NCBI RefSeq assembly: GCF_002160325.1
Contig: NZ_NFKJ01000003.1
Span: 62,001-126,000 of the forward strand
Source of the DNA: Lachnoclostridium sp. An181
Lineage (GTDB): Bacteria; Bacillota; Clostridia; Lachnospirales; Lachnospiraceae
Direction of reading: 5' to 3'
Length of the DNA: 64,000 nt
Positions 1 to 64,000 of the stretch are shown one piece after another (position 1 is the first letter of the stretch; the number at the start of each line of letters is the position of its first letter). A program made the position numbers and the translations under genes. The notes beneath the pieces were generated by a model that was not told where the DNA came from, searched no databases, and saw nothing but the letters and a program-made list of their open reading frames with translations.

Positions 1-572
1 CCTGCCCCTTCAATGGTACAGCTGTAGATAGCGATGATTATAGTCAGCAACACCAGCACCGGCATCATAAATTTGCTCACTTTCTCAATACCTTTTTCCA
101 CGCCAAGCGCTACGATAATAGCTGTCGCGCCAATAAAAACTGCAAACCAGAGGATTGGTTCCCCAGTAGATGCGGTAAATTCAGAAAAATATGTATCTCC
201 TGCTGCCTGTGCTGCCCCTCCTGTCGCAAATGTCACAAGATATTTGATCACCCATCCTCCGATCACAGAATAATACGGGAAAATGATGACTGGTACGAGC
301 GCAGCTAAAACTCCGACAAATCCAAACCGCTTATCCAGTTTTTTAAATGCCCCAATTGGGCTTAATCCTGTTTTTCTTCCGATCGCAATCTCCGCAACCA
401 TCAAAGAAAATCCAAATGTCACTGCAAGTACAATGTAAACGACCAAAAAGGTGCCCCCTCCATACTTTGCAGCAAGATATGGGAATCTCCATATATTTCC
501 AAGTCCAACGGCAGAACCTGCTGCAGCCATGACGAATCCCATTTTGCTTGAAAAGCTACTTCTTTCCTTCAT
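1..572 (-). CDS. Sodium-dependent transporter, NSS/SNF family (N-terminal part, cut by window edge)
   Basis: About 190 N-terminal residues are present; the rest lies beyond base 1. Translation of the minus strand gives MKERSSFSSKMGFVMAAAGS followed by the AVGLGNIWRFPY motif, the sodium and substrate site of TM1 in neurotransmitter:sodium symporters (LeuT/MhsT type). Further hydrophobic segments follow, including one with GGGTFLVVYI. The family imports amino acids with Na+ across the cytoplasmic membrane; the substrate here is unknown. I chose the ATG at 572 because GAGGA lies about 9 nt upstream; an in-frame ATG at 581 is too close to that site. It stands alone between its promoter and the window edge. 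Confidence 0.9.
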   Translation of the reverse strand, partial: MKERSSFSSKMGFVMAAAGSAVGLGNIWRFPYLAAKYGGGTFLVVYIVLAVTFGFSLMVAEIAIGRKTGLSPIGAFKKLDKRFGFVGVLAALVPVIIFPYYSVIGGWVIKYLVTFATGGAAQAAGDTYFSEFTASTGEPILWFAVFIGATAIIVALGVEKGIEKVSKFMMPVLVLLTIIIAIYSCTIEGA

Positions 573-611
573 CCTTTCCATTCCTCTCTTTAACTTTAGT
601 GTGTTGACTTA

Positions 612-639
612 TTATTACATAAAACTGCCAGAATAGCAA
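612..639 (-). promoter_or_regulatory. Candidate promoter of the NSS transporter
   Basis: On the minus strand TTGCTA (634-639) and TAATAA (612-617) are separated by 16 nt, with a TG upstream of the -10. It lies 40 nt before the start codon. Assigned from consensus only. Confidence 0.45.
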
Positions 640-653
640 GTAGAGATGCCTTC

Positions 654-1526
654 TTATGCTTTTTTATTTCCCATACAGAACGTTGCGACAACACCCGGCC
701 CCGTATGTGTTCCTATCACTGTGCCTATATTATTAATAATAACGTTTGAAATTCCATACTTTTTCTGTATTTGTTCCTTCACATACTCGGCATCCTCAAT
801 ACAATCCCCATGGGTGATCATTACAAGATCATTTTCCTTCTCATAACCTTTCATCTGATTTTCCATCATATCCACGATCCTGTTCAACGCTTTTTTTCTT
901 CCACGCTCTTTTCCGATAACCTCAAGTTTACCTTCGTCATTCAAGTAAATAATAGGCTTGATCTGTACCATGGTGCCAAGAATCGCTGTGGCCTTTGACA
1001 CCCTTCCACCGCGGTGCAGGTGATGCAGATCATTCACTGTCACATTGTGACAAATGTGAAGTTTATTTTTCTCCACCCAGTCTGCAACCTCTTCCAGTTT
1101 CCTGCCCTGCTCTTTCAAAGCAAGCGCTTTTGTAAGAAGAAGCCCCTGCCCGAGGCAGGCGCAAAGAGAATCTATCACAATGATCTTTGCCCCCTCTTTC
1201 TCCTCCATCAAAGTCTGGGCTGCAATTCTAGCGCTGTTGCATGTACCGCTCAATCCGGAAGAAAAGGCAATATGCAGGATATCATATCCTTTCTCCAGTT
1301 CCTTTTCAAACATTTCCCTGACCTGTTCCGGATTGACCTGGGAAGTCGTTGGCATAGAGCCGTTCCTGATCTTGTCAAAAAATTCTTTTGGACTTAGACC
1401 ATTTCTGTCCTCATAAGTGATTCCATCGATCGTATAGCTTAATGCTATGTACGGGACACCTTTTTCTTCGAGCATACTTTTGGGCAAGTCCACTGTACTG
1501 TCTGTAGTGATAATATACTCTTTCAT
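654..1526 (-). CDS. DegV family fatty-acid-binding protein
   Basis: 290-residue DegV protein. It begins MKEYIITTDSTVDLP, with the family's TDSTxDLP signature, and carries SGLSGTCNSA and a later HRGGRVSK stretch, which line the fatty-acid pocket. Known members bind a long-chain fatty acid and several serve as FakB subunits of the fatty acid kinase that feeds exogenous fatty acids into phospholipid synthesis. No FakA is nearby, so the partner must be elsewhere. The ATG at 1526 is preceded by AGGAGGAG at good spacing, so I prefer it to an upstream in-frame start at 1547. Confidence 0.92.
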   Translation of the reverse strand: MKEYIITTDSTVDLPKSMLEEKGVPYIALSYTIDGITYEDRNGLSPKEFFDKIRNGSMPTTSQVNPEQVREMFEKELEKGYDILHIAFSSGLSGTCNSARIAAQTLMEEKEGAKIIVIDSLCACLGQGLLLTKALALKEQGRKLEEVADWVEKNKLHICHNVTVNDLHHLHRGGRVSKATAILGTMVQIKPIIYLNDEGKLEVIGKERGRKKALNRIVDMMENQMKGYEKENDLVMITHGDCIEDAEYVKEQIQKKYGISNVIINNIGTVIGTHTGPGVVATFCMGNKKA

Positions 1527-1561
1527 TCGTCTCCTCCTGCTCTTCATTCTCTTTGCTTTTT

Positions 1562-1590
1562 ATCATATCATCATTGATGTGATTATGCAA
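1562..1590 (-). promoter_or_regulatory. Promoter of degV
   Basis: TTGCAT (1585-1590) and TATGAT (1562-1567) with a 17-nt spacer on the minus strand, about 36 nt before the degV start codon. Confidence 0.6.
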
Positions 1591-1603
1591 AACGAATTTG
1601 GCG

Positions 1604-1621
1604 GGGGCAGCTTTCTGCCCC
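1604..1621 (-). terminator. Hairpin after the spore germination gene
   Basis: GGGGCAG-AAAG-CTGCCCC stem-loop lies 14 nt after the stop of the GerA-family gene. It lacks a clean U-tract, so termination may be weak. Confidence 0.45.
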
Positions 1622-1634
1622 TCAAATCCTGTTT

Positions 1635-2990
1635 TTAGTTTTTGCTGATATGCAGGTAATTTCTTCCGGAAAGTGTCCTGTTTCCCGCTATCGCACAGAT
1701 GATCACAATACATCCAATAAGAAATCCCGGAAGGTTTAACGCGGCTGTCAGCACCAAAAGAAGAAGTCTCATAAATTTCAGGGCGTATCCCAATTCAAAA
1801 TTCGGCTGTGTATAATTTGCTACAGCTACGAAAGCCATATAGAGCATCACCTCCGAATTAAACCATCCTGACTTTACGGAAAATTCCCCCATCACAATAC
1901 CTGCGATCACACTCAAAGGGGTACTGAGCATACTCGGTGTGTTGAGGGCCGCCAGTCTCAGCCCGTCAATGGCCATCTCCAAAAGCAAAAACTGCAGGAC
2001 AAGCGGAACATGGATGGAATCCTGCACATTGATAAAAGAAAAAGGTTTTGGAATCCATTCCGGATTCTGCATAAACAGAAGAAACACCGGGGTGAGGAAT
2101 ACAGTGAGGAATGTGATGATTCCCCGCGATATCTTCAGGTACACCCCTGTGATCGTAGGGAAATAATAATCATTTGCCTCCTCTATCATATCCAGAATGG
2201 AAGTGGGAAGGATCAATGCGGATGGAGAATTGTCCACAATCAAGACAACCTTCCCTTCCAGCAGACATGCAGTCGCTGTATCCGGTCTTTCTGTAAATTT
2301 GTATTTTGGCATAGGATTATACCATTTTCGTTTAAAAATTCCTTCCGCCAGTGTTTCCTGATTCATTTTCAGGGCATCGGTCTGTATGCTTTTAATGCGG
2401 GTTTTTAATTCCTGTAGCACTTTATCATCAACCCGCTCCTCCATGTAACAGATGGCCACATCTGTCCTGGACGCATCTCCCACCTGCACAAGCTCCATCA
2501 CAAGATGCGGATCTCTGATCCTTCTTCTCATCAGGGCAGTATTGAATATAATGTTTTCCACAAATCCATCCCTGGAACCTCTAAGAGCCTTATCTTTATC
2601 CGGCTCCCCTACACTCCTGGCCGGATAACTCCTGCAGTCAATAATCACAGCTTCCTCGTACCCATCCACAAAAAAGCATATGGTTCCGGACAACAGTTTA
2701 TAGAAGATCATATCAAAATCACTGATAACATCCACCTGCCCATAAGGTACAAAACGTTCCGAAAATTCGCGCGCATTCTCTGCCATCTTTAGTTTTGGAA
2801 TATCAAAAAATTCACTCACGATCCTATTTAGTATTTCATCTTTGATAAATCCATTGATAAAATAAAAACTGCTCCTTTTCCCACCAATGAGCAAATCCTT
2901 ACACACAATATCAAAACTTTTTCCTATTGGAAGAACATATGATACATACCGCTTGTTCTCCTCAATCTGCCTGCTCACTTTTTTGGACAT
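1635..2990 (-). CDS. spoVAF: GerA-family spore protein, SpoVAF-like
   Basis: 451 residues with the GerA-family plan: a hydrophilic N-terminal half (about 1-290) with the family segment RRRIRDPHLVMELVQVG, then about five membrane segments from residue 295. The stretch QPNFELGYALKFMRLLLLVL near the C-terminus resembles SpoVAF, the GerA-type subunit that in Bacillus acts with the SpoVA/dipicolinic-acid machinery in the spore inner membrane. No spoVA genes or GerB/GerC subunits are adjacent, so the SpoVAF label rests on C-terminal likeness; an orphan GerKA-type subunit is the alternative. SD GGAGGAG precedes the ATG. A forespore-type promoter lies upstream. Confidence 0.85.
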   Translation of the reverse strand: MSKKVSRQIEENKRYVSYVLPIGKSFDIVCKDLLIGGKRSSFYFINGFIKDEILNRIVSEFFDIPKLKMAENAREFSERFVPYGQVDVISDFDMIFYKLLSGTICFFVDGYEEAVIIDCRSYPARSVGEPDKDKALRGSRDGFVENIIFNTALMRRRIRDPHLVMELVQVGDASRTDVAICYMEERVDDKVLQELKTRIKSIQTDALKMNQETLAEGIFKRKWYNPMPKYKFTERPDTATACLLEGKVVLIVDNSPSALILPTSILDMIEEANDYYFPTITGVYLKISRGIITFLTVFLTPVFLLFMQNPEWIPKPFSFINVQDSIHVPLVLQFLLLEMAIDGLRLAALNTPSMLSTPLSVIAGIVMGEFSVKSGWFNSEVMLYMAFVAVANYTQPNFELGYALKFMRLLLLVLTAALNLPGFLIGCIVIICAIAGNRTLSGRNYLHISKN

Positions 2991-3019
2991 GAAACTACTC
3001 CTCCTATCGGATTTAGTGT

Positions 3020-3050
3020 TAGCATGTCCTGTTTTTACATCTATTATACA
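3020..3050 (-). promoter_or_regulatory. Candidate sigma-G/F-type promoter of the SpoVAF-like gene
   Basis: On the minus strand TGTATA (3045-3050), an 18-nt spacer and CATGCTA (3020-3026) fit the forespore sigma consensus (TGnATA, about 18 nt, CATnnTA). It sits 30 nt before the start codon and just after the dUTPase terminator. Inference from consensus. Confidence 0.5.
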
Positions 3051-3087
3051 AAAACAGGATGAGACAGTTTTCCCTGCCTCATCCTGT
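3049..3087 (-). terminator. Intrinsic terminator after dut
   Basis: ACAGGATGAG / CTCATCCTGT stem (3054-3063 with 3078-3087) followed on the minus strand by TTTTTG. Confidence 0.85.
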
Positions 3088-3099
3088 GCTTTTCATATA

Positions 3100-3612
3100 T
3101 TATTTGCTTGTGCTCCCAAAACCACCGTTGCGCACTCCATCTGCATCATCGTCAACCGTAATCCCGTATTCTACAAAGATTCCCTGCATAAATCCATTCC
3201 CAGCAGGAATGCTGACTGTTTTTCCTTCGTTCGTATCATTTGTCAGTTTTGCAAAAATATGTCCCTCATTGTCCGAATAGAAATAATCACTGTCAATAAT
3301 TCCAACTGTATTGTTCATCTGCAGGCGGTATTTGAATCCCAGTCCACTTCTTGGATAACATTTCAACACCCAGTTTTCTTCCATCTCCACGCGGATTCCC
3401 GTCGCAATCTTTATGGTTTTTCCAGGCTCTATCGTAATATTCGTAGGAGCATAAAAATCGTATCCTGCGGAGCCTTTTGTAGCGCGCTTTGGAAGTTTTA
3501 TGGCATCATAGACCTTTCGGATGTTCTCTTCCTTTTCCTGTGGACAGATGTCTGCATATCCTTTCTTAAACTGTTCATAGCTGACTTTATAAAACTTTGC
3601 GATTCTTCTCAT
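3100..3612 (-). CDS. dut: dUTP diphosphatase (trimeric type)
   Basis: 170 residues. All five dUTPase motifs are recognisable in order: motif 1 AGYDFYAP (about 49-56), motif 2 PRSGLGFK (about 87), motif 3 NNTVGIIDSDYF with the catalytic Asp, motif 4 GFMQGIFVEY, and the C-terminal P-loop-like motif 5 NGGFGSTS. The enzyme hydrolyses dUTP to dUMP and PPi, keeping uracil out of DNA and feeding dTMP synthesis. The ATG at 3612 follows GGAGGG at close spacing; an in-frame start at 3642 lacks such a site. The N-terminal extension of about 45 residues before motif 1 is longer than in most bacterial dUTPases. It follows the trp-type transporter genes by 58 nt and may share their transcript. Confidence 0.92.
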   Translation of the reverse strand: MRRIAKFYKVSYEQFKKGYADICPQEKEENIRKVYDAIKLPKRATKGSAGYDFYAPTNITIEPGKTIKIATGIRVEMEENWVLKCYPRSGLGFKYRLQMNNTVGIIDSDYFYSDNEGHIFAKLTNDTNEGKTVSIPAGNGFMQGIFVEYGITVDDDADGVRNGGFGSTSK

Positions 3613-3670
3613 ATTCCCTCCTAAGCATATCTTTTTTATCATATATAAAGCCCGATTTCAAGTCTTTTTG

Positions 3671-4444
3671 CTAATTTCCGCACTCAATGCTGATTTCATT
3701 GAACAGAGAGAGAATTGTATCCACAGACACTTCTTCTTTTTCTTTTCCTTTTTTATCCAGGATGCACTCTCCTTGGTGCATCATCATAAGACGGGTTCCG
3801 TACTCCACTGCATAACGCAGATTATGAGTCACCATAATAGTGGTCAGTTGCTTTTCTCTGACAATTTTGTCTGTAAGCTCCATGATCAGGTCCGCTGTCT
3901 TTGGATCCAGGGCCGCGGTATGTTCATCAAGGATCAAAAAATCAATCGGCGTCATAGTTGACATCAGAAGCGCCATCGCCTGACGCTGCCCTCCCGAAAG
4001 ACTGCCTACTTTTACATTCAACTTGTCTTCCAACCCAAGACCAAGCTGTCTTAAGCTTTCCTTGTACGCATCAATCCTGGTTTTATTGGTGCCCCTGGAT
4101 AGACCAAAAAATTTACCTTTGTTGTCCGCCAGAGACATGTTTTCCAATATCGTCATGTTCGGACAGGTTCCCATAGCCGGATTTTGATGCACTCTCCCGA
4201 TTCTCCGGTTTCTTTTAAACTCTTTTTCCCTTGTGATATCTTTTCCTTCCAGCTTAATGGTCCCTGCCTCCACCGGTATACTGCCGCAGATAATGTTCAA
4301 AAGAGAAGTTTTCCCTGATCCATTGCTTCCGACAATGGAAATAAATTCTCCTTTTTGGACAGAAAGATCAAAATTATCGAACAGACACATTTCGTTGACC
4401 GTGCCCGGATTATAGTATTTGTGTATCCCCTTTAACTCAAGCAT
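3671..4444 (-). CDS. trpZ: ABC transporter ATPase of a TrpXYZ-type importer
   Basis: 257-residue ATPase with Walker A GSNGSGKTS (about 39-47), signature LSGGQRQAM, Walker B LILDEHTAAL (the residue after the catalytic Glu is His, usual for this subfamily) and the H-loop in MVTHNL. It powers the importer formed with the next two genes. Its start overlaps the permease stop by 8 nt, so translation is coupled. The subfamily (ABC partners of COG2984/COG4120) transports varied small molecules; the tryptophan assignment rests on the UGG T-box leader upstream. Confidence 0.88.
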   Translation of the reverse strand: MLELKGIHKYYNPGTVNEMCLFDNFDLSVQKGEFISIVGSNGSGKTSLLNIICGSIPVEAGTIKLEGKDITREKEFKRNRRIGRVHQNPAMGTCPNMTILENMSLADNKGKFFGLSRGTNKTRIDAYKESLRQLGLGLEDKLNVKVGSLSGGQRQAMALLMSTMTPIDFLILDEHTAALDPKTADLIMELTDKIVREKQLTTIMVTHNLRYAVEYGTRLMMMHQGECILDKKGKEKEEVSVDTILSLFNEISIECGN

Positions 4445-5318
4445 TTCCCTTCACCTTCTTCTTTCTCTCCATACTGATAATCAGGATTACAAGGAACAAA
4501 ACCGCTGTGATCAGTTTCATGTCCTGCGGTTCAAAATTCCGGATCGCGATCGCTACACATGCCTTGTAAAGCACAGAACCGATCAGAACACTCGTCGTTG
4601 CCTTGATCACAGTCATTTTTTTGAAAAGGCTTGTTCCGATGATCACACTTGCAAGTCCGATGACAATCGCTCCTGTTCCCATAGAAATCTCAAACACTCG
4701 CTCCTCCTGACAGAAAACGCTGCCTGCAAGGGAAACAAGACCGTTCGCCAGAGCAAGGCCCAATATCTTTACATTCCCGTCTTCTTTTGCAAGGGAGATC
4801 ACAAGCCTGTCGTTGTCTCCAACTGCACGGAGAAGAAGTCCTGACTTTGTCTTTAAATATAAATCCAAAATTATTTTTACAATCATCGTCAAAATCAATA
4901 CGATGATCAGTGTCATGTACGGCATCATGCTCTCTGGCACAAAACTTTTTAGCATATCATTGTTAAAAATAGACTCTTTGGAAAAAAGCGGAACATTGGA
5001 TGTACCCGCAACCCTTAAATTGATCGTCCAAAGCGCTGTCATCATGATGATCCCTGATAGCAGATCCCGGACTTTAAATTTTACGTGGATCAACCCTGTA
5101 CACACACCAGCCAGTGCCCCTGCCACAAACGAAATCAAAAGAGTCAGATACGGATTGACCCCCTTTACGATCAGTGTTGCTGTCACAGCTGCCCCTAAAG
5201 GGAAACTGCCATCCACAGTCAAGTCAGGAAAATCCAGTATTTTATAAGTAATGTATACGCCAAGGGCAAGTATTCCATAGATAAGCCCCTGCTCTAAAAT
5301 TGTAACTGCCAAATCCAT
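4437..5318 (-). CDS. trpY: ABC transporter permease of a TrpXYZ-type importer
   Basis: 293-residue membrane protein of the COG4120 permease family, with eight to nine hydrophobic segments. It begins MDLAVTILEQGLIYGILALG, and the segment LTVDGSFPLGAAV is characteristic of the family. It forms the membrane pore of the importer. SD GGGAGG lies 9-10 nt upstream of the ATG. It sits 35 nt after the binding-protein gene and overlaps the ATPase gene, so the three are one operon. Confidence 0.88.
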   Translation of the reverse strand: MDLAVTILEQGLIYGILALGVYITYKILDFPDLTVDGSFPLGAAVTATLIVKGVNPYLTLLISFVAGALAGVCTGLIHVKFKVRDLLSGIIMMTALWTINLRVAGTSNVPLFSKESIFNNDMLKSFVPESMMPYMTLIIVLILTMIVKIILDLYLKTKSGLLLRAVGDNDRLVISLAKEDGNVKILGLALANGLVSLAGSVFCQEERVFEISMGTGAIVIGLASVIIGTSLFKKMTVIKATTSVLIGSVLYKACVAIAIRNFEPQDMKLITAVLFLVILIISMERKKKVKGNA

Positions 5319-5353
5319 AAGGCGCCTCCCAATATTTTGTCTTATTTACGGTC

Positions 5354-6367
5354 CTACTTTGTATCAATTTCGTCAAACACTTCCTTTGCCTCGTTTTTGA
5401 GCTCTTCCGGAAGTGTGATCCCAAGATTTTCGGCTGTTTTTGTGTTCAGGTAAAGATAACTTTTGGAAATTGTTTCATATTTGATCTCGGATGCTTCTTT
5501 TTCCCCTTTGAGTACCTGGGCTGCCATTTTTCCGGTCTGTTTTCCAAGATCCACAAAATCCAGCCCTTCTGCACCAAGACATCCCAGTTTTACCTGCTCG
5601 ATTTCACTTCCGAATACCGGAATCTTCTTTTCATTTGCCTTTTCCAGAATAGTAGGTAGAGAGCTTACAACCGTATTATCTGTCAAGTTTGTAAGACAAT
5701 CCACTTTATCCATAAGGCTTTCCGCTGCCAGTGGAATATCTGCTGTGGTAGAGATACCGGAAGTCTTGATTTCAAATCCGTAATCTTTTGCGTATTTTTC
5801 ATATACTTTGATCGCAGATTCTGAATTCGCCTCACTTGTTGTATACAGGATTCCGATCGTCTTGGCATCCGGAAGGATTGCACGGATCATCTTTAACTGT
5901 TCTTCCACAGGGAGCATATCACTCGTCCCGGTGATGTTGCCAACGGACTCTCCATCCTCTGTTGCAAGCTCAGCTGCAACCGGGTCTGTGATCGCTGTGT
6001 AGATGACCGGAATCTCAGAATCCATGGCCGCATTAAACGCTGCCTGGGCACTCGGAGTTGCAATGGCGCAGATCATATCCACGCGGTCGGACACAAAACC
6101 TTGTGCTATCTGCGCTGCAGTTCCCTGATCAGATGCAGAATTCTTATATTCTACTTTTAAGTTCTTTCCTTCCTCAATTCCTTCTTCCTTTAAACCTTCC
6201 AGAAATCCTTCCCTGCAGTTATCTAAAGAACCATGTTCCGCAAACTGGGAGATTCCGATCGTGTACATATCCTTATCTTCTGATCCGGAACCTTTACTTC
6301 CACATCCTGCCGCCATGACAGCCACCATCACTGCGCTCATTAAAATTGCTAACATTCTCTTTTTCAT
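5354..6367 (-). CDS. trpX: Lipoprotein substrate-binding protein of a TrpXYZ-type importer
   Basis: 337 residues. The N-terminus MKKRMLAILMSAVMVAVMAA is a lipoprotein signal ending in a lipobox before Cys22, followed by a GSKGSGSEDKD linker. The mature part has the two-lobed COG2984 fold (starting TIGISQFAEHGSLDNCREGF), related to periplasmic binding proteins of the LacI type. It would be tethered outside the membrane to capture the ligand. First gene of the importer operon, with SD AAGGAGAG. T-box control by a UGG specifier points to tryptophan, matching the known trpXYZ class; direct binding data would be needed to exclude another aromatic compound. Confidence 0.9.
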   Translation of the reverse strand: MKKRMLAILMSAVMVAVMAAGCGSKGSGSEDKDMYTIGISQFAEHGSLDNCREGFLEGLKEEGIEEGKNLKVEYKNSASDQGTAAQIAQGFVSDRVDMICAIATPSAQAAFNAAMDSEIPVIYTAITDPVAAELATEDGESVGNITGTSDMLPVEEQLKMIRAILPDAKTIGILYTTSEANSESAIKVYEKYAKDYGFEIKTSGISTTADIPLAAESLMDKVDCLTNLTDNTVVSSLPTILEKANEKKIPVFGSEIEQVKLGCLGAEGLDFVDLGKQTGKMAAQVLKGEKEASEIKYETISKSYLYLNTKTAENLGITLPEELKNEAKEVFDEIDTK

Positions 6368-6413
6368 CTTTTTCTCTCCTTTTCAAAATAAATAAAAAAT
6401 GACATTTGCTATG

Positions 6414-6545
6414 CTAGGAGAACAGACACTTTGCGCGCCGCCGCAATACTGCAAAGCGGTAAAATACTTTATTTTGGCGTGCGCATCCTGCCCGGAGGGC
6501 TTTTAATTCTATAGGGGGGAGACATAAGGACTTTCCTATAGAATG
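6414..6545 (-). other. Palindrome-bounded, GC-rich non-coding block between T-box terminator and trpX
   Basis: A perfect 10-bp inverted repeat ATTCTATAGG / CCTATAGAAT (6506-6515 and 6535-6544) begins immediately after the T-box terminator U-tract. It is followed by a GC-rich stretch with several short hairpins (CCGC…GCGG, GCGCACGC, GCCCTCCGGGC) down to 6414. I see no ORF and no second copy in this window. It could be a dispersed REP-like element or a processing structure in the trpX mRNA. Confidence 0.5.
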
Positions 6546-6578
6546 AAAAAACGTCCCAAACCATGCTGGTTTGAGACG
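6546..6578 (-). terminator. T-box regulated terminator
   Basis: Stem CGTCTCAAACC / GGTTTGGGACG followed on the minus strand by TTTTTT. The CTCAAA of its 5' arm is complementary to TTTGAG just upstream of the T-box bulge, so terminator and antiterminator are mutually exclusive. Confidence 0.92.
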
Positions 6579-6800
6579 GTAATAAACTTGTATTATCGCG
6601 GTGCCACTCAAATTGACGTTAAGTCCTCTTTCATGTACTAGCATACATCCCACATTGATAACGGGTTTGGTTCCCGACAGCGCCTACTTTTTTCATTTCA
6701 GGCTGCCCTCGAAAGTCCATTCGGATATCTGCTCCACACGGCAATCCCACCGCCTGCCGCTCTCTGTTGTTTCACCTGATATCTTACTACTCTTTCTCAT
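6546..6800 (-). promoter_or_regulatory. T-box riboswitch, specifier UGG (Trp)
   Basis: On the minus strand the leader contains the T-box core GTGGCACCGCG (within 6597-6612), an AGAGAG motif at the Stem I base (about 6760), and a specifier loop reading GAA-UGG-A (6722-6716) with UGG at 6719-6717. GAA before the codon and a purine after it are typical of specifier loops. Uncharged tRNA-Trp would pair with UGG and, by its 3' end, with the T-box bulge, forming the antiterminator and turning on trpXYZ when tryptophan is scarce. Confidence 0.93.
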
Positions 6801-6816
6801 CGGTTTTTCTTTTATT

Positions 6817-6845
6817 ACTTTATCACTTTAAATCACTTTTGTCAA
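6817..6845 (-). promoter_or_regulatory. Promoter of the T-box/trpXYZ transcript
   Basis: TTGACA (6840-6845) and TAAAGT (6817-6822) with a 17-nt spacer on the minus strand, directly after the moaA stop codon and before the T-box. Confidence 0.7.
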
Positions 6846-6866
6846 TTGCTTTTTCTCATTTTTCTT

Positions 6867-7862
6867 CTATCCACCGATTTCCGACATCTTTTTCTTTTCC
6901 AGCATGTTTCCTGTTAAATCACATCTTTTTTCTTGCTGTTCCTGAAATTTATGTTCCTTCGGTTTTTGAAAGATGCTTTTTACGATCAATTCTGTCAGCT
7001 CGTGCTCAGTCCTTCCTTGTCTCAACATACGTTTTAGTTCCACATGTGATTCGTACTGCAGACAAGGTTTCAAAACTCCATCCGCAGTCAGGCGGATACG
7101 GTTGCACTGGGAACAAAACTTGTGGGACATGGCACTTATAAACCCAATCCTACCCAAAAATCCTTGCACTTTATAATAAATGGCTGGTCCATTCCCCTTT
7201 TCTTTTTGCTCCTCTACATCCCCATATCTTTCTTTGATGCGTGCAAGCAGTTCATCCTGCCCCCCGCTCGTGTACTGTTTTCCAGTGCCTATTGGCATCA
7301 TTTCAATAAAGCGGACATCGACCTTCGCATCTTTGGCATATTCCGCCAGAGAAAGCCATTGTCCTTCATTGAGCTCTCGGGCAAGGACACAGTTGATCTT
7401 TACGGTCATGGGATATTTTTTAGCCTCCTCAAAGCCCTCCATCACCTGCTCAAAATAGTCTATGCCGGCAATAGAAGAAAAGTGCTCTTTCTGTGCTGCA
7501 TCCAGACTGATATTTACAGAGGAAATCCCGGATTGATAAAGTGCTCCTATCTGATCTTTCAGAAGAACCCCGTTTGTGGTCAGCGTCATCTCTTTCACTC
7601 CCGGAATCTGCCCGATACGAAAGACAAGATCTGCAAGCCCTTTCCGCAAAAGGGGCTCACCTCCTGTGAATTTGATCCTGGAAATCCCGATATCCGCAAA
7701 TATACGGCAAAGCCGTACGATCTCTTCGTCGGTCAGCAACTCGTCTTTTGGGAGAAACCGAAGATTCTCTTCTCTTGGCATACAATATACACAGCGCAGA
7801 TTACACTGGTCCGTCACGGAAATCCTAAGATAATCGATAACTCTTCCATACTGGTCCTGCAT
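6867..7862 (-). CDS. moaA: GTP 3',8-cyclase MoaA
   Basis: 331-residue radical SAM enzyme for the first step of molybdenum cofactor synthesis, rearranging GTP to 3',8-cyclo-GTP, the substrate of MoaC. The N-terminal cluster motif is CNLRCVYC (Cx3Cx2C, near residue 18), and the second cluster motif is FCSQCNRIRLTADGVLKPCL (CxxC…C, about 245-262). The protein ends in GG, the conserved C-terminal tail that enters the active site. The ATG at 7862 follows GGAGGGG; the upstream in-frame start at 7889 lies in the mogA end. Last gene of moaC-mogA-moaA, 11 nt after mogA. Confidence 0.95.
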   Translation of the reverse strand: MQDQYGRVIDYLRISVTDQCNLRCVYCMPREENLRFLPKDELLTDEEIVRLCRIFADIGISRIKFTGGEPLLRKGLADLVFRIGQIPGVKEMTLTTNGVLLKDQIGALYQSGISSVNISLDAAQKEHFSSIAGIDYFEQVMEGFEEAKKYPMTVKINCVLARELNEGQWLSLAEYAKDAKVDVRFIEMMPIGTGKQYTSGGQDELLARIKERYGDVEEQKEKGNGPAIYYKVQGFLGRIGFISAMSHKFCSQCNRIRLTADGVLKPCLQYESHVELKRMLRQGRTEHELTELIVKSIFQKPKEHKFQEQQEKRCDLTGNMLEKKKMSEIGG

Positions 7863-7873
7863 CTTCCCCTCCC

Positions 7874-8389
7874 CTATTCTGCTGCGCATTCCTGTGCCTC
7901 ACCGCCCAATATCTCAATGCCGTGGATCAAGGTTGGAAGAACTGTTTCCAGATTCTCTCTGACTGCTTTGGGGCTGCCGGGCAGATTGACGATGAGCGTT
8001 TCATTCCGGATGACCGAGACTCCTCTTGAGAGCATGGCTCTTTTTGTAACCTGCATGGATGCGGCGCGCATGGCCTCGGAAATACCGGGAGCTATCTTCT
8101 CCGCAACTTTGAGCGTTGCCTCCGGCGTAATATCACGCTTAGAAAATCCGGTCCCCCCTGTCGTCAAAATCAGCCGGGCCCTTTTCTCATCACAGATTTC
8201 CCGAAGAAGTGTTTCCAGTTTCTCCTCATCATCCGGAATCAGATGATATTCCTCCACATAATATGTGTTGCTTTCCTCCAGCATCTTTTCAATACATGCC
8301 CCGCTCACATCTTCCCGCTCCCCTTTTGCCCCCTTATCACTCAGGGTTATGATCGCAGCAGAAATCCGGTTTTCCCTTGTATCTTTCAT
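7874..8389 (-). CDS. mogA: Molybdopterin adenylyltransferase, MogA/MoaB family
   Basis: 171 residues of the MogA/MoaB fold. Motifs seen: ITLSDKGAKGEREDVSG near the N-terminus, LILTTGGTGFSKRDITPEAT (about 73-92) with the substrate-binding TTGGTG loop, and NLPGSPKAVRE. It adenylylates molybdopterin before metal insertion. The ATG at 8389 has SD AAGGAGG; longer in-frame starts would run deep into moaC. The gene starts inside the moaC 3' end (53-nt overlap), so expression is probably coupled. Confidence 0.92.
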   Translation of the reverse strand: MKDTRENRISAAIITLSDKGAKGEREDVSGACIEKMLEESNTYYVEEYHLIPDDEEKLETLLREICDEKRARLILTTGGTGFSKRDITPEATLKVAEKIAPGISEAMRAASMQVTKRAMLSRGVSVIRNETLIVNLPGSPKAVRENLETVLPTLIHGIEILGGEAQECAAE

Positions 8390-8873
8390 TTTCCGCCTCC
8401 TTTTCATTAAAAATAGTTCCGCTTTTTCCGCCTGTCTTTTTATAAAGATAAATGCCACCAATCTCCATCGTCTTGTCCATTGCCTTGCACATATCATACA
8501 CTGTGAGAAGAGCTGCGGAGACACCGGTCAGCGCCTCCATCTCTACCCCAGTCCTCCCAGTCACTCTGACTGTACATGTACAGTGAATCTCCAGATGGCT
8601 GTCATCTATCTCAAAATCAACCGCGCACTTGGAAATTGGCAGAGGATGGCACATAGGAATCAGCTGTGATGTCTGTTTTGCCCCCATGATACCTGCAACT
8701 GTGGCACAGGCCAGCACATCCCCCTTTGCAGCCCTCCCTTCTTTGACTGCCCGCAAAACCTCTGCGGTTACTTTGATCTTCCCTTTTGCCACTGCCTCCC
8801 TGTATGTCTCTTTTTTTTCCGTCACATCCACCATGACAGCACGGCCCTTTTTATCAAAATGTGTAAATCCCAT
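8337..8873 (-). CDS. moaC: Cyclic pyranopterin monophosphate synthase MoaC
   Basis: 178 residues. Family motifs include GAKQTSQLIPMCHPLP (about 67-82), EMEALTGVSAALLTVYDMCK (about 113-132) and MEIGGIYLYKKTGGKSG. It converts 3',8-cyclo-GTP to cyclic pyranopterin monophosphate. The C-terminus runs about 17 residues past the usual KTGGKSG end, and that extension is encoded by the part that overlaps mogA. First gene of the moa block. No molybdoenzyme is encoded in the window, so the consumer of the cofactor is elsewhere. Confidence 0.95.
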   Translation of the reverse strand: MGFTHFDKKGRAVMVDVTEKKETYREAVAKGKIKVTAEVLRAVKEGRAAKGDVLACATVAGIMGAKQTSQLIPMCHPLPISKCAVDFEIDDSHLEIHCTCTVRVTGRTGVEMEALTGVSAALLTVYDMCKAMDKTMEIGGIYLYKKTGGKSGTIFNEKEAENERYKGKPDFCCDHNPE

Positions 8874-8899
8874 ATCTTACTCCTTTTCTCTGACATTAT

Positions 8900-8927
8900 A
8901 CTATAACACATCTTCTGTTTCTGTAAA
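8900..8927 (-). promoter_or_regulatory. Promoter of the moaC-mogA-moaA block
   Basis: TTTACA (8922-8927) and TATAGT (8900-8905) with a 16-nt spacer, just below the hcp terminator. Confidence 0.55.
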
Positions 8928-8935
8928 GGAGAAAC

Positions 8936-8964
8936 AGCGGATTTTGAAATTTCCAAAATCCGCT
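8936..8964 (-). terminator. Terminator between hcp and moaC
   Basis: 11-bp perfect stem AGCGGATTTTG / CAAAATCCGCT with a 7-nt loop, 10 nt after the hcp stop. The following minus-strand bases are only moderately U-rich. Confidence 0.75.
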
Positions 8965-8973
8965 GCTCTATTT

Positions 8974-10602
8974 TTATGCCATCAAAGCCTTTATATCATC
9001 TTCTACTGTTGTAATCCCTGTAATCTGGAAGTTTTCCACCAAAAGTTTTGCTACATTCGGAGACAAAAACGCCGGGAGCGTTGGCCCAAGGTGAATATTC
9101 TTCACGCCAAGGGACAAAAGGGCCAAAAGCACGATAACTGCTTTCTGCTCATACCACGCAATATTGTAGACGATTGGCAGCTCGTTGATATCCGCAAGCT
9201 GGAATACTTCCTTTAACTTAAGAGCGATCACCGCCAAAGAATAGGAGTCATTACACTGTCCTGCATCCAATACTCTTGGAATTCCCCCGATGTCTCCAAG
9301 GTCCAGTTTATTGTATTTATACTTTGCACATCCTGCTGTCAGGATCACGGTATCCTTTGGAAGCGCTTTGGCAAATTCTGTATAGTAATCCCTCTTTTTA
9401 CTTCTCCCATCGCATCCGGCCATGACAACGAATTTGCGGATCGCACCGGATTTCACTGCATCCACAATCTTATCTGCAAGTGCCATCACCTGACCATGTG
9501 CGAATCCTCCGACAATCTCTCCGCTCTCAATCTCTTTTGGAGCAGGACACTGTTTTGCCATGGCGATCATTTCGCTAAAATCCTTCTCCTCCCCGCATGC
9601 TCCTTCTATATGTTTACATCCTGTAAATCCCACAGCTCCGGTTGTAAACAGCCTGTCCTTGTAAGAATCCTTTGGCGGGACAAGGCAGTTTGTCGTCAAC
9701 AGGATCGGGCCGCCGAAACTTTCAAATTCTTCCTTTTGTTTCCACCAGGCATTTCCGTAATTTCCCACAAAATGTTCATACTTTTTGAAGGCCGGATAAT
9801 AGTGGGCCGGCAGCATCTCAGAGTGAGTGTACACATCCACCCCGGTTCCTTTTGTCTGTTCGAGAAGCATCTCCAGATCTCTTAAGTCATGTCCTGACAC
9901 AAGGATCCCCGGGTTCTTTCTCACCCCGATAGACACTTTTGTGATTTCCGGATTTCCGTATCTTTGTGTATTCGCCTCGTCCAGAAGAGCCATAGCGCTC
10001 ACGCCAACCTCTCCGGTTTTAAGTGCAAGAGCAGTAAGTTCCTCAACAGAAGCATGTTCATCCAGCATTTTTGCCAGCGTTTCCTGGAGAAATGTGTCAA
10101 TCTCCTCCTTCTCCCATCCAAGGGCATTGGCATGTTTCAGGTAAGCAGACATTCCTTTTAACCCATAAGTGATCAGCTCACGGAGACTTCTGATATCCTC
10201 ATCTTTTGTGGCGAGTACTCCTGTTTCCTCTGACACTTCTTCCCAGGTTTCCATTGTCCAAAGAGCTGCTTTTGAAAACCCGAACTCGTCCGAAAGTTCT
10301 TTCCGGATCTCATCTCTTTTCTCCAATGTCTTTTGGATTCTTTCTTTTATTTTTTCATCGTCAAAATTAGCATTTGTGATCGTCACAAACAAGTTTTCCG
10401 TTACCAAATGATTGCATGTACCCGGAATGATCATTCCTTTGTTTCTGGCTCTCATCAGAACTTCTGACAGCCCCTTTGTCGCATATACAAGCATATCCTG
10501 CAAATTTGCAGTAGCTGCACTTTTTCCGCACACTCCTGCATTTGTGCACCCCTTACATCCGGCTGTCTCCTGGCATTGATAGCAAAACATTTTATGTTCC
10601 AT
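8974..10602 (-). CDS. hcp: Hybrid cluster protein (hydroxylamine reductase-type)
   Basis: 542 residues. The N-terminal cluster cysteines are in [20 protein letters not shown]. Later motifs of the hybrid [4Fe-2S-2O] centre are present, including [32 protein letters not shown] and [11 protein letters not shown]. Hcp reduces nitric oxide to N2O in E. coli and can reduce hydroxylamine in vitro, so a role in nitrosative stress is likely. Start ATG at 10602 has SD AAGGAGAG; the longer frame to 10722 runs through the terminator of the preceding gene. A -10 TATAAT (10639-10644) lies upstream. No hcr reductase gene follows. Confidence 0.95.
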
Positions 10603-10657
10603 GATAATATCTCTCCTTTGTTTTCTTAGAATGCCACCATTATAGAATTTTGAGCGC

Positions 10658-10684
10658 AAAAAATCCGTTGCAAATGCAACGGAT
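10658..10684 (-). terminator. Terminator after the formate/nitrite channel gene
   Basis: 10-bp perfect stem ATCCGTTGCA / TGCAACGGAT (10663-10684) with a 2-base centre, then TTTTTTG on the minus strand. It insulates hcp from the FNT gene. Confidence 0.9.
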
Positions 10685-10705
10685 TCGACACAATTTTCTG
10701 CTCTT

Positions 10706-11341
10706 TTATTTTTGTTTGTCAAGGCGTTTGATCAGCCACGCACATCCAAGTCCTCCCACAAGATTTCCTGCTGACACAAACACCAGCACTTTGACGATAT
10801 CCATAATTTCAGCGCCAAACATAAGCACATATGAGGAAATATAGAACATATCCGCCACAATATGTTCAAATCCGCAGAACACAAAAGCAGTGATAAAAAG
10901 CCACACATAAAAAATCTGCGCAAAGGACCCTTTTTCCTGTTTTGCCCCTATCAGCACTGCAAATGCCACGAACAGCGCACAAAAAATTCCGAGTATGAAA
11001 AGGCTTAAAGGATCATCAGAAAGTTTCACATTTCCGATACTTTCCACGGAATTGCGGATCCCTGTTTCAAATCTCGTAAAATGAACTGCCACCGCAGCAA
11101 TCACCGTTCCGATGCCATTTCCAATCCATGCAATGACGATATCTCCCCATCCATAACTGCCGTCATACACTTTGAGTGGACACACTCTTGTCACAAGCAT
11201 GTTGTGCAGGTTCAGCACAAGCAGAATTCCCGTCGCAAAAAAGAGACTTCTTACAATTGTGTCGGGAATGATCAGGTACACCATCGCTCCCATGGAAATG
11301 AACACGCCTGCAACTACACTGCTTATCCATTTGTCTTTCAT
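10706..11341 (-). CDS. Formate/nitrite transporter (FNT) family channel
   Basis: 211 residues, about six membrane segments. Family hallmarks are [17 protein letters not shown] in the first half and [15 protein letters not shown] in the second half, where the His of GFEH is the conserved central histidine. FNT channels pass formate, nitrite or hydrosulfide. The protein is shorter than most FNTs (about 260), mainly at the N-terminus, yet the start has a good SD (AAGGAG). Location next to hcp suggests nitrite or nitrogen-oxide handling, but formate export in a fermenter is equally possible. Confidence 0.88.
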
Positions 11342-11387
11342 CTGTCTTCTCCTTTGTCTCTTTGTTATTTATTAAACAATCTTATTT

Positions 11388-11416
11388 ATTGTACTAAAGA
11401 GACACTGGAAATTCAA
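11388..11416 (-). promoter_or_regulatory. Promoter of the FNT gene
   Basis: TTGAAT (11411-11416) and TACAAT (11388-11393) with a 17-nt spacer; the -35 overlaps the stop of the GNAT gene. Confidence 0.65.
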
Positions 11417-11970
11417 CATTTTTTTCCGAAGTTTTCAAGGACTTTCTCGTACGCCAGACGCGGTACGCCATCTTCTGATCCCCCGATCAAACGGATGACC
11501 CCGCACTTTTGATACCCCGCTCTCTCCAAAACATGCTGCATGCGCACATTGTCCTCATGTGTATCGATCCGGATGCTAAAAACTCCTTCTTTTTGCGCCA
11601 GTTTTTCTATCTCCCCCAAAAGAAAGGAGGCCATTCCTTTCCCTTTGCAGGAAGAATGGACGGCAAACCGATGCACGATTGCATGATCTTCTCCCTTTGT
11701 CAGCCAGGCTCCGCCCTCTATTCTCTCATAACTCTTTTCACTGTCAAAACTTACCGCGCACATAGCTTTCGGCCCATCTTTTTCCTCGATCACGTAGGAA
11801 CATTTTGCCCTGATATCTTTTATAAGCTGCTCCCTGTCCGGATACCCTCTCTGCCACTGATCAATCTTTTGCTCTTTCAAAAACCGGATCGCATCTTTTA
11901 ATATCTCCTCCATGCCGGCCAGGTCATGTTCTGTTGCCTTCCTGAATCTTCCGTTCATGCCATCTTCCAT
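11413..11970 (-). CDS. GNAT family N-acetyltransferase
   Basis: 185 residues with the GNAT fold. The acetyl-CoA loop is in AVHSSCKGKGMASFLL (the R/QxxGxG/A motif reads KGKGMA), followed by RIDTHEDNVRMQHVLERAGY, typical of the RimI-like subgroup. Substrate unknown. Two starts are possible, ATG 11970 or ATG 11958; SD placement does not decide between them. Monocistronic, with its own promoter and FNT promoter on either side. Confidence 0.88.
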   Translation of the reverse strand: MEDGMNGRFRKATEHDLAGMEEILKDAIRFLKEQKIDQWQRGYPDREQLIKDIRAKCSYVIEEKDGPKAMCAVSFDSEKSYERIEGGAWLTKGEDHAIVHRFAVHSSCKGKGMASFLLGEIEKLAQKEGVFSIRIDTHEDNVRMQHVLERAGYQKCGVIRLIGGSEDGVPRLAYEKVLENFGKKC

Positions 11971-12011
11971 TCCTTCTTAAATTTTGTATGCTCTAGGCAT
12001 CATTCCAGAAA

Positions 12012-12040
12012 AGTATAGCATTTCACTGCGAAACGCACAA
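12012..12040 (-). promoter_or_regulatory. Promoter of the GNAT gene
   Basis: TTGTGC (12035-12040) and TATACT (12012-12017) with a 17-nt spacer on the minus strand. Confidence 0.55.
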
Positions 12041-12052
12041 TCCCCCATCCTG

Positions 12053-12583
12053 CTAGTTTTTTTCTTCTTTTTTCCTTTCTTTCAGCTGACCGATCACAAC
12101 ATCTTTGATCTTTCTTTTCTCAACCTGAAAGACAACGCCAAGTTCACCATAGAGGTTGTCCTCCGCAATCTTAAAATACCGTTCGTCCAGGGAGATTACC
12201 TTTTTTCCTTCTTTTAACCGTTTCTGCTTTCTAAAGTAAATGGTTTTGATGACTTTTACAAGTTCTCTGCAGTCACATTTTCTTACGATTTCTTTGTACT
12301 CTTCCTCACTTTGCTTTTTTCCTTTGTCTTGCAGCACTTCTATTGTACTGATTTCGTCTATCAAATGCCTGGCCTCTTCTTTTGTGATGATTTCTCTCAT
12401 TGTCACTCTGTGGTTGTCCACAGGGGTGTAGATCACACCTTCCTTATCATAATAAGGCCGCAAAGTATAGTAAAGTTTTTCTTTATCCGCACCAGCCAGC
12501 TGTAAACCTCCAATTTTTTCTACCTGGCAAACACCATTGTCGCCGTACACAATATACGCCCCAATTTCAAACACCTGCATCAC
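12053..12583 (-). CDS. CarD-like transcriptional regulator
   Basis: 176 residues. The N-terminal CarD_CdnL/TRCF RNA-polymerase-interaction domain begins FEIGAYIVYGDNGVCQVEKI (about 4-24) and includes YYTLRPYYDKEGVIYTPVDN. The C-terminal part is charged and helical. CarD proteins bind the RNAP beta subunit and stabilise or tune the open promoter complex. Start is ATG 12583 or the adjacent ATG 12580, both after AAAGGTG. The gene has its own promoter, but a terminator-like hairpin lies between promoter and coding region. Confidence 0.9.
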   Translation of the reverse strand: MMQVFEIGAYIVYGDNGVCQVEKIGGLQLAGADKEKLYYTLRPYYDKEGVIYTPVDNHRVTMREIITKEEARHLIDEISTIEVLQDKGKKQSEEEYKEIVRKCDCRELVKVIKTIYFRKQKRLKEGKKVISLDERYFKIAEDNLYGELGVVFQVEKRKIKDVVIGQLKERKKEEKN

Positions 12584-12616
12584 CTTTCTTTCTAAAACAG
12601 ATTCATACTTCCGCTC

Positions 12617-12658
12617 ATAAAAAACCCGCTAGTTTTGACAAAATCAACTAAACGGGTT
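12617..12658 (-). terminator. Terminator-like hairpin upstream of the CarD-like gene
   Basis: AACCCG…CGGGTT outer stem plus TAGTT/AACTA inner stem, followed on the minus strand by TTTTTTAT. It could end holin transcripts, but it also lies downstream of the promoter at 12679-12707. Confidence 0.75.
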
Positions 12659-12678
12659 CGTAAAACTTTTATATGACT

Positions 12679-12707
12679 ATTTTAGCACTTTTCAGTAATT
12701 TTTGTAA
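12679..12707 (-). promoter_or_regulatory. Promoter ahead of the CarD-like gene
   Basis: TTACAA (12702-12707) and TAAAAT (12679-12684) with a 17-nt spacer. The predicted start site is only about 15 nt before the terminator-like hairpin. Confidence 0.55.
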
Positions 12708-12785
12708 GACTTGAGGTGTAAAAATTTTTTTCAGCTCTTTTGCAAACGATATCCCTCTTTTGTTTGTCTATTATCTCCAAACACT

Positions 12786-13076
12786 TTACTTTTTCTCTTT
12801 TATCTGTTTTTGCACCTGATGAATATAAGTACTAAGGCCCGCCACCAGTATCCCCTGGGTCACCGCAGTGAACACTGCCATGGCAACATCTTTGGCACCT
12901 GCAAAAGAACTCGTGGCAAATACATACAGCGCACATACAGCGATTCCCGCCGCTCCATTGATAAGCGGAATATACCTGCAGTCAATCTTTCCGCTTTTCT
13001 TTATCCCACCCCCAATGAAGTAGAGGACAACCGCCACTACGAGAAGTTCGGGTCTTACATAATCCATGATCTCCAT
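12786..13076 (-). CDS. Holin-like membrane protein (Hol44-type)
   Basis: 96 residues starting MEIMDYVRPELLVVAVVLYF. Two or three hydrophobic segments, a GGGIKKS turn after the first, and a basic C-terminal tail ending HQVQKQIKEKK. The pattern fits the small phage holin families of Firmicutes; holins make pores that release endolysin. No other phage gene is nearby, so it is a domesticated or orphan copy. Start at 13076 (AAAGGTG upstream) or the ATG at 13067. It sits 42 nt after glycerate kinase and may be cotranscribed with it. Confidence 0.8.
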   Translation of the reverse strand: MEIMDYVRPELLVVAVVLYFIGGGIKKSGKIDCRYIPLINGAAGIAVCALYVFATSSFAGAKDVAMAVFTAVTQGILVAGLSTYIHQVQKQIKEKK

Positions 13077-13118
13077 TTCTTTGCACCTTTTCTTTTTTAC
13101 CAGTATATGCAGCACCTT

Positions 13119-14276
13119 TTAATCTGTGGACGAAATATGGTTTATCGTTGCCCATAGACGAAAAATCTGTTCTGCTGTATCCTGCAAATTTTCCTTTGCC
13201 GTATGTACCTGCATTGCCTCTTCTGATGACACAGGAGTCTTCAGAATGGAAAAACAGGCGTCAATCCCCTGTTCATTGCATTTTGTTGCGCTCTCTCCAA
13301 TGCTCCCTGAAAGGGCAAGAACCGGTTTTCCATACTTTTTTGCCAATTTTGCAATTCCCACCGGAGCTTTTCCCATGGCGCTCTGAGCGTCAAGTCTTCC
13401 CTCCCCGGTCACAACCACATCCGCATCTTTGATCGCATCTTCCAGATACGTTTTTTCTGTCACAATCTCAATGCCTGACTTTATCACTGCATTTGTAAAG
13501 GTAAGAAAAGCAAAGCCCAAGCCTCCAGCGGCGCCTGCTCCAGGCGCAAAAGGGTCAGCGTCCGGATAATGCTTTTTGGCAAGCAGCGCATACTGTTCCA
13601 TCCATGCGTCCATCCTTTTTATCATTTTTTCATCCGCCCCTTTTTGCGGACCAAAAACTGCACTGCATCCTTCAGGTCCGCAAAGAGGGGCGCCCACATC
13701 GCACGCAATCTCAAATGTACACTCTTTTAGCATGTCCGGCACATTCTCTTCTGTAATATGGGCAAGCGATGCAAGCCCCAAAGCACCGTTTGGCACCGGA
13801 TTTCCCTTTTTGTCCCACAACCCAAATCCCAGTGCTTTCAGCATTCCGATCCCACCGTCATTGGTTGCACTTCCGCCGATACCAACAAGAAAATGCCTGC
13901 ACCCTTGTTCCATGGCATCCCGGATTACTTCCCCTACTCCATATGTTGTTGTGTAAAGCGGATTTCTCTTTTCTTTTTTCACCAGCGTAAGCCCGGCTGC
14001 CCTGGCCATCTCAATGACAGCCATTTTTCTGGCTTTGACAATCCCATAGGTGCACTCCACACAGTCTCCCAGAGGAGCGGTAACTCTCCTTGTTCTTCTC
14101 TCTCCTTCCAGTGCCTCTGTCAGAACATCCAAAAAACCTTCTCCTCCGTCCGCGATTGGTTTTCTCACAACCTCACTGTCCGGAAGTGCTTTCTGGATTC
14201 CAACCGCTGCTGCATCTGCCGCCTCTAAAGAACCTAAACTTCCCTTAAACGAATCCATTGCCACTACAACCTTCAC
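13119..14276 (-). CDS. glxK: Glycerate kinase (GlxK/GarK family)
   Basis: 385 residues. Start region KVVVAMDSFKGSLGSLEAAD matches the family's N-terminal DSFKGSLS motif. Other markers: PIADGGEGF, VGIGGSATNDGGIGML (about 134-149), GAGAAGGLGF and VVTGEGRLDAQS. It phosphorylates D-glycerate, in this class usually to 2-phosphoglycerate, linking sugar acid catabolism to glycolysis. The likely start is GTG at 14276, 7 nt after AAGGAG, which aligns with family N-termini; a GTG at 14282 is the alternative. Confidence 0.93.
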   Translation of the reverse strand: MKVVVAMDSFKGSLGSLEAADAAAVGIQKALPDSEVVRKPIADGGEGFLDVLTEALEGERRTRRVTAPLGDCVECTYGIVKARKMAVIEMARAAGLTLVKKEKRNPLYTTTYGVGEVIRDAMEQGCRHFLVGIGGSATNDGGIGMLKALGFGLWDKKGNPVPNGALGLASLAHITEENVPDMLKECTFEIACDVGAPLCGPEGCSAVFGPQKGADEKMIKRMDAWMEQYALLAKKHYPDADPFAPGAGAAGGLGFAFLTFTNAVIKSGIEIVTEKTYLEDAIKDADVVVTGEGRLDAQSAMGKAPVGIAKLAKKYGKPVLALSGSIGESATKCNEQGIDACFSILKTPVSSEEAMQVHTAKENLQDTAEQIFRLWATINHISSTD

Positions 14277-14340
14277 ACGCACTCTCTCCTTTTCTTAGTA
14301 TAACCTTCTAAAATTTTTCATTTTTCTCATCAAGATGATT

Positions 14341-16329
14341 TCACCTTTTTACAATTGAATAGTATGTTCTGGCCGTGATTTTATAGATCAACACATAAAT
14401 AAGCGCAAATACGGCAAAACATCCGACTGTACATGTCATATATAATTTCGTATCTGTCAAATACAGGGTAGCCAAAAGTCTTTTTATGATCGGAAAAGCA
14501 AAAACGATGTGCACTGCTGCCATGATCAACGGCAAAAAGAAGACAGTCAGTATCTGCGAGTTGATGGCCCGTTTTACTTCCCGCTCTCCAAGTCCCACTT
14601 TCTGCATGATTTCATATCGTTCTTTGTCCTCATACCCTTCTGTTATCTGCTTATAGTAAATAATAAGGATTGCTGCCATGACAAAGAGGATACTGAGAAA
14701 AATTCCTATAAACAAAAAACCACTGTACAAGGACAAAAAAGAATCATACGCTGCATCTTTGAAGTCAACATTTCCCACTCCTGTCTCCTCCAGCTTTATT
14801 TTCAGAGTTTCATATACTCTGTCTTTTTCCTCCTGTTCTCCAGTCATGTCAAATGCCATATAATTTTTTATTTCAGACGCCTCCTTCCCATAGGCGGCTT
14901 TCTGTTTTTCGTAAAGATCCGCAAGGATTTCCTGATCTTCCACCACAATAAAGTAAGAAGATGCTACATTTGACGCCATCAGGGCATCCCCTTGAAACGC
15001 ATTCAATTCTTCTTTTATCTGAAATGTATCTTCGAAAATATGGAGGCTCTTCTCCCTGTAAGGTTTCTGATTTCCATATATGAAAATTTCATCCTTTTCC
15101 AACGTTTCTTTTGTATCATTATTTTTGTTGTAATCATCCAGGGTAATAAAAAACAGATTACTTACCTTCCTCAAATCCGGCATCTTCCACTCATCCCGTT
15201 TTACCTGAAACTCATCTTTATCTCTTACTGCAGAAAATCCAAGATAGCTATATCCAATATAATTCTTTTTTTCCACCTTCTCTTTGTTTAAAATCTCCTG
15301 AATGACCTGAAACTGCTTATTCTGCTCCATGTTTTTCTCGTCACAGGCCACTGTCATTTCTCTTGGATATTTTTCATTTAAAGCCTCTTTGATACCGAAA
15401 TGAAGACTTAAGGTGGATGAGAGCATGACAAGCACCATGGTGGACAAAATACAGATGTTCGCAAGTCCAACTGCATTTTGTTTCATGCGGTAGATCATTC
15501 CGGACACGCTGATAAAATGGTTTGCTTTGTAATAGTAGGACTTTTTCTTTTTGAGCAGTTTCAGCCAGGCAACACTGCCTGCAAGAAAGAAAAGATACGT
15601 CCCCACAATGACAAGGATCACAGCGAGAAAAAAAAGACCGAATGCAGCCAAAGGGTTGGTGCTGGTCACAGAAATATAGTATCCGCCCAAAAGACACGCT
15701 ACTCCCAAAAACGCGGCAGCCCATCTGGCCTTTGGCTCTTTTTCCCCCTGATTTTGGGAGCGCAGAAGTTCGATCGGTTTTGCCAGATGAATCTGCCTTC
15801 TGGCATCCACATACAAAAGCAAATAGAGAACTCCAAATAAAATCGCTGTTTGTGCAGCCGCTTTCCAGGAAACATGAAATCCAAGCGCAACATCCTCTGC
15901 CTGAAAAATGTTCAATAAAATCAAAAACATTAACTTATCCAAAAGAACTCCAAAAAACAATCCAACCACCATGCTGGATGCTGCTGTCAAAATGCTCTCC
16001 CAGGCAATGATCCGCCCGATATGCCTCTTCTCCATACCAAGAATATTGAAAAGACCGAATTCCTTTTTTCTTCTCTTCATCAGAAAGCTGTTGATGTAAA
16101 ATAAAAACACCAGTGCAAAAAATGCAACAATCCCAGTCCCCAAAGACAGAAGTATCTGAATCTCATCTGCGCCCACCGGCATCTTTTTTAAATCCTTGTT
16201 CCAAGACAAAGACGTGATGATATAGAACATGGCTGTGGTGAACGTGCAGGCCAAAAGGTATGGAACGTACATCTTTGCATTCTTTTTGATGTTGCCTGCA
16301 GCCATGGACACAAAAAATCTACTTCTCAT
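14341..16329 (-). CDS. Bce-type ABC permease (module 1)
   Basis: 662 residues with the BceB/FtsX-like plan: an N-terminal membrane segment, groups of segments around 50-250, a large extracellular domain (about 310-525), and a C-terminal group of three segments containing YGFEDKERYEIMQKVGLG-like family sequence (YEDKERYEIMQKVGL). Such permeases work with an ATPase to detect and remove cell-wall-active peptide antibiotics and signal flux to a partner kinase. ATG 16329 overlaps the ATPase stop by 11 nt and has SD AGGAGG. Last gene of module 1. Confidence 0.92.
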   Translation of the reverse strand: MRSRFFVSMAAGNIKKNAKMYVPYLLACTFTTAMFYIITSLSWNKDLKKMPVGADEIQILLSLGTGIVAFFALVFLFYINSFLMKRRKKEFGLFNILGMEKRHIGRIIAWESILTAASSMVVGLFFGVLLDKLMFLILLNIFQAEDVALGFHVSWKAAAQTAILFGVLYLLLYVDARRQIHLAKPIELLRSQNQGEKEPKARWAAAFLGVACLLGGYYISVTSTNPLAAFGLFFLAVILVIVGTYLFFLAGSVAWLKLLKKKKSYYYKANHFISVSGMIYRMKQNAVGLANICILSTMVLVMLSSTLSLHFGIKEALNEKYPREMTVACDEKNMEQNKQFQVIQEILNKEKVEKKNYIGYSYLGFSAVRDKDEFQVKRDEWKMPDLRKVSNLFFITLDDYNKNNDTKETLEKDEIFIYGNQKPYREKSLHIFEDTFQIKEELNAFQGDALMASNVASSYFIVVEDQEILADLYEKQKAAYGKEASEIKNYMAFDMTGEQEEKDRVYETLKIKLEETGVGNVDFKDAAYDSFLSLYSGFLFIGIFLSILFVMAAILIIYYKQITEGYEDKERYEIMQKVGLGEREVKRAINSQILTVFFLPLIMAAVHIVFAFPIIKRLLATLYLTDTKLYMTCTVGCFAVFALIYVLIYKITARTYYSIVKR

Positions 16330-17089
16330 GGCCAACACCTCCTGTCGCCATCACTGTCAGGATGTTTGAAATGTTCTGGTACATTTCCTCGTTCGTCTTA
16401 CTACCTTTATATACCTGGTGATACACCCGCCCGTCTTTAATAAAAAGCACCCTTTTTGCAAAACTTGCAGCCTTTGCCGAATGCGTCACCATTATGATGG
16501 TCCTTCCTGTTTGATTCACCCTTTCCAAAAGTGTCAAAAGCTCATCTGCACTTTTAGAGTCCAGCGCACCTGTAGGCTCATCCGCCAGGACAAGACTGGG
16601 ACTTGTGATGACTGCCCTTGCAACTGCACACCTTTGTTTTTGTCCTCCGGACACCTCATACGGATACTTTTCCAGGATTCCTCCAATTCCAAGCTCTCTT
16701 GCCAGAGGAAAAAGTTTTCGCTCCATCTCTTCATAGTGCTCCCCGGAAAGGACAAGGGGCAGAAAAATGTTATCCTTCAAAGTGAAATTGTCCAGAAGAT
16801 TGAAATCCTGGAACACAAACCCTAAATGTTTCCTCCGGAAAGCAGAGATTTCTTTTTCTGAGATGTCCGTAAGGCTTTTTCCATTCAAGAGGACCTCTCC
16901 CTGTGTGGGTTTATCCAAAGCAGCCAGAATATTTAAAAGAGTTGACTTTCCGGAACCGGATTCTCCCATGATGGCAACATATTCCCCTTCATTCACCTCC
17001 ATATCCACGCCTTTGAGAGCCTGCACCTGCATGCCCCCGAACCTTGTCGTATACGTTTTCTTAACATTTTTTACTTTCAGCAATGTCAT
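16319..17089 (-). CDS. Bce-type ABC ATPase (module 1)
   Basis: 256 residues. Walker A GESGSGKST, Q-loop FQDFNLLDNF, signature VSGGQKQR, Walker B LVLADEPTGALD and H-loop in MVTHS, all in the order and sequence flavour of the MacB/BceA (LolD) subgroup. Powers the module 1 permease. ATG 17089 has SD AGGAGG 9-10 nt upstream. It starts 87 nt after the kinase stop, a gap that may hold the response regulator's binding site. Confidence 0.93.
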   Translation of the reverse strand: MTLLKVKNVKKTYTTRFGGMQVQALKGVDMEVNEGEYVAIMGESGSGKSTLLNILAALDKPTQGEVLLNGKSLTDISEKEISAFRRKHLGFVFQDFNLLDNFTLKDNIFLPLVLSGEHYEEMERKLFPLARELGIGGILEKYPYEVSGGQKQRCAVARAVITSPSLVLADEPTGALDSKSADELLTLLERVNQTGRTIIMVTHSAKAASFAKRVLFIKDGRVYHQVYKGSKTNEEMYQNISNILTVMATGGVGHEK

Positions 17090-17176
17090 ATTCGCATTCC
17101 TCCTTTGCACTTCCTATTTTACGGGGCAGCTCTCGTTGATTCTATTTTCTGCCCTAACAAAAGGAATGCATTTCTG

Positions 17177-18208
17177 TCATTTTTGTAAGAAATCCGCCTT
17201 TCCCCCTCCTATCTTTCTCTGTCCGAGAAACAGGTGGACTTTTGTCCCTTTTCCTTTTTTTGACTCGATTTTGATGTCACAGGAAAGATTTTTCAATATA
17301 TTTTTGCAAAGATATAGTCCAAGGCCTGATGCCTGTTTCTCCATTCTCCCGTTCAGTCCTGTAAATCCTTTCTCAAAAATGCGTTCCAAATCCACTTCGT
17401 CGATTCCAACTCCGTTATCTTGTACAACAATCTCCCCTTCATCCTGAGCGTAGATCCGGATTTCGCCTTTTTCACCGGAATATTTGATGGCATTAGACAA
17501 AATCTGTTCCAGAACAAAGACAACCCATTTTTCATCTGTGAAAATCTTCTGCTCTGTCTCCTGGAAATCCAGACGGATTTTCTTTCGTATAAATTCCCCT
17601 GAAAACCTGCGCACAGCCTGTCTGATCAGATCATCCACGAAAACCTCACGAAAAACATAGTCCGTGTACGGACTTTTCATCCGGAAAAAGACGAGTACAT
17701 TTTGTGCATACTGCTCAATCTTAAAAAGTTCGGACTTCAATACTTTCACATCCGGTTTCCTGTCTGTCTCAAGCACCAGTTTCATGGCTGCAATCGGAAG
17801 TTTCATCTGGTGCGCCCACAAAGTAAAGTAATCTTCCATCTCTTTTCTTTCCGTTTCATAGACAAACGACTGTCTGTTTTTCTCCTCCATCAATAAAAAA
17901 AGCAGCTCCTGGTAATCCTTTCCTTCCACCTTTGTCTCATGGGGAAGATTCTCCAGCGTAAAACCGATTTCTTCCCTCAAAGACTGCAATTTCCTGTGTT
18001 TTTTGACAAAGGATACAACATCTGCCAAAAACAAAGCCCCTAAAAACACTGCGCAAAGCAAGCACGCGTAGCAGAACGCCTCCTTCTCCAGCCTGTAGAG
18101 CAAAAATACGGTCAAAAAAATAATAAAACAGACAGCAAAAATCAGGAACAGACGCCATCTGTCCCTGAAATACTGCTGCCACATTCTTTTCTTATCTGTC
18201 CTTTTCAT
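17177..18208 (-). CDS. Intramembrane-sensing histidine kinase (module 1)
   Basis: 343 residues. Two closely spaced membrane segments at the N-terminus (about 17-65) with almost no extracellular loop, the hallmark of BceS-type kinases that sense through their transporter. The phosphoacceptor motif is AHQMKLPIAA (His about 133). ATPase motifs: N box ILSNAIKYSGEKGE, G1 DNGVGID, F box FEKGFTG, G2 GLGLYLCK. The start overlaps the regulator stop as ATGA. Confidence 0.93.
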   Translation of the reverse strand: MKRTDKKRMWQQYFRDRWRLFLIFAVCFIIFLTVFLLYRLEKEAFCYACLLCAVFLGALFLADVVSFVKKHRKLQSLREEIGFTLENLPHETKVEGKDYQELLFLLMEEKNRQSFVYETERKEMEDYFTLWAHQMKLPIAAMKLVLETDRKPDVKVLKSELFKIEQYAQNVLVFFRMKSPYTDYVFREVFVDDLIRQAVRRFSGEFIRKKIRLDFQETEQKIFTDEKWVVFVLEQILSNAIKYSGEKGEIRIYAQDEGEIVVQDNGVGIDEVDLERIFEKGFTGLNGRMEKQASGLGLYLCKNILKNLSCDIKIESKKGKGTKVHLFLGQRKIGGGKADFLQK

Positions 18209-18879
18209 ATGCGATAGCCTATCCCCTTTTTCGTATGTATGAACTCTTTCACACCTATGGACTCCAGTTTTTTCCTAAGCCGGTTGACATTTACAGACAA
18301 AGTATTCTCATCCACATAGGAATCCGTCTTCCAAAGATATTCCATAAGCATATCCCTCTCCACGATCTCTCCTGGATGTTCCATCAGTATGCGCATGATC
18401 TTGATCTCATTTTTTGTAAGCTCCAGCTTTTTCTCCTGAAAAGACACACTCCCTTCTGCCGGAAAAAAGCGGACCCCCCGATATTCCAACACCTCTGTTT
18501 TCCCCGAAAAATCATAACTTCTTCTTAGGATTGCCTGTATTTTTGCCGCCAGCACAGTCAGATCAAATGGTTTCGTGACAAAATCATCCGCCCCCATACT
18601 CATAGCCATCACAATATTCATATTGTCGGACGCAGAAGAGATAAAAAGTATCGGCACTTTGGAGACTTTCCTGATCTCTTCACACCAATGATACCCGTTT
18701 AAATACGGCAATGTAATGTCAAGCAGCACCAAATCGGGTGAATACCTGAAAAACTCTCCCATTACATTCTCAAAATTTTTTGTAAGCCTTACCTGATAAT
18801 TCCACGATTCGAGACAGTTTTTCATGGCAGATGCTATGACTTCGTCGTCCTCCACGATCATGATCTGATACATGCTCAT
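18205..18879 (-). CDS. OmpR-family response regulator (module 1)
   Basis: 224 residues. Receiver domain (about 1-120) with acidic pair EDD, phosphoacceptor in LVLLDITLPYLNGY and the Lys in VTKPFD. C-terminal winged helix (about 130-224) with NTLSVNVNRLRKKLE recognition-helix sequence. ATG 18879 is chosen for SD GGGGAG; the longer frame begins at the -10 element. Expected to activate the ABC genes of module 1. Confidence 0.93.
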   Translation of the reverse strand: MSMYQIMIVEDDEVIASAMKNCLESWNYQVRLTKNFENVMGEFFRYSPDLVLLDITLPYLNGYHWCEEIRKVSKVPILFISSASDNMNIVMAMSMGADDFVTKPFDLTVLAAKIQAILRRSYDFSGKTEVLEYRGVRFFPAEGSVSFQEKKLELTKNEIKIMRILMEHPGEIVERDMLMEYLWKTDSYVDENTLSVNVNRLRKKLESIGVKEFIHTKKGIGYRI

Positions 18880-18910
18880 TTTCTCCCCTTTCCGTCTTTC
18901 TTCTGCGTCC

Positions 18911-18939
18911 ATTATATCCTTTTCTCCTTTTCATGGAAA
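18911..18939 (-). promoter_or_regulatory. Promoter of module 1 (regulator-kinase)
   Basis: TTTCCA (18934-18939) and TATAAT (18911-18916) with a 17-nt spacer, in the short gap after the module 2 permease. Confidence 0.5.
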
Positions 18940-18952
18940 GAGGCATCTTTTT

Positions 18953-20866
18953 CTATTGTTTTACCCCGGCATTTTTTTGGTACACGGAAACAGAGAGCAG
19001 ATAGCATACAAAAAAGATTGCGTAAATGACAAGTACGCTGATGATATTGACGCTCAAAAGTTCGGTACTCATCATTTTTGCCAGCGCATGTACGGAAAAC
19101 CAGGACGAAACCGTCATCACAATAAGAGGGCCGACATAGGCAAATTTCAGCTCATTTGCAATGGATTTTTTCAGTGTTTTACGGTCAATCCCAAGTTTTT
19201 TCAGCACCTGGTACCGCTCTTTTTCCTCAAATGCATCGTTGTACAGTTTCATAAACAAAATGCTGCCGCCGGCGAGCACAAAGACGAGGAACATGAAGAT
19301 ACAGATGGTGTAGAGCACTTTTACCCACTCAATGTCATTGCTTCTCATATCCACTGCAATCCTTCCAATATCTTCTCCATTCTCCTGCTTTGTCTTAACA
19401 AGGTCATCAAGCTTGGCCTTTGTCTGCTCGAAACTATCCATATCGCTGATTTTGTAATTATAGGTATAACTCATTGTCCCAAGAGGACAAAGTCTTTCAA
19501 ATTCATGATCATTTACAAGATAAAAACTGATCTGCTCCTGTAGATACCCAAGATAGGGCTCGTTTGTGTCGTCAATCTGGCGGTATTCTTTTCCGTTGAT
19601 CGTCACACGGATCCCCGATTTCTCTGTATATAGGGACAAAAGATACATCTTGCTCACATCAATGATCTCATCGTCTTTTGGCTCTTTGATGTCAAGTTTC
19701 AGCCCCGCGTCCTCTGCCGCCTGTTTTACGTCCGACCAGGACAGTATTGCATATGTGTTATTTTTGTATGCAGTTTTAAAAAGGGAACCGTCCAGATAAA
19801 GGATCGGAATCTTTGTGCTGTATTTGATGTCACTGTTTCTCTCTATCACTTCGTCCATCTTTTCTTTTTCGTCTGCATCATTGCTGATCAGCTGGTAGGT
19901 GTAGGTGCTGCGAAAGTGTACGATCCCCTCATATCGGTTCTTCATGGCAACTCCTGTGGCCAGCGCGGTCACGGAACACAACATGAGCACGCATACGATG
20001 GCATAAGTCCGGTAATTTTTCTTCATGCGGAAGATCAGGTTGTTCACCCAAAGATTTCTCTGCTTTTTGTAGAGAAACTTCTTTCTTTTTGCAAGGCTTT
20101 GGGTCACCATTGGTATCACTCCGCCAAAAAGCAGATAGATTCCCGCGATCACAAGAACAACTGCTGCAAGTACATTTCCCATAACCTCCTGACCGCCTTC
20201 TTTGATGGCCAAAAAGTATCCGGCTCCCAGTACGCAAACGCCTAAAACAGATTTGAATGCCAAAATCACAGAATTTTGTTTTACATATTCATTCTTTTTG
20301 GTTGCCAGCACCATGTTGAGCACACTGCTGCGCACAATATTCACATAGCCTTTCAGCACAAAAATCATATACACGGCAAGATAGGTACATGCCGCCACGG
20401 CAATCGGCTGCCAGGAAAGCTGAAATTCAATCTTAACTGCAATATCCGAGATGGCCAAGAGCACCATCTGGAAGAGCCATGTGAGTGCAAGCCCAAATCC
20501 AAGCCCAAGTATGAGGGCCAAAAATCCGATCATTGTTGTCTCGATCATATACAATTTCCCGATTTTCTGATTCGTCAAACCCATGAATACATAGATTCCA
20601 ATCTCTTTCTTCCTCTTTGTCAAAAACACATTGGTGGAATACCAGATAAAGAAAAACATGAAACAGATCAGGACAACGGTAATTGCCTGTACAATGATAA
20701 TGATATTATCCTTGTTCCTCTCTCCCAGCACATCCAGCGAATTGGAATAGACAATATTTTGAAAATTCAAAAAAATCAGTATTGTAAAAGCCAAAGAAAC
20801 GATCAGGGACAGATAGCTCTTCAGGCTGTTCTTAAAATTCATATAGGCAAGTTTCATCATACTCAT
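18953..20866 (-). CDS. Bce-type ABC permease (module 2)
   Basis: 637 residues, same architecture as the module 1 permease but clearly diverged. N-terminus MSMMKLAYMNFKNSLKSYLS, FtsX segments with TKRKKEIGIYVFMGLTNQKI, large extracellular domain at about 315-515, and C-terminal segments after FEEKERYQVLKKLGID. ATG 20866 has SD GGAGG and overlaps nothing beyond the ATPase stop by a few nt. The extracellular domain, which decides ligand specificity in this class, shares little with module 1, so the two modules probably sense different compounds. Confidence 0.92.
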   Translation of the reverse strand: MSMMKLAYMNFKNSLKSYLSLIVSLAFTILIFLNFQNIVYSNSLDVLGERNKDNIIIIVQAITVVLICFMFFFIWYSTNVFLTKRKKEIGIYVFMGLTNQKIGKLYMIETTMIGFLALILGLGFGLALTWLFQMVLLAISDIAVKIEFQLSWQPIAVAACTYLAVYMIFVLKGYVNIVRSSVLNMVLATKKNEYVKQNSVILAFKSVLGVCVLGAGYFLAIKEGGQEVMGNVLAAVVLVIAGIYLLFGGVIPMVTQSLAKRKKFLYKKQRNLWVNNLIFRMKKNYRTYAIVCVLMLCSVTALATGVAMKNRYEGIVHFRSTYTYQLISNDADEKEKMDEVIERNSDIKYSTKIPILYLDGSLFKTAYKNNTYAILSWSDVKQAAEDAGLKLDIKEPKDDEIIDVSKMYLLSLYTEKSGIRVTINGKEYRQIDDTNEPYLGYLQEQISFYLVNDHEFERLCPLGTMSYTYNYKISDMDSFEQTKAKLDDLVKTKQENGEDIGRIAVDMRSNDIEWVKVLYTICIFMFLVFVLAGGSILFMKLYNDAFEEKERYQVLKKLGIDRKTLKKSIANELKFAYVGPLIVMTVSSWFSVHALAKMMSTELLSVNIISVLVIYAIFFVCYLLSVSVYQKNAGVKQ

Positions 20867-20871
20867 GACTC

Positions 20872-21624
20872 TCACCTCCCCATAGATGTCTGCACATCAA
20901 TGATCCTGTCATAAAATTCTTTTCTCTCGCTGCCCCTGCTGATCTTACATTTGATCAGTCCATCGCTCAAAATATACACATCCTTTGCATAAGAAGCACT
21001 GAACGCGTCGTGAGTGACCATCATGATCGTTGCCTGCCTATTTTCATTGACAATCCTTAAGCATTCCAACAAATCTTTGCTTGACTTGGAATCCAAAGCC
21101 CCTGTAGGCTCATCGGCAAAAATGATCTTGGGATCTGTGATCAGTGCCCGGCATGTAGCTCCCCGCTGTTTCTGACCTCCCGAGAGCTGATACGGATATT
21201 TCTTCAGCTCCTCCGCTAAACCGAACATTTCTGCAAGCTCATTTGTCCTCTCAACGCAGGATTTTGGGGAAACACCATTCAAAGACAACGGAAGTGCAAT
21301 GTTATCCTGCAAAGTCATGGTATCCAAAAGATTATAGTCCTGAAAAATAAATCCAATTTTGTCTCTCCGAAGTCTGGACAGATCCTTGTTGTTCAGTCCT
21401 GTGATCTCTTTTCCGTCCAGCATCACACTTCCCTGGGACGGCTTGTCGATGGTGGAGAGAATATTCAAAAGCGTCGTCTTTCCGGAACCGCTTGGACCCA
21501 TGATGGCAATAAAATCAGTCTCATAGATGGTCAGGTCAATTCCTTTTAACACTTTTGTCTGGAATCCCTTCCCTCCATAATTTTTTATCAAGTTTTTAAT
21601 TTCCGCTACTTTTCTTTCACTCAT
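20872..21624 (-). CDS. Bce-type ABC ATPase (module 2)
   Basis: 250 residues. Walker A GPSGSGKTT, FQDYNLLDTM Q-loop, LSGGQKQRGA signature, IIFADEPTGALD Walker B, MVTHD H-loop. Partner of the module 2 permease. SD AGGAGGA upstream of ATG. A TATAAT sits upstream with no good -35, consistent with activator dependence, and a strong inverted repeat lies just before it. Confidence 0.93.
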   Translation of the reverse strand: MSERKVAEIKNLIKNYGGKGFQTKVLKGIDLTIYETDFIAIMGPSGSGKTTLLNILSTIDKPSQGSVMLDGKEITGLNNKDLSRLRRDKIGFIFQDYNLLDTMTLQDNIALPLSLNGVSPKSCVERTNELAEMFGLAEELKKYPYQLSGGQKQRGATCRALITDPKIIFADEPTGALDSKSSKDLLECLRIVNENRQATIMMVTHDAFSASYAKDVYILSDGLIKCKISRGSERKEFYDRIIDVQTSMGR

Positions 21625-21704
21625 TATGCAATTCCTCCTTATGCCATCATTATAAAAAATCCACGCACAAAAATCCTTACACCCTCATTACAAAACAATC
21701 TCCA

Positions 21705-21725
21705 ACATTACATTTCTTGTAATGT
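21705..21725 (-). promoter_or_regulatory. Candidate response-regulator operator upstream of module 2 ABC genes
   Basis: Perfect inverted repeat ACATTACA-N5-TGTAATGT (TTACA-N5-TGTAA core) directly after the kinase stop and about 80 nt upstream of the ATPase start. Position and symmetry fit a BceR-like binding site. Inference; no footprint data. Confidence 0.6.
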
Positions 21726-22711
21726 CAGAGATTGAAATAGTCCCTGTTATCTTTAAATGTGATGGAAAACCTTGTAAATTTTCCGTATTCACTTTCCACA
21801 TCAATGTCATGCCCAAGCCGTTTTAAAATGAGGGATACCATATAAAGCCCCATTCCTGTGGATTTGTACTGTCCATTATGGTGGTTCTGTCCTGTGAACC
21901 CTTTTTCGTATATTCTGCGGATATCGCTCTCTTTGATTCCTTCCCCTTTGTCCTCCACAAAAAGGATCGTTCTGTTCTCTTCCTTTTTTGACCAGATATG
22001 CAGCTCCTTTTTCTCCCCCGCATACTTCATGGCATTCCCGATCATCTGATCCAAAACATAGACAAGCCATTCCTTGTCCGTGTACACCTTCTCCTCACCC
22101 ACATCGAGAAAAATCTCGAAACGACGGTTGATCAAAAAGAATTGATTGTTTTTGATGGATGTGCTGACACACTCCTTCAGGCCCACAGCCTGTATCTGAA
22201 GATCATAGATGCTGCTTTGCACTTTACATCCAGTCAACGCAGAATTTAAGTGCTGCCTGATCTTTTCAAGCTGTTCCCTCATCTGCTGCCTTGTCATTGG
22301 GTCCTCGATCCGCTCGTCGATCAAAAGAGCTGCTGAGAGAGGAATCTTGACTTCATGGCACCACTTGGCAATGTAATCCTGCAGCTCACAGTTGATGTCA
22401 AACTGTTCGCTCAACTGCCCATTTACAATATCCATATCATGTTTTAAAATCTCTTCATCCTCCAGGTCGTCAAGATACGTCCAAATGATCTCCTCTCCGT
22501 CAAGCAATTCTTTTCGCTCTTTTTCCTTTCTGCGAAAAACAGTCCATTCCCTTATAGTAAACATCGTCAGAAAGAACACCGTGAGGAAATCCAAATAGTA
22601 AAGATACGCTTTGTCAATATCCTGCAAAAGAAAAAGGAAATACAAATTGTACGCCAAGACGACTAAAAAAAGAAGGAGGATATATTTGATATGTTTTCTG
22701 AAATATTTCAT
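21725..22711 (-). CDS. Intramembrane-sensing histidine kinase (module 2)
   Basis: 328 residues starting MKYFRKHIKYILLLFLVVLA. Two N-terminal membrane segments (about 8-55) with a very short loop, then His in KWCHEVKIPLSA (about 121), N box MIGNAMKYAGEKKE, G1 EDKGEGI, F box YEKGFTG and G2 STGMGLYMV. The ATG overlaps the regulator stop as ATGA. BceS-type kinase. Confidence 0.93.
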   Translation of the reverse strand: MKYFRKHIKYILLLFLVVLAYNLYFLFLLQDIDKAYLYYLDFLTVFFLTMFTIREWTVFRRKEKERKELLDGEEIIWTYLDDLEDEEILKHDMDIVNGQLSEQFDINCELQDYIAKWCHEVKIPLSAALLIDERIEDPMTRQQMREQLEKIRQHLNSALTGCKVQSSIYDLQIQAVGLKECVSTSIKNNQFFLINRRFEIFLDVGEEKVYTDKEWLVYVLDQMIGNAMKYAGEKKELHIWSKKEENRTILFVEDKGEGIKESDIRRIYEKGFTGQNHHNGQYKSTGMGLYMVSLILKRLGHDIDVESEYGKFTRFSITFKDNRDYFNL

Positions 22712-23388
22712 TCTATATAATATCCCTGTCCTTTCTTTGTACATATGATATCTCTGCCGCAGAACTCTTTGAGCTTTCCTCTCATTCTGGATACCATAGT
22801 CGTCAAAGTTCCGTCGGAGACAAATTCATCTGTGCTCCAAAGCTCCATCATCAGCTCATCCCTCGTCACAATACAAGGACGGGCCCCAAGAAGTTTGGAC
22901 ATGATCTTCTTTTCTGATTTCGTAAGTTCCAGTCTCTTATTTTGAAAGATGCATGTACCTGTCCCATAGTCAAAATAAAGCTCCTCACCAAGGTACCCTC
23001 TGTCCCTGACTTTGTATTGATACGTCCTTCTTAAAATGGCATCCATCTTTGCCTTCAAAAGTTCCAGGTGAAATGGTTTTTCCACATAGTCATCCCCTCC
23101 CTGGGCAATGGCCATGATCTTGTCCCTGTCATCATCTCTGCTGCTGATGTAGATGATCGGAACTTCAGACACCTGACGGATTTTTTTACACCAATAAAAC
23201 CCATCACAAAAGGGAAGATTGATATCCATCAGCACCAAATGAGGACTGTATTTGATAAACTCACCGGCAATGTCCCCGAAATTTTTCGCTGCCTTTGCCT
23301 CGTATCCCCATTTTTCCAGGAAACCTATGATTTCCCCTGCCAGGGTCTCGTCGTCCTCCACAATCAAAATTTTCATCTTCTCTTCCAT
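22708..23388 (-). CDS. OmpR-family response regulator (module 2)
   Basis: 226 residues. Receiver (about 5-120): EDD acidic pair, LVLMDINLPFCDG with the phosphoacceptor Asp, VEKPF Lys. Winged helix (about 130-226) with TLTTMVSRMRGKLKE. It begins 4 nt after the stop of the glycogen-debranching gene, SD GGGAGG within that gene's last codons, so the two are translated from one message. Confidence 0.93.
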   Translation of the reverse strand: MEEKMKILIVEDDETLAGEIIGFLEKWGYEAKAAKNFGDIAGEFIKYSPHLVLMDINLPFCDGFYWCKKIRQVSEVPIIYISSRDDDRDKIMAIAQGGDDYVEKPFHLELLKAKMDAILRRTYQYKVRDRGYLGEELYFDYGTGTCIFQNKRLELTKSEKKIMSKLLGARPCIVTRDELMMELWSTDEFVSDGTLTTMVSRMRGKLKEFCGRDIICTKKGQGYYIE

Positions 23389-23392
23389 CCTG

Positions 23393-25561
23393 CTATACCT
23401 CCCTGCCTACATGCCCAAGCGTAAAGACGGCCACTGAGCGCGGTCCCATCACATAGATGCCTTTGTCCAGAATCTCCTCTTTCCCTATGAGCGCATCCTC
23501 TCCCCTGGATGTGTCGACCAGAGGGCGCCAGAAATATGCGTTTTCCGGTTTTGGCAGTGTAACTTCCAAATGCTCCCAGTAAGCATTGATGCCAAGATAG
23601 ATGACATCATCCACTCCGTTCTGCCTTCCGGCATACATGATTCCAATCATCCTTGTTTCATGGTCATATGCTCCCTCCCAAGGTTTCACACTGTGAAAAC
23701 TGACTTTCGGGAACCCAAGCGTACACTCTTTTGTGTCTTTTCTAACTATCTTATGTTCTTTGCGGAACTTTATCATGAACTTAAAAAATTCAAATAACTC
23801 TCTGTTTTTCTTGAGAAACGACCAGTCAAGCCAGGAAATTTCATTGTCCTGGCAATAGGCATTGTTATTTCCAAACTGGGTATTTCCAAACTCATCTCCG
23901 GCCAGGAACATCGGTGTACCTCGACTCAACATTAAAACTGCGCAGGCGTTTTTGATCATCTGAAAACGAAGTCTCATCACTTGGGTATTGTCCGTATCCC
24001 CTTCCGCACCGCAGTTCCAGCTTCGGTTGTCGTCCGCACCGTCTGTGTTGTTCCACCCGTTCTTTTCATTGTGTTTTTCATTGTAGCTGTACAAATCGTA
24101 GAGAGTAAAACCATCGTGGCATGTGAGAAAATTAACGGATACATTGTCTCCCCGTTTGTCCGGCGGATAAAGGTCTGTGGAGCCAGTGATCCGGTTTGCG
24201 GCCGCCCTTGCAAAACCGGCATCCCCTTTCAGGAAACTGCGGATATCATCCCTGTATTTTCCGTTCCATTCCGCCCATCTGTTCCAGGAAGGAAAACTCC
24301 CCACCTGATACAATCCGCCTGCATCCCACGCCTCAGCGATCAAATCCACCCCGGCCAAAATAGGGTCGTAGGCAAGTCTTTCCAGAAGAGGCGGTCTGTT
24401 CATGGGAGCGCCGTCCTCACTCCTCCCCAAAATGGATGCCAGATCAAACCGAAAGCCATCCACCTGGTAGTTCATGGTCCAATATCGCAGACAATTGAGT
24501 ATCAAATCTCTCACAAGCGGATGATTGCAGTTCAATGTATTGCCGCATCCGCTGAAGTTATAATAATATCCGTCCGGCGTGAGCATGTAGTAAATATTAT
24601 TGTCGATTCCTTTAAAAGAGAAAAATGGTCCGTGTTCATTTCCCTCGGCTGTATGATTGAACACCACATCCAAAATGACCTCGATTCCATTTTCATGGAG
24701 CTCTTTGATCAATTCTTTGAGTTCCCGCCCTTCCCGATTGTACTCAATTTCGGATGCATAACTTGTGTTAGGCGCAAAAAAGCAGACGGGATTGTATCCC
24801 CAGTAGTCCAGAAGTTTTGTGCCGTCCACTTCCCGTGCATTTCTCATTTCATCGAACTCAAAAATCGGCATCAACTCCACCACATTGATCCCCAGCTCTT
24901 TCAGATAAGGGATCTTTTCACGGATACCATCAAAAGTCCCCGGATGTTTCACTGCCGAAGTACTGCTTTTCGTAAATCCCCGCACATGCATCTCGTAGAT
25001 GATGCTGTCATTCAAGGGAATGTTGGGCTTTTCACAATTTCCCCATGTAAAGTTATTGTGCACAACCCTGGCCTTATAAAACTCTCCTCCTGATAGTTTC
25101 ACTCCCCACTCTCTTTGTCCTGTCACTGCCTTGGCGTAGGGATCCAAAATATATTTGCTCTTGTCAAAAATAAGGCCCTTTTGAGGTTCATTTGGTCCAT
25201 CCAGGCGGTAGGCATACTCAAATTCTTCAATATTCAGCCCGAATACAAACATAGAATATACCTTTCCGACCCTGTATTCCGGCGGAAATGGAATCACTGC
25301 ATACGGTTCTTGTTCTTTCCTTCGAAACAGCAAAAGTTCGCAGGAATAGGCGGAATGGGACGTCACAGTAAAATTGACACCATTGGGCAGGGCCGATGCG
25401 CCGTTGATCTCGTAGAATCCCGGCCGCACTAAAAAACCGTTCACTTCTTTTTGGGGCTTTAGGTTTTCCTCTTCCTCCACCCCTGCATAATCCTCCAAAA
25501 GGAGAATCTCTTTGTTTTTCTCTTCGATTACCAGTCTTTTTTTCTTTTCTCTTTCTGCCAT
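23393..25561 (-). CDS. glgX: Glycogen debranching enzyme (GlgX/isoamylase-type, GH13)
   Basis: 722 residues. N-terminal extension (about 1-45, highly charged), CBM48-like domain (about 45-160), GH13 barrel and C-terminal beta domain. Catalytic motifs: DVVFNHTAEG, DGFRFDLAS (nucleophile Asp), IAEAWDAGG (acid/base Glu) and FLTCHDGFT (His-Asp). It cleaves alpha-1,6 branches in glycogen or limit dextrins in the cytoplasm. SD is weak. The next gene, a response regulator, follows after 4 nt, an odd partner. Confidence 0.92.
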   Translation of the reverse strand: MAEREKKKRLVIEEKNKEILLLEDYAGVEEEENLKPQKEVNGFLVRPGFYEINGASALPNGVNFTVTSHSAYSCELLLFRRKEQEPYAVIPFPPEYRVGKVYSMFVFGLNIEEFEYAYRLDGPNEPQKGLIFDKSKYILDPYAKAVTGQREWGVKLSGGEFYKARVVHNNFTWGNCEKPNIPLNDSIIYEMHVRGFTKSSTSAVKHPGTFDGIREKIPYLKELGINVVELMPIFEFDEMRNAREVDGTKLLDYWGYNPVCFFAPNTSYASEIEYNREGRELKELIKELHENGIEVILDVVFNHTAEGNEHGPFFSFKGIDNNIYYMLTPDGYYYNFSGCGNTLNCNHPLVRDLILNCLRYWTMNYQVDGFRFDLASILGRSEDGAPMNRPPLLERLAYDPILAGVDLIAEAWDAGGLYQVGSFPSWNRWAEWNGKYRDDIRSFLKGDAGFARAAANRITGSTDLYPPDKRGDNVSVNFLTCHDGFTLYDLYSYNEKHNEKNGWNNTDGADDNRSWNCGAEGDTDNTQVMRLRFQMIKNACAVLMLSRGTPMFLAGDEFGNTQFGNNNAYCQDNEISWLDWSFLKKNRELFEFFKFMIKFRKEHKIVRKDTKECTLGFPKVSFHSVKPWEGAYDHETRMIGIMYAGRQNGVDDVIYLGINAYWEHLEVTLPKPENAYFWRPLVDTSRGEDALIGKEEILDKGIYVMGPRSVAVFTLGHVGREV

Positions 25562-25633
25562 ACCCTGCGCCTCTTTTCTTATTCACTCTTTCATTGTTTC
25601 ATTTTTGAATCATTCCATATCCCAATGTCTTTC

Positions 25634-25642
25634 ATTATATCA
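25634..25642 (-). promoter_or_regulatory. Extended -10 promoter of glgX
   Basis: TGATATAAT (TG-N-TATAAT) on the minus strand, about 73 nt before the start codon; no clear -35. Confidence 0.5.
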
Positions 25643-25708
25643 CAGTTTTCCTTATGATATATCTTGTCAGTCAAAAATTTTCAATTACAACATAAAAGCG
25701 GCAACGTT

Positions 25709-25746
25709 ATAAAAATACCGTCAGCCGATCAACCAGCTGACGGTAT
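25709..25746 (-). terminator. Terminator after copA
   Basis: 11-bp perfect stem ATACCGTCAGC / GCTGACGGTAT with a 10-nt loop followed by TTTTATAA on the minus strand. Confidence 0.92.
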
Positions 25747-25762
25747 TGTTCTGCCATCTTCT

Positions 25763-25972
25763 TTATTCGATTCCAATCACCTTGTAATCCTGATCTTCCA
25801 CAGCCTTTTTCAGCACATCGTCCGCAATCTGTGCGTTCAATGTCACAACAGCTCTTCCCTCCTCATGGCTTACATCTGCCGCATCCACCTGAGGCAGCGC
25901 CTCCAGACACTTTTTCACCCTTGCTTCGCAGTGCCCGCACATCATTCCTTCAATCTTCATAGTTCTTGTCAT
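25763..25972 (-). CDS. Possible internal start within copA giving a 69-residue CopZ-like chaperone
   Basis: Within the continuous copA frame, AAGGAGG stands 8 nt before an internal ATG (25972; another ATG at 25978). Translation from there gives a complete HMA domain beginning [20 protein letters not shown] with the MxCxxC copper site, 69 residues, the usual size of free CopZ chaperones. Whether the ribosome initiates here is unproven; the sequence could also be a relic of a gene fusion. Confidence 0.5.
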
Positions 25973-28288
25973 TGTCATGTCCTCCTTATTTTGTTTTGTT
26001 TTTCTTTTTTTGTCTTTCCCCGCATCATACATTTTAAACCAATTCAGCCTGAGCGCATTGGTCACAACACAGAAACTGGAAAGACTCATGGCAGCAGCAC
26101 CGAACATGGGATTTAACTGCCACCCCACAAGCGGAATAAAAACTCCTGCTGCCAATGGGATTCCGATGATATTATAGATAAATGCCCAGAAAAGATTCTC
26201 ATGGATATTTTTCAGAGTCGCTCTGCTTAGGCGGATTGCAGCCGGAACATCCGAAAGCCTGCTTTTCATCAGCACTACATCCGCTGCGTCAATAGCTATG
26301 TCCGTGCCTGCACCGATGGCGATTCCAATATCCGCCCTTGTAAGCGCCGGCGCGTCATTAATGCCATCCCCCACCATGGCCACTTTTCCTTTTCGTTTCA
26401 GAGAACGGATAACGCTCTCCTTTCCGTCCGGAAGGACGCCTGCGATCACTTCGTCCACACCTGCCTGCTTTCCGATCGCTCTTGCCGTTCGCTCATTATC
26501 TCCGGTGAGCATGACAACCGAAATTCCCATGTTCTGCAACTCTTTGACGGCACGCGGGCTGTCCTCCTTCATCACGTCAGCCACAGCGATGATACCTGCA
26601 AACGTTTCATCCTTTCCAAAGAACAGCGGAGTCTTTCCTTCTTCTGAAAGTCTGATGGCTTTTTCTGCCATCTCTTTTGGCACCAGAACCTTTTCCCTGA
26701 TGAACTTTAAATTTCCTCCCACAAGATAACTGCCTTTCCATTCACCGGACAGACCGTTTCCGGGTACCGCCGTAAAGTCGCGGACCTCCCCAGGCTCTTT
26801 GATCTCCCGCTCTTTTGCAAGCGCCAAAATGGCGTGTGCAAGGGGATGTTCACTTTTCTTTTCCAGAGCATACGCCAAAGCAAGAAACTCTTCCTCTTGC
26901 ATGCCCTCTGCCGGAAGGATATCTGTCACCTTTGGCTCACCCTGGGTGATCGTGCCTGTCTTGTCGAGGGCAACAATCTGCATTTTCCCGGCCTCCTCTA
27001 AAGAAACCGCTGTCTTAAACATAATGCCATTCTTTGCACCCATTCCATTTCCCACCATAATGGCAACCGGAGTGGCAAGCCCCAACGCACAAGGACAGCT
27101 GATGACCAGTACAGAAATTCCCCTTGCCAGGGCAAATCCAACGCTTTCCCCTGCAAAAAGCCATACCAGGATCGTCAAAACCGCAATTCCTATGACTACC
27201 GGAACAAACACGCCCGACACTTTATCCGCCACCTTGGCGATCGGCGCTTTTGTGGCAGCCGCATCGCTCACCATCTGGATGATCTGGGAAAGGGTCGTGT
27301 CCTCGCCCACTCTGGATGCCTCGCATGTAAGGAACCCTTCCTGGTTTAAAGTGGCAGCGGACACCTCATCCCCCTTCTTTTTGTCCACCGGAATGCTCTC
27401 TCCGGTGAGGGCAGATTCATTCACTGCGCTTGTTCCTTCAAGGACAATTCCATCCACCGGGATATTTTCTCCTGGTCTTACTACAAAAATATCACCTTTT
27501 TTTACCTGGTCAATGGAAACTTGCATCTCCACCCCGTCTTTTAACACAACCGCTGTCTTTGGGGCCAGTTTCATCAGACCTTTGAGAGCATCTGTTGTCT
27601 TCCCTTTTGATCGGGCTTCCAGCATTTTACCGACTGTGATCAAAGTCAGAATCATAGCCGCAGACTCAAAATAAAATTCATGCATATACTTCATGACTCC
27701 AGTCATATCCATACGCATTTGCGCGTCTGTCATGGCAAACAGTGCATAGGTACTGTACACAAATGCAGCGGTTGAACCAAGCGCCACAAGCGTATCCATG
27801 TTTGGAGCTCTGTGCCAAAGACTTTTAAAGCCGCTGATAAAAAATTTCTGATTGACTACCATGACCGCGATGGTAAACAAAAGCTGGATCAATCCCATGG
27901 CTACATGGTTTCCTTCCAGAACATTTGGAAGGGGCCAGTTCCACATCATATGTCCCATAGAGACGTACATCAAAGGAAACAACAGACATAAAGATACGAT
28001 CAGCCTTCTTTTCAGCACTGGCGTTTCCTTGTCTTTGAGCATTTCTTCCCCATCCGAAATTCCCTGTACATCCTTTTTTTCTTTGCCGGCAGATTTTGGC
28101 GCAGCACCGTATCCTGCTTCTTCCACTGCCTTAACGATATCCGATTCTTTTGCCTCCCCTTCCACGCCCATGGAGTTTGTCAAAAGGCTGACCGAACAGG
28201 AAGTAACGCCCGGCACTTTTAAGACAGCTTTTTCCACCCTTGCGCTGCACGCAGCACAACTCATTCCTGTCACTGAATATTGTTTCAT
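25763..28288 (-). CDS. copA: Copper-exporting P1B-type ATPase with N- and C-terminal HMA domains
   Basis: 841 residues. N-terminal HMA domain with [12 protein letters not shown] (about 8-19), membrane segments from about 95, TGES actuator loop (about 290), the Cu+ site [11 protein letters not shown] (about 390), phosphorylation motif DKTGT (about 435), HP motif in SEHPLA, and [10 protein letters not shown]. After the last membrane segment a charged linker joins a second HMA domain with GMMCGHC (about 777). It pumps Cu+ out of the cytoplasm. SD AAGGAGG; starts 11 nt after csoR. The C-terminal HMA and an internal SD are unusual; see the separate entry. Confidence 0.95.
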
Positions 28289-28299
28289 CTTCTGCCTCC

Positions 28300-28602
28300 T
28301 TACCTCATCAATTTCTGCAGCGTCACGACAAGCTCATCGATCGTTTCCTCTTTTCCCTCCCGGATATCCCGGGCCACACAGGTACGGATATGATTTCCAA
28401 GAAGGACTTTATTGAAACTGTTGAGCGCTGCATTGACTGCAGATACCTGAATCAGAATATCCGGACAATAGGCATCGTTCTCCACCATCTTTTTGATTCC
28501 CCTTACCTGTCCTTCAATTCTGCTAAGTCGATTGATCAAATCTTTGTATTCTTTTTCTGAACGCTCTTTTGTCTTATGACAGCATTCTGTGTAATTATCC
28601 AT
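28300..28602 (-). CDS. csoR: Copper-sensing repressor CsoR
   Basis: 100 residues of the CsoR/RcnR all-helical family. [20 protein letters not shown] is the DNA-binding face. Cu+ ligands: Cys in AYCPDIL, then His and Cys in NHIRTCV, the C-H-C set of CsoR proteins. It represses its own operon until Cu+ binds. ATG 28602 follows GAGG; a GTG at 28611 is less likely. A matching operator sits in the promoter. Confidence 0.93.
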
Positions 28603-28627
28603 TTGCAACACCTCTCTTTACAGCGCC

Positions 28628-28656
28628 ATTATATACCCCATATGGGTATTTTTCAA
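28628..28656 (-). promoter_or_regulatory. csoR-copA promoter
   Basis: TTGAAA (28651-28656), 17-nt spacer, TATAAT (28628-28633) on the minus strand. Near-consensus sigma-A promoter. Confidence 0.85.
28633..28649 (-). promoter_or_regulatory. CsoR operator
   Basis: ATACCC-N5-GGGTAT palindrome, matching the known TACCC…GGGTA CsoR boxes, and lying almost exactly between the -35 and -10. Repressor bound here would block polymerase. Confidence 0.85.
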
Positions 28657-28695
28657 GTAGAAAAATAATACCATTATCCATAATTTTTTTCAAAA

Positions 28696-28723
28696 AAGAA
28701 AAAGCTCCTGTAAAAGAGCTTTT
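28696..28723 (-). terminator. Terminator after lrgB
   Basis: AAAAGCTC / GAGCTTTT stem with an 8-nt loop followed by a T-rich tract on the minus strand, 26 nt after the lrgB stop. Confidence 0.85.
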
Positions 28724-28748
28724 CCTTATACCACACTCGATTTATTTT

Positions 28749-29441
28749 CTACATCCAGCCCGCAAACACGGATGCCCCTATTACAGTCAAAAGTCCGGCC
28801 ACCGCAATGGCAAGACTGCTCATGGCCCCTTCCACAGGTCCTAACTCCATGGCCTTGGCTGTCCCCATGGCATGTGCGGAAGTGCCGATCGCCAATCCTT
28901 TTGCCACCGGCTGGGTAATCTTGAAACATTTACAGATGATATCGGAAAAAATATTTCCCAAAACACCTGTGATCACGATCACTGCCACAGTGATCGTGGC
29001 GATTCCGCCAAGCTCCTCGGAAATCCCCATTCCAATAGCCGTAGTGATGGATTTCGGCAGCATGGTCACGTACATCTCATGGGACAGGGAAAACAGTTTT
29101 GCCAGCACAAAAACACTTACAAGACTTGATAGCACTCCGGAGAGGATCCCCGCTGCAACTGCCTTTAAATTTTTTCTAAGAAGAGTCAGCTGCTCATACA
29201 AAGGTATGGCCAGGCACACAGTGGCCGGAGTCAAAAGGTAACTTAAATATTGCGCTCCCTTGTCGTAATCCTTATAATCGATTTTCAGCACCATCAGAAT
29301 CCCGATGACGCAAAAAATCGCTATAAGCAATGGGTTAAATATCGCCATCCTAAATTTTCGTTTCGCGAGCAGTCCGATCTCATAAGCAATCAGGCTGATC
29401 CCTGCTCCAAAGAAAACAGAATCAATCAGAAACGTTTTCAT
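28749..29441 (-). CDS. lrgB: LrgB/CidB-family membrane protein
   Basis: 230 residues, about seven hydrophobic segments. Family motifs: YLLTPATVCLAIPLYEQ, LPKSITTAIGMGISEELGG and GTSAHAMGTAKAMELGPVEGA. LrgAB/CidAB systems are holin-like; newer work on plant and bacterial relatives links them to glycolate, pyruvate or related carboxylate export. ATG 29441 overlaps lrgA by 20 nt; an ATG at 29450 has poor SD spacing. Last gene of the aroK-yqeG-lrgA-lrgB block. The LytSR regulators seen in Staphylococcus are absent here. Confidence 0.92.
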   Translation of the reverse strand: MKTFLIDSVFFGAGISLIAYEIGLLAKRKFRMAIFNPLLIAIFCVIGILMVLKIDYKDYDKGAQYLSYLLTPATVCLAIPLYEQLTLLRKNLKAVAAGILSGVLSSLVSVFVLAKLFSLSHEMYVTMLPKSITTAIGMGISEELGGIATITVAVIVITGVLGNIFSDIICKCFKITQPVAKGLAIGTSAHAMGTAKAMELGPVEGAMSSLAIAVAGLLTVIGASVFAGWM

Positions 29442-29796
29442 CTTCTCCATTCCTTCCCATCTTTATCATCTTCTGTGTCACAATTCCCGTCACTGCCATG
29501 ACAATGACTGTTGAAAAAGCTGTGATGATCATGACCGGTACAAAAACCGGTTTCAGCACAGGCCACGCGGTGATCAGTCCCACTCCTGCCGGAATGAACA
29601 TCACAGGCATAATCTCTATCAAAAATGACGACGCTTCTTTGACCTGCTCCACCTTCACAATCCCAAACTGCAAGGCCGCAAGCATCAGCACAAGTCCCCA
29701 CACACTTGACGGAATTGGCAGCGGTATGAGCATCTTGATGCCTTCTCCCAAAAATGAAATCACAAGAATAATTGTAAACTGTCTTAAAATCTTCAT
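29422..29796 (-). CDS. lrgA: LrgA/CidA-family holin-like protein
   Basis: 124 residues with four hydrophobic segments. IPLPIPSSVWGLVLMLAALQ and FIPAGVGLITAW are signature stretches. Works with LrgB in the membrane. It starts 4 nt after yqeG. Confidence 0.92.
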   Translation of the reverse strand: MKILRQFTIILVISFLGEGIKMLIPLPIPSSVWGLVLMLAALQFGIVKVEQVKEASSFLIEIMPVMFIPAGVGLITAWPVLKPVFVPVMIITAFSTVIVMAVTGIVTQKMIKMGRNGEDENVSD

Positions 29797-29800
29797 CTCT

Positions 29801-30301
29801 CTACTTCCTGTTTTGTTTTTTGTACGAACGCAAGACGATCTTTTCGAGGTACCGTTTCAGCACGATCTGAATCTCCTCTTTCGGGTGCATTGGTTTAACC
29901 AAAATGGCATGAATACCCGCTTTTTTTGCTCCCCATACATCCGTAAAAAGCTGGTCTCCCACAAACACTGTCGTCCTTTTGTCCGTCCCCATCTTCTGCA
30001 TAGCCTGCTCATAATTCTTTATCGACGGCTTATGTGCGTTATAAATATAATGGCTGCCAATGGGTTGATTGAACATCTTCACTCGGCCTGCCTGGTTGTT
30101 CGAGAGCAGACAGGTCTCAAATCCGATCTTCTTCAATCTTTGAAACAGTTCCCTGGAACGCGCATCCGACGGCGCTCCGTGCGGAACAAGTGTGTTGTCA
30201 ATGTCAAAAATAATTCCCCTGTATCCTTCTTTGTACAATTCTTCAAACGGTATCACATAGGTGGACACCATATATTCATCCGGAAAAAACCGCTCAAACA
30301 T
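29801..30301 (-). CDS. yqeG: YqeG-family HAD phosphatase
   Basis: 166 residues. HAD motif I IIFDIDNTLV (about 30-39), motif II in LLSNN, motif III Lys in HKPS, motif IV VGDQLFTDVWGA. The family relates to phosphatidylglycerophosphate phosphatases of mitochondria and chloroplasts (GEP4/PTPMT-independent type), so PGP hydrolysis is a possible role; unproven in bacteria. ATG directly abuts the aroK stop. Confidence 0.9.
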   Translation of the reverse strand: MFERFFPDEYMVSTYVIPFEELYKEGYRGIIFDIDNTLVPHGAPSDARSRELFQRLKKIGFETCLLSNNQAGRVKMFNQPIGSHYIYNAHKPSIKNYEQAMQKMGTDKRTTVFVGDQLFTDVWGAKKAGIHAILVKPMHPKEEIQIVLKRYLEKIVLRSYKKQNRK

Positions 30302-30841
30302 CTATCTTTTCAACTCCAATACTTTCTCTATGATTTCATCGCATATCTCTTCTTTTGTCCTTCCATCCGTGGCCACAATGAGATCCGCGGCAGCCTCATA
30401 TCTGTCTTTTCGTTTCTTAAGCATCTCCTCAATAAAGGAAACATTCTTATTTCCCTCGAGAAGAGGCCTGTCATGATTTTCTCCCACACGCTCTAAAATA
30501 CTCTCCGGTTTTGCCGTCAACAGTACCACTTTTCCGGTTTTTCGCATGATGGAAACATTTTTCTTGCGAAGAGGAGTTCCGCCTCCACAGGAAATGACAA
30601 CATTCTTTTTGCCCTGGAGTTCTATCAAAAGACTGGTTTCCAGATTTCTAAAATGTTCCTCCCCGTATTTTTCAAAAATTTCCGGGATGCTCATGCCTTC
30701 CCTCTTTTCAATCAGACTGTCCATCTCCACGACCTCCATGCCGTAAAGCGTGTGCATACAGGCAGCGATCGTGGATTTTCCTGTTCCCATAAACCCAATC
30801 AATGCAATATTAAACGAAATTTTTTTGTCATTTTCTCCCAT
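30302..30841 (-). CDS. aroK: Shikimate kinase
   Basis: 179 residues. Walker A GFMGTGKST (about 16-24), the shikimate-binding Asp in EMDSLIEKREG, FRNLET with the substrate Arg/Glu, SCGGGTPLR, and the lid with RPLLEG. It phosphorylates shikimate at the 3-OH in chorismate synthesis. ATG 30841 gives the family's usual length; GGGGAAAG lies upstream. Leads the block with yqeG and lrgAB, with no other aro genes nearby. Confidence 0.93.
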   Translation of the reverse strand: MGENDKKISFNIALIGFMGTGKSTIAACMHTLYGMEVVEMDSLIEKREGMSIPEIFEKYGEEHFRNLETSLLIELQGKKNVVISCGGGTPLRKKNVSIMRKTGKVVLLTAKPESILERVGENHDRPLLEGNKNVSFIEEMLKKRKDRYEAAADLIVATDGRTKEEICDEIIEKVLELKR

Positions 30842-30884
30842 ATTTCTTTCCCCGCTGTTTCTTTTTTTACAAAACATGACCTTA

Positions 30885-30913
30885 ATTATAGCAAACCAAA
30901 AAAGAAATAGCAA
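30885..30913 (-). promoter_or_regulatory. Promoter of aroK-yqeG-lrgAB
   Basis: TTGCTA (30908-30913) and TATAAT (30885-30890) with a 17-nt spacer. A GCGCAAAA/TTTTGCGC stem lies just upstream (about 30923-30950) and probably ends the amidase transcript. Confidence 0.7.
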
Positions 30914-30957
30914 CAATGACGCGCAAAATGAGATTTCTCCCTTTTGCGCTCTTGCCG

Positions 30958-31644
30958 CTATTTTTGGCTGTTCGCTTTATCCACTACTTTTTGTACGTTC
31001 CCTTTAAAAATCTGCCATGCATCCTCGTGTTCTACAAAATATTTCGGACAGTTTTTTCCCGTCACATCGTAATGCCGGATCACATCGCTGGATGAAAGAT
31101 CAAATTTCTGGCACAGCCATCCTGTCAGCCGTACAAGCGAACGGTATGTCTTTTCCGTGAACTTTCCGCTTGTATCCGGATGGCATGTCTCAATGGAAAT
31201 CGTGTCCCCATTTCTGTCATTGGACGCATAGGAAATTTCCCATGTGGGGATGCACTGTACGATCTCTCCTTCCAGCCCCACCACAAAATGACTGCTGGCA
31301 TGTGTGATGTGCGTATCCTTCAGTCCATTGAAATAATCCCTGTTCTGCTTTGCCGTGGAACCCGGATTTGCCGTATAATGGATGACGATCCCCTGGATCT
31401 TCCCTATTTCGATCCCTGGCCTGGAGTACGGATTTTTCTCCAAAAGATCCACTTGAATGTCCGGCTTTTCTGCTGTAATCTCGGAATCCGGGATCTCCAT
31501 ATACCCTGCTGTGACCTTTTTGTAAACCCCTTTCACCAAAAGCACACAGAATACTGCACAAAGGCACAAAAAGCCAACTCGGATTTGTCTTTGTAATTTT
31601 CGTTTTCTTCTCGTCTGATAACTGATTCTTTTTCTTTTCTTCAT
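30958..31644 (-). CDS. Membrane-anchored N-acetylmuramoyl-L-alanine amidase (Amidase_2)
   Basis: 228 residues. A very basic N-terminus precedes one membrane segment (about 18-36: VGFLCLCAVFCVLLVKGVY), then the Amidase_2 domain from about 70. Zinc ligands: His in IVIHYTANPGS, His in RHYDVTGKNCPKYF, and the Cys of the same motif. It cuts the MurNAc-L-Ala bond of peptidoglycan outside the membrane. ATG 31644 follows GGGAAGAG. Could serve spore, growth or recycling functions; context does not decide. Confidence 0.9.
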   Translation of the reverse strand: MKKRKRISYQTRRKRKLQRQIRVGFLCLCAVFCVLLVKGVYKKVTAGYMEIPDSEITAEKPDIQVDLLEKNPYSRPGIEIGKIQGIVIHYTANPGSTAKQNRDYFNGLKDTHITHASSHFVVGLEGEIVQCIPTWEISYASNDRNGDTISIETCHPDTSGKFTEKTYRSLVRLTGWLCQKFDLSSSDVIRHYDVTGKNCPKYFVEHEDAWQIFKGNVQKVVDKANSQK

Positions 31645-31735
31645 TTGTATCTCTTCCCGCATCTTTTGTGTTTTTATTCTAGCACAGAAAAGTTAGGATG
31701 GATGAAGAAATTCCTTATATTTTTATTAAACGGTT

Positions 31736-36379
<4,644 letters not shown>

Positions 36380-36381
36380 TT

Positions 36382-36410
36382 ATACTACAAAAAAGTTCGG
36401 TTCCTGTCAA
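36382..36410 (-). promoter_or_regulatory. Promoter of guaB
   Basis: Perfect -35 TTGACA (36405-36410), 17-nt spacer, TAGTAT (36382-36387). Confidence 0.8.
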
Positions 36411-36412
36411 TA

Positions 36413-36901
36413 CTAAATTCTGACTTTCCTCGGCGCCTGCATGCGGAATGCTTCCAAAATCCTGTCATTTGGCTCAAAGACAATCCTCATACTCTGTCCG
36501 TCTTTTACATACACTGCCACGCACTCTCTGTCTTTATGCATGCCGGAGCTAAACTCTTTTAGAGGTGCACTTGCGTAAGCATCCAATTCATGGGAATTCG
36601 CTTTCACTAAAAGCTCCAGCTGGTTTAAACTTCCTGAAAAAACCTGTTTTCTCTTTGACTTTGCAATGATTCTGTCAATATCCAGCTCCCCGTTCATGTA
36701 CAAATACTCAAACTCCTGGTTTGAGTTTCTCGCCTTAAAGATGGCGACCGCAAGAAATACAATTGCCACAAGCGGAGCAAAAATCGTCATGGGAGTCATG
36801 GCAAGCGCTGCAATTCCGATTACTGCCAGCACCACAACCAACGCCATCTCAGAAACTGGCGTCCTTCTTTTCAATAATTGTTCCGTATAAAAATCATTCA
36901 T
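36413..36901 (-). CDS. Small membrane protein of unknown function (DUF6106-like)
   Basis: 162 residues starting MNDFYTEQLLKRRTPVSEMA. Two adjacent hydrophobic segments (about 18-57), then a soluble domain with FEYLYMNGELDIDRIIAKSKRK and MHKDRECVAVYVKDGQSMRI. The arrangement resembles a family seen across Lachnospiraceae; function unknown. ATG 36901 has SD GGAGG at 8 nt. Sits alone between groEL and guaB. Confidence 0.85.
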   Translation of the reverse strand: MNDFYTEQLLKRRTPVSEMALVVVLAVIGIAALAMTPMTIFAPLVAIVFLAVAIFKARNSNQEFEYLYMNGELDIDRIIAKSKRKQVFSGSLNQLELLVKANSHELDAYASAPLKEFSSGMHKDRECVAVYVKDGQSMRIVFEPNDRILEAFRMQAPRKVRI

Positions 36902-36929
36902 CTTCCCAACCTCCGTTTTTCTATTGCCT

Positions 36930-36959
36930 ATTCTATCACAAATAAATGAAGTTTCACAA
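36930..36959 (-). promoter_or_regulatory. Promoter of the DUF6106-like gene
   Basis: TTGTGA (36954-36959) and TAGAAT (36930-36935) with an 18-nt spacer. Confidence 0.5.
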
Positions 36960-37013
36960 GTCCTGGCACTGGAAGTTTCCCAAAAACAGAGCAGACAAAT
37001 TGCTCCACAATGC

Positions 37014-37051
37014 AAAAAGGATGCTGCAGTTTCTTTCCTACAGCACCCTTT
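37014..37051 (-). terminator. Terminator after groEL
   Basis: AAAGGGTGCTGTAG / CTGCAGCATCCTTT stem with an 8-nt loop followed by TTTG on the minus strand. Confidence 0.85.
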
Positions 37052-37058
37052 GTTTTCT

Positions 37059-38693
<1,635 letters not shown>

Positions 38694-38726
38694 CTAAACT
38701 ATGTCTATATCTGCTTTTCTTTTTCT

Positions 38727-39011
38727 CTATTCAACAACTGCAAGAATATCACTCTGTCTGACAATGATATATTCTTCTCCGTCCAGTTCCACTTCTGTCC
38801 CTGCATACTTTGAGTAGATAACCTGATTTCCCACTGCAACATTCATTGTAACTTCTTTTCCGTCCACAACTCCACCAGGACCAACTGCGATCACTTCCGC
38901 CTGTTGCGGCTTTTCTTTTGCCTGCCCCGGAAGTACGATTCCTGATTTTGTTGTCTCTTCTGCTTCCAATTGTTTCAATACAACTCTGTCACCCAATGGT
39001 TTTAATTTCAT
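38727..39011 (-). CDS. groES: Co-chaperonin GroES
   Basis: 94 residues beginning [20 protein letters not shown]. Contains the mobile loop (about 18-33) with [12 protein letters not shown], and the roof-loop glycine region GPGG. Caps GroEL. ATG 39011 follows AGGAGGA at 8 nt. Confidence 0.97.
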
Positions 39012-39034
39012 GGTCAATTCCTCCTCTATTCTTA

Positions 39035-39061
39035 TTAGCACTCACTAAAAACGAGTGCTAT
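39035..39061 (-). promoter_or_regulatory. CIRCE element (HrcA operator)
   Basis: TTAGCACTC-N9-GAGTGCTAT (one mismatch at the outer base from the TTAGCACTC-N9-GAGTGCTAA consensus), between promoter and groES. Confidence 0.95.
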
Positions 39062-39076
39062 TTTTAATCTAGTAAT

Positions 39077-39105
39077 AAAATAGCACTCCTCTTTCCACTT
39101 GTCAA
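39077..39105 (-). promoter_or_regulatory. Promoter of groES-groEL
   Basis: TTGACA (39100-39105) and TATTTT (39077-39082) with a 17-nt spacer. An extra CIRCE half-site GAGTGCTA overlaps the spacer end and -10. Confidence 0.75.
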
Positions 39106-39127
39106 CCGGTTTCTTTTCACTTTATAT

Positions 39128-39427
39128 TTATTTTATAGAATGATAAAACCCGTTTTTTATCTGAAATTTTAATGTTCTTCCCTCTTTTGAAAAGTATCTT
39201 TCCATGACAACGCCCTCACAGATAACAGGCTCTTTCTCAAAAATAGTGCACTCATAGACCGCATCCAAAAGAATCTCCCGCAATGTCCCCTCCTCCATCA
39301 CCAAATATATGCATTCTTTTTCCCCATCATACGCAAGAATCCTGCAGTTATAATAAACGCGCGCCCTTTTCTCTTCATCGAGAATCACCTTTTTTAATTC
39401 AAGCCCTGCCCGCATTCCTTCAAACAT
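39128..39427 (-). CDS. Hypothetical protein, 99 residues
   Basis: Not recognised. It starts MFEGMRAGLELKKVILDEEK and is rich in predicted beta strands (ARVYYNCRILAYDG, CIYLVMEEG, YECTIFEK) with no membrane segment. A distant likeness to YcgR N-terminal or PilZ-like barrels is possible but unproven. Real-gene evidence: clear SD AAGGAGAG 6 nt before the ATG, full use of the gap between codY and groES, same strand. The start lies about 20 nt past the codY terminator with no room for a separate promoter, so expression may depend on read-through. Confidence 0.75.
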   Translation of the reverse strand: MFEGMRAGLELKKVILDEEKRARVYYNCRILAYDGEKECIYLVMEEGTLREILLDAVYECTIFEKEPVICEGVVMERYFSKEGRTLKFQIKNGFYHSIK

Positions 39428-39445
39428 GAATGGCTCTCCTTTCGT

Positions 39446-39502
39446 AAAAAAGGATGCTGCAAAACGCTAACCTTTTATCTCCAGTGTTTGCAGCATCCTT
39501 TT
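39446..39502 (-). terminator. Terminator after codY
   Basis: 16-bp stem AAAAGGATGCTGCAAA / TTTGCAGCATCCTTTT with a 23-nt loop, T-rich on the minus-strand exit. Confidence 0.85.
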
Positions 39503-39521
39503 ATTCTTCCCAAATTACTTT

Positions 39522-40307
39522 TTACTTTTTCATTTTTTCTTTCTTTAAAGATTCAATTTCCTTGAACACATAGTCGTTTACGACCTTAATGTATGTTCCT
39601 TTCATTCCGGAAGACCTGGATTCAATCACCCCTGCACTCTCAAATTTGCGCAGGGCGTTAACGATAACAGACCTTGTGATTCCCACTCTGTCCGCAATCT
39701 TGCTCGCCACAAGAATCCCTTCCGTCCCTTCCAGTTCGTCGAAAATATGAATAATTGCTTCCAACTCTGAAAAGGAAAGTGTCCCGATAGCTGACTGAAC
39801 AATCTGCTCTTTTCTGGCTTCCTCAGCATTTTCTTCGTTCACGGAACGAAGCATTTCAAGTCCAACTACAGTTGTGCCGTACTCACTTAAGATAATATCA
39901 TCGATATCGTATGTCGCATTCATCTTGTAAAGGAACAGTGTTCCGAGACGCTCTCCCGCAATGTCGATCGGAGTGATGATCGCCTGATAGTTTTCTACAA
40001 CATCCTTTGAAAATCCAAGTGTTTGAAGATTTACATTCTCCTTCGTGGAAAGAATGCTCAACAGACGCTCATTTAAAAGTCCGTCAATGTGAGTTCCCAC
40101 TTCAGATGTAATCAATTCATTGATCAACTCAACACCCAAGCATTTTCCGATACCAAGAACTTTTCCCTTTTTACTTACTACAAGCACGTTCGAGGCCAGT
40201 ATTTCCGTAAGTACCTCACAGATATCATTAAACACCACCTTACTGGAATTGTTGTTATGGAGCAGTTTATTAATTTTTCGAGTTTTATCCAACAACTGTA
40301 CGCTCAT
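39522..40307 (-). CDS. codY: GTP-sensing global regulator CodY
   Basis: 261 residues. N-terminal GAF domain for branched-chain amino acids (about 1-155) starting MSVQLLDKTRKINKLLHNNN, linker helix, and C-terminal winged HTH with ASKIADRVGITRSVIVNALR (about 205-224) and SSGMKGTYIKV. Represses amino acid uptake, biosynthesis and other stationary-phase genes when GTP and BCAAs are high. ATG 40307 has SD GGAGG. It ends the comM-dprA-topA-codY order common in Firmicutes. Confidence 0.97.
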   Translation of the reverse strand: MSVQLLDKTRKINKLLHNNNSSKVVFNDICEVLTEILASNVLVVSKKGKVLGIGKCLGVELINELITSEVGTHIDGLLNERLLSILSTKENVNLQTLGFSKDVVENYQAIITPIDIAGERLGTLFLYKMNATYDIDDIILSEYGTTVVGLEMLRSVNEENAEEARKEQIVQSAIGTLSFSELEAIIHIFDELEGTEGILVASKIADRVGITRSVIVNALRKFESAGVIESRSSGMKGTYIKVVNDYVFKEIESLKKEKMKK

Positions 40308-40393
40308 TTTTTCTTCCTCCAATTAAGATTATTTGATTCTGTGCCTTTTTCATTAATAACATTTTGCCAAACACAAATCACTTTTCATTTGTA

Positions 40394-40422
40394 ATGTTAT
40401 CATACAATTTATCACAATTCAA
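40394..40422 (-). promoter_or_regulatory. Candidate promoter of codY
   Basis: TTGAAT (40417-40422) and TAACAT (40394-40399) with a 17-nt spacer, right after the topA stop. I see no clear CodY box here. Confidence 0.5.
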
Positions 40423-40430
40423 CATTTTTT

Positions 40431-42503
40431 CTAATTTTTCACTTTTTCTTCAAAATATCCGCACTGAGCGTCGCTGCAGACAAGTTTATTTCCCTTTTCA
40501 GTCATGTATTTTCCACATCTTGGACATCTCTTTTCAGAAGGTTTTTGCCATGACATAAACTCACATTCCGGATTATTCTCACATCCATAGTATTTTCGTC
40601 CCTTTTTGGTCTTTCGGATCACAACCTCTTTCCCGCACAGAGGGCAGGCCACCCCTGCTTTTTCCAGATAAGGTTTTGTATTTCTGCACTCAGGAAACCC
40701 TGGACAGGCAAGAAACTTTCCGTGAGGTCCGTATTTCACCACCATGTTCCGGCCGCACTCCTCACAGATGACATCTGTCACCTCGTCTTCGATCTTCACG
40801 CTCTCCAGCTCTTTTTCCGCTTTTTTCACTGCTTCATCCAGATCAGGATAAAAATTGCTGATGACAGACTTCCACTCCACCTTTCCTTCTGCTACCAGGT
40901 CCAAAAGCCCCTCCATATAGGCTGTAAAATTCACATCCACAATGCTCTCAAAGGATTTTTTCATAATATTGTTTACAACTTCCCCAATCTCAGTAAGATA
41001 GAGATTTTTATTCTCCTTTGCCACATAACGCCTTGCAATGATGGTTGAAATGGTCGGAGCGTACGTACTCGGGCGTCCGATCCCAAGCTCCTCCAGCGTC
41101 TTGACAAGCGCTGCCTCCGTATAATGAGCCGGGGGCTGGGTAAAATGCTGTTTTGATTCAAAGGACTCTTTTGAGAGAACAGAATCTTTGTCCAGCCCTT
41201 TGACAAGCAGATTCCCCTCCGCCTTCTCCTCTCCGGACTCCACGTATACATTTCGAAATCCGTCAAATACAAGTTTGGATGCAGCAACTGAAAAGCGATA
41301 TTCATCTGCTGCAATCTTAACGGATGTTGTCTCATATTTCGCTGGTTTCATCCTGCTTGCAAGAAAACGTTTCCAGATAAGCTGGTACAGCCGGAACTGA
41401 TCCCTTGTCAAGGATTCTTTCAATGAAGCCGGGGTCCTTGCAGGATCTGTCGGACGGATAGCCTCATGGGCATCCTGAATCTTCTTCCCTGACTCTTTTT
41501 TTCCTTCCTTCTCCGCTACATACTCTTCCCCGTATACCTGACCAATATATTCCCTCACAGCAGTGTCTGCCTCCTCGGAAATACGGGTGGAATCGGTACG
41601 CAGATAGGTTATCACACCGACTGTTCCATTCCCTTTGATGTCGATTCCTTCATATAGCTGCTGCGCAATGCGCATCGTCTTCTGCGTTGCAAAATTCAGC
41701 GCCTTTGATGCCTCCTGCTGCAATGTGCTCGTCGTAAACGGAACAGGCGCTTTCTGAGAGCGCTCCCCTTTTTTTACTTCCGCAACACGGTAAGCAGCAT
41801 TTTCTACTTTTTTTAAGATTTCATCCAATTCTTCTTTGGAATGAATATTCATTTTACTTTTTTCTGTCCCGTAGAATTTCGCTTTCAGAGGTTTCTTCTC
41901 CCCTTCCACACGGAAGGTCCCTTCCAATGTCCAGTATTCTTCCGGGATAAATGCATTGATCTCTTCTTCACGGTCCGCAATGATACGAAGCGCCACAGAC
42001 TGCACACGGCCTGCACTTAACCCTCTTTTTACCTTTGCCCAGAGAACCGGACTGATGCGATATCCCACGATTCTATCAAGGGCTCGTCTTGCCTGCTGTG
42101 CATCCACCAGATTTGTATCGATTTCCCTAGCCTGTTTGATCGATGCCTTTACAGCACTCTTTGTAATCTCGTTAAAGCTAATCCGGTACATCTTTTTGCT
42201 GTCCACTTTTAAAGCTTTGGAAAGATGCCACGCGATAGCCTCCCCTTCACGGTCCGGGTCAGTTGCCAGATAGACTTTATCTGCCTTTTTTGCTTCCTTT
42301 CTCAAATTGGCAAGGATATCACCTTTTCCTCTGATGGTGATATATTTTGGTTCAAAATCATGCTCCACGTCAATACCGAGCTGACTTTTTGGCAAATCTC
42401 TCACATGCCCATTTGATGCGGCAACAACATAATTACTGCCCAAAAACTTTTTGATGGTTTTTACCTTCGCCGGAGATTCTACAATTACAAGATACCGGGC
42501 CAT
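40431..42503 (-). CDS. topA: DNA topoisomerase I
   Basis: 690 residues. Toprim domain MARYLVIVESPAKVKTIKKF with DPDREGEAIAW, active-site Tyr in ITYLRTDSTRIS (about 300), and three C-terminal zinc ribbons (CEECGRNM, CPLCGKEV, CPRCGKYM, about 570-685). Relaxes negative supercoils behind polymerases. SD GGAGG. 12 nt after dprA. Confidence 0.97.
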   Translation of the reverse strand: MARYLVIVESPAKVKTIKKFLGSNYVVAASNGHVRDLPKSQLGIDVEHDFEPKYITIRGKGDILANLRKEAKKADKVYLATDPDREGEAIAWHLSKALKVDSKKMYRISFNEITKSAVKASIKQAREIDTNLVDAQQARRALDRIVGYRISPVLWAKVKRGLSAGRVQSVALRIIADREEEINAFIPEEYWTLEGTFRVEGEKKPLKAKFYGTEKSKMNIHSKEELDEILKKVENAAYRVAEVKKGERSQKAPVPFTTSTLQQEASKALNFATQKTMRIAQQLYEGIDIKGNGTVGVITYLRTDSTRISEEADTAVREYIGQVYGEEYVAEKEGKKESGKKIQDAHEAIRPTDPARTPASLKESLTRDQFRLYQLIWKRFLASRMKPAKYETTSVKIAADEYRFSVAASKLVFDGFRNVYVESGEEKAEGNLLVKGLDKDSVLSKESFESKQHFTQPPAHYTEAALVKTLEELGIGRPSTYAPTISTIIARRYVAKENKNLYLTEIGEVVNNIMKKSFESIVDVNFTAYMEGLLDLVAEGKVEWKSVISNFYPDLDEAVKKAEKELESVKIEDEVTDVICEECGRNMVVKYGPHGKFLACPGFPECRNTKPYLEKAGVACPLCGKEVVIRKTKKGRKYYGCENNPECEFMSWQKPSEKRCPRCGKYMTEKGNKLVCSDAQCGYFEEKVKN

Positions 42504-42515
42504 ATAACATCCTCC

Positions 42516-43604
42516 TTATATTTCAATGGTCGATTCTACTCTCGCATAATAATTTTTTCCTATTTCACAAATACATCCTTTGATTTCCAATGCAATCAAT
42601 ATGTCTAAAAGTTCCGGTATATTCATGGAAATTTCGTCTGAAAGTTCTTCCAGACTTTTTGGATGTAGACCAAGGCAACTATACACCATATTTTCGGCAC
42701 TTTCAAGCATTATTTTATTTTCATTTTTTTCTTGTTTCTTTCCAGTATTTATAATCCCAAGGTCCAAAAGCGTCTCCCCGGGCGATATCAGCACACCTGC
42801 CCCCTGTCTTAAAAGCTGGTTGCATCCGCGGCTTAACGCACTTGTCACATCTCCCGGCAGTGCATACACATCCCTTCCCTGCTCCAGCGCCATGTCAGCG
42901 GTTATAAGTGATCCGCTTTTCTCTTTTGCCTCCATGACAAGGACAGCATCCGAAAGACCGCTGATGATACGGTTTCTAGCCGGAAAATTTTTGGCAAGGG
43001 GTGGGGTGGAGGGAGGATATTCACTCAAAATGCCTCCCCCTTTTTCCAATATCTCCATGTACAGTGAAAAATTTTCCCTTGGATAACAAATATCCACACT
43101 GCACCCGAGCACTGCAAATGTCATTCCCCTGGCATCCAATGCACTTTTCTGTGCAATACTGTCAATCCCATGAGCCATGCCGCTCACAATCTCCACACCA
43201 GCCACTGCAAGTTCCTTTGCGAAGAGCGATGCCATACCCTTTCCGTAATTGCTGCACATTCTTGCTCCGATAATAGCAACTGATCTTTTTTTCTTGTTTG
43301 GAAGTTTTCCTTTCACATATAAACCATAAGGACTTGACGGGATCTTTAAAAGCTTTTCTGGGTATTCCTCTGTAAAAAAAGGAACAAATGCTATGTTCTT
43401 TTTCCTCAAAACTTCCATCTGCCTCTCCATTTCCCACGTTTTTTTGCTCTCTTTTAGAGACAGGATTTGTTTGTCAGAAAGCCCATATTCGGTATATAAG
43501 TTCATTTCTTCTATATTATGATACAGAAGTTTTGGATTCATTTTTCGTTTCTTTGCCAGTGAAATGCCTTTCACTGTGGAAAGCCACATTCCATACTTCC
43601 ACAT
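42516..43604 (-). CDS. dprA: DNA processing protein DprA
   Basis: 362 residues. SAM-like N-terminus, then Rossmann-type DprA core with AIIGARMCSNYGKG, GMAHGIDSIAQ, ARNRIISGLS and GSLITADMALEQGRDVYALP (about 235-254), and a C-terminal winged helix. Loads RecA onto incoming single-stranded DNA in transformation. ATG 43604 aligns with family starts; a TTG at 43655 with GGGAGG would add 17 residues inside comM. No comE/comG genes are in the window. Confidence 0.93.
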   Translation of the reverse strand: MWKYGMWLSTVKGISLAKKRKMNPKLLYHNIEEMNLYTEYGLSDKQILSLKESKKTWEMERQMEVLRKKNIAFVPFFTEEYPEKLLKIPSSPYGLYVKGKLPNKKKRSVAIIGARMCSNYGKGMASLFAKELAVAGVEIVSGMAHGIDSIAQKSALDARGMTFAVLGCSVDICYPRENFSLYMEILEKGGGILSEYPPSTPPLAKNFPARNRIISGLSDAVLVMEAKEKSGSLITADMALEQGRDVYALPGDVTSALSRGCNQLLRQGAGVLISPGETLLDLGIINTGKKQEKNENKIMLESAENMVYSCLGLHPKSLEELSDEISMNIPELLDILIALEIKGCICEIGKNYYARVESTIEI

Positions 43605-43614
43605 ACTACCCCAT

Positions 43615-45132
43615 TCACTCTCTCCAATTTCTTTGCTCCATGACACGATATCCAAGCGCCTCCCTTATCTGTATTCTTTTTATCTTTTCATCGCCCTTTA
43701 GATCTGCGATCGTCCTGGCCACTCTCAATATTTTGTGGTAAAGCCTCGGCGTCAAACCAAGTGCTGTGTACGCCTCCTTAAGGCAGTCCTTCGCCTCCCC
43801 ATCCATGATGCAAAATCTTTCTATCTCCTTTATCCCCATCTTGGCATTGACCATGCTCTTGTTCCCAAATCGCTTTTCCTGTATCTCCCTTGCTTTTTCA
43901 ATTCGTTTTCGGATCAATGCAGATGTCTCCTCCTGTCCGTCTGCGGAAATATCCTTGAATTGTATCTTCGGCGCCTCAACACAGATATCGATTCTGGACA
44001 AAAAAGGCTGACTGATTCTGCCAAAGTAATTTCTCCTCTGTGAAGGTGTACAGGTGCATGCCGAAAGGTCTGGAAAATTTCCGCATGGACATGCATTCGT
44101 TGCAGCCACCACTATACAGTCCGCTGGGAAAACATAGTTTCCAGAGTTTCGCACAAGGCGGATCTGCCTCTCCTCCAAAGGCTGTCTCAATACCTCCAGC
44201 ACCCCTCTTTGAAATTCCGCAAGTTCATCTAAGAACAGGATTCCTCCATTTGCAAGACTCAATTCCCCAGGTTTTGGCACAATCCCGCCGCCAATGAGGG
44301 CTGCTTTTGTAATAGTGTGGTGAACTTCCCGGAACGGCCTTTGCTCCTCTCCTTCCATCTCATCCAACAGTCCAAGTACACTGTATATTTTCATGATCTC
44401 AAGCTTTTCTTGCTCTCCCATCTTGGGCAGAATACCTGCCATCCGTTTTGCGATCATCGTCTTTCCTGCTCCAGGTGGCCCCACCATCAGCATATTATGA
44501 CCTCCGCACACTGCCACCTCCGCAGCCCTCTTTAATGTCCTCTGTCCTTTGATGTCCGAAAAATCCGGAATGCATTTTTCCTTTTTTTCTTTTTTTCTGG
44601 CTGTTCTATGTCTGGGAACTCTTCCCTCCTTTAAAAATTCTATTGTTTCCTTCAAAGAGCTCACCCCTATGAGCCGCATTCCTTCTGCCATCTTCCCCTC
44701 TTTCAGATTTCCATGAGGGATGACGCACGTTTTCACACCTTGTGTCTTTGCGTGAAGCACCATGGGAAGAAGCCCCCTCATAGGACGGACACTGCCGTCC
44801 AGTCCAAGTTCACCAAGAATGAGTACATTCTCCAGATTTTCTTTTGGAATCTCCATCAGAGCACCGAGAATGGACACTCCTATAGGCAGATCAAATGCAG
44901 CCCCGCTCTTTCTCACCCATGCTGGAGCCAGATTCACGATAATCTTTTTTGCCGGGATTCCCATTCCCATATTTTTGGCTGCAGCTTTTATCCTCTCCCC
45001 AGACTCTTTGACCTCGGAAGCCAGGCAGCCAACCATATGAAGCATGGGCAGCCCGTTTTGAATATCGGTCTCAACACAGACAAACTCTGTCTTAAGTCCC
45101 TTGAGAACCGCTGACATCACTTTACAGTACAT
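43615..45132 (-). CDS. comM: ComM/YifB-type AAA+ ATPase (Mg-chelatase-like)
   Basis: 505 residues. Lon-like N-terminal domain MYCKVMSAVLKGLKTEFVCV, Walker A GPPGAGKTM (about 218), Walker B GGILFLDELAEF, sensor 1 in ATNACPCG, and C-terminal helical domain. In proteobacteria ComM is a branch-migration helicase for integrating donor DNA; in Firmicutes its role is less studied. ATG 45132 aligns with family N-termini. It precedes dprA, as often seen. Confidence 0.94.
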   Translation of the reverse strand: MYCKVMSAVLKGLKTEFVCVETDIQNGLPMLHMVGCLASEVKESGERIKAAAKNMGMGIPAKKIIVNLAPAWVRKSGAAFDLPIGVSILGALMEIPKENLENVLILGELGLDGSVRPMRGLLPMVLHAKTQGVKTCVIPHGNLKEGKMAEGMRLIGVSSLKETIEFLKEGRVPRHRTARKKEKKEKCIPDFSDIKGQRTLKRAAEVAVCGGHNMLMVGPPGAGKTMIAKRMAGILPKMGEQEKLEIMKIYSVLGLLDEMEGEEQRPFREVHHTITKAALIGGGIVPKPGELSLANGGILFLDELAEFQRGVLEVLRQPLEERQIRLVRNSGNYVFPADCIVVAATNACPCGNFPDLSACTCTPSQRRNYFGRISQPFLSRIDICVEAPKIQFKDISADGQEETSALIRKRIEKAREIQEKRFGNKSMVNAKMGIKEIERFCIMDGEAKDCLKEAYTALGLTPRLYHKILRVARTIADLKGDEKIKRIQIREALGYRVMEQRNWRE

Positions 45133-45222
45133 GAAATTTTTCCTTTCTTTTTCTGAAATCATTGACGAAATGTCATGAAATGAGTTAGAACGTAATATAG
45201 TTATCATTATACATATATATAC

Positions 45223-45272
45223 AAAAAAAGCAAGGGATTTTCTTTTTTGTTTCTCGTTTTCCCTTGCTTTTT
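45223..45272 (-). terminator. Terminator after the alpha/beta hydrolase gene
   Basis: 11-bp stem AAAGCAAGGGA / TCCCTTGCTTT with a 22-nt loop and a TTTTTTT exit on the minus strand. Confidence 0.8.
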
Positions 45273-45275
45273 GTA

Positions 45276-46100
45276 CTAAAACGGCAGATTTTCAATCCAG
45301 GGACGAACCAGTTTCATCCATACAGCGCATTCCTTTTGAAAACCTCTTCCATCCTCGGAAAGCCCCAGTCCATCCGCACTTCCAAGTCCATGTGCGCCTT
45401 TTGGAAACAAATGAAATTCTGTGACAATCCCATGTTCTCTCAACGCCCGCGCATACAACATGGCATTTTCCGCAGGAACCGTTGTATCTTCAAATGTATG
45501 CCAGATAAAGGTTGGAGGAACTGCATCGCTCACCTGTTTTTCCAAAGATACTTTTTCCTTGAGCACATCATACTTCTCTCCGCAAAGATTGCAAAAACTT
45601 TCCCTGTGTCCATATTCACCGGAAGAGATAACCGGATAACTAAGTATCTGCCCATTTGGCCTTAACAGTTCCGCGTCTGAAACATGCAGGGAGCTTTTCA
45701 TCCACTCTTCCTTCCAGAAACTGCTATATCCGGCTGCCAGATGTCCTCCCGCAGACGAGCCCTGCACAATGATTTTATCCGGTTCAATATACCATTCGTC
45801 TGCCCTCTCCCGAAGTATCTTGACACACCATCCAAGTTCCAAAAATACCTTTGGCCAGAGCTTTTGAGGAGCCACGCTGTAACGGAGGACCGCTGCATGG
45901 CACCCCATCTCCATAAACTTGATCGCCAAAGATTCCGCCTCCCTGTCGGATGTCATGCGGTAGGCGCCTCCCGGGCAGATGATCACGACAGGCCTTCTTC
46001 TTCCGTCATAAAGTTCCTTTGAATTTTCCCAAAAATAAGTATAAAGTTTCGCTTCTGTCCTGATTTTTTCCAGGACAACAGGAATTTCCTGATGTATCAT
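45276..46100 (-). CDS. Alpha/beta hydrolase (acetyl esterase/BD-FAE-like)
   Basis: 274 residues. Oxyanion segment VVIICPGGAYRMTS (about 38-51), nucleophile elbow GSSAGGH (about 115), catalytic Asp region FEDTTVP and His in PKGAHGLG. No signal peptide, so cytoplasmic. The esterase/lipase family member probably deacylates sugar or xylan-derived esters; substrate unknown. SD AGGAGGA. Confidence 0.88.
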   Translation of the reverse strand: MIHQEIPVVLEKIRTEAKLYTYFWENSKELYDGRRRPVVIICPGGAYRMTSDREAESLAIKFMEMGCHAAVLRYSVAPQKLWPKVFLELGWCVKILRERADEWYIEPDKIIVQGSSAGGHLAAGYSSFWKEEWMKSSLHVSDAELLRPNGQILSYPVISSGEYGHRESFCNLCGEKYDVLKEKVSLEKQVSDAVPPTFIWHTFEDTTVPAENAMLYARALREHGIVTEFHLFPKGAHGLGSADGLGLSEDGRGFQKECAVWMKLVRPWIENLPF

Positions 46101-46159
46101 CTCTTTCCTCCTTATCGTGTTTCATCAAAATCGTACAACTCCAAATCTTCTTGGAAAAG

Positions 46160-46188
46160 CACAATCCATTTTGTCCTCTCATACGTTA
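46160..46188 (+). promoter_or_regulatory. Candidate sigma-K-type promoter of sigK
   Basis: CACA (46160-46163), 16-nt spacer, CATACGTTA (46180-46188) fits the Bacillus sigma-K consensus mACm-N16-CATAnnnTA. Sigma-E consensus overlaps in the -10, so initial transcription by sigma-E is also possible. Confidence 0.55.
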
Positions 46189-46215
46189 TATTAAATACGC
46201 TTTGAGGTGTTTTTC

Positions 46216-46833
46216 TTGAAAGCATTTCCAAAACCTATGATTCCCGAAGAAGAGGCTTATTACCTGCAAAAATATACAGAAGGCGACCTTCAAGCAAAAC
46301 ACATCCTGATCGAGCGTAATTTAAGACTGGTTGCGCACATTGTAAAAAAATACCAGAATTACGGGGAAGACTCTGAAGACCTTCTCTCCGTCGGAACCAT
46401 CGGACTGATCAAAGCGGTTGTGACATTCGACCCCTCCAAAAACAGCCGTCTTTCTACCTATGCTGCCCGCTGCATAGAAAATGAAATTCTCATGCTTTTG
46501 CGATCCCACAAAAAAATCTCCAGAGAAGTCTCACTCTATGAGCCAATCGGAACAGACAGGGAGGGCAATGAGATCCAGCTCTTCGACATCATTGAATCCG
46601 ATGAGACAACTGTGCAGGATCAGCTGGCCTTAAAAGAGGATATCAAAAAACTGTATCAGACTCTGGAATCCACACTCTCCAAAAGAGAACGTCTTGTCCT
46701 GAAAATGCGCTACGGCCTCTACAACGAAGAGGAATACACGCAGCGGGAAATCGCCGCTTTGCTCGGCATTTCCCGCTCCTATGTGTCCCGAATTGAAAAA
46801 AGCGCCATCGAAAAACTGCGCGCTCACTTTTAA
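46216..46833 (+). CDS. sigK: RNA polymerase sporulation sigma factor SigK (no pro-sequence)
   Basis: 205 residues. Region 2: NLRLVAHIVKKYQNYGEDSE and DLLSVGTIGLIKAVVTF, then STYAARCIENEILMLLRSHK; region 4 ends with QREIAALLGISRSYVSRIEK. Closest to SigK. It directs late mother-cell genes for coat and lysis. Likely start is TTG at 46216 with GAGG 8 nt upstream (GTG at 46207 overlaps the SD). The protein begins where mature Bacillus SigK begins, so the roughly 20-residue pro-peptide is missing. The gene is whole; no skin element. One of only two plus-strand genes. Confidence 0.93.
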   Translation: MKAFPKPMIPEEEAYYLQKYTEGDLQAKHILIERNLRLVAHIVKKYQNYGEDSEDLLSVGTIGLIKAVVTFDPSKNSRLSTYAARCIENEILMLLRSHKKISREVSLYEPIGTDREGNEIQLFDIIESDETTVQDQLALKEDIKKLYQTLESTLSKRERLVLKMRYGLYNEEEYTQREIAALLGISRSYVSRIEKSAIEKLRAHF

Positions 46834-46842
46834 ACCAGCTCC

Positions 46843-46875
46843 CGAAAAAGAAGCGGACTCTCCGCTCCTTTTTCG
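46843..46875. terminator. Bidirectional terminator between sigK and trhP
   Basis: 15-bp near-perfect stem CGAAAAAGAAGCGGA / TCCGCTCCTTTTTCG with a 3-nt loop, A-rich one side and T-rich the other; it serves the convergent genes. Confidence 0.85.
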
Positions 46876-46883
46876 CCGGACTT

Positions 46884-48110
46884 TTACTCCTCTTTTCTTC
46901 TCAAAATATCAAACTTGTCCGCTTTCACCCCAAGGTCTACATAGAGCACCTGTTTTGGATGTGGTGCGCTCCCCTGTTCGTTCCCCTCTTCATCCAGGAT
47001 CCTCTTTACGGTTGCCACAAGATTGTCCCCGTTTGGTTTCATGATCTCAATCTCTTCCCCAACGGAAAATTTATTTCTCTGCTCAATCCTATACATGCCG
47101 TCTTTTTCCTTCCCAATGATGCCAAGGTAAGTGTACTCCTTCACATACGTGTTGCTGTCGTATATCTGCGTTGTCTCATCGGGTTTACCAAAGAAAAATC
47201 CGGTTGTAAACTGGCGGTACGTACAGTTGGATATCTGTTCCAAATACCACGGCATATTTTTTTCATAGAGTTTTGGATCCTTCTGATAATCATCAATGGC
47301 TTTTCTGTATGTTCTCGCCACAGTAGCCACATAAAGTGCTGTCTTCATCCGCCCTTCGATTTTCAGACTGTCAATTCCCGCATCCAGGATTTCCGGAATA
47401 TGTTCTATCATGCACAGATCCTTGGAATTGAAAATATAGGTACCTCTCTCGTTTTCATAGACCGGCAAATACTCACCCGGCCTTTTCTCCTCAACAACTG
47501 CATACTTCCATCTGCAAGGATGAGTACACGCCCCCCTGTTGGCATCTCTTCCGGTAAAATAGTTGCTCAGCAGACATCTTCCGGAATAAGAGATACACAT
47601 AGCGCCGTGTACGAATGTCTCTATCTCCAACTCTTTTGGAATATGAGCGCGGATTTCTTTGATCTCCTCAAGAGAGAGTTCCCTTGCAGACACCACGCGG
47701 CTTGCTCCCTGGCGATACCAAAAATTATAAGTTCCATAGTTTGTGTTGTTGGCCTGCGTACTAATATGCCTTTCAATGTCCGGACAAATCTCTTTGGCAA
47801 TCTCAAACACCCCCGGGTCTGCAATAATGAGCGCATCCGGCCCTATTTCTTTTAACTCCTCAAAATATGCTCTGACTCCCTCCAGGTCATCATTATGCGC
47901 CAGAATATTCGCGGTCACATATACTTTTACATCGTGTTCGTGAGCAAATGCAATACCTTCCTTCATCTCTTCCATGGAAAAATTTTTTGCCTTTGCCCGA
48001 AGTCCAAATGCCTCTCCTCCAATGTACACTGCATCAGCCCCAAATATGACTGCAGTCTTTAATACCTCCAGGCTGCTCGCCGGAATCAGCAATTCAGGAT
48101 ATCTTGCCAT
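46884..48110 (-). CDS. trhP: Peptidase U32 family tRNA hydroxylation protein TrhP
   Basis: 408 residues. N-terminal TIM-barrel-like U32 domain (PELLIPASSLEVLKTAVIFG, GADAVYIGGEAFGLRAKAKN). Fe-S cysteines in HGAMCISYSGRCLLS and GACTHPCRWKY (about 170-205), U32 signature. TrhP uses prephenate to hydroxylate tRNA wobble U34 to ho5U. Paired with trmR 13 nt upstream, which methylates ho5U to mo5U, matching the yrrMNO order in Bacillus. SD AAAGGAGAG. A second paralogue (TrhP2) is not here. Confidence 0.92.
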   Translation of the reverse strand: MARYPELLIPASSLEVLKTAVIFGADAVYIGGEAFGLRAKAKNFSMEEMKEGIAFAHEHDVKVYVTANILAHNDDLEGVRAYFEELKEIGPDALIIADPGVFEIAKEICPDIERHISTQANNTNYGTYNFWYRQGASRVVSARELSLEEIKEIRAHIPKELEIETFVHGAMCISYSGRCLLSNYFTGRDANRGACTHPCRWKYAVVEEKRPGEYLPVYENERGTYIFNSKDLCMIEHIPEILDAGIDSLKIEGRMKTALYVATVARTYRKAIDDYQKDPKLYEKNMPWYLEQISNCTYRQFTTGFFFGKPDETTQIYDSNTYVKEYTYLGIIGKEKDGMYRIEQRNKFSVGEEIEIMKPNGDNLVATVKRILDEEGNEQGSAPHPKQVLYVDLGVKADKFDILRRKEE

Positions 48111-48123
48111 TGTCTTCTCTCCT

Positions 48124-48765
48124 TTATTTCTTTATACTCAGAGCCGCCCCGTCCCCGATAGGGACAATGGACGTTTCCAGTCTTTCATCATGTTTCAAAG
48201 TGTAAAGGTACTCCCTCATTCTGCTGTGGATCGTACGATTTCTTCGCTCCACTGCAAACCTGGATTCTATGATATCCCCATCCTGCAGCACATTGTCCGA
48301 AAGAAGTACTCCTCCTTTGCCAAGCAACCGCACTGCCTCTGGAAAATAACTGATATACTGTGCTTTCGCAGCATCCATAAAGATAAAATCATACGGTCCA
48401 GAAAGAGAGCGCATAATTTCCAGTGCATCTCCTTTGAGCAGAGAGATACAGTCTTCTTTCCCTGCCCTTCTAAAATTTTCCCGTGCAATGGGAATTCTCT
48501 TCTCATACTTTTCAATAGTGTCGATGATGCACCCTTTCGGCATATATTCACTCATCAAAATGGCAGAAAATCCAACTGCTGTCCCGACCTCCAAAATCCT
48601 CGCCGGCTTTTTTATTAAAAGCAGAACCTTTAAAAAACTCTGCATCTCTTTTCGGATAATAGGGACCTTGTCTTTGAGGGCCTCACTTTCTATCTCTTCC
48701 AGGATAGGGGTGTTTTCCTGTTCCAGAGAACGTATAAAGGATACCATCCTTTCCTCTACTATCAT
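48124..48765 (-). CDS. trmR: tRNA 5-hydroxyuridine methyltransferase TrmR
   Basis: 213 residues of the class I O-methyltransferase (COMT-like) family. SAM motif ILEVGTAVGFSAILMSEY (about 58-75), metal site Asp in FIFMDAAKAQY, VLLSDNVLQDG. Best match is YrrM/TrmR, making mo5U34 from ho5U34. The assignment depends on pairing with trhP; catechol-type OMT is the alternative. SD AGGAGGA. Confidence 0.88.
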   Translation of the reverse strand: MIVEERMVSFIRSLEQENTPILEEIESEALKDKVPIIRKEMQSFLKVLLLIKKPARILEVGTAVGFSAILMSEYMPKGCIIDTIEKYEKRIPIARENFRRAGKEDCISLLKGDALEIMRSLSGPYDFIFMDAAKAQYISYFPEAVRLLGKGGVLLSDNVLQDGDIIESRFAVERRNRTIHSRMREYLYTLKHDERLETSIVPIGDGAALSIKK

Positions 48766-48845
48766 CTTTTTTCCTCCTGTGGCGCATCAAGAGAGGGCCC
48801 GCAAAATCATAATTCTGCGATGCCCTCCCGCAAGTCTTCATATAC

Positions 48846-50516
48846 TTATACATTCACATCCATAATGATCGGAAGAATCATAGGTTTTCTCTTTGTCCTC
48901 TTCCAGATAAAATCATTCATCGTATCACGGATTGCATTTTTAATCTTACTCCAGTCTGCATTCCGGTTTCTAAGACAGTCCTCAAGCGTATTGTATAGCA
49001 CCTGTCTTGCCTCCTCCATCAGACTTTCGGACTCTCTGACATAGACAAATCCCCTGGACACAATGTCCGGCCCCGCCAAAAGTCTGTTTGTCCCCTTTTC
49101 CAAAGTGAGCACAACGATCAGGATTCCATCTTCTGCCAAATGCTGCCTGTCTCTCAGTACGATATTTCCGACATCTCCGACACCAAGTCCATCTACGAGG
49201 ATTGCTCCGGTGTGTACTTTATCCACGACTTTTGCGCTGTCCTGGGAAAGCTCGATCACATCCCCTGACTGTAGGATAAAAATATTCTCCTTCGGAATAC
49301 CAAGTGACTGGGCAATCCCTGCATTTGCCTTCAAATGCCTGTACTCTCCGTGAGCCGGGATCGCATATTTCGGTTTGATCAAAGAATAGATCAGTTTCAA
49401 CTCCTCCTGACATGCATGTCCGGACACATGGGCATCCTGAAAGATAACATCAGCCCCTTTCTGGGAAAGCTCATTGATCACGCGTGATACTGCTTTTTCA
49501 TTTCCTGGAATCGGGTTGGAGCTGAAGATAACAGTGTCTCCCGGCTTGATCGTCACTTTTTTATGCACATCCGCAGCCATCCTGGAAAGGGCAGCCATAG
49601 ACTCGCCTTGGCTTCCCGTTGTGATAATCACTGTCTTTTCGTCCGGATAATTTCTAAGCTGGTCAATGTCGATCAATGTCTTGTCCGGAATCTGCAGATA
49701 TCCAAGTTCTGATGCCGTGGAGATGATGTTCACCATACTTCTTCCCTCAACAACCACTTTTCTGTCGTATTTGTACGCCGAATTTATGATCTGCTGCACA
49801 CGGTCTACATTGGATGCAAATGTGGCAATGATGATCCTCGTGTTTCTGTGCTCCGAAAAGATATTGTCAAAGGTTCTTCCAACCGTGCGTTCAGACATGG
49901 TAAATCCTGGTCTCTCCGCATTGGTACTGTCGGACATCAGTGCCAGAACACCCTTTTTCCCAATCTCTGCAAAGCGCTGCAGATCAATGGCATCGCCGAA
50001 TACCGGCGTATAGTCCACTTTAAAATCCCCTGTGTGAACGACAATTCCAGCCGGAGAATAGATGGCAAGCGCCGATGCATCCTGAATACTGTGGTTTGTC
50101 TTGATAAACTCAATTCGGAACTGTCCAAGATTGATGGACTGTCCGTGGCGCACAACCTTTCTTCTTGTGCTGCGCATCAGGTTGTGCTCTTTGAGCTTAT
50201 TCTCAATGATCCCCATTGTCAGTTTTGTCGTATAGATCGGCACATTGAGCTCTTTTAAAATATACGGCAGTGCGCCGATGTGGTCCTCGTGCCCGTGGGT
50301 GATGACAAATCCTTTCACTTTTTCTACATTGTCTTTTAAATACGTGATATCCGGTATAACTAAATCTACTCCAAGCATATCGTCCTGTGGAAATGCAAGA
50401 CCGCAGTCCACGACAATAATACTGTCTTCGTATTCAAAGGCAGTAATGTTCATTCCTATCTGTTCCAGTCCGCCCAAAGGAATGATTCTCAATTTTGAAT
50501 TGTTTCCTTTTCTCAA
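48846..50516 (-). CDS. rnj: Ribonuclease J
   Basis: 556 residues. Metallo-beta-lactamase fold with HGHEDHIGALP zinc motif (about 75), beta-CASP domain with VVEGRSM and SGHACQEELK-region His, and C-terminal linker domain. RNase J has 5'-3' exo and endonuclease activity in mRNA turnover and rRNA maturation. The start codon is TTG at 50516, 7 nt after GGAGG; no better ATG is close. Confidence 0.95.
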   Translation of the reverse strand: MRKGNNSKLRIIPLGGLEQIGMNITAFEYEDSIIVVDCGLAFPQDDMLGVDLVIPDITYLKDNVEKVKGFVITHGHEDHIGALPYILKELNVPIYTTKLTMGIIENKLKEHNLMRSTRRKVVRHGQSINLGQFRIEFIKTNHSIQDASALAIYSPAGIVVHTGDFKVDYTPVFGDAIDLQRFAEIGKKGVLALMSDSTNAERPGFTMSERTVGRTFDNIFSEHRNTRIIIATFASNVDRVQQIINSAYKYDRKVVVEGRSMVNIISTASELGYLQIPDKTLIDIDQLRNYPDEKTVIITTGSQGESMAALSRMAADVHKKVTIKPGDTVIFSSNPIPGNEKAVSRVINELSQKGADVIFQDAHVSGHACQEELKLIYSLIKPKYAIPAHGEYRHLKANAGIAQSLGIPKENIFILQSGDVIELSQDSAKVVDKVHTGAILVDGLGVGDVGNIVLRDRQHLAEDGILIVVLTLEKGTNRLLAGPDIVSRGFVYVRESESLMEEARQVLYNTLEDCLRNRNADWSKIKNAIRDTMNDFIWKRTKRKPMILPIIMDVNV

Positions 50517-50746
50517 AACTACACCTCCATAAATCTAACTCTTCCGCACATTTTGTTTTACTACATGCAATGTCAGCGGGTCTACCTATCCGCATTTTTA
50601 AGGAAATCCTGACTCTGTCCGTCCTCTTTTTCTCCTCAGTACTGCAAATCCGGATGATACTCCCCGACATGGCTCGTCTATTGCAACAGCCTTATGGCTT
50701 TTGTAATCTATCTTATATACGCAAAAGTTTCACTTCATTCTAATAC
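50517..50746 (-). other. Non-coding 230-nt region upstream of rnj
   Basis: No SD-supported ORF, no known riboswitch motif, no terminator. A short AGCC-ATA-AGGCT hairpin and several GC patches are visible on the minus strand. It may be a long structured 5' leader of rnj, a remnant of a lost gene or an unannotated RNA. Confidence 0.5.
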
Positions 50747-51004
50747 TTATAATTCAATTGTTGTGTCTTCCAAAAGTTCTTCAAACATCTTTGATACGGC
50801 CAATAATTCTGTGTCATCTTCAATAATCTCGTAAATACTGTCCCTGTCCTCATCTGTACTCGTATCTTTCAGGATCAGACATTCCGCTTCATCGTCTTCA
50901 GAATCTGAGACAAGAAGGTAAGAAACACCGTTGATCCTCGTCTGTTCCAGGACAAAAAACTCTGTTTCCTCTGTTCCGTCCAATACAAACTTAATCTTCT
51001 CCAT
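50747..51004 (-). CDS. DUF1292 protein (YrzB-like)
   Basis: 85 residues, very acidic, starting [23 protein letters not shown]1292 members sit in the ireB-ruvX-DUF1292 block throughout Firmicutes; function unknown. It overlaps ruvX by 14 nt. SD AAAGGAGA. Confidence 0.92.
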
Positions 51005-51449
51005 GTTTTTCTCCTTTACGCTCATTGTCATGATATATGGAATCCAGATATCCCTGCAGAATAAACACTGCCGCAATCTTATCGATATATTTCTTGCGCT
51101 CTTCACGCCTTATACTGCTCTCGATCAAAGTTCTCTCTGCCTCCACCGTGGTCAGCCGTTCATCCCATAAAATCACTTCCAGCCCGGTACGCCTCTCCAG
51201 CATTTCCTTGAACTCCAGCGTACGTTTCGCGCGTTCTCCTATGTCGTTGTTCATATGCTTTGGAAAGCCGAGTACAATCTTCTCCACACTGTTTTCCTTT
51301 GCCAAACTCTCGATTCTGGCAAGGGTCTGGCGAAGTTTGTTCTCCGCTTTTCTCACAATCGTCTCAACAGCCTGCGCTGTAATTCCCAGCGGGTCACTTA
51401 TCGCCACTCCCACTGTCTTTGTCCCGTAATCAAGTCCAAGTACTCTCAT
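50991..51449 (-). CDS. ruvX: Holliday junction resolvase RuvX/YqgF
   Basis: 152 residues with RNase H-like fold. [15 protein letters not shown] at the N-terminus holds the first acidic residue; [15 protein letters not shown] and WDERLTT the others. Works in 16S rRNA 5' processing in E. coli; a resolvase role is inferred from fold. Follows ireB by 3 nt. Confidence 0.93.
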
Positions 51450-51452
51450 CTT

Positions 51453-51716
51453 CTATTTCCAGCCCTGGTTCTTGATATATTCTTTGAGCATCTCCTCTAC
51501 CAGTTCATCTCGCTCCACCTTCATAATCAGACTTCTGGCTCCGTTATGACTTGTAATGTACGTCGGGTCTCCGGACATGATGTATCCTACGATTTGATTT
51601 ACTGGATTATAACCTTTTTCCCTCAAAGCGCTGTATACAATCTCTAGAATATCCTTTGCCTGAATCTGAGGTGCCGGCTCAACTTTAAAAAATTGTGTAT
51701 TGCTTAAATCTTTCAT
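51453..51716 (-). CDS. ireB: IreB family regulatory phosphoprotein
   Basis: 87 residues of UPF0297. Sequence contains [20 protein letters not shown] and [14 protein letters not shown], the family signature. In Enterococcus IreB is phosphorylated by the PASTA kinase IreK and affects cephalosporin tolerance. First gene of ireB-ruvX-DUF1292. The ATG is preceded by a weak site. Confidence 0.94.
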
Positions 51717-51748
51717 CTGCTCACGTCCTTCTATCTACTTTCCATTTC

Positions 51749-51777
51749 ATTCTAATATAACTAGTTATAAAATTCAA
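51749..51777 (-). promoter_or_regulatory. Promoter of ireB-ruvX-DUF1292
   Basis: TTGAAT (51772-51777) and TAGAAT (51749-51754) with a 17-nt spacer; the -35 overlaps the mtaB stop. Confidence 0.65.
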
Positions 51778-53072
51778 TGTATAATTTGTAAACGATTTTC
51801 AAGCGTCATTTTTACTATTTTATTCCTGATATCCTCATCTGACTCAAGGAACACCTTCATATATTCCTTTGTGTGTCCGACAAATCCTTTCTTCCCTTCG
51901 TGGACAATCTCCTCCTCCACAAGGACCTCCACCTCTTTCCCAAGCCAGGCATCCTCGTATTTTTGGCGTTTTTCCCTGTCCATGGCAAGCATTTCATTAC
52001 TTCTTTTTGTCTTTATCTGCTCATCGATCTGACCTTCCATGGCCGCAGCTTTCGTACCCTGTCTTTTGGAGTATTTGAAAATGTGTGTTTCATAGAAATC
52101 AATGCCGTCCACAAAAGCCTTCGTCTGGGCAAATTCTTCCTCGCTCTCCTGAGGGAACCCTACGATGATATCGGTAGTAAGGGCTGGATTTTCAAAATAC
52201 TTTCTGAGCAATGTGCATTTTTCTCTAAACTCTTCCGCTGTATATTTGCGGTTCATGCGCTTCAAGGTGGCATTGGAGCCGCTCTGCAAGGACAGATGAA
52301 AATGCGGACAGAACTTAGGAAGCCCAGAAATCGTTTTTGCAAACTCCTCAGTGATGATTCTTGGCTCCAAAGATCCAAGCCGGATTCTTTCAATTCCCTC
52401 AATCTTATGCACTGCCAATATCAAACCAAGAAGGTCCGTTTTTTCCTGCTCAAAATCCACGCCATAGGAACTCAAATGGATTCCTGTCAAAACAACTTCT
52501 TTATATCCATTTTCCGCCAGGTCTTTGATCTCGTCCACCACATCGCCGGCTGTCCTGCTTCTGACTCTTCCTCTGGCATATGGGATGATACAGTAACTGC
52601 AGAACTGATTGCACCCATCCTGTACTTTGATATATGCCCTTGTGTGCTCTCTTGTTCTTGTCAGGCGCATGCCCTCATACTCCTGTGTGTGGTTGATATC
52701 AATGACTTCCGTTATCTTCTCCCCGCAGCGCTCCTCATACTCCTTAAGCACTTCTACGATATTCTTTTTCTTATTATTGCCAATAACAATGTCAATGCAT
52801 TCATCGATCTGCCCATTTTCTTCGGCTGCCTGTACATAGCATCCTGCCGCCACAACAATTGCTTCCGGATTTTTCTTTTTTGCCCGGTGAAGCATCTGCC
52901 TTGACTTTCTGTCCGCCATATTGGTCACAGTACAGGTATTGATGATATAAACATCTGCTTCCTCCTGAAACGGCACGATCTCATAGCCGGCACGTTCCAG
53001 CAGCTCCTGCATGGCCTCTGTCTCATAGGCGTTTACTTTACATCCTAAATTATGCAATGCTGCTCTTTTCAT
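51774..53072 (-). CDS. mtaB: tRNA (t6A37) methylthiotransferase MtaB
   Basis: 432 residues. N-terminal UPF0004 domain with cysteines in LGCKVNAYE, INTCTVT and AAGCYVQ; radical SAM motif CNQFCSYC (about 150); C-terminal TRAM domain (about 365-430). It adds methylthio to t6A37 to give ms2t6A in ANN-decoding tRNAs. ATG 53072 has AGAAGGG upstream; the frame extends to 53099 without SD. Confidence 0.94.
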   Translation of the reverse strand: MKRAALHNLGCKVNAYETEAMQELLERAGYEIVPFQEEADVYIINTCTVTNMADRKSRQMLHRAKKKNPEAIVVAAGCYVQAAEENGQIDECIDIVIGNNKKKNIVEVLKEYEERCGEKITEVIDINHTQEYEGMRLTRTREHTRAYIKVQDGCNQFCSYCIIPYARGRVRSRTAGDVVDEIKDLAENGYKEVVLTGIHLSSYGVDFEQEKTDLLGLILAVHKIEGIERIRLGSLEPRIITEEFAKTISGLPKFCPHFHLSLQSGSNATLKRMNRKYTAEEFREKCTLLRKYFENPALTTDIIVGFPQESEEEFAQTKAFVDGIDFYETHIFKYSKRQGTKAAAMEGQIDEQIKTKRSNEMLAMDREKRQKYEDAWLGKEVEVLVEEEIVHEGKKGFVGHTKEYMKVFLESDEDIRNKIVKMTLENRLQIIH

Positions 53073-53146
53073 TTTTTCCCTTCTTTCTGCTGTCACCATT
53101 TATCGAAATTAACGAAAAACAAAAGCTTGTTTCGTCATTTTGTTTC

Positions 53147-53175
53147 TTGACTTTTATATACGCTCACCGTAAGAT
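53147..53175 (+). promoter_or_regulatory. Promoter of the HPr-like gene
   Basis: TTGACT (53147-53152) and TAAGAT (53170-53175) with a 17-nt spacer on the plus strand. Confidence 0.65.
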
Positions 53176-53214
53176 ATAAATATAATTACAAATAATCTTA
53201 AGGAGGGTTTTCCA

Positions 53215-53451
53215 ATGAAAACAGTTACAATTTCTTTAAATTCTATCGAAAATGTAAAATCATTTGTAAACACAATTACGAAATACGACTCTGATTTTGA
53301 CTTGGTTTCCGGCAGATACGTTATTGACGCAAAATCTATCATGGGTATCTTCAGCCTTGACCTCGCAAAACCAATCACATTGAACATTTATGCAAAGAGT
53401 GATATCGACGAAATTATGGAGGCTTTAAAACCTTACATTGTTGAGGCGTAA
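53215..53451 (+). CDS. HPr-like protein lacking the phosphorylatable histidine
   Basis: 78 residues. Region DAKSIMGIFSLDLAKP keeps the HPr regulatory serine region (Ser46, KSIMG), but the GxHARPA active-site loop is replaced by SLNSIENVKSFVN and contains no His. It cannot act as the PTS phosphocarrier. Bacillus Crh is the known precedent of an HPr paralogue with lost His15 and kept Ser46, acting with CcpA. SD AAGGAGGG, own promoter and terminator, plus strand, no PTS genes beside it. Confidence 0.9.
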   Translation: MKTVTISLNSIENVKSFVNTITKYDSDFDLVSGRYVIDAKSIMGIFSLDLAKPITLNIYAKSDIDEIMEALKPYIVEA

Positions 53452-53478
53452 AATTTATTGCATTTTCATGAATAAAGT

Positions 53479-53515
53479 CATCCTATTTAAAAATAGGATG
53501 GCTCTATTTTTTTCT
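53479..53515 (+). terminator. Terminator after the HPr-like gene
   Basis: CATCCTATTT-AA-AAATAGGATG stem, with flanking weak pairs, then a run of Ts at 53507-53513. May also stop thiI transcripts from the other side. Confidence 0.8.
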
Positions 53516-53519
53516 GTCT

Positions 53520-54701
53520 CTATTCAATTACTATTCTCTCGGTTGTCTCGATCGCAGTCTTCACAAGCTCATCAATCTTTTCGGTAAGTTTTTCCTCTGA
53601 ACGGCGGATCACATTTACATTCGGTTTTGTCACCGGATGCTTGGCCACAAAGATTGTACAACAATCCTCGTATGGCTGAATGGACGTCTCGTACGTATTG
53701 ATCTTTTCAGATATTTCCACAATCTCCTGTTTGTCAAATCCGATCAAAGGGCGGTACACCGGAATCGTACACACATCGTTCGTGGCCATAAGGCTTTGCA
53801 TGGTCTGGCTTGCCACCTGGCCGATGCTCTCCCCTGTGATCAGACCAAGACATCCGCTCTCCTTTGCAAAATGTTCCGCTATGCGCATCATGTACCGGCG
53901 CATAATAATGGTCAGCTCATCGTGAGGGCATTCATCGTAAATGTAGAGCTGAATGTCTGTGAAATTCACGATATTTAGAGTGATCGGACCGGAATACTTT
54001 GCCACAAGTTTTGCCAGATCCACTACCTTTTGCTTTGCACGCTCACTCGTGTACGGCGGCGCATGGAAATAGGTTGCCTCCAATCCTACACCTCGCTTGG
54101 AGATCATATAACCAGCCACCGGGCTGTCAATACCGCCGGAGAGCAAAAGCATAGCCTTTCCGTTTGTCCCTACCGGCATCCCTCCAGGTCCCGGGATGAC
54201 CTCCGAGTATAGATACACCTCGTCGCGCACTTCCACATTGAGCAGTACATCTGGGTGATGGACGTCGACGCGGATTTCCGGGAATGCCTCCAGAATCGCC
54301 TCCCCTAAATCTCTGTTGATCTCCATAGAGTTTTTCGGATAGGTCTTTTTCTGCCTTCTGGACTCCACTTTAAAGGTAATGTTTTTGTCCGGATATGCCG
54401 CGTCCATATATGCCACCACATCTTTTTTCAGTTCCTCAAATCCCTTTTGCTCTACCTGAACGACCGGACAGATCCCCACAATCCCGAACACACATTTTAA
54501 TGCAGAAATCGCATCCTCATAGTCATAATATCCGTTCCAGTCTATATAGATGCGCCCCTGGGATTTGCGGACATGGAAACTGCCCTCCACGTCTTTGAGC
54601 GCATATTTAATCTGGCGCACAAGCGCATCCTCAAACAGGTAGCGGTTCTTTCCTTTAATTCCAATCTCTCCGTATTTTATCAAAAAAGCCTGATATGTCA
54701 T
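53520..54701 (-). CDS. thiI: tRNA 4-thiouridine synthase ThiI
   Basis: 393 residues. N-terminal ferredoxin-like and THUMP domains (about 1-165), PP-loop ATPase motif LLSGGIDSPVAGY (about 182-194). No C-terminal rhodanese domain, as in most Firmicutes. It adenylates U8 of tRNA and inserts sulfur received from the cysteine desulfurase encoded just upstream. Confidence 0.95.
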   Translation of the reverse strand: MTYQAFLIKYGEIGIKGKNRYLFEDALVRQIKYALKDVEGSFHVRKSQGRIYIDWNGYYDYEDAISALKCVFGIVGICPVVQVEQKGFEELKKDVVAYMDAAYPDKNITFKVESRRQKKTYPKNSMEINRDLGEAILEAFPEIRVDVHHPDVLLNVEVRDEVYLYSEVIPGPGGMPVGTNGKAMLLLSGGIDSPVAGYMISKRGVGLEATYFHAPPYTSERAKQKVVDLAKLVAKYSGPITLNIVNFTDIQLYIYDECPHDELTIIMRRYMMRIAEHFAKESGCLGLITGESIGQVASQTMQSLMATNDVCTIPVYRPLIGFDKQEIVEISEKINTYETSIQPYEDCCTIFVAKHPVTKPNVNVIRRSEEKLTEKIDELVKTAIETTERIVIE

Positions 54702-54736
54702 TTTGATTTATCCTTTCTATCCCTCTTGGACTTCTT

Positions 54737-55891
54737 TTACCGTCTGGAATAACGACGTAACATTGGTACCAAATTATACAGCGTCTTCAGCGTATAGTCA
54801 ATCTCTTCCTCTGTGGTAAATTCAGACATACTGAAACGCAACGTCGCATCCAGGAATTCCCTTCTCGTTCCAATCCCCTTTAACACCCCGCTTATCTGCG
54901 GATGGTTAGATGCACATGCGGACCCTGATGACACATAAATCCCCTGATCTTCCAGCGCGTGCAAAAGAACTTCGCTGCGCACTCCCATGAATCCTACGCT
55001 GATGATATGCGGTGCGCTTGTGTCATCATACAGTCCATGGATCGCAGTATACGGAATCCTTTTGATCCCTTCAACAAACTTTCCTTTCAGTTTTCTCATA
55101 ACAGCTACCTTTTCTTCCAGTCCGGTATAAATTTCCTTTGCCGCCATACCAAGTCCCGCGATCCCAGGAACATTCTCCGTACCGGATCGGATGTTGTGCT
55201 GCTGCTCTCCTCCAAACACGATCGGTTTGATCTTCACCCTTTCATCAATATAGAGTGCCCCGATTCCTTTTGGACCATGAATCTTATGCCCGCTTAAGGA
55301 GAGCATGTCAATGCCTTCCCTTTTCGGAAAAATTCTGTATTTTCCATATCCCTGTACTGCGTCCACATGGAACAGGATATTTTTATTATAATTTTTAATC
55401 ACCCGGGCTGCCTCCTGTATCGGCTGTACAGCTCCAACCTCATTGTTCACATACATGATGGATACCAAAACGGTGTCCTCACAAAGTGCATCTCTTAAGG
55501 CATCCAGCCGTACTCTCCCGTACTGATCCACAGGCAAAAACGTAACCCGGTATCCCTGCTCTTCCATATATTGCATGGTATTTAAAACAGCCGGATGTTC
55601 AATCGATGTTGTGATAAGATGTTTTCCGGCTCTCTTATTGGCCCTTGCAACTCCCCTGATAGCCAGATTGTCACTCTCTGTTCCCCCAGAAGTAAAAAAA
55701 ATCTCCTTGTCCTGCACCTTCAGCGACTTTGCAAGAACGGATCTTGCTTCTTTGACATATTTTTCTGCAACCACGCCTTTTCTGTGCATGGAGGACGGAT
55801 TTCCGTAATCTTCACACATCACTTTCCCTACAATGTCCCGTACACTGTCATAACATTTTGTTGTGGCCGAATTATCTAAATAAACCTCCAT
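54737..55891 (-). CDS. nifS: Cysteine desulfurase (NifS-type, ThiI partner)
   Basis: 384 residues, PLP-dependent. PLP lysine in SLSGHKIHGPKG (about 205), active Cys in SSGSACASN (about 326). MEVYLDNSATTKCYDSVRDI start. Gives persulfide sulfur; placement 35 nt upstream of thiI indicates the NifZ/YrvO-like role in tRNA thiolation. Confidence 0.94.
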   Translation of the reverse strand: MEVYLDNSATTKCYDSVRDIVGKVMCEDYGNPSSMHRKGVVAEKYVKEARSVLAKSLKVQDKEIFFTSGGTESDNLAIRGVARANKRAGKHLITTSIEHPAVLNTMQYMEEQGYRVTFLPVDQYGRVRLDALRDALCEDTVLVSIMYVNNEVGAVQPIQEAARVIKNYNKNILFHVDAVQGYGKYRIFPKREGIDMLSLSGHKIHGPKGIGALYIDERVKIKPIVFGGEQQHNIRSGTENVPGIAGLGMAAKEIYTGLEEKVAVMRKLKGKFVEGIKRIPYTAIHGLYDDTSAPHIISVGFMGVRSEVLLHALEDQGIYVSSGSACASNHPQISGVLKGIGTRREFLDATLRFSMSEFTTEEEIDYTLKTLYNLVPMLRRYSRR

Positions 55892-55922
55892 AGGTATTCT
55901 CCTCTTTTTCCTCTTCTTTATT

Positions 55923-55950
55923 ACTATATGCTCCCGCCAACAAAGTGCAA
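55923..55950 (-). promoter_or_regulatory. Promoter of nifS-thiI
   Basis: TTGCAC (55945-55950) and TATAGT (55923-55928) with a 16-nt spacer. Confidence 0.55.
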
Positions 55951-55955
55951 CGGCC

Positions 55956-56696
55956 CTAGCGTCCTTCCAGACAGAACATCAAAATAGAGAGCACAGTAAG
56001 TCCTGCAGTCTCTGTGCGCAGGATCCTCTTTCCCAGGGTAATGACCTGCGCCCCCGCCTCTTTGGCATCTTCCGCCTCTTTGGCATCAAATCCGCCCTCC
56101 GGCCCGATGAAGACTGCCACCGACTGTCCACTTTGAATGGTGGAGATCACTTCCCTTGTCCTTTCCATGCCTTCAGCTAGCTCATAAGGAAATAAAAATC
56201 TGTCCATTTCTTTTGCCAAGCTAAGCGCCTCTTTATAGCTCATCACAGGGCAGACCTTAGGGATCATCTGGCGCGCAGACTGTTTGGCCGCACTCTCGGC
56301 AATCATCTGCCAGCGCTCCACTTTCTTTTTGGCCTTTTTCTCGTCCAGTCTGACAACCGACCGTTTTGTTGCCACCGGGATGATCTCATGCACGCCAAGC
56401 TCCACAGCCTTCTGCACGATCCACTCCATCTTATCTCCTTTTGGTAGCCCCTGGAACAGGTAGATCTTTGCCGGAAGCTCCATATCCTCCGCCAGGATTT
56501 CTTTGATGGCTGCAAGTACTTTGCTTTCCTCTATCTTCTCAATTCTGCACAGATATCTCTGATTGTTGCCGTCACTGACATGAAGTTCTTCACCTTCCTT
56601 CATGCGCAGTACATTTTTGATGTGGTTCACATCATTCCCCTGTATTTCAATGGTTTGTCCCTGCACCTGATCTGGTGTCACAAAAAACTGATGCAT
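55956..56696 (-). CDS. rsmE: 16S rRNA m3U1498 methyltransferase RsmE
   Basis: 246 residues, SPOUT fold with N-terminal PUA-like domain. Knot motifs FIGPEGGFDAKE and LGKRILRTETA at the C-terminus; KSVVR/ATKRSVVRLD in the middle. ATG 56696 with AGGTG; 8 nt after prmA. Confidence 0.95.
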   Translation of the reverse strand: MHQFFVTPDQVQGQTIEIQGNDVNHIKNVLRMKEGEELHVSDGNNQRYLCRIEKIEESKVLAAIKEILAEDMELPAKIYLFQGLPKGDKMEWIVQKAVELGVHEIIPVATKRSVVRLDEKKAKKKVERWQMIAESAAKQSARQMIPKVCPVMSYKEALSLAKEMDRFLFPYELAEGMERTREVISTIQSGQSVAVFIGPEGGFDAKEAEDAKEAGAQVITLGKRILRTETAGLTVLSILMFCLEGR

Positions 56697-56704
56697 CTTT
56701 TCAC

Positions 56705-57655
56705 CTAATTCTTTCTCGCTGTCACAGATACCCATTCTCCTTGATGGTTCACTTCCAGAACCGTAAATCCTGATGCCTTGACAGCCTCCACAACCGTATC
56801 TTCCTTTTCCTGGATAATACCGCTTGTAATATAAATGCCTCCTTCTTTCAGATGACCAGCGACCACCGGAGTCAACGGCACAAGCACATCGGCCAGAATA
56901 TTTGCCACGACAATATCATAGCCGCAGCCAACCTTCTCCTGCACCTCTTCGTCGTCAATGATATTGCCGATCATCACCTCATATTGATTCTTTGCAATCC
57001 CATTTACCTCCATATTTTCATATGTGGCATCAATCGCACACGGATCAAGATCCGTCCCAACGGAATACGCTGCCCCGAATTTCAAAGCCAACATGCCAAG
57101 AATCCCGCTTCCGCAGCCAACATCCAAGATTTTTGTGGATGGCGTTGTATATTTTCTTATCTGACGGATACAAAGCTGGGTTGTCTCATGCATTCCGGTT
57201 CCAAACGCTGTACCTGGATCAATGTGTATGATCATTTTGTCCTCATCCTCAGGTTTTACATCTTCCCAGGACGGAATGATAAGGATGTCATCCACATAAA
57301 ACTGATGGAAATACTGTTTCCAGTTGTTCACCCAGTCCACATCCTCGGTCTTAGACTCCTCAATCGTACACTCTCCTACATCCATAAAAGAGGAAAGCTC
57401 CTCAAGCTCTCTTCTCACATCATCCAGAACTTTTTCCTTATCATCGTCCTCCTCCAGATAGAAACTGATATACGCTACTCCATCGTCAGGCTCTATCTCC
57501 GGGAGAATATCCACAAACATCTGCTCTTTGTCTTTTTGGGTGAGCGGGATTTTATCCTCAATCTCGATTCCCCCAATCCCAAGGTCCATAAGCACGGAAC
57601 TGACAAGATCCTCTGCCTTTGTCGTTGTCTTTAATCTGAATTTATACCATTTCAT
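56705..57655 (-). CDS. prmA: Ribosomal protein L11 methyltransferase PrmA
   Basis: 316 residues. N-terminal substrate domain MKWYKFRLKTTTKAEDLVSS, SAM motif DVGCGSGILGMLALK (about 177-191), VVANILADVL (NxLA motif). Trimethylates L11. Pairs with rsmE as usual in Firmicutes. SD GAGGTG. Confidence 0.95.
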   Translation of the reverse strand: MKWYKFRLKTTTKAEDLVSSVLMDLGIGGIEIEDKIPLTQKDKEQMFVDILPEIEPDDGVAYISFYLEEDDDKEKVLDDVRRELEELSSFMDVGECTIEESKTEDVDWVNNWKQYFHQFYVDDILIIPSWEDVKPEDEDKMIIHIDPGTAFGTGMHETTQLCIRQIRKYTTPSTKILDVGCGSGILGMLALKFGAAYSVGTDLDPCAIDATYENMEVNGIAKNQYEVMIGNIIDDEEVQEKVGCGYDIVVANILADVLVPLTPVVAGHLKEGGIYITSGIIQEKEDTVVEAVKASGFTVLEVNHQGEWVSVTARKN

Positions 57656-57684
57656 TTTCGTTCACCTCGTTTTAGTCTTTTACA

Positions 57685-57713
57685 AGTATAACAAATGACC
57701 GCCTAAAACGCAA
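57685..57713 (-). promoter_or_regulatory. Promoter of prmA-rsmE
   Basis: TTGCGT (57708-57713) and TATACT (57685-57690) with a 17-nt spacer, right after the mntP stop. Confidence 0.6.
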
Positions 57714-58283
57714 TCAGGACAGGAAACCCAAATGTTCAAGAAGAATCTTTAAGCCGATCAAAATAAGAATGACTCCCCCGAACAGTTCTGCCCTGCTTTC
57801 ATACCTGTTTCCGAATACATGTCCGATTTTCACACCTGCCATGGAAATCATGAATGTTGTCACACCGATGAAACTGACAGCCGGAATAATATCCACATTC
57901 AAAAATGCAAATGTCACGCCCACAGCCAAAGCATCAATGCTTGTTGCAACTGCAAGTCCTAACATGGTTTTCACATCCAGCTTTTCTTCATTGCAGACGC
58001 AGTCCTCTTCCCCTGAGAGTGCCTCCTTTATCATGTTTCCACCAATACATCCCAAAAGGATGAACGCGATCCAATGATCAACAGAAGTGATCACATCTTT
58101 AAATTGAACTCCAAGAAGGTATCCCAAAAGTGGCATGCCGGCCTGAAAAACACCAAAATAAATACCCACGATCCCAGACTTTTTCCATGTACATTGTTTC
58201 ATAGAGAGTCCTTTGCATATGGACACGGCAAATGCGTCCATAGAAAGTCCTACTGCAATCAGAAATAATTCAATAATCCCCAT
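57714..58283 (-). CDS. mntP: Manganese efflux pump MntP
   Basis: 189 residues, six membrane segments. Conserved [13 protein letters not shown] (TM1) and [12 protein letters not shown] (TM4) repeat motifs with metal-ligand Asp residues. Exports Mn2+. SD GGAGGA. Under an Mn2+ riboswitch. Confidence 0.94.
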
Positions 58284-58360
58284 GTCTTCCTCCGTTCTTT
58301 CCGGCAAGACCTGCACTGCTCTTTTCTTAGTATTTTTAAGTTATACTTCCAATTAACGAT

Positions 58361-58417
58361 AAAAAAACTTATCCACAGTGGGCAGAAAAAGTCTCTGCCT
58401 TCACCATGGATAAGTCT
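58361..58417 (-). terminator. Riboswitch-controlled terminator of mntP
   Basis: Outer stem ACTTATCCA / TGGATAAGT (58407-58415 with 58367-58375), inner GGCAGAGA…TCTGCC hairpin, then TTTTTTT on the minus strand. Its 5' arm overlaps the 3' side of aptamer P1. Confidence 0.88.
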
Positions 58418-58540
58418 CGTTATTTTTGACAATAGAAAATCTACAAACTCTGTTTTCTACTGTTTAAAGTCCTGCCAGATAATTTCTTATCAGTATGTTG
58501 ACAAAACTACGCGTGAGCGCCAACTACTCCCTTACCAACT
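58408..58540 (-). promoter_or_regulatory. yybP-ykoY manganese riboswitch aptamer
   Basis: On the minus strand, GGTAAGGGAGTAG opens the element (58536-58524), TTGTCAACATACTGAT and CTGGCAGGACTTT lie in the middle, and GAGACTTATCC closes it (58418-58408). GGAGTAG and GTCAACATACT are hallmark sequences; GGTAAG pairs with CTTATC as P1. Mn2+ binding would hold P1 and prevent the terminator, turning on efflux. Confidence 0.86.
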
Positions 58541-58545
58541 CTGTT

Positions 58546-58575
58546 ATTATAAAATCCGGCATCTTTGTTAGTCAA
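58546..58575 (-). promoter_or_regulatory. Promoter of mntP riboswitch transcript
   Basis: TTGACT (58570-58575) and TATAAT (58546-58551) with an 18-nt spacer. Confidence 0.7.
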
Positions 58576-58602
58576 TTCTAACTTATTCTTTTCAACAATT
58601 TT

Positions 58603-59589
58603 TTACAAAAAATGTTTTCTTAAGTACTCCGGAGTCTTTGCGCTCAAATATGCAGGTGCAATATCAAATGCAGTCTTGCAACCGGACTGTCCTTCTTTGT
58701 TGAGACGGTATGCTGCTCTTGCATATGCAACCAATACAGAGGAAGTAAATTCCGGGTTAGAATCCAGTGTCAGGCTGTATTCAATAAGATGTTTGTTTTC
58801 ACCGTTCCAGCCTGTTTTACCGCTGCGGATCACAAATCCTCCGTGAGGGATTCCGCTGTGGTCTCGTTTCAGCTCTTCTTCACTGATAAAATGTACAATA
58901 GTGTCATATTCATCAAAGTAATTCGGCATTGTCTTAATGGTCTCCTCGATTTTTGCCTTGTCTGCGCCTTCCTCTGCCACAACAAAACACTCTCGCAGAT
59001 GTTTTTCTCTTGTTGTCAGATCCGGATTTTCCCCTGCACGCACGGCACGCAGCGCCTCTTCTTTTGGAATGGTGTACTGTTTTGCATCTCTTACACCTTC
59101 TATGCGACGGATCGCGTCAGAATGACCTTGGCTTACACCTTTGCCCCAGAATGTGTAGTCTTTTCCATCTTCCAGAATCGCATTTGCGTACAAACGGTTC
59201 AAAGAGAACATTCCCGGATCCCAGCCAATGGAAATGATTCCGACTTTTCCGCTCTCCTTTGCCGCTTTATCAACAGCCTCAAAGTGCTCTGGAATCTTTG
59301 CGTGTGTATCAAAACTGTCCACAACATTGAACGTTTTTGCAAATTCAGGAGTCTGCACCGGAAGGTCTGTAGCACTTCCTCCGCACAGGATCATGACATC
59401 TATCTCATCTTTCATATTTACAGCTTCATCCACAGAGTATACCGGCACACCGTCAGTCAAAAGAGTCACGGTCTTTGGGTCACGTCTTGTGAAAACTGCT
59501 TTCAGCTCCATATCTTCTCTCTGTTTAATGGCGCATTCTACGCCTCTTCCGAGATTTCCGTATCCTAAAATACCAATTCTAATACTCAT
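58603..59589 (-). CDS. ddh: meso-Diaminopimelate dehydrogenase
   Basis: 328 residues. NADPH-binding GILGYGNLGRGVECAI, then SFDTHAKIPEH, SIGWDPGMFSLNR and KTGWNGENKH, which bind DAP and cofactor. Reductively aminates tetrahydrodipicolinate to meso-DAP in one step, for lysine and peptidoglycan. SD AAGGAGGA. Confidence 0.95.
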   Translation of the reverse strand: MSIRIGILGYGNLGRGVECAIKQREDMELKAVFTRRDPKTVTLLTDGVPVYSVDEAVNMKDEIDVMILCGGSATDLPVQTPEFAKTFNVVDSFDTHAKIPEHFEAVDKAAKESGKVGIISIGWDPGMFSLNRLYANAILEDGKDYTFWGKGVSQGHSDAIRRIEGVRDAKQYTIPKEEALRAVRAGENPDLTTREKHLRECFVVAEEGADKAKIEETIKTMPNYFDEYDTIVHFISEEELKRDHSGIPHGGFVIRSGKTGWNGENKHLIEYSLTLDSNPEFTSSVLVAYARAAYRLNKEGQSGCKTAFDIAPAYLSAKTPEYLRKHFL

Positions 59590-59619
59590 CGTTTGTCCTC
59601 CTTAATCTTTCTGTTCACT

Positions 59620-59647
59620 ATTTTATACGTTAATACGAAAAATTCAA
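59620..59647 (-). promoter_or_regulatory. Promoter of ddh
   Basis: TTGAAT (59642-59647) and TAAAAT (59620-59625) with a 16-nt spacer. No lysine riboswitch. Confidence 0.6.
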
Positions 59648-59654
59648 GCATTTT

Positions 59655-60563
59655 TTATACTTTCTCAATTCCCTGAAGAGCAAAATCCGGAATAAAACTC
59701 TCTTTCGCCGTTTCACCTTCCTGCACAAATCCATTTTCCACTCCAAGGTCAATGGCTGCATCCACCACTGCTTCGTACTCTTCTTCTGTCAGTTTCCGGT
59801 TGATCTCCGGATAATCTTCCACCCACGAAAGCGGCGTATACTGGTTCATAATACTGATATAGATATCATCCCCGTAAGTTTCATATAAATAACGGATGAT
59901 CTTCTTTGCCTCCTCCACATGTCCCGGGAGGACAAGGTGCCTTACGATGACTCCCCGTCTCATATAGCCATCCCCGTCAAACACAGGTTTTCCTGCCTGG
60001 CGCACCATCTCTTTTAAAGATTCTATGGCATACGCCCGGTAATCCGGCGCACTGGAATATCTCCTTGCGCTCTCCTTTTCCCAATATTTAAAATCCGGAA
60101 GATATACGTCCACATATCCTTCCAGTATGCGGATCGTCTCTGCCTTTTCATATCCGCTGGAATTGTAGACGATGGGAATATCAAGCCCTTTTTGTTTTGC
60201 AAGTTTTAAAGCCTCAAGGACCTGATACACAAAATGTCCTGGGGTCACCAGGTTGATGTTTGCGGCTCCTTGGTCCTGCAGATTACAAAAAATCCTGGCA
60301 AGCCTTGACACAGAAATCTGTTTTCCAATCTCTGCCTTTGCAATTTTTTGATTTTGACAGTACACACACCCCATCGAGCAGCCGCTAAAAAACACAGTGC
60401 CGGATCCCTTTGTGCCGGAAATACAAGGCTCCTCCCACATATGAAGGGCAGCTCTGGCTGCCACAAGCCTGTCGCTCATCCCACAGAATCCCTTCTGTCC
60501 GGCTGTTCTGTCGACTCTGCAGTTTCTCGGACAGATCACACAGGATTGAAACGGTTTTTTCAT
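59655..60563 (-). CDS. Radical SAM protein, COG1313/PflX-like
   Basis: 302 residues. N-terminal Cys-rich piece CVICPRNCRVDR…GFCG (about 8-28), radical SAM cluster CSMGCVYCQN (about 62-71, Cx3Cx2C), later LVLPGH and NQYTPL. Looks like PFL-activase relatives but the target of COG1313 proteins is unknown. Start overlaps the Nudix stop by 4 nt (ATGA). Confidence 0.88.
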   Translation of the reverse strand: MKKPFQSCVICPRNCRVDRTAGQKGFCGMSDRLVAARAALHMWEEPCISGTKGSGTVFFSGCSMGCVYCQNQKIAKAEIGKQISVSRLARIFCNLQDQGAANINLVTPGHFVYQVLEALKLAKQKGLDIPIVYNSSGYEKAETIRILEGYVDVYLPDFKYWEKESARRYSSAPDYRAYAIESLKEMVRQAGKPVFDGDGYMRRGVIVRHLVLPGHVEEAKKIIRYLYETYGDDIYISIMNQYTPLSWVEDYPEINRKLTEEEYEAVVDAAIDLGVENGFVQEGETAKESFIPDFALQGIEKV

Positions 60564-61051
60564 AGAATCTTTCCTCCAAAATCTGTAAGAATGTCTCTTC
60601 CATCCAACACCGCCTCCATAAGGTTGTCCCCCTCATAGCGAAGTTTCAATGAAAAAAACGGAGCGTCCCTTCTTATAAGATCGAGAAAAATCTTATCCCC
60701 TTCCCACAAATTGAGTTCTAAAAGGTCCTCCTTTTTGATCCAGCAAAGATTGCCCTCATCGCAGGATGTCATCTCCCCTTCATATGCATCCGCTGTATAC
60801 AGGCACATGTATTCCGTGACCCCTTTATCCGAAATGAATGTCACAAGTCCCCGAAAACGGTAATCTAACAGGGTAAGCCCGGTCTCCTCTTTCACTTCTC
60901 TTACCAGGCATTCGTCCGGACTTTCGTTCTTCTCAAAATGTCCTCCCACTCCGATCCATTTTCCTTCGTTGACATCGTTTTTTTTCTTTACCCGATGCAG
61001 CATCAGATACGCATCATCTTTTTCTATATAACAAAGTGTGGAAAGACTCAT
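60560..61051 (-). CDS. Nudix hydrolase (MutT-like)
   Basis: 163 residues. Nudix box GHFEKNESPDECLVREVKEE (G-x5-E-x7-REUxEE) at about 37-56, followed by TGL. Probably an 8-oxo-dGTP or other nucleoside-diphosphate-linked hydrolase. Its start overlaps the PanE-like gene by 4 nt. Confidence 0.9.
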   Translation of the reverse strand: MSLSTLCYIEKDDAYLMLHRVKKKNDVNEGKWIGVGGHFEKNESPDECLVREVKEETGLTLLDYRFRGLVTFISDKGVTEYMCLYTADAYEGEMTSCDEGNLCWIKKEDLLELNLWEGDKIFLDLIRRDAPFFSLKLRYEGDNLMEAVLDGRDILTDFGGKIL

Positions 61052-61995
61052 TTGTTTTCTCCTTTTTCTTTTTTCAATAGTATTTCATAGCATTCCTCTG
61101 ACACCGGAATACTCATGCCAAGCCGCTTTGCCTCCCGCACCAAATATCCTCCGAACGTATCCAGTTCACTTTTTCTTCCCGCACGGATATCTCTTTGCAG
61201 AGAACTGGTTGCATTGTCTTTCAGCCTGTGAAGAAAATGCTCATACTGATATTCCACATAACTCTCCTCAATCTGTACTCCTTTTTCTCTTGCCACAGTA
61301 TATGACTCTTGTAAAATCGTCAGGTACTGCTTTTTTGTCTTTTCCTCTTTTCTAAGCTGCCCGATACTCTTGTCATAAAGCGCTGTCATGACATTGTAAG
61401 CACAATTCAAAATATATTTTTTCCAGATTTCTGCTTCGATATCCTCTCCAATCCTGCATGAAATCCCTGCTCTTTTCAGCAGATTCTCTGTCTTTAAAAG
61501 CCACTCAGGTTTTCTGTTCTCTTCTGTCCCAATACGGATATCCGCAAAGTTTCCTTCGTGGATGATACTGCCGTCTTCTGCCACAAAAGAGACAATGTAG
61601 ATCAAGGATTTCACAAGCTTTCCCTTTCCAAGATATTTACCTGCACAGTCTGCGCAGTCAACACCGTTCATCACCGGAATGACGATGGTATGTTCATCCA
61701 CAGCGCCTTTTAAATTGGAGCACATTTCTTTCAGTGAATAATTCTTTACGCAGATAAAGACATAATCCTGCACTTCCAGTGAATCTTTAGCGGCATCCTT
61801 CACTTCCTTTGCGAATGCATGCACGTCTCCGTGAAGTTCGCTGTGTAAGATAAGACCCTCCTTTTCCAGCTTTTCTTTTCTCTCTCCCCTTGCAAGCCAT
61901 GTCACGTGCGGGTAGGCTTTTGACAGCATGACGGCCAGATAGCCGCCCACACCCCCGATTCCTGCCACCATGATTTTTATTTCTTTATCATCCAT
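61048..61995 (-). CDS. 2-Dehydropantoate 2-reductase family protein (PanE/ApbA)
   Basis: 315 residues. Rossmann VAGIGGVGGYLAVML (about 9-23), VKNYSLKE with catalytic Lys context, VMNGVDC, C-terminal helical domain with YKLILN-like WKKYILNCAYN and RDIRAGRKSELD. Reduces ketopantoate to pantoate with NADPH; related ketoacid substrates are possible as no panB/panC is here. ATG 61995 has AAAGG upstream; a start at 62037 would overlap the nitroreductase stop. Confidence 0.9.
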   Translation of the reverse strand: MDDKEIKIMVAGIGGVGGYLAVMLSKAYPHVTWLARGERKEKLEKEGLILHSELHGDVHAFAKEVKDAAKDSLEVQDYVFICVKNYSLKEMCSNLKGAVDEHTIVIPVMNGVDCADCAGKYLGKGKLVKSLIYIVSFVAEDGSIIHEGNFADIRIGTEENRKPEWLLKTENLLKRAGISCRIGEDIEAEIWKKYILNCAYNVMTALYDKSIGQLRKEEKTKKQYLTILQESYTVAREKGVQIEESYVEYQYEHFLHRLKDNATSSLQRDIRAGRKSELDTFGGYLVREAKRLGMSIPVSEECYEILLKKEKGENK

Positions 61996-62023
61996 TCGTT
62001 TCTGCCTTTTCTTTTTTGTATGA

Positions 62024-62545
62024 TTAAAATGTTTCATATTTTACAATTTCTTCCGGCTTTTTGCGCATAGTTTCATGCCGGTTTACATCACCTTTTTTCC
62101 CGTCCTTTGCATATCCCACAGCCAGAATATTGACCGGTTCTATCCCTTCTGGTATTTGGAAATTTTTTCTGATGACTTCTGGCTTGAACCAACATATCCA
62201 AAGCGTTCCAAGGCCAAGGTCTGTGGCTTCCATCATCATATGATCCGTCACAATACTCACGTCAATGTCTCCGTGATTTTTTCCGTCGTATTTGCGGCAC
62301 CATGCCTCTTCTGTCACTTTGCACACAATGATGGCAAGCGGCGCATTGTAAAGTCTTGCACCTTCCTCAATCTTTGCAAGGCCTTCCTCGCTCTCTACCA
62401 CGATCAGTCTGTACGGCTGGTTGTTGACCGCACTCGGCGCAACTCTTGCCGCCTCCAAAATTTTGTAAAGCTTTTCTTTCTCTACCTTTTTTTCTTCATA
62501 TTCCCTTACAGAATACCTCGTTTTTGCCAGCTCTAAAAAATCCAT
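62024..62545 (-). CDS. Nitroreductase family FMN protein
   Basis: 173 residues. TRYSVREYEEKKVEKEKLYK N-terminus with FMN-binding RxSxR, APSAVNNQPYRLIVV (about 37-51), LGLGTLWICWF. Dimeric flavoenzyme; electron acceptor unknown. 2 nt after the small membrane protein gene. Confidence 0.92.
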   Translation of the reverse strand: MDFLELAKTRYSVREYEEKKVEKEKLYKILEAARVAPSAVNNQPYRLIVVESEEGLAKIEEGARLYNAPLAIIVCKVTEEAWCRKYDGKNHGDIDVSIVTDHMMMEATDLGLGTLWICWFKPEVIRKNFQIPEGIEPVNILAVGYAKDGKKGDVNRHETMRKKPEEIVKYETF

Positions 62546-62547
62546 CC

Positions 62548-62862
62548 CTAGTTTCCTCCTTCTTCCTGTCCATCATAAAATTTTCCACGCACCCCTATTA
62601 CTCTGTTCTTCCGTATCAAGAGCACCTGGTTTCCATTTTCGATTGTATCGTACCCTTTTTCATTCGCCTGTATCTCTTTTTCCTCGTCATTGATCAAAAT
62701 TTGAATGAAATACTTTTTCCCCTGTTTCCTTTTTCCAAGCACCAGTGCCTCTATGGTTCTTACGTTCCCTGCAACTCCCCGGACAAAAGCAAAGGTGATG
62801 ATCGTTGCCAGCGCCCAAAAGAGAAAAATCAGAAAAATAATGAATGCCTTTTCGTTTGTCAT
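62548..62862 (-). CDS. Small membrane-anchored protein (DUF2500-like)
   Basis: 104 residues. One membrane segment (about 7-27: FIIFLIFLFWALATIITFAF), then a small domain NVRTIEALVLGKRKQGKKYF…GYDTIENGNQVLLIRKN, like DUF2500 in layout. Function unknown. First gene of the five-gene operon. Confidence 0.82.
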   Translation of the reverse strand: MTNEKAFIIFLIFLFWALATIITFAFVRGVAGNVRTIEALVLGKRKQGKKYFIQILINDEEKEIQANEKGYDTIENGNQVLLIRKNRVIGVRGKFYDGQEEGGN

Positions 62863-62921
62863 TTTCCCACTACCTGTCCCATCCAGCTTTTGTTATTTTA
62901 TCAATAGATCTTTTCTGTAGA

Positions 62922-62954
62922 ATAAAAAGAGTGCTGCTTTCCCAACAACACTCT
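62922..62954 (-). terminator. Terminator after the bacteriohemerythrin gene
   Basis: AGAGTGTTG / CAGCACTCT stem with TTTTTATT exit on the minus strand. Confidence 0.85.
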
Positions 62955-62973
62955 CTCCTTTTTACTGTACACA

Positions 62974-63396
62974 CTAAATCATCTTTTCATTTGCACGCAT
63001 AAATTTATATTCCGCTACAGAACGGTCAAAGGATTTGATATGTCCGTACAGCCACTCGATCACATTTTTGTTTACCTGCTCCACAAATGCCTCGGAAGGC
63101 CCTTCCTCTTCCTCCAGCATCTCGTGCAGCTCTTCCACTGTACGGATAAACTCTTCGTGCTTTTTCTTGTGCTCTTCAATTCCAGGATATGCAATCTCCT
63201 CCTGCAGTTTTTCCTCTGCCTGAAAATGAAATTCTGTATAGTCGGCGAGAAAATTGAGCATACGCACTGCTGCTGCTTTTCCTCCGTTCTCCTCACAGCT
63301 GTCCAGAAGATCATTGATCTTTTGAATCAATTCTTTGTGCTGACCGTCTATCATTTCATTTCCTGTTACCAAGGACTCGTCAAACTCTGCTCTCAT
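62974..63396 (-). CDS. Bacteriohemerythrin
   Basis: 140 residues, four-helix bundle. Di-iron ligands: His in DGQHKELI, His and Glu in EFHFQAEEKL, HKKKH, and His/Asp in YGHIKSFD. Binds O2, for sensing, storage or detoxification in an anaerobe. SD AAAGGAGA and extended -10 promoter upstream. Confidence 0.93.
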   Translation of the reverse strand: MRAEFDESLVTGNEMIDGQHKELIQKINDLLDSCEENGGKAAAVRMLNFLADYTEFHFQAEEKLQEEIAYPGIEEHKKKHEEFIRTVEELHEMLEEEEGPSEAFVEQVNKNVIEWLYGHIKSFDRSVAEYKFMRANEKMI

Positions 63397-63436
63397 AAAT
63401 CAGTCTCCTTTCCTAGTGCTTTCAAAATCTTCCCCT

Positions 63437-63464
63437 ATTATAGCATATTTTATTGAATGTGTAA
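63437..63464 (-). promoter_or_regulatory. Promoter of the bacteriohemerythrin gene
   Basis: TTACAC (63459-63464) and TATAAT (63437-63442), 16-nt spacer, with TGC before the -10 (extended). Confidence 0.7.
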
Positions 63465-63488
63465 GCTTTTTCGGAAAAAATCGAAGAA

Positions 63489-64000
63489 TCAGGAAAAATC
63501 TGCTCTCCTATCCAGTTTCTGTTTCAAAATCTCCCTCACCATCTCAGGATCCGCATTCCCGTGCATTGTGCGCATGGTCTGTCCCACCAAAAACCCAAAC
63601 GTCTTTTGTTTCCCTTCCCTGTATTCCTCCACTGCCTTTGAATTCTGCGCGATAATCTCTTCCACTGCCTGTGCTAGTTTCTTTGTATCCTTCACGGAGA
63701 CCATACCATGCTCTTTTATGTACAAAGAAGGCTCTATATCCTCATAAAAAATTTTCTCAAATACTTTTTTTGCGTTCCGGTTGTTGATTTCTCCTTTTTG
63801 TACGATCCTGATCAAATCTCCCAGATGCTGAGGGGAAAAATGGATCTCTTCATATTCCATTCCTCTTTCCTTTGCAAGACGCAGTGTTTCCCCGATCATC
63901 CAGTTTGCAGCCTGTTTGGGCATACCGCAAAACTTTGTTGTCTCCTCAAAAAGCTTTGCCAGATGTCTGGATTCCGTGAGAAGCAGGACATCATACTTGG
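63489..64000 (-). CDS. gatB: Asp-tRNA(Asn)/Glu-tRNA(Gln) amidotransferase subunit B (C-terminal part, cut by window edge)
   Basis: About 170 C-terminal residues, helical and GatB/YqeY tail domains: KQAANWMIGETLRLAKERGM, SPQHLGDLIRIVQKGEINNR, TFGFLVGQTMRTMHGNADPE. The frame stays open to 64000, so the catalytic domain lies outside. GatCAB makes Gln-tRNA(Gln) and/or Asn-tRNA(Asn). Confidence 0.95.
   Translation of the reverse strand, partial: KYDVLLLTESRHLAKLFEETTKFCGMPKQAANWMIGETLRLAKERGMEYEEIHFSPQHLGDLIRIVQKGEINNRNAKKVFEKIFYEDIEPSLYIKEHGMVSVKDTKKLAQAVEEIIAQNSKAVEEYREGKQKTFGFLVGQTMRTMHGNADPEMVREILKQKLDRRADFS

Follow-up and report, generated by a model that had tools for sequence, protein, structure and literature searches.

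The copper pump gene copA of Lachnoclostridium sp. An181 very probably encodes two proteins. It lies in a window of 64,000 nucleotides, by which we mean the whole stretch of DNA analysed, and its reading frame contains a second ribosome-binding site and start codon at the beginning of the C-terminal HMA domain. Comparison with related genes makes it very likely that this internal start is a selected translation start, by which one gene would give two proteins through internal initiation. The features concerned are as follows.

25763–28288, minus strand: copA, encoding a P1B-type Cu(I)-exporting ATPase of 841 aa with an HMA domain at the N- and at the C-terminus (TIGR01511; Pfam HMA twice).
25763–25972, minus strand: nested in-frame copZ, encoding a 69-aa HMA domain, the proposed free copper chaperone (Pfam, AlphaFold2, Foldseek).
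25970–25972, minus strand: internal start codon ATG, with the first Cys of CxxC 11 codons later (sequence, homologues).
25976–25978, minus strand: second in-frame ATG, 2 nt 3' of the Shine-Dalgarno (SD) sequence (sequence).
25981–25987, minus strand: internal SD AAGGAGG, 8 nt 5' of the internal ATG (sequence, conservation, codon test).
25973–26041, minus strand: hypervariable basic linker from the last membrane segment to the internal start, which also encodes the SD (sequence, 229 homologues).

Direct reading of the minus strand gives AAGGAGG at 25981–25987, an 8-nt spacer, ACATGACA, and the internal ATG at 25970–25972, in frame with the 841-residue copA (28288..25763). Translation from this ATG ends at the copA stop and yields 69 residues with an MxCxxC domain. 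The original prediction, that AAGGAGG stands 8 nt before an in-frame ATG at the start of the C-terminal HMA domain and that the product has 69 residues with MxCxxC, proved exact on both points. The in-frame ATG at 25976–25978 would yield 71 residues and is probably too close to the SD to be the actual start, since only 2 nt separate the two.

The full-length protein scores 604.9 bits against TIGR01511, a model of copper-translocating P-type ATPases with a cut-off of 397. Within the nested domain, Pfam HMA spans residues 4–60 (51.5 bits, cut-off 24.8) and includes the motif MMCGHC, an MxCxxC sequence. The AlphaFold2 model of the 69 residues has a mean pLDDT of 95.3 and the predicted order strand-helix-strand-strand-helix-strand with strand 1 from residue 2, which is the ferredoxin-like beta-alpha-beta-beta-alpha-beta fold of about 70 residues. 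CopZ (6ff2) is both the closest PDB fold in Foldseek (TM 0.90) and the closest solved structure by sequence (E 7.2e-10). By the Pfam match, the predicted fold and the similarity to CopZ, the 69 residues form one whole HMA domain. We call it CopZ-like, outside the NCBIfam models, because it scores below the CopZ equivalog and exception cut-offs (55.2 vs 85 for NF047957 and 48.7 vs 91 for NF033795). Among loci L009–L088 of our set, the product from the ATG 11 codons before CxxC is 69 aa long in 74 of 79.

The surroundings of copA contain four further features.

28300–28611, minus strand: csoR-like metal-sensing repressor gene, 103 aa, directly 5' of copA (PF02583, 110.7 bits, cut-off 22.8).
28295–28301, minus strand: AAGGAGG ahead of the annotated copA start ATG at 28286–28288, its core identical to the internal site (sequence).
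28628–28656, minus strand: promoter-like TTGAAA-N17-TATAAT over the palindrome TACCCATATGGGGTA at 28634–28648 (scan, 11/12 consensus bases).
25717–25744, minus strand: inverted repeat followed by a T-rich run, 3' of the copA stop (read directly from the sequence; absent from the output of the pattern scan).

We take the palindrome to be a probable CsoR operator, and the hairpin at 25717–25744 is a probable shared terminator. The csoR-like gene overlaps the ribosome-binding site of copA at the shared TAAGGAGG junction. The csoR-copA mRNA would carry two ribosome-binding sites of similar strength. Ribosomes that load at the first would make the 841-residue CopA pump with its tethered C-terminal HMA domain, and those that load at the internal AAGGAGG-N8-ATG would make the last 69 residues only, a free CopZ-like HMA protein that could pick up Cu(I) and hand it to the pump. 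Our guess for the division of labour is that the tethered domain supplies the pump directly, and that buffering and transport of copper fall to the free copy.

A free CopZ might also arise through proteolysis of CopA or from a separate short transcript, and the internal start would then add little. The title of a 2017 study of E. coli copA by Drees et al. names differential transcript formation besides frameshifting, which speaks for such a route. Against the short transcript, the promoter scan gave no match in the roughly 600 nt that precede the internal start; on the same strand the closest match has 9/12 consensus bases and lies at 26618–26589, and the matches found were near the shuffle mean (6 vs 3.8). 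A short transcript would, moreover, still require the internal ribosome-binding site. We consider this explanation very unlikely.

The strength of the internal SD is a weak argument when this one site is taken by itself. Duplex energies were computed against CACCUCCUUU, the anti-SD that we assume, independently of the 16S of this genome, for the host ribosome, and the internal copA SD has an energy of -11.1. Three of the 479 internal in-frame ATGs in the 64 non-overlapping ORFs of at least 100 codons in the window reach this value or lower, and they include both the internal copA site and another ATG of the same gene; a site of this strength is unremarkable on the scale of a genome. We tested conservation because the single site hardly exceeds chance, and it is conservation, not SD strength alone, that lifts the internal site above chance.

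Two other strong sites were seen in the window. The further in-frame ATG of copA, at 26983 on the minus strand, follows an SD-like GAGGAGG (energy -11.8) and lies 406 codons from the end of the gene. Its strength is not conserved, for only 9 of 5,955 ATGs in the bodies of homologous copA genes reach -11.1. The other, at 1838 on the minus strand, follows CGGAGGTGATG with an energy of -13.8 in a 451-residue ORF (1635–2990), 67 codons from its end at a membrane-like stretch. This strong SD may be due to chance; the ORF presumably encodes something resembling a spore germination protein.

Relatives were compared at the levels of family, order and class, as the search at genus level returned only the genome of the window itself. 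A first set comprised the window and the best 80 of 584 matching loci. At family level 282 of 299 genomes matched and 193 loci were read, the order search contributed 29 loci and 40 regions, and the class set consisted of the best-scoring 24 loci from 125 matching genomes labelled 'same class', that is, outside the order of the window. This sampling favours genes that resemble the window copA, and the most distant copA genes are less represented. We classed 343 loci as 302 fused, 31 unfused and 10 without a recognisable anchor, which were left out, and removal of 12 fused duplicates left 290 unique fused copA genes.

In the first set, an ATG stands at the same place before the HMA motif in 80 of 81 genes while the linker varies freely. 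An ATG preceded by an SD (energy <= -5) is kept in 276 of the 290 unique fused genes and is missing from 14; with a stricter SD limit of -6, 257 ATG sites and one TTG site (L178) are counted. In 234 of the 276 kept genes, the distance from the ATG to CxxC is exactly 11 codons. The linker that leads from the last membrane segment to this start ranges from 11 to 135 codons (median 31; 229 genes measured). Of the 24 best-scoring loci that form the class set, 23 are fused; each of these has a start with an SD energy of -6.5 or lower, 22 with ATG and one, L366, with GTG. Minor departures were also seen. The SD-ATG pair sits further upstream in L253 and L105, and in L231 and L232, which have two tandem C-terminal HMA domains, the internal ATG is found in the second and none in the first.

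Selection at the nucleotide level is visible in codon choice. Lys and Glu codons in the fused genes end in G exactly over the SD and in A beside it: AAG:AAA is 108:12 at codon -5 vs 11:65 at codon -6 (Fisher 1e-27), and GAG:GAA is 180:14 at codon -4 vs 15:101 at codon -3 (Fisher 7e-49). Whole-linker averages are 307:776 for AAG:AAA and 128:307 for GAG:GAA, and the gene body has 54% AAG and 49% GAG. When the genes were thinned to 89 clusters at 70% core identity, 70 of them kept, the contrasts were 34:8 vs 3:7 for Lys (p = 0.003) and 50:3 vs 5:26 for Glu (p = 1.4e-13). The original prediction had staked itself on an SD preserved at synonymous positions, and the Lys and Glu counts bear it out.

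SD energy averages -9.69 at the internal start (n = 229), -9.56 at copA's own start (n = 213) and -3.25 at the 5,767 remaining in-frame ATGs of these copA genes. Along the gene, as far as the next domain, a drop in SD energy is seen at codons -2 to +2 of the internal start and nowhere else. The folding energy of 40-nt mRNA segments is weakest at the internal start (-0.75), compared with -5.55 at position -60 nt and -7.61 at position +60 nt.

The unfused relatives indicate a possible origin for the nested gene. As the original prediction had anticipated, some relatives have a separate copZ: downstream of 12 of the 31 unfused copA genes, an HMA ORF lies no more than 640 nt away, while none is within reach in the other 19. 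L308 has, after the copA stop, first AGGAGG and then the copZ ATG. Most likely, the fused gene would have arisen through loss of the copA stop, which placed a neighbouring downstream copZ in the frame of copA, with selection on the copZ start signal persisting after the fusion. Two fused genes from another family of the order, L304 and L305, are placed among unfused relatives with a separate copZ (tree node support 0.71 to 0.86). This position suggests a second fusion, possibly a younger one. The SD of both genes is weaker, GAGGG.

Such a history also allows that copA and copZ fused and that the old SD and ATG are functionless leftovers. Unfused relatives in which copZ, with its own SD, directly follows copA provide an obvious historical source for the internal signal. 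A relic should decay, however, and the signal is kept in those 276 of 290 genes across hundreds of genera although the linker that carries it cannot be aligned; codon choice, too, flips exactly at the SD bases, also in the thinned set. We regard a mere relic as very improbable, with selection on a start in use as the preferred reading.

The 14 genes without the internal start serve as natural controls. They form 13 separate clades in a tree of 320 cores, which was midpoint-rooted and in which some nodes beside lost genes are poorly supported (0.41 to 0.64). The sister of one of them, L290, is an unfused gene and not a kept one. An HMA ORF lies within 640 nt 3' of the copA stop in 7 of the 14 start-lost genes vs 4 of the 263 kept genes with enough flank (Fisher p 4.5e-8, a value that takes no account of relatedness). 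Here the TTG gene L178 was scored as lost; scored as kept, the counts become 6/13 vs 5/264. The other 7 of the 14 have no HMA ORF nearby. As the start is absent from 14 of 290 genes, it is dispensable in some lineages.

A type of small HMA protein with a CGMC motif and mostly a PYEKKG-like tail is encoded directly after copA in L110, L150, L152, L160, L178 and L285, and in L171 the CGMC-type domain is itself fused as the C-terminal domain of copA. It seems to be an alternative chaperone module. In L152, which has kept the start beside an HMA neighbour, the SD is weak (-5.8).

The lost starts also bear on the idea that the SD-like motif acts in elongation and not in initiation, through a pause that aids the last membrane segment or the folding of the HMA domain. 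It has been suggested that SD-like stretches within coding regions slow the ribosome. Pausing does not call for an ATG at constant spacing, whereas in 162 of 229 genes GGAG ends exactly 9 nt before an ATG. The last 30 codons contain an SD of -8 or lower in just 3 of the 14 start-less genes vs 90% of the kept ones. GTG replaces ATG in one relative (L366), so it is a start codon, not methionine, that is kept. Pausing is thus, in our judgement, extremely unlikely to explain the site.

Constraint on the protein is the last explanation to be weighed, in which a charged linker and a methionine needed in CopA happen to spell an SD and an ATG. Gene by gene, a median of 30% of synonymous recodings match the SD strength, so that the SD of any one gene is unexceptional given its protein, because Lys-Glu-Glu easily spells an SD. 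The per-gene test is weak, and the test over all genes is decisive. In 200 synonymous recodings, the replicate means ranged from -7.23 to -6.12, with none below -7.23, vs the real mean of -9.69. Although Lys-Glu-Glu is the commonest tripeptide over the SD (57 of 276) and an SD of -8 or lower survives in roughly 40% of synonymous recodings, there is hardly any probability left for protein constraint alone, as 72 different tripeptides are encoded over the SD in the 276 genes, GGAG occurs in all three codon phases (204:28:2), 90% of real sites reach -8 vs 31–48% per recoded replicate, and codon bias is seen at single positions. Internal initiation, as originally predicted for a free CopZ, is supported as far as sequence can show; its use in the cell, the amount of product, copper binding and copper transfer are what we infer from it.

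Of the 63 genomes searched with the HMA family, three (G140, G108 and G258) give only two matches. Both matches are located in copA in G140 and G258, so no other HMA protein is visible to the search there. We do not claim that the genome of the window is without another HMA protein, as it contains two further small HMA ORFs. One is a stand-alone ORF of 75 aa that adjoins a ZntA-like ATPase (G000:C1:193605-195718; L002, L091); the other has 123 aa and an N-terminal membrane-like segment. The match to the ZntA-like ATPase contains a TAA; the gene may be interrupted, or its HMA part may have been split off.

The two elements of the proposed mechanism, an in-frame internal start and the production of a pump and a chaperone from one copA, are known separately. 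In passages of PMC5009743 and PMC9548414 that draw on Meydan 2017 and Drees 2017, frameshifting in E. coli copA is described as giving a short putative chaperone of 70 aa, and a passage of PMC5009743 attributes a chaperone-like function to the 5' segment of copA. As described there, E. coli resembles our case in that a single copA probably supplies, besides the pump, a free HMA chaperone some 70 residues long, and differs in that CopA(Z) is an N-terminal domain released by programmed -1 frameshifting. In the window copA, which resembles a fusion of copA with copZ, the free domain is C-terminal and in frame and has its own internal SD and start codon; neither the N-terminal free domain nor the change of frame of the E. 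coli type applies to this gene. The parallel with CopA(Z) that was drawn in the original prediction therefore holds for the outcome and not for the route. Both routes could coexist in the window copA.

Another comparable case is Cas11, for which a passage of PMC11899642 describes translation from an internal start in the cas8 or cas10 gene. There too, a second start in the same frame yields the C-terminal portion of a long gene as an additional, separate product, but the proteins and their function are unrelated, and the free domain of copA is a metallochaperone that would probably serve its host protein. The part of PMC11005335 on in-frame internal-start proteoform pairs in bacteria lists CheA-S, infB, clpB, mrcB and arcB, all with a second in-frame start within the gene. 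The copA site shares the marks of such pairs, a start codon and an SD at normal spacing, conserved beyond the need of the protein. That part does not name copA, and unlike the pairs given there, the short form of copA corresponds to a protein encoded separately in relatives.

Further counterparts are the copA-copZ operons (L300, L308, L318, L333, L334 and others), which give the same two products from one mRNA, with the copZ start signal at the same position relative to CxxC. They differ in that a stop codon parts the genes and CopA has no tethered C-terminal HMA domain. Separate tandem copZ genes are described for Haemophilus in a passage of PMC10187127. Copper-specific and general searches of the open-licence literature found no report of an internal start in copA, and neither the combination of the two known elements nor its origin by operon fusion was found described there.

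If the internal start is used as proposed, it would be a second, independent translational route to a pump and a chaperone from one copA, after the E. coli frameshift, and one distributed across numerous genera of gut Clostridia. Annotation pipelines record a single protein where two are probable, and surveys of copZ would wrongly score such genomes as lacking it. The family itself offers natural controls, namely genes with a separate copZ, with a nested start, or with the start lost and an HMA gene adjacent, which make the question of tethered plus free chaperones directly testable. More broadly, we think it likely that copA is an obligate double gene in a large part of the Clostridia. In this wider proposal, copA and copZ would have fused more than once and kept the internal start, which in some species would be the sole source of a free chaperone; competition between the two ribosome-binding sites would determine the ratio of the two products, which copper might shift, and loss of the start would often be accompanied by a separate chaperone gene.
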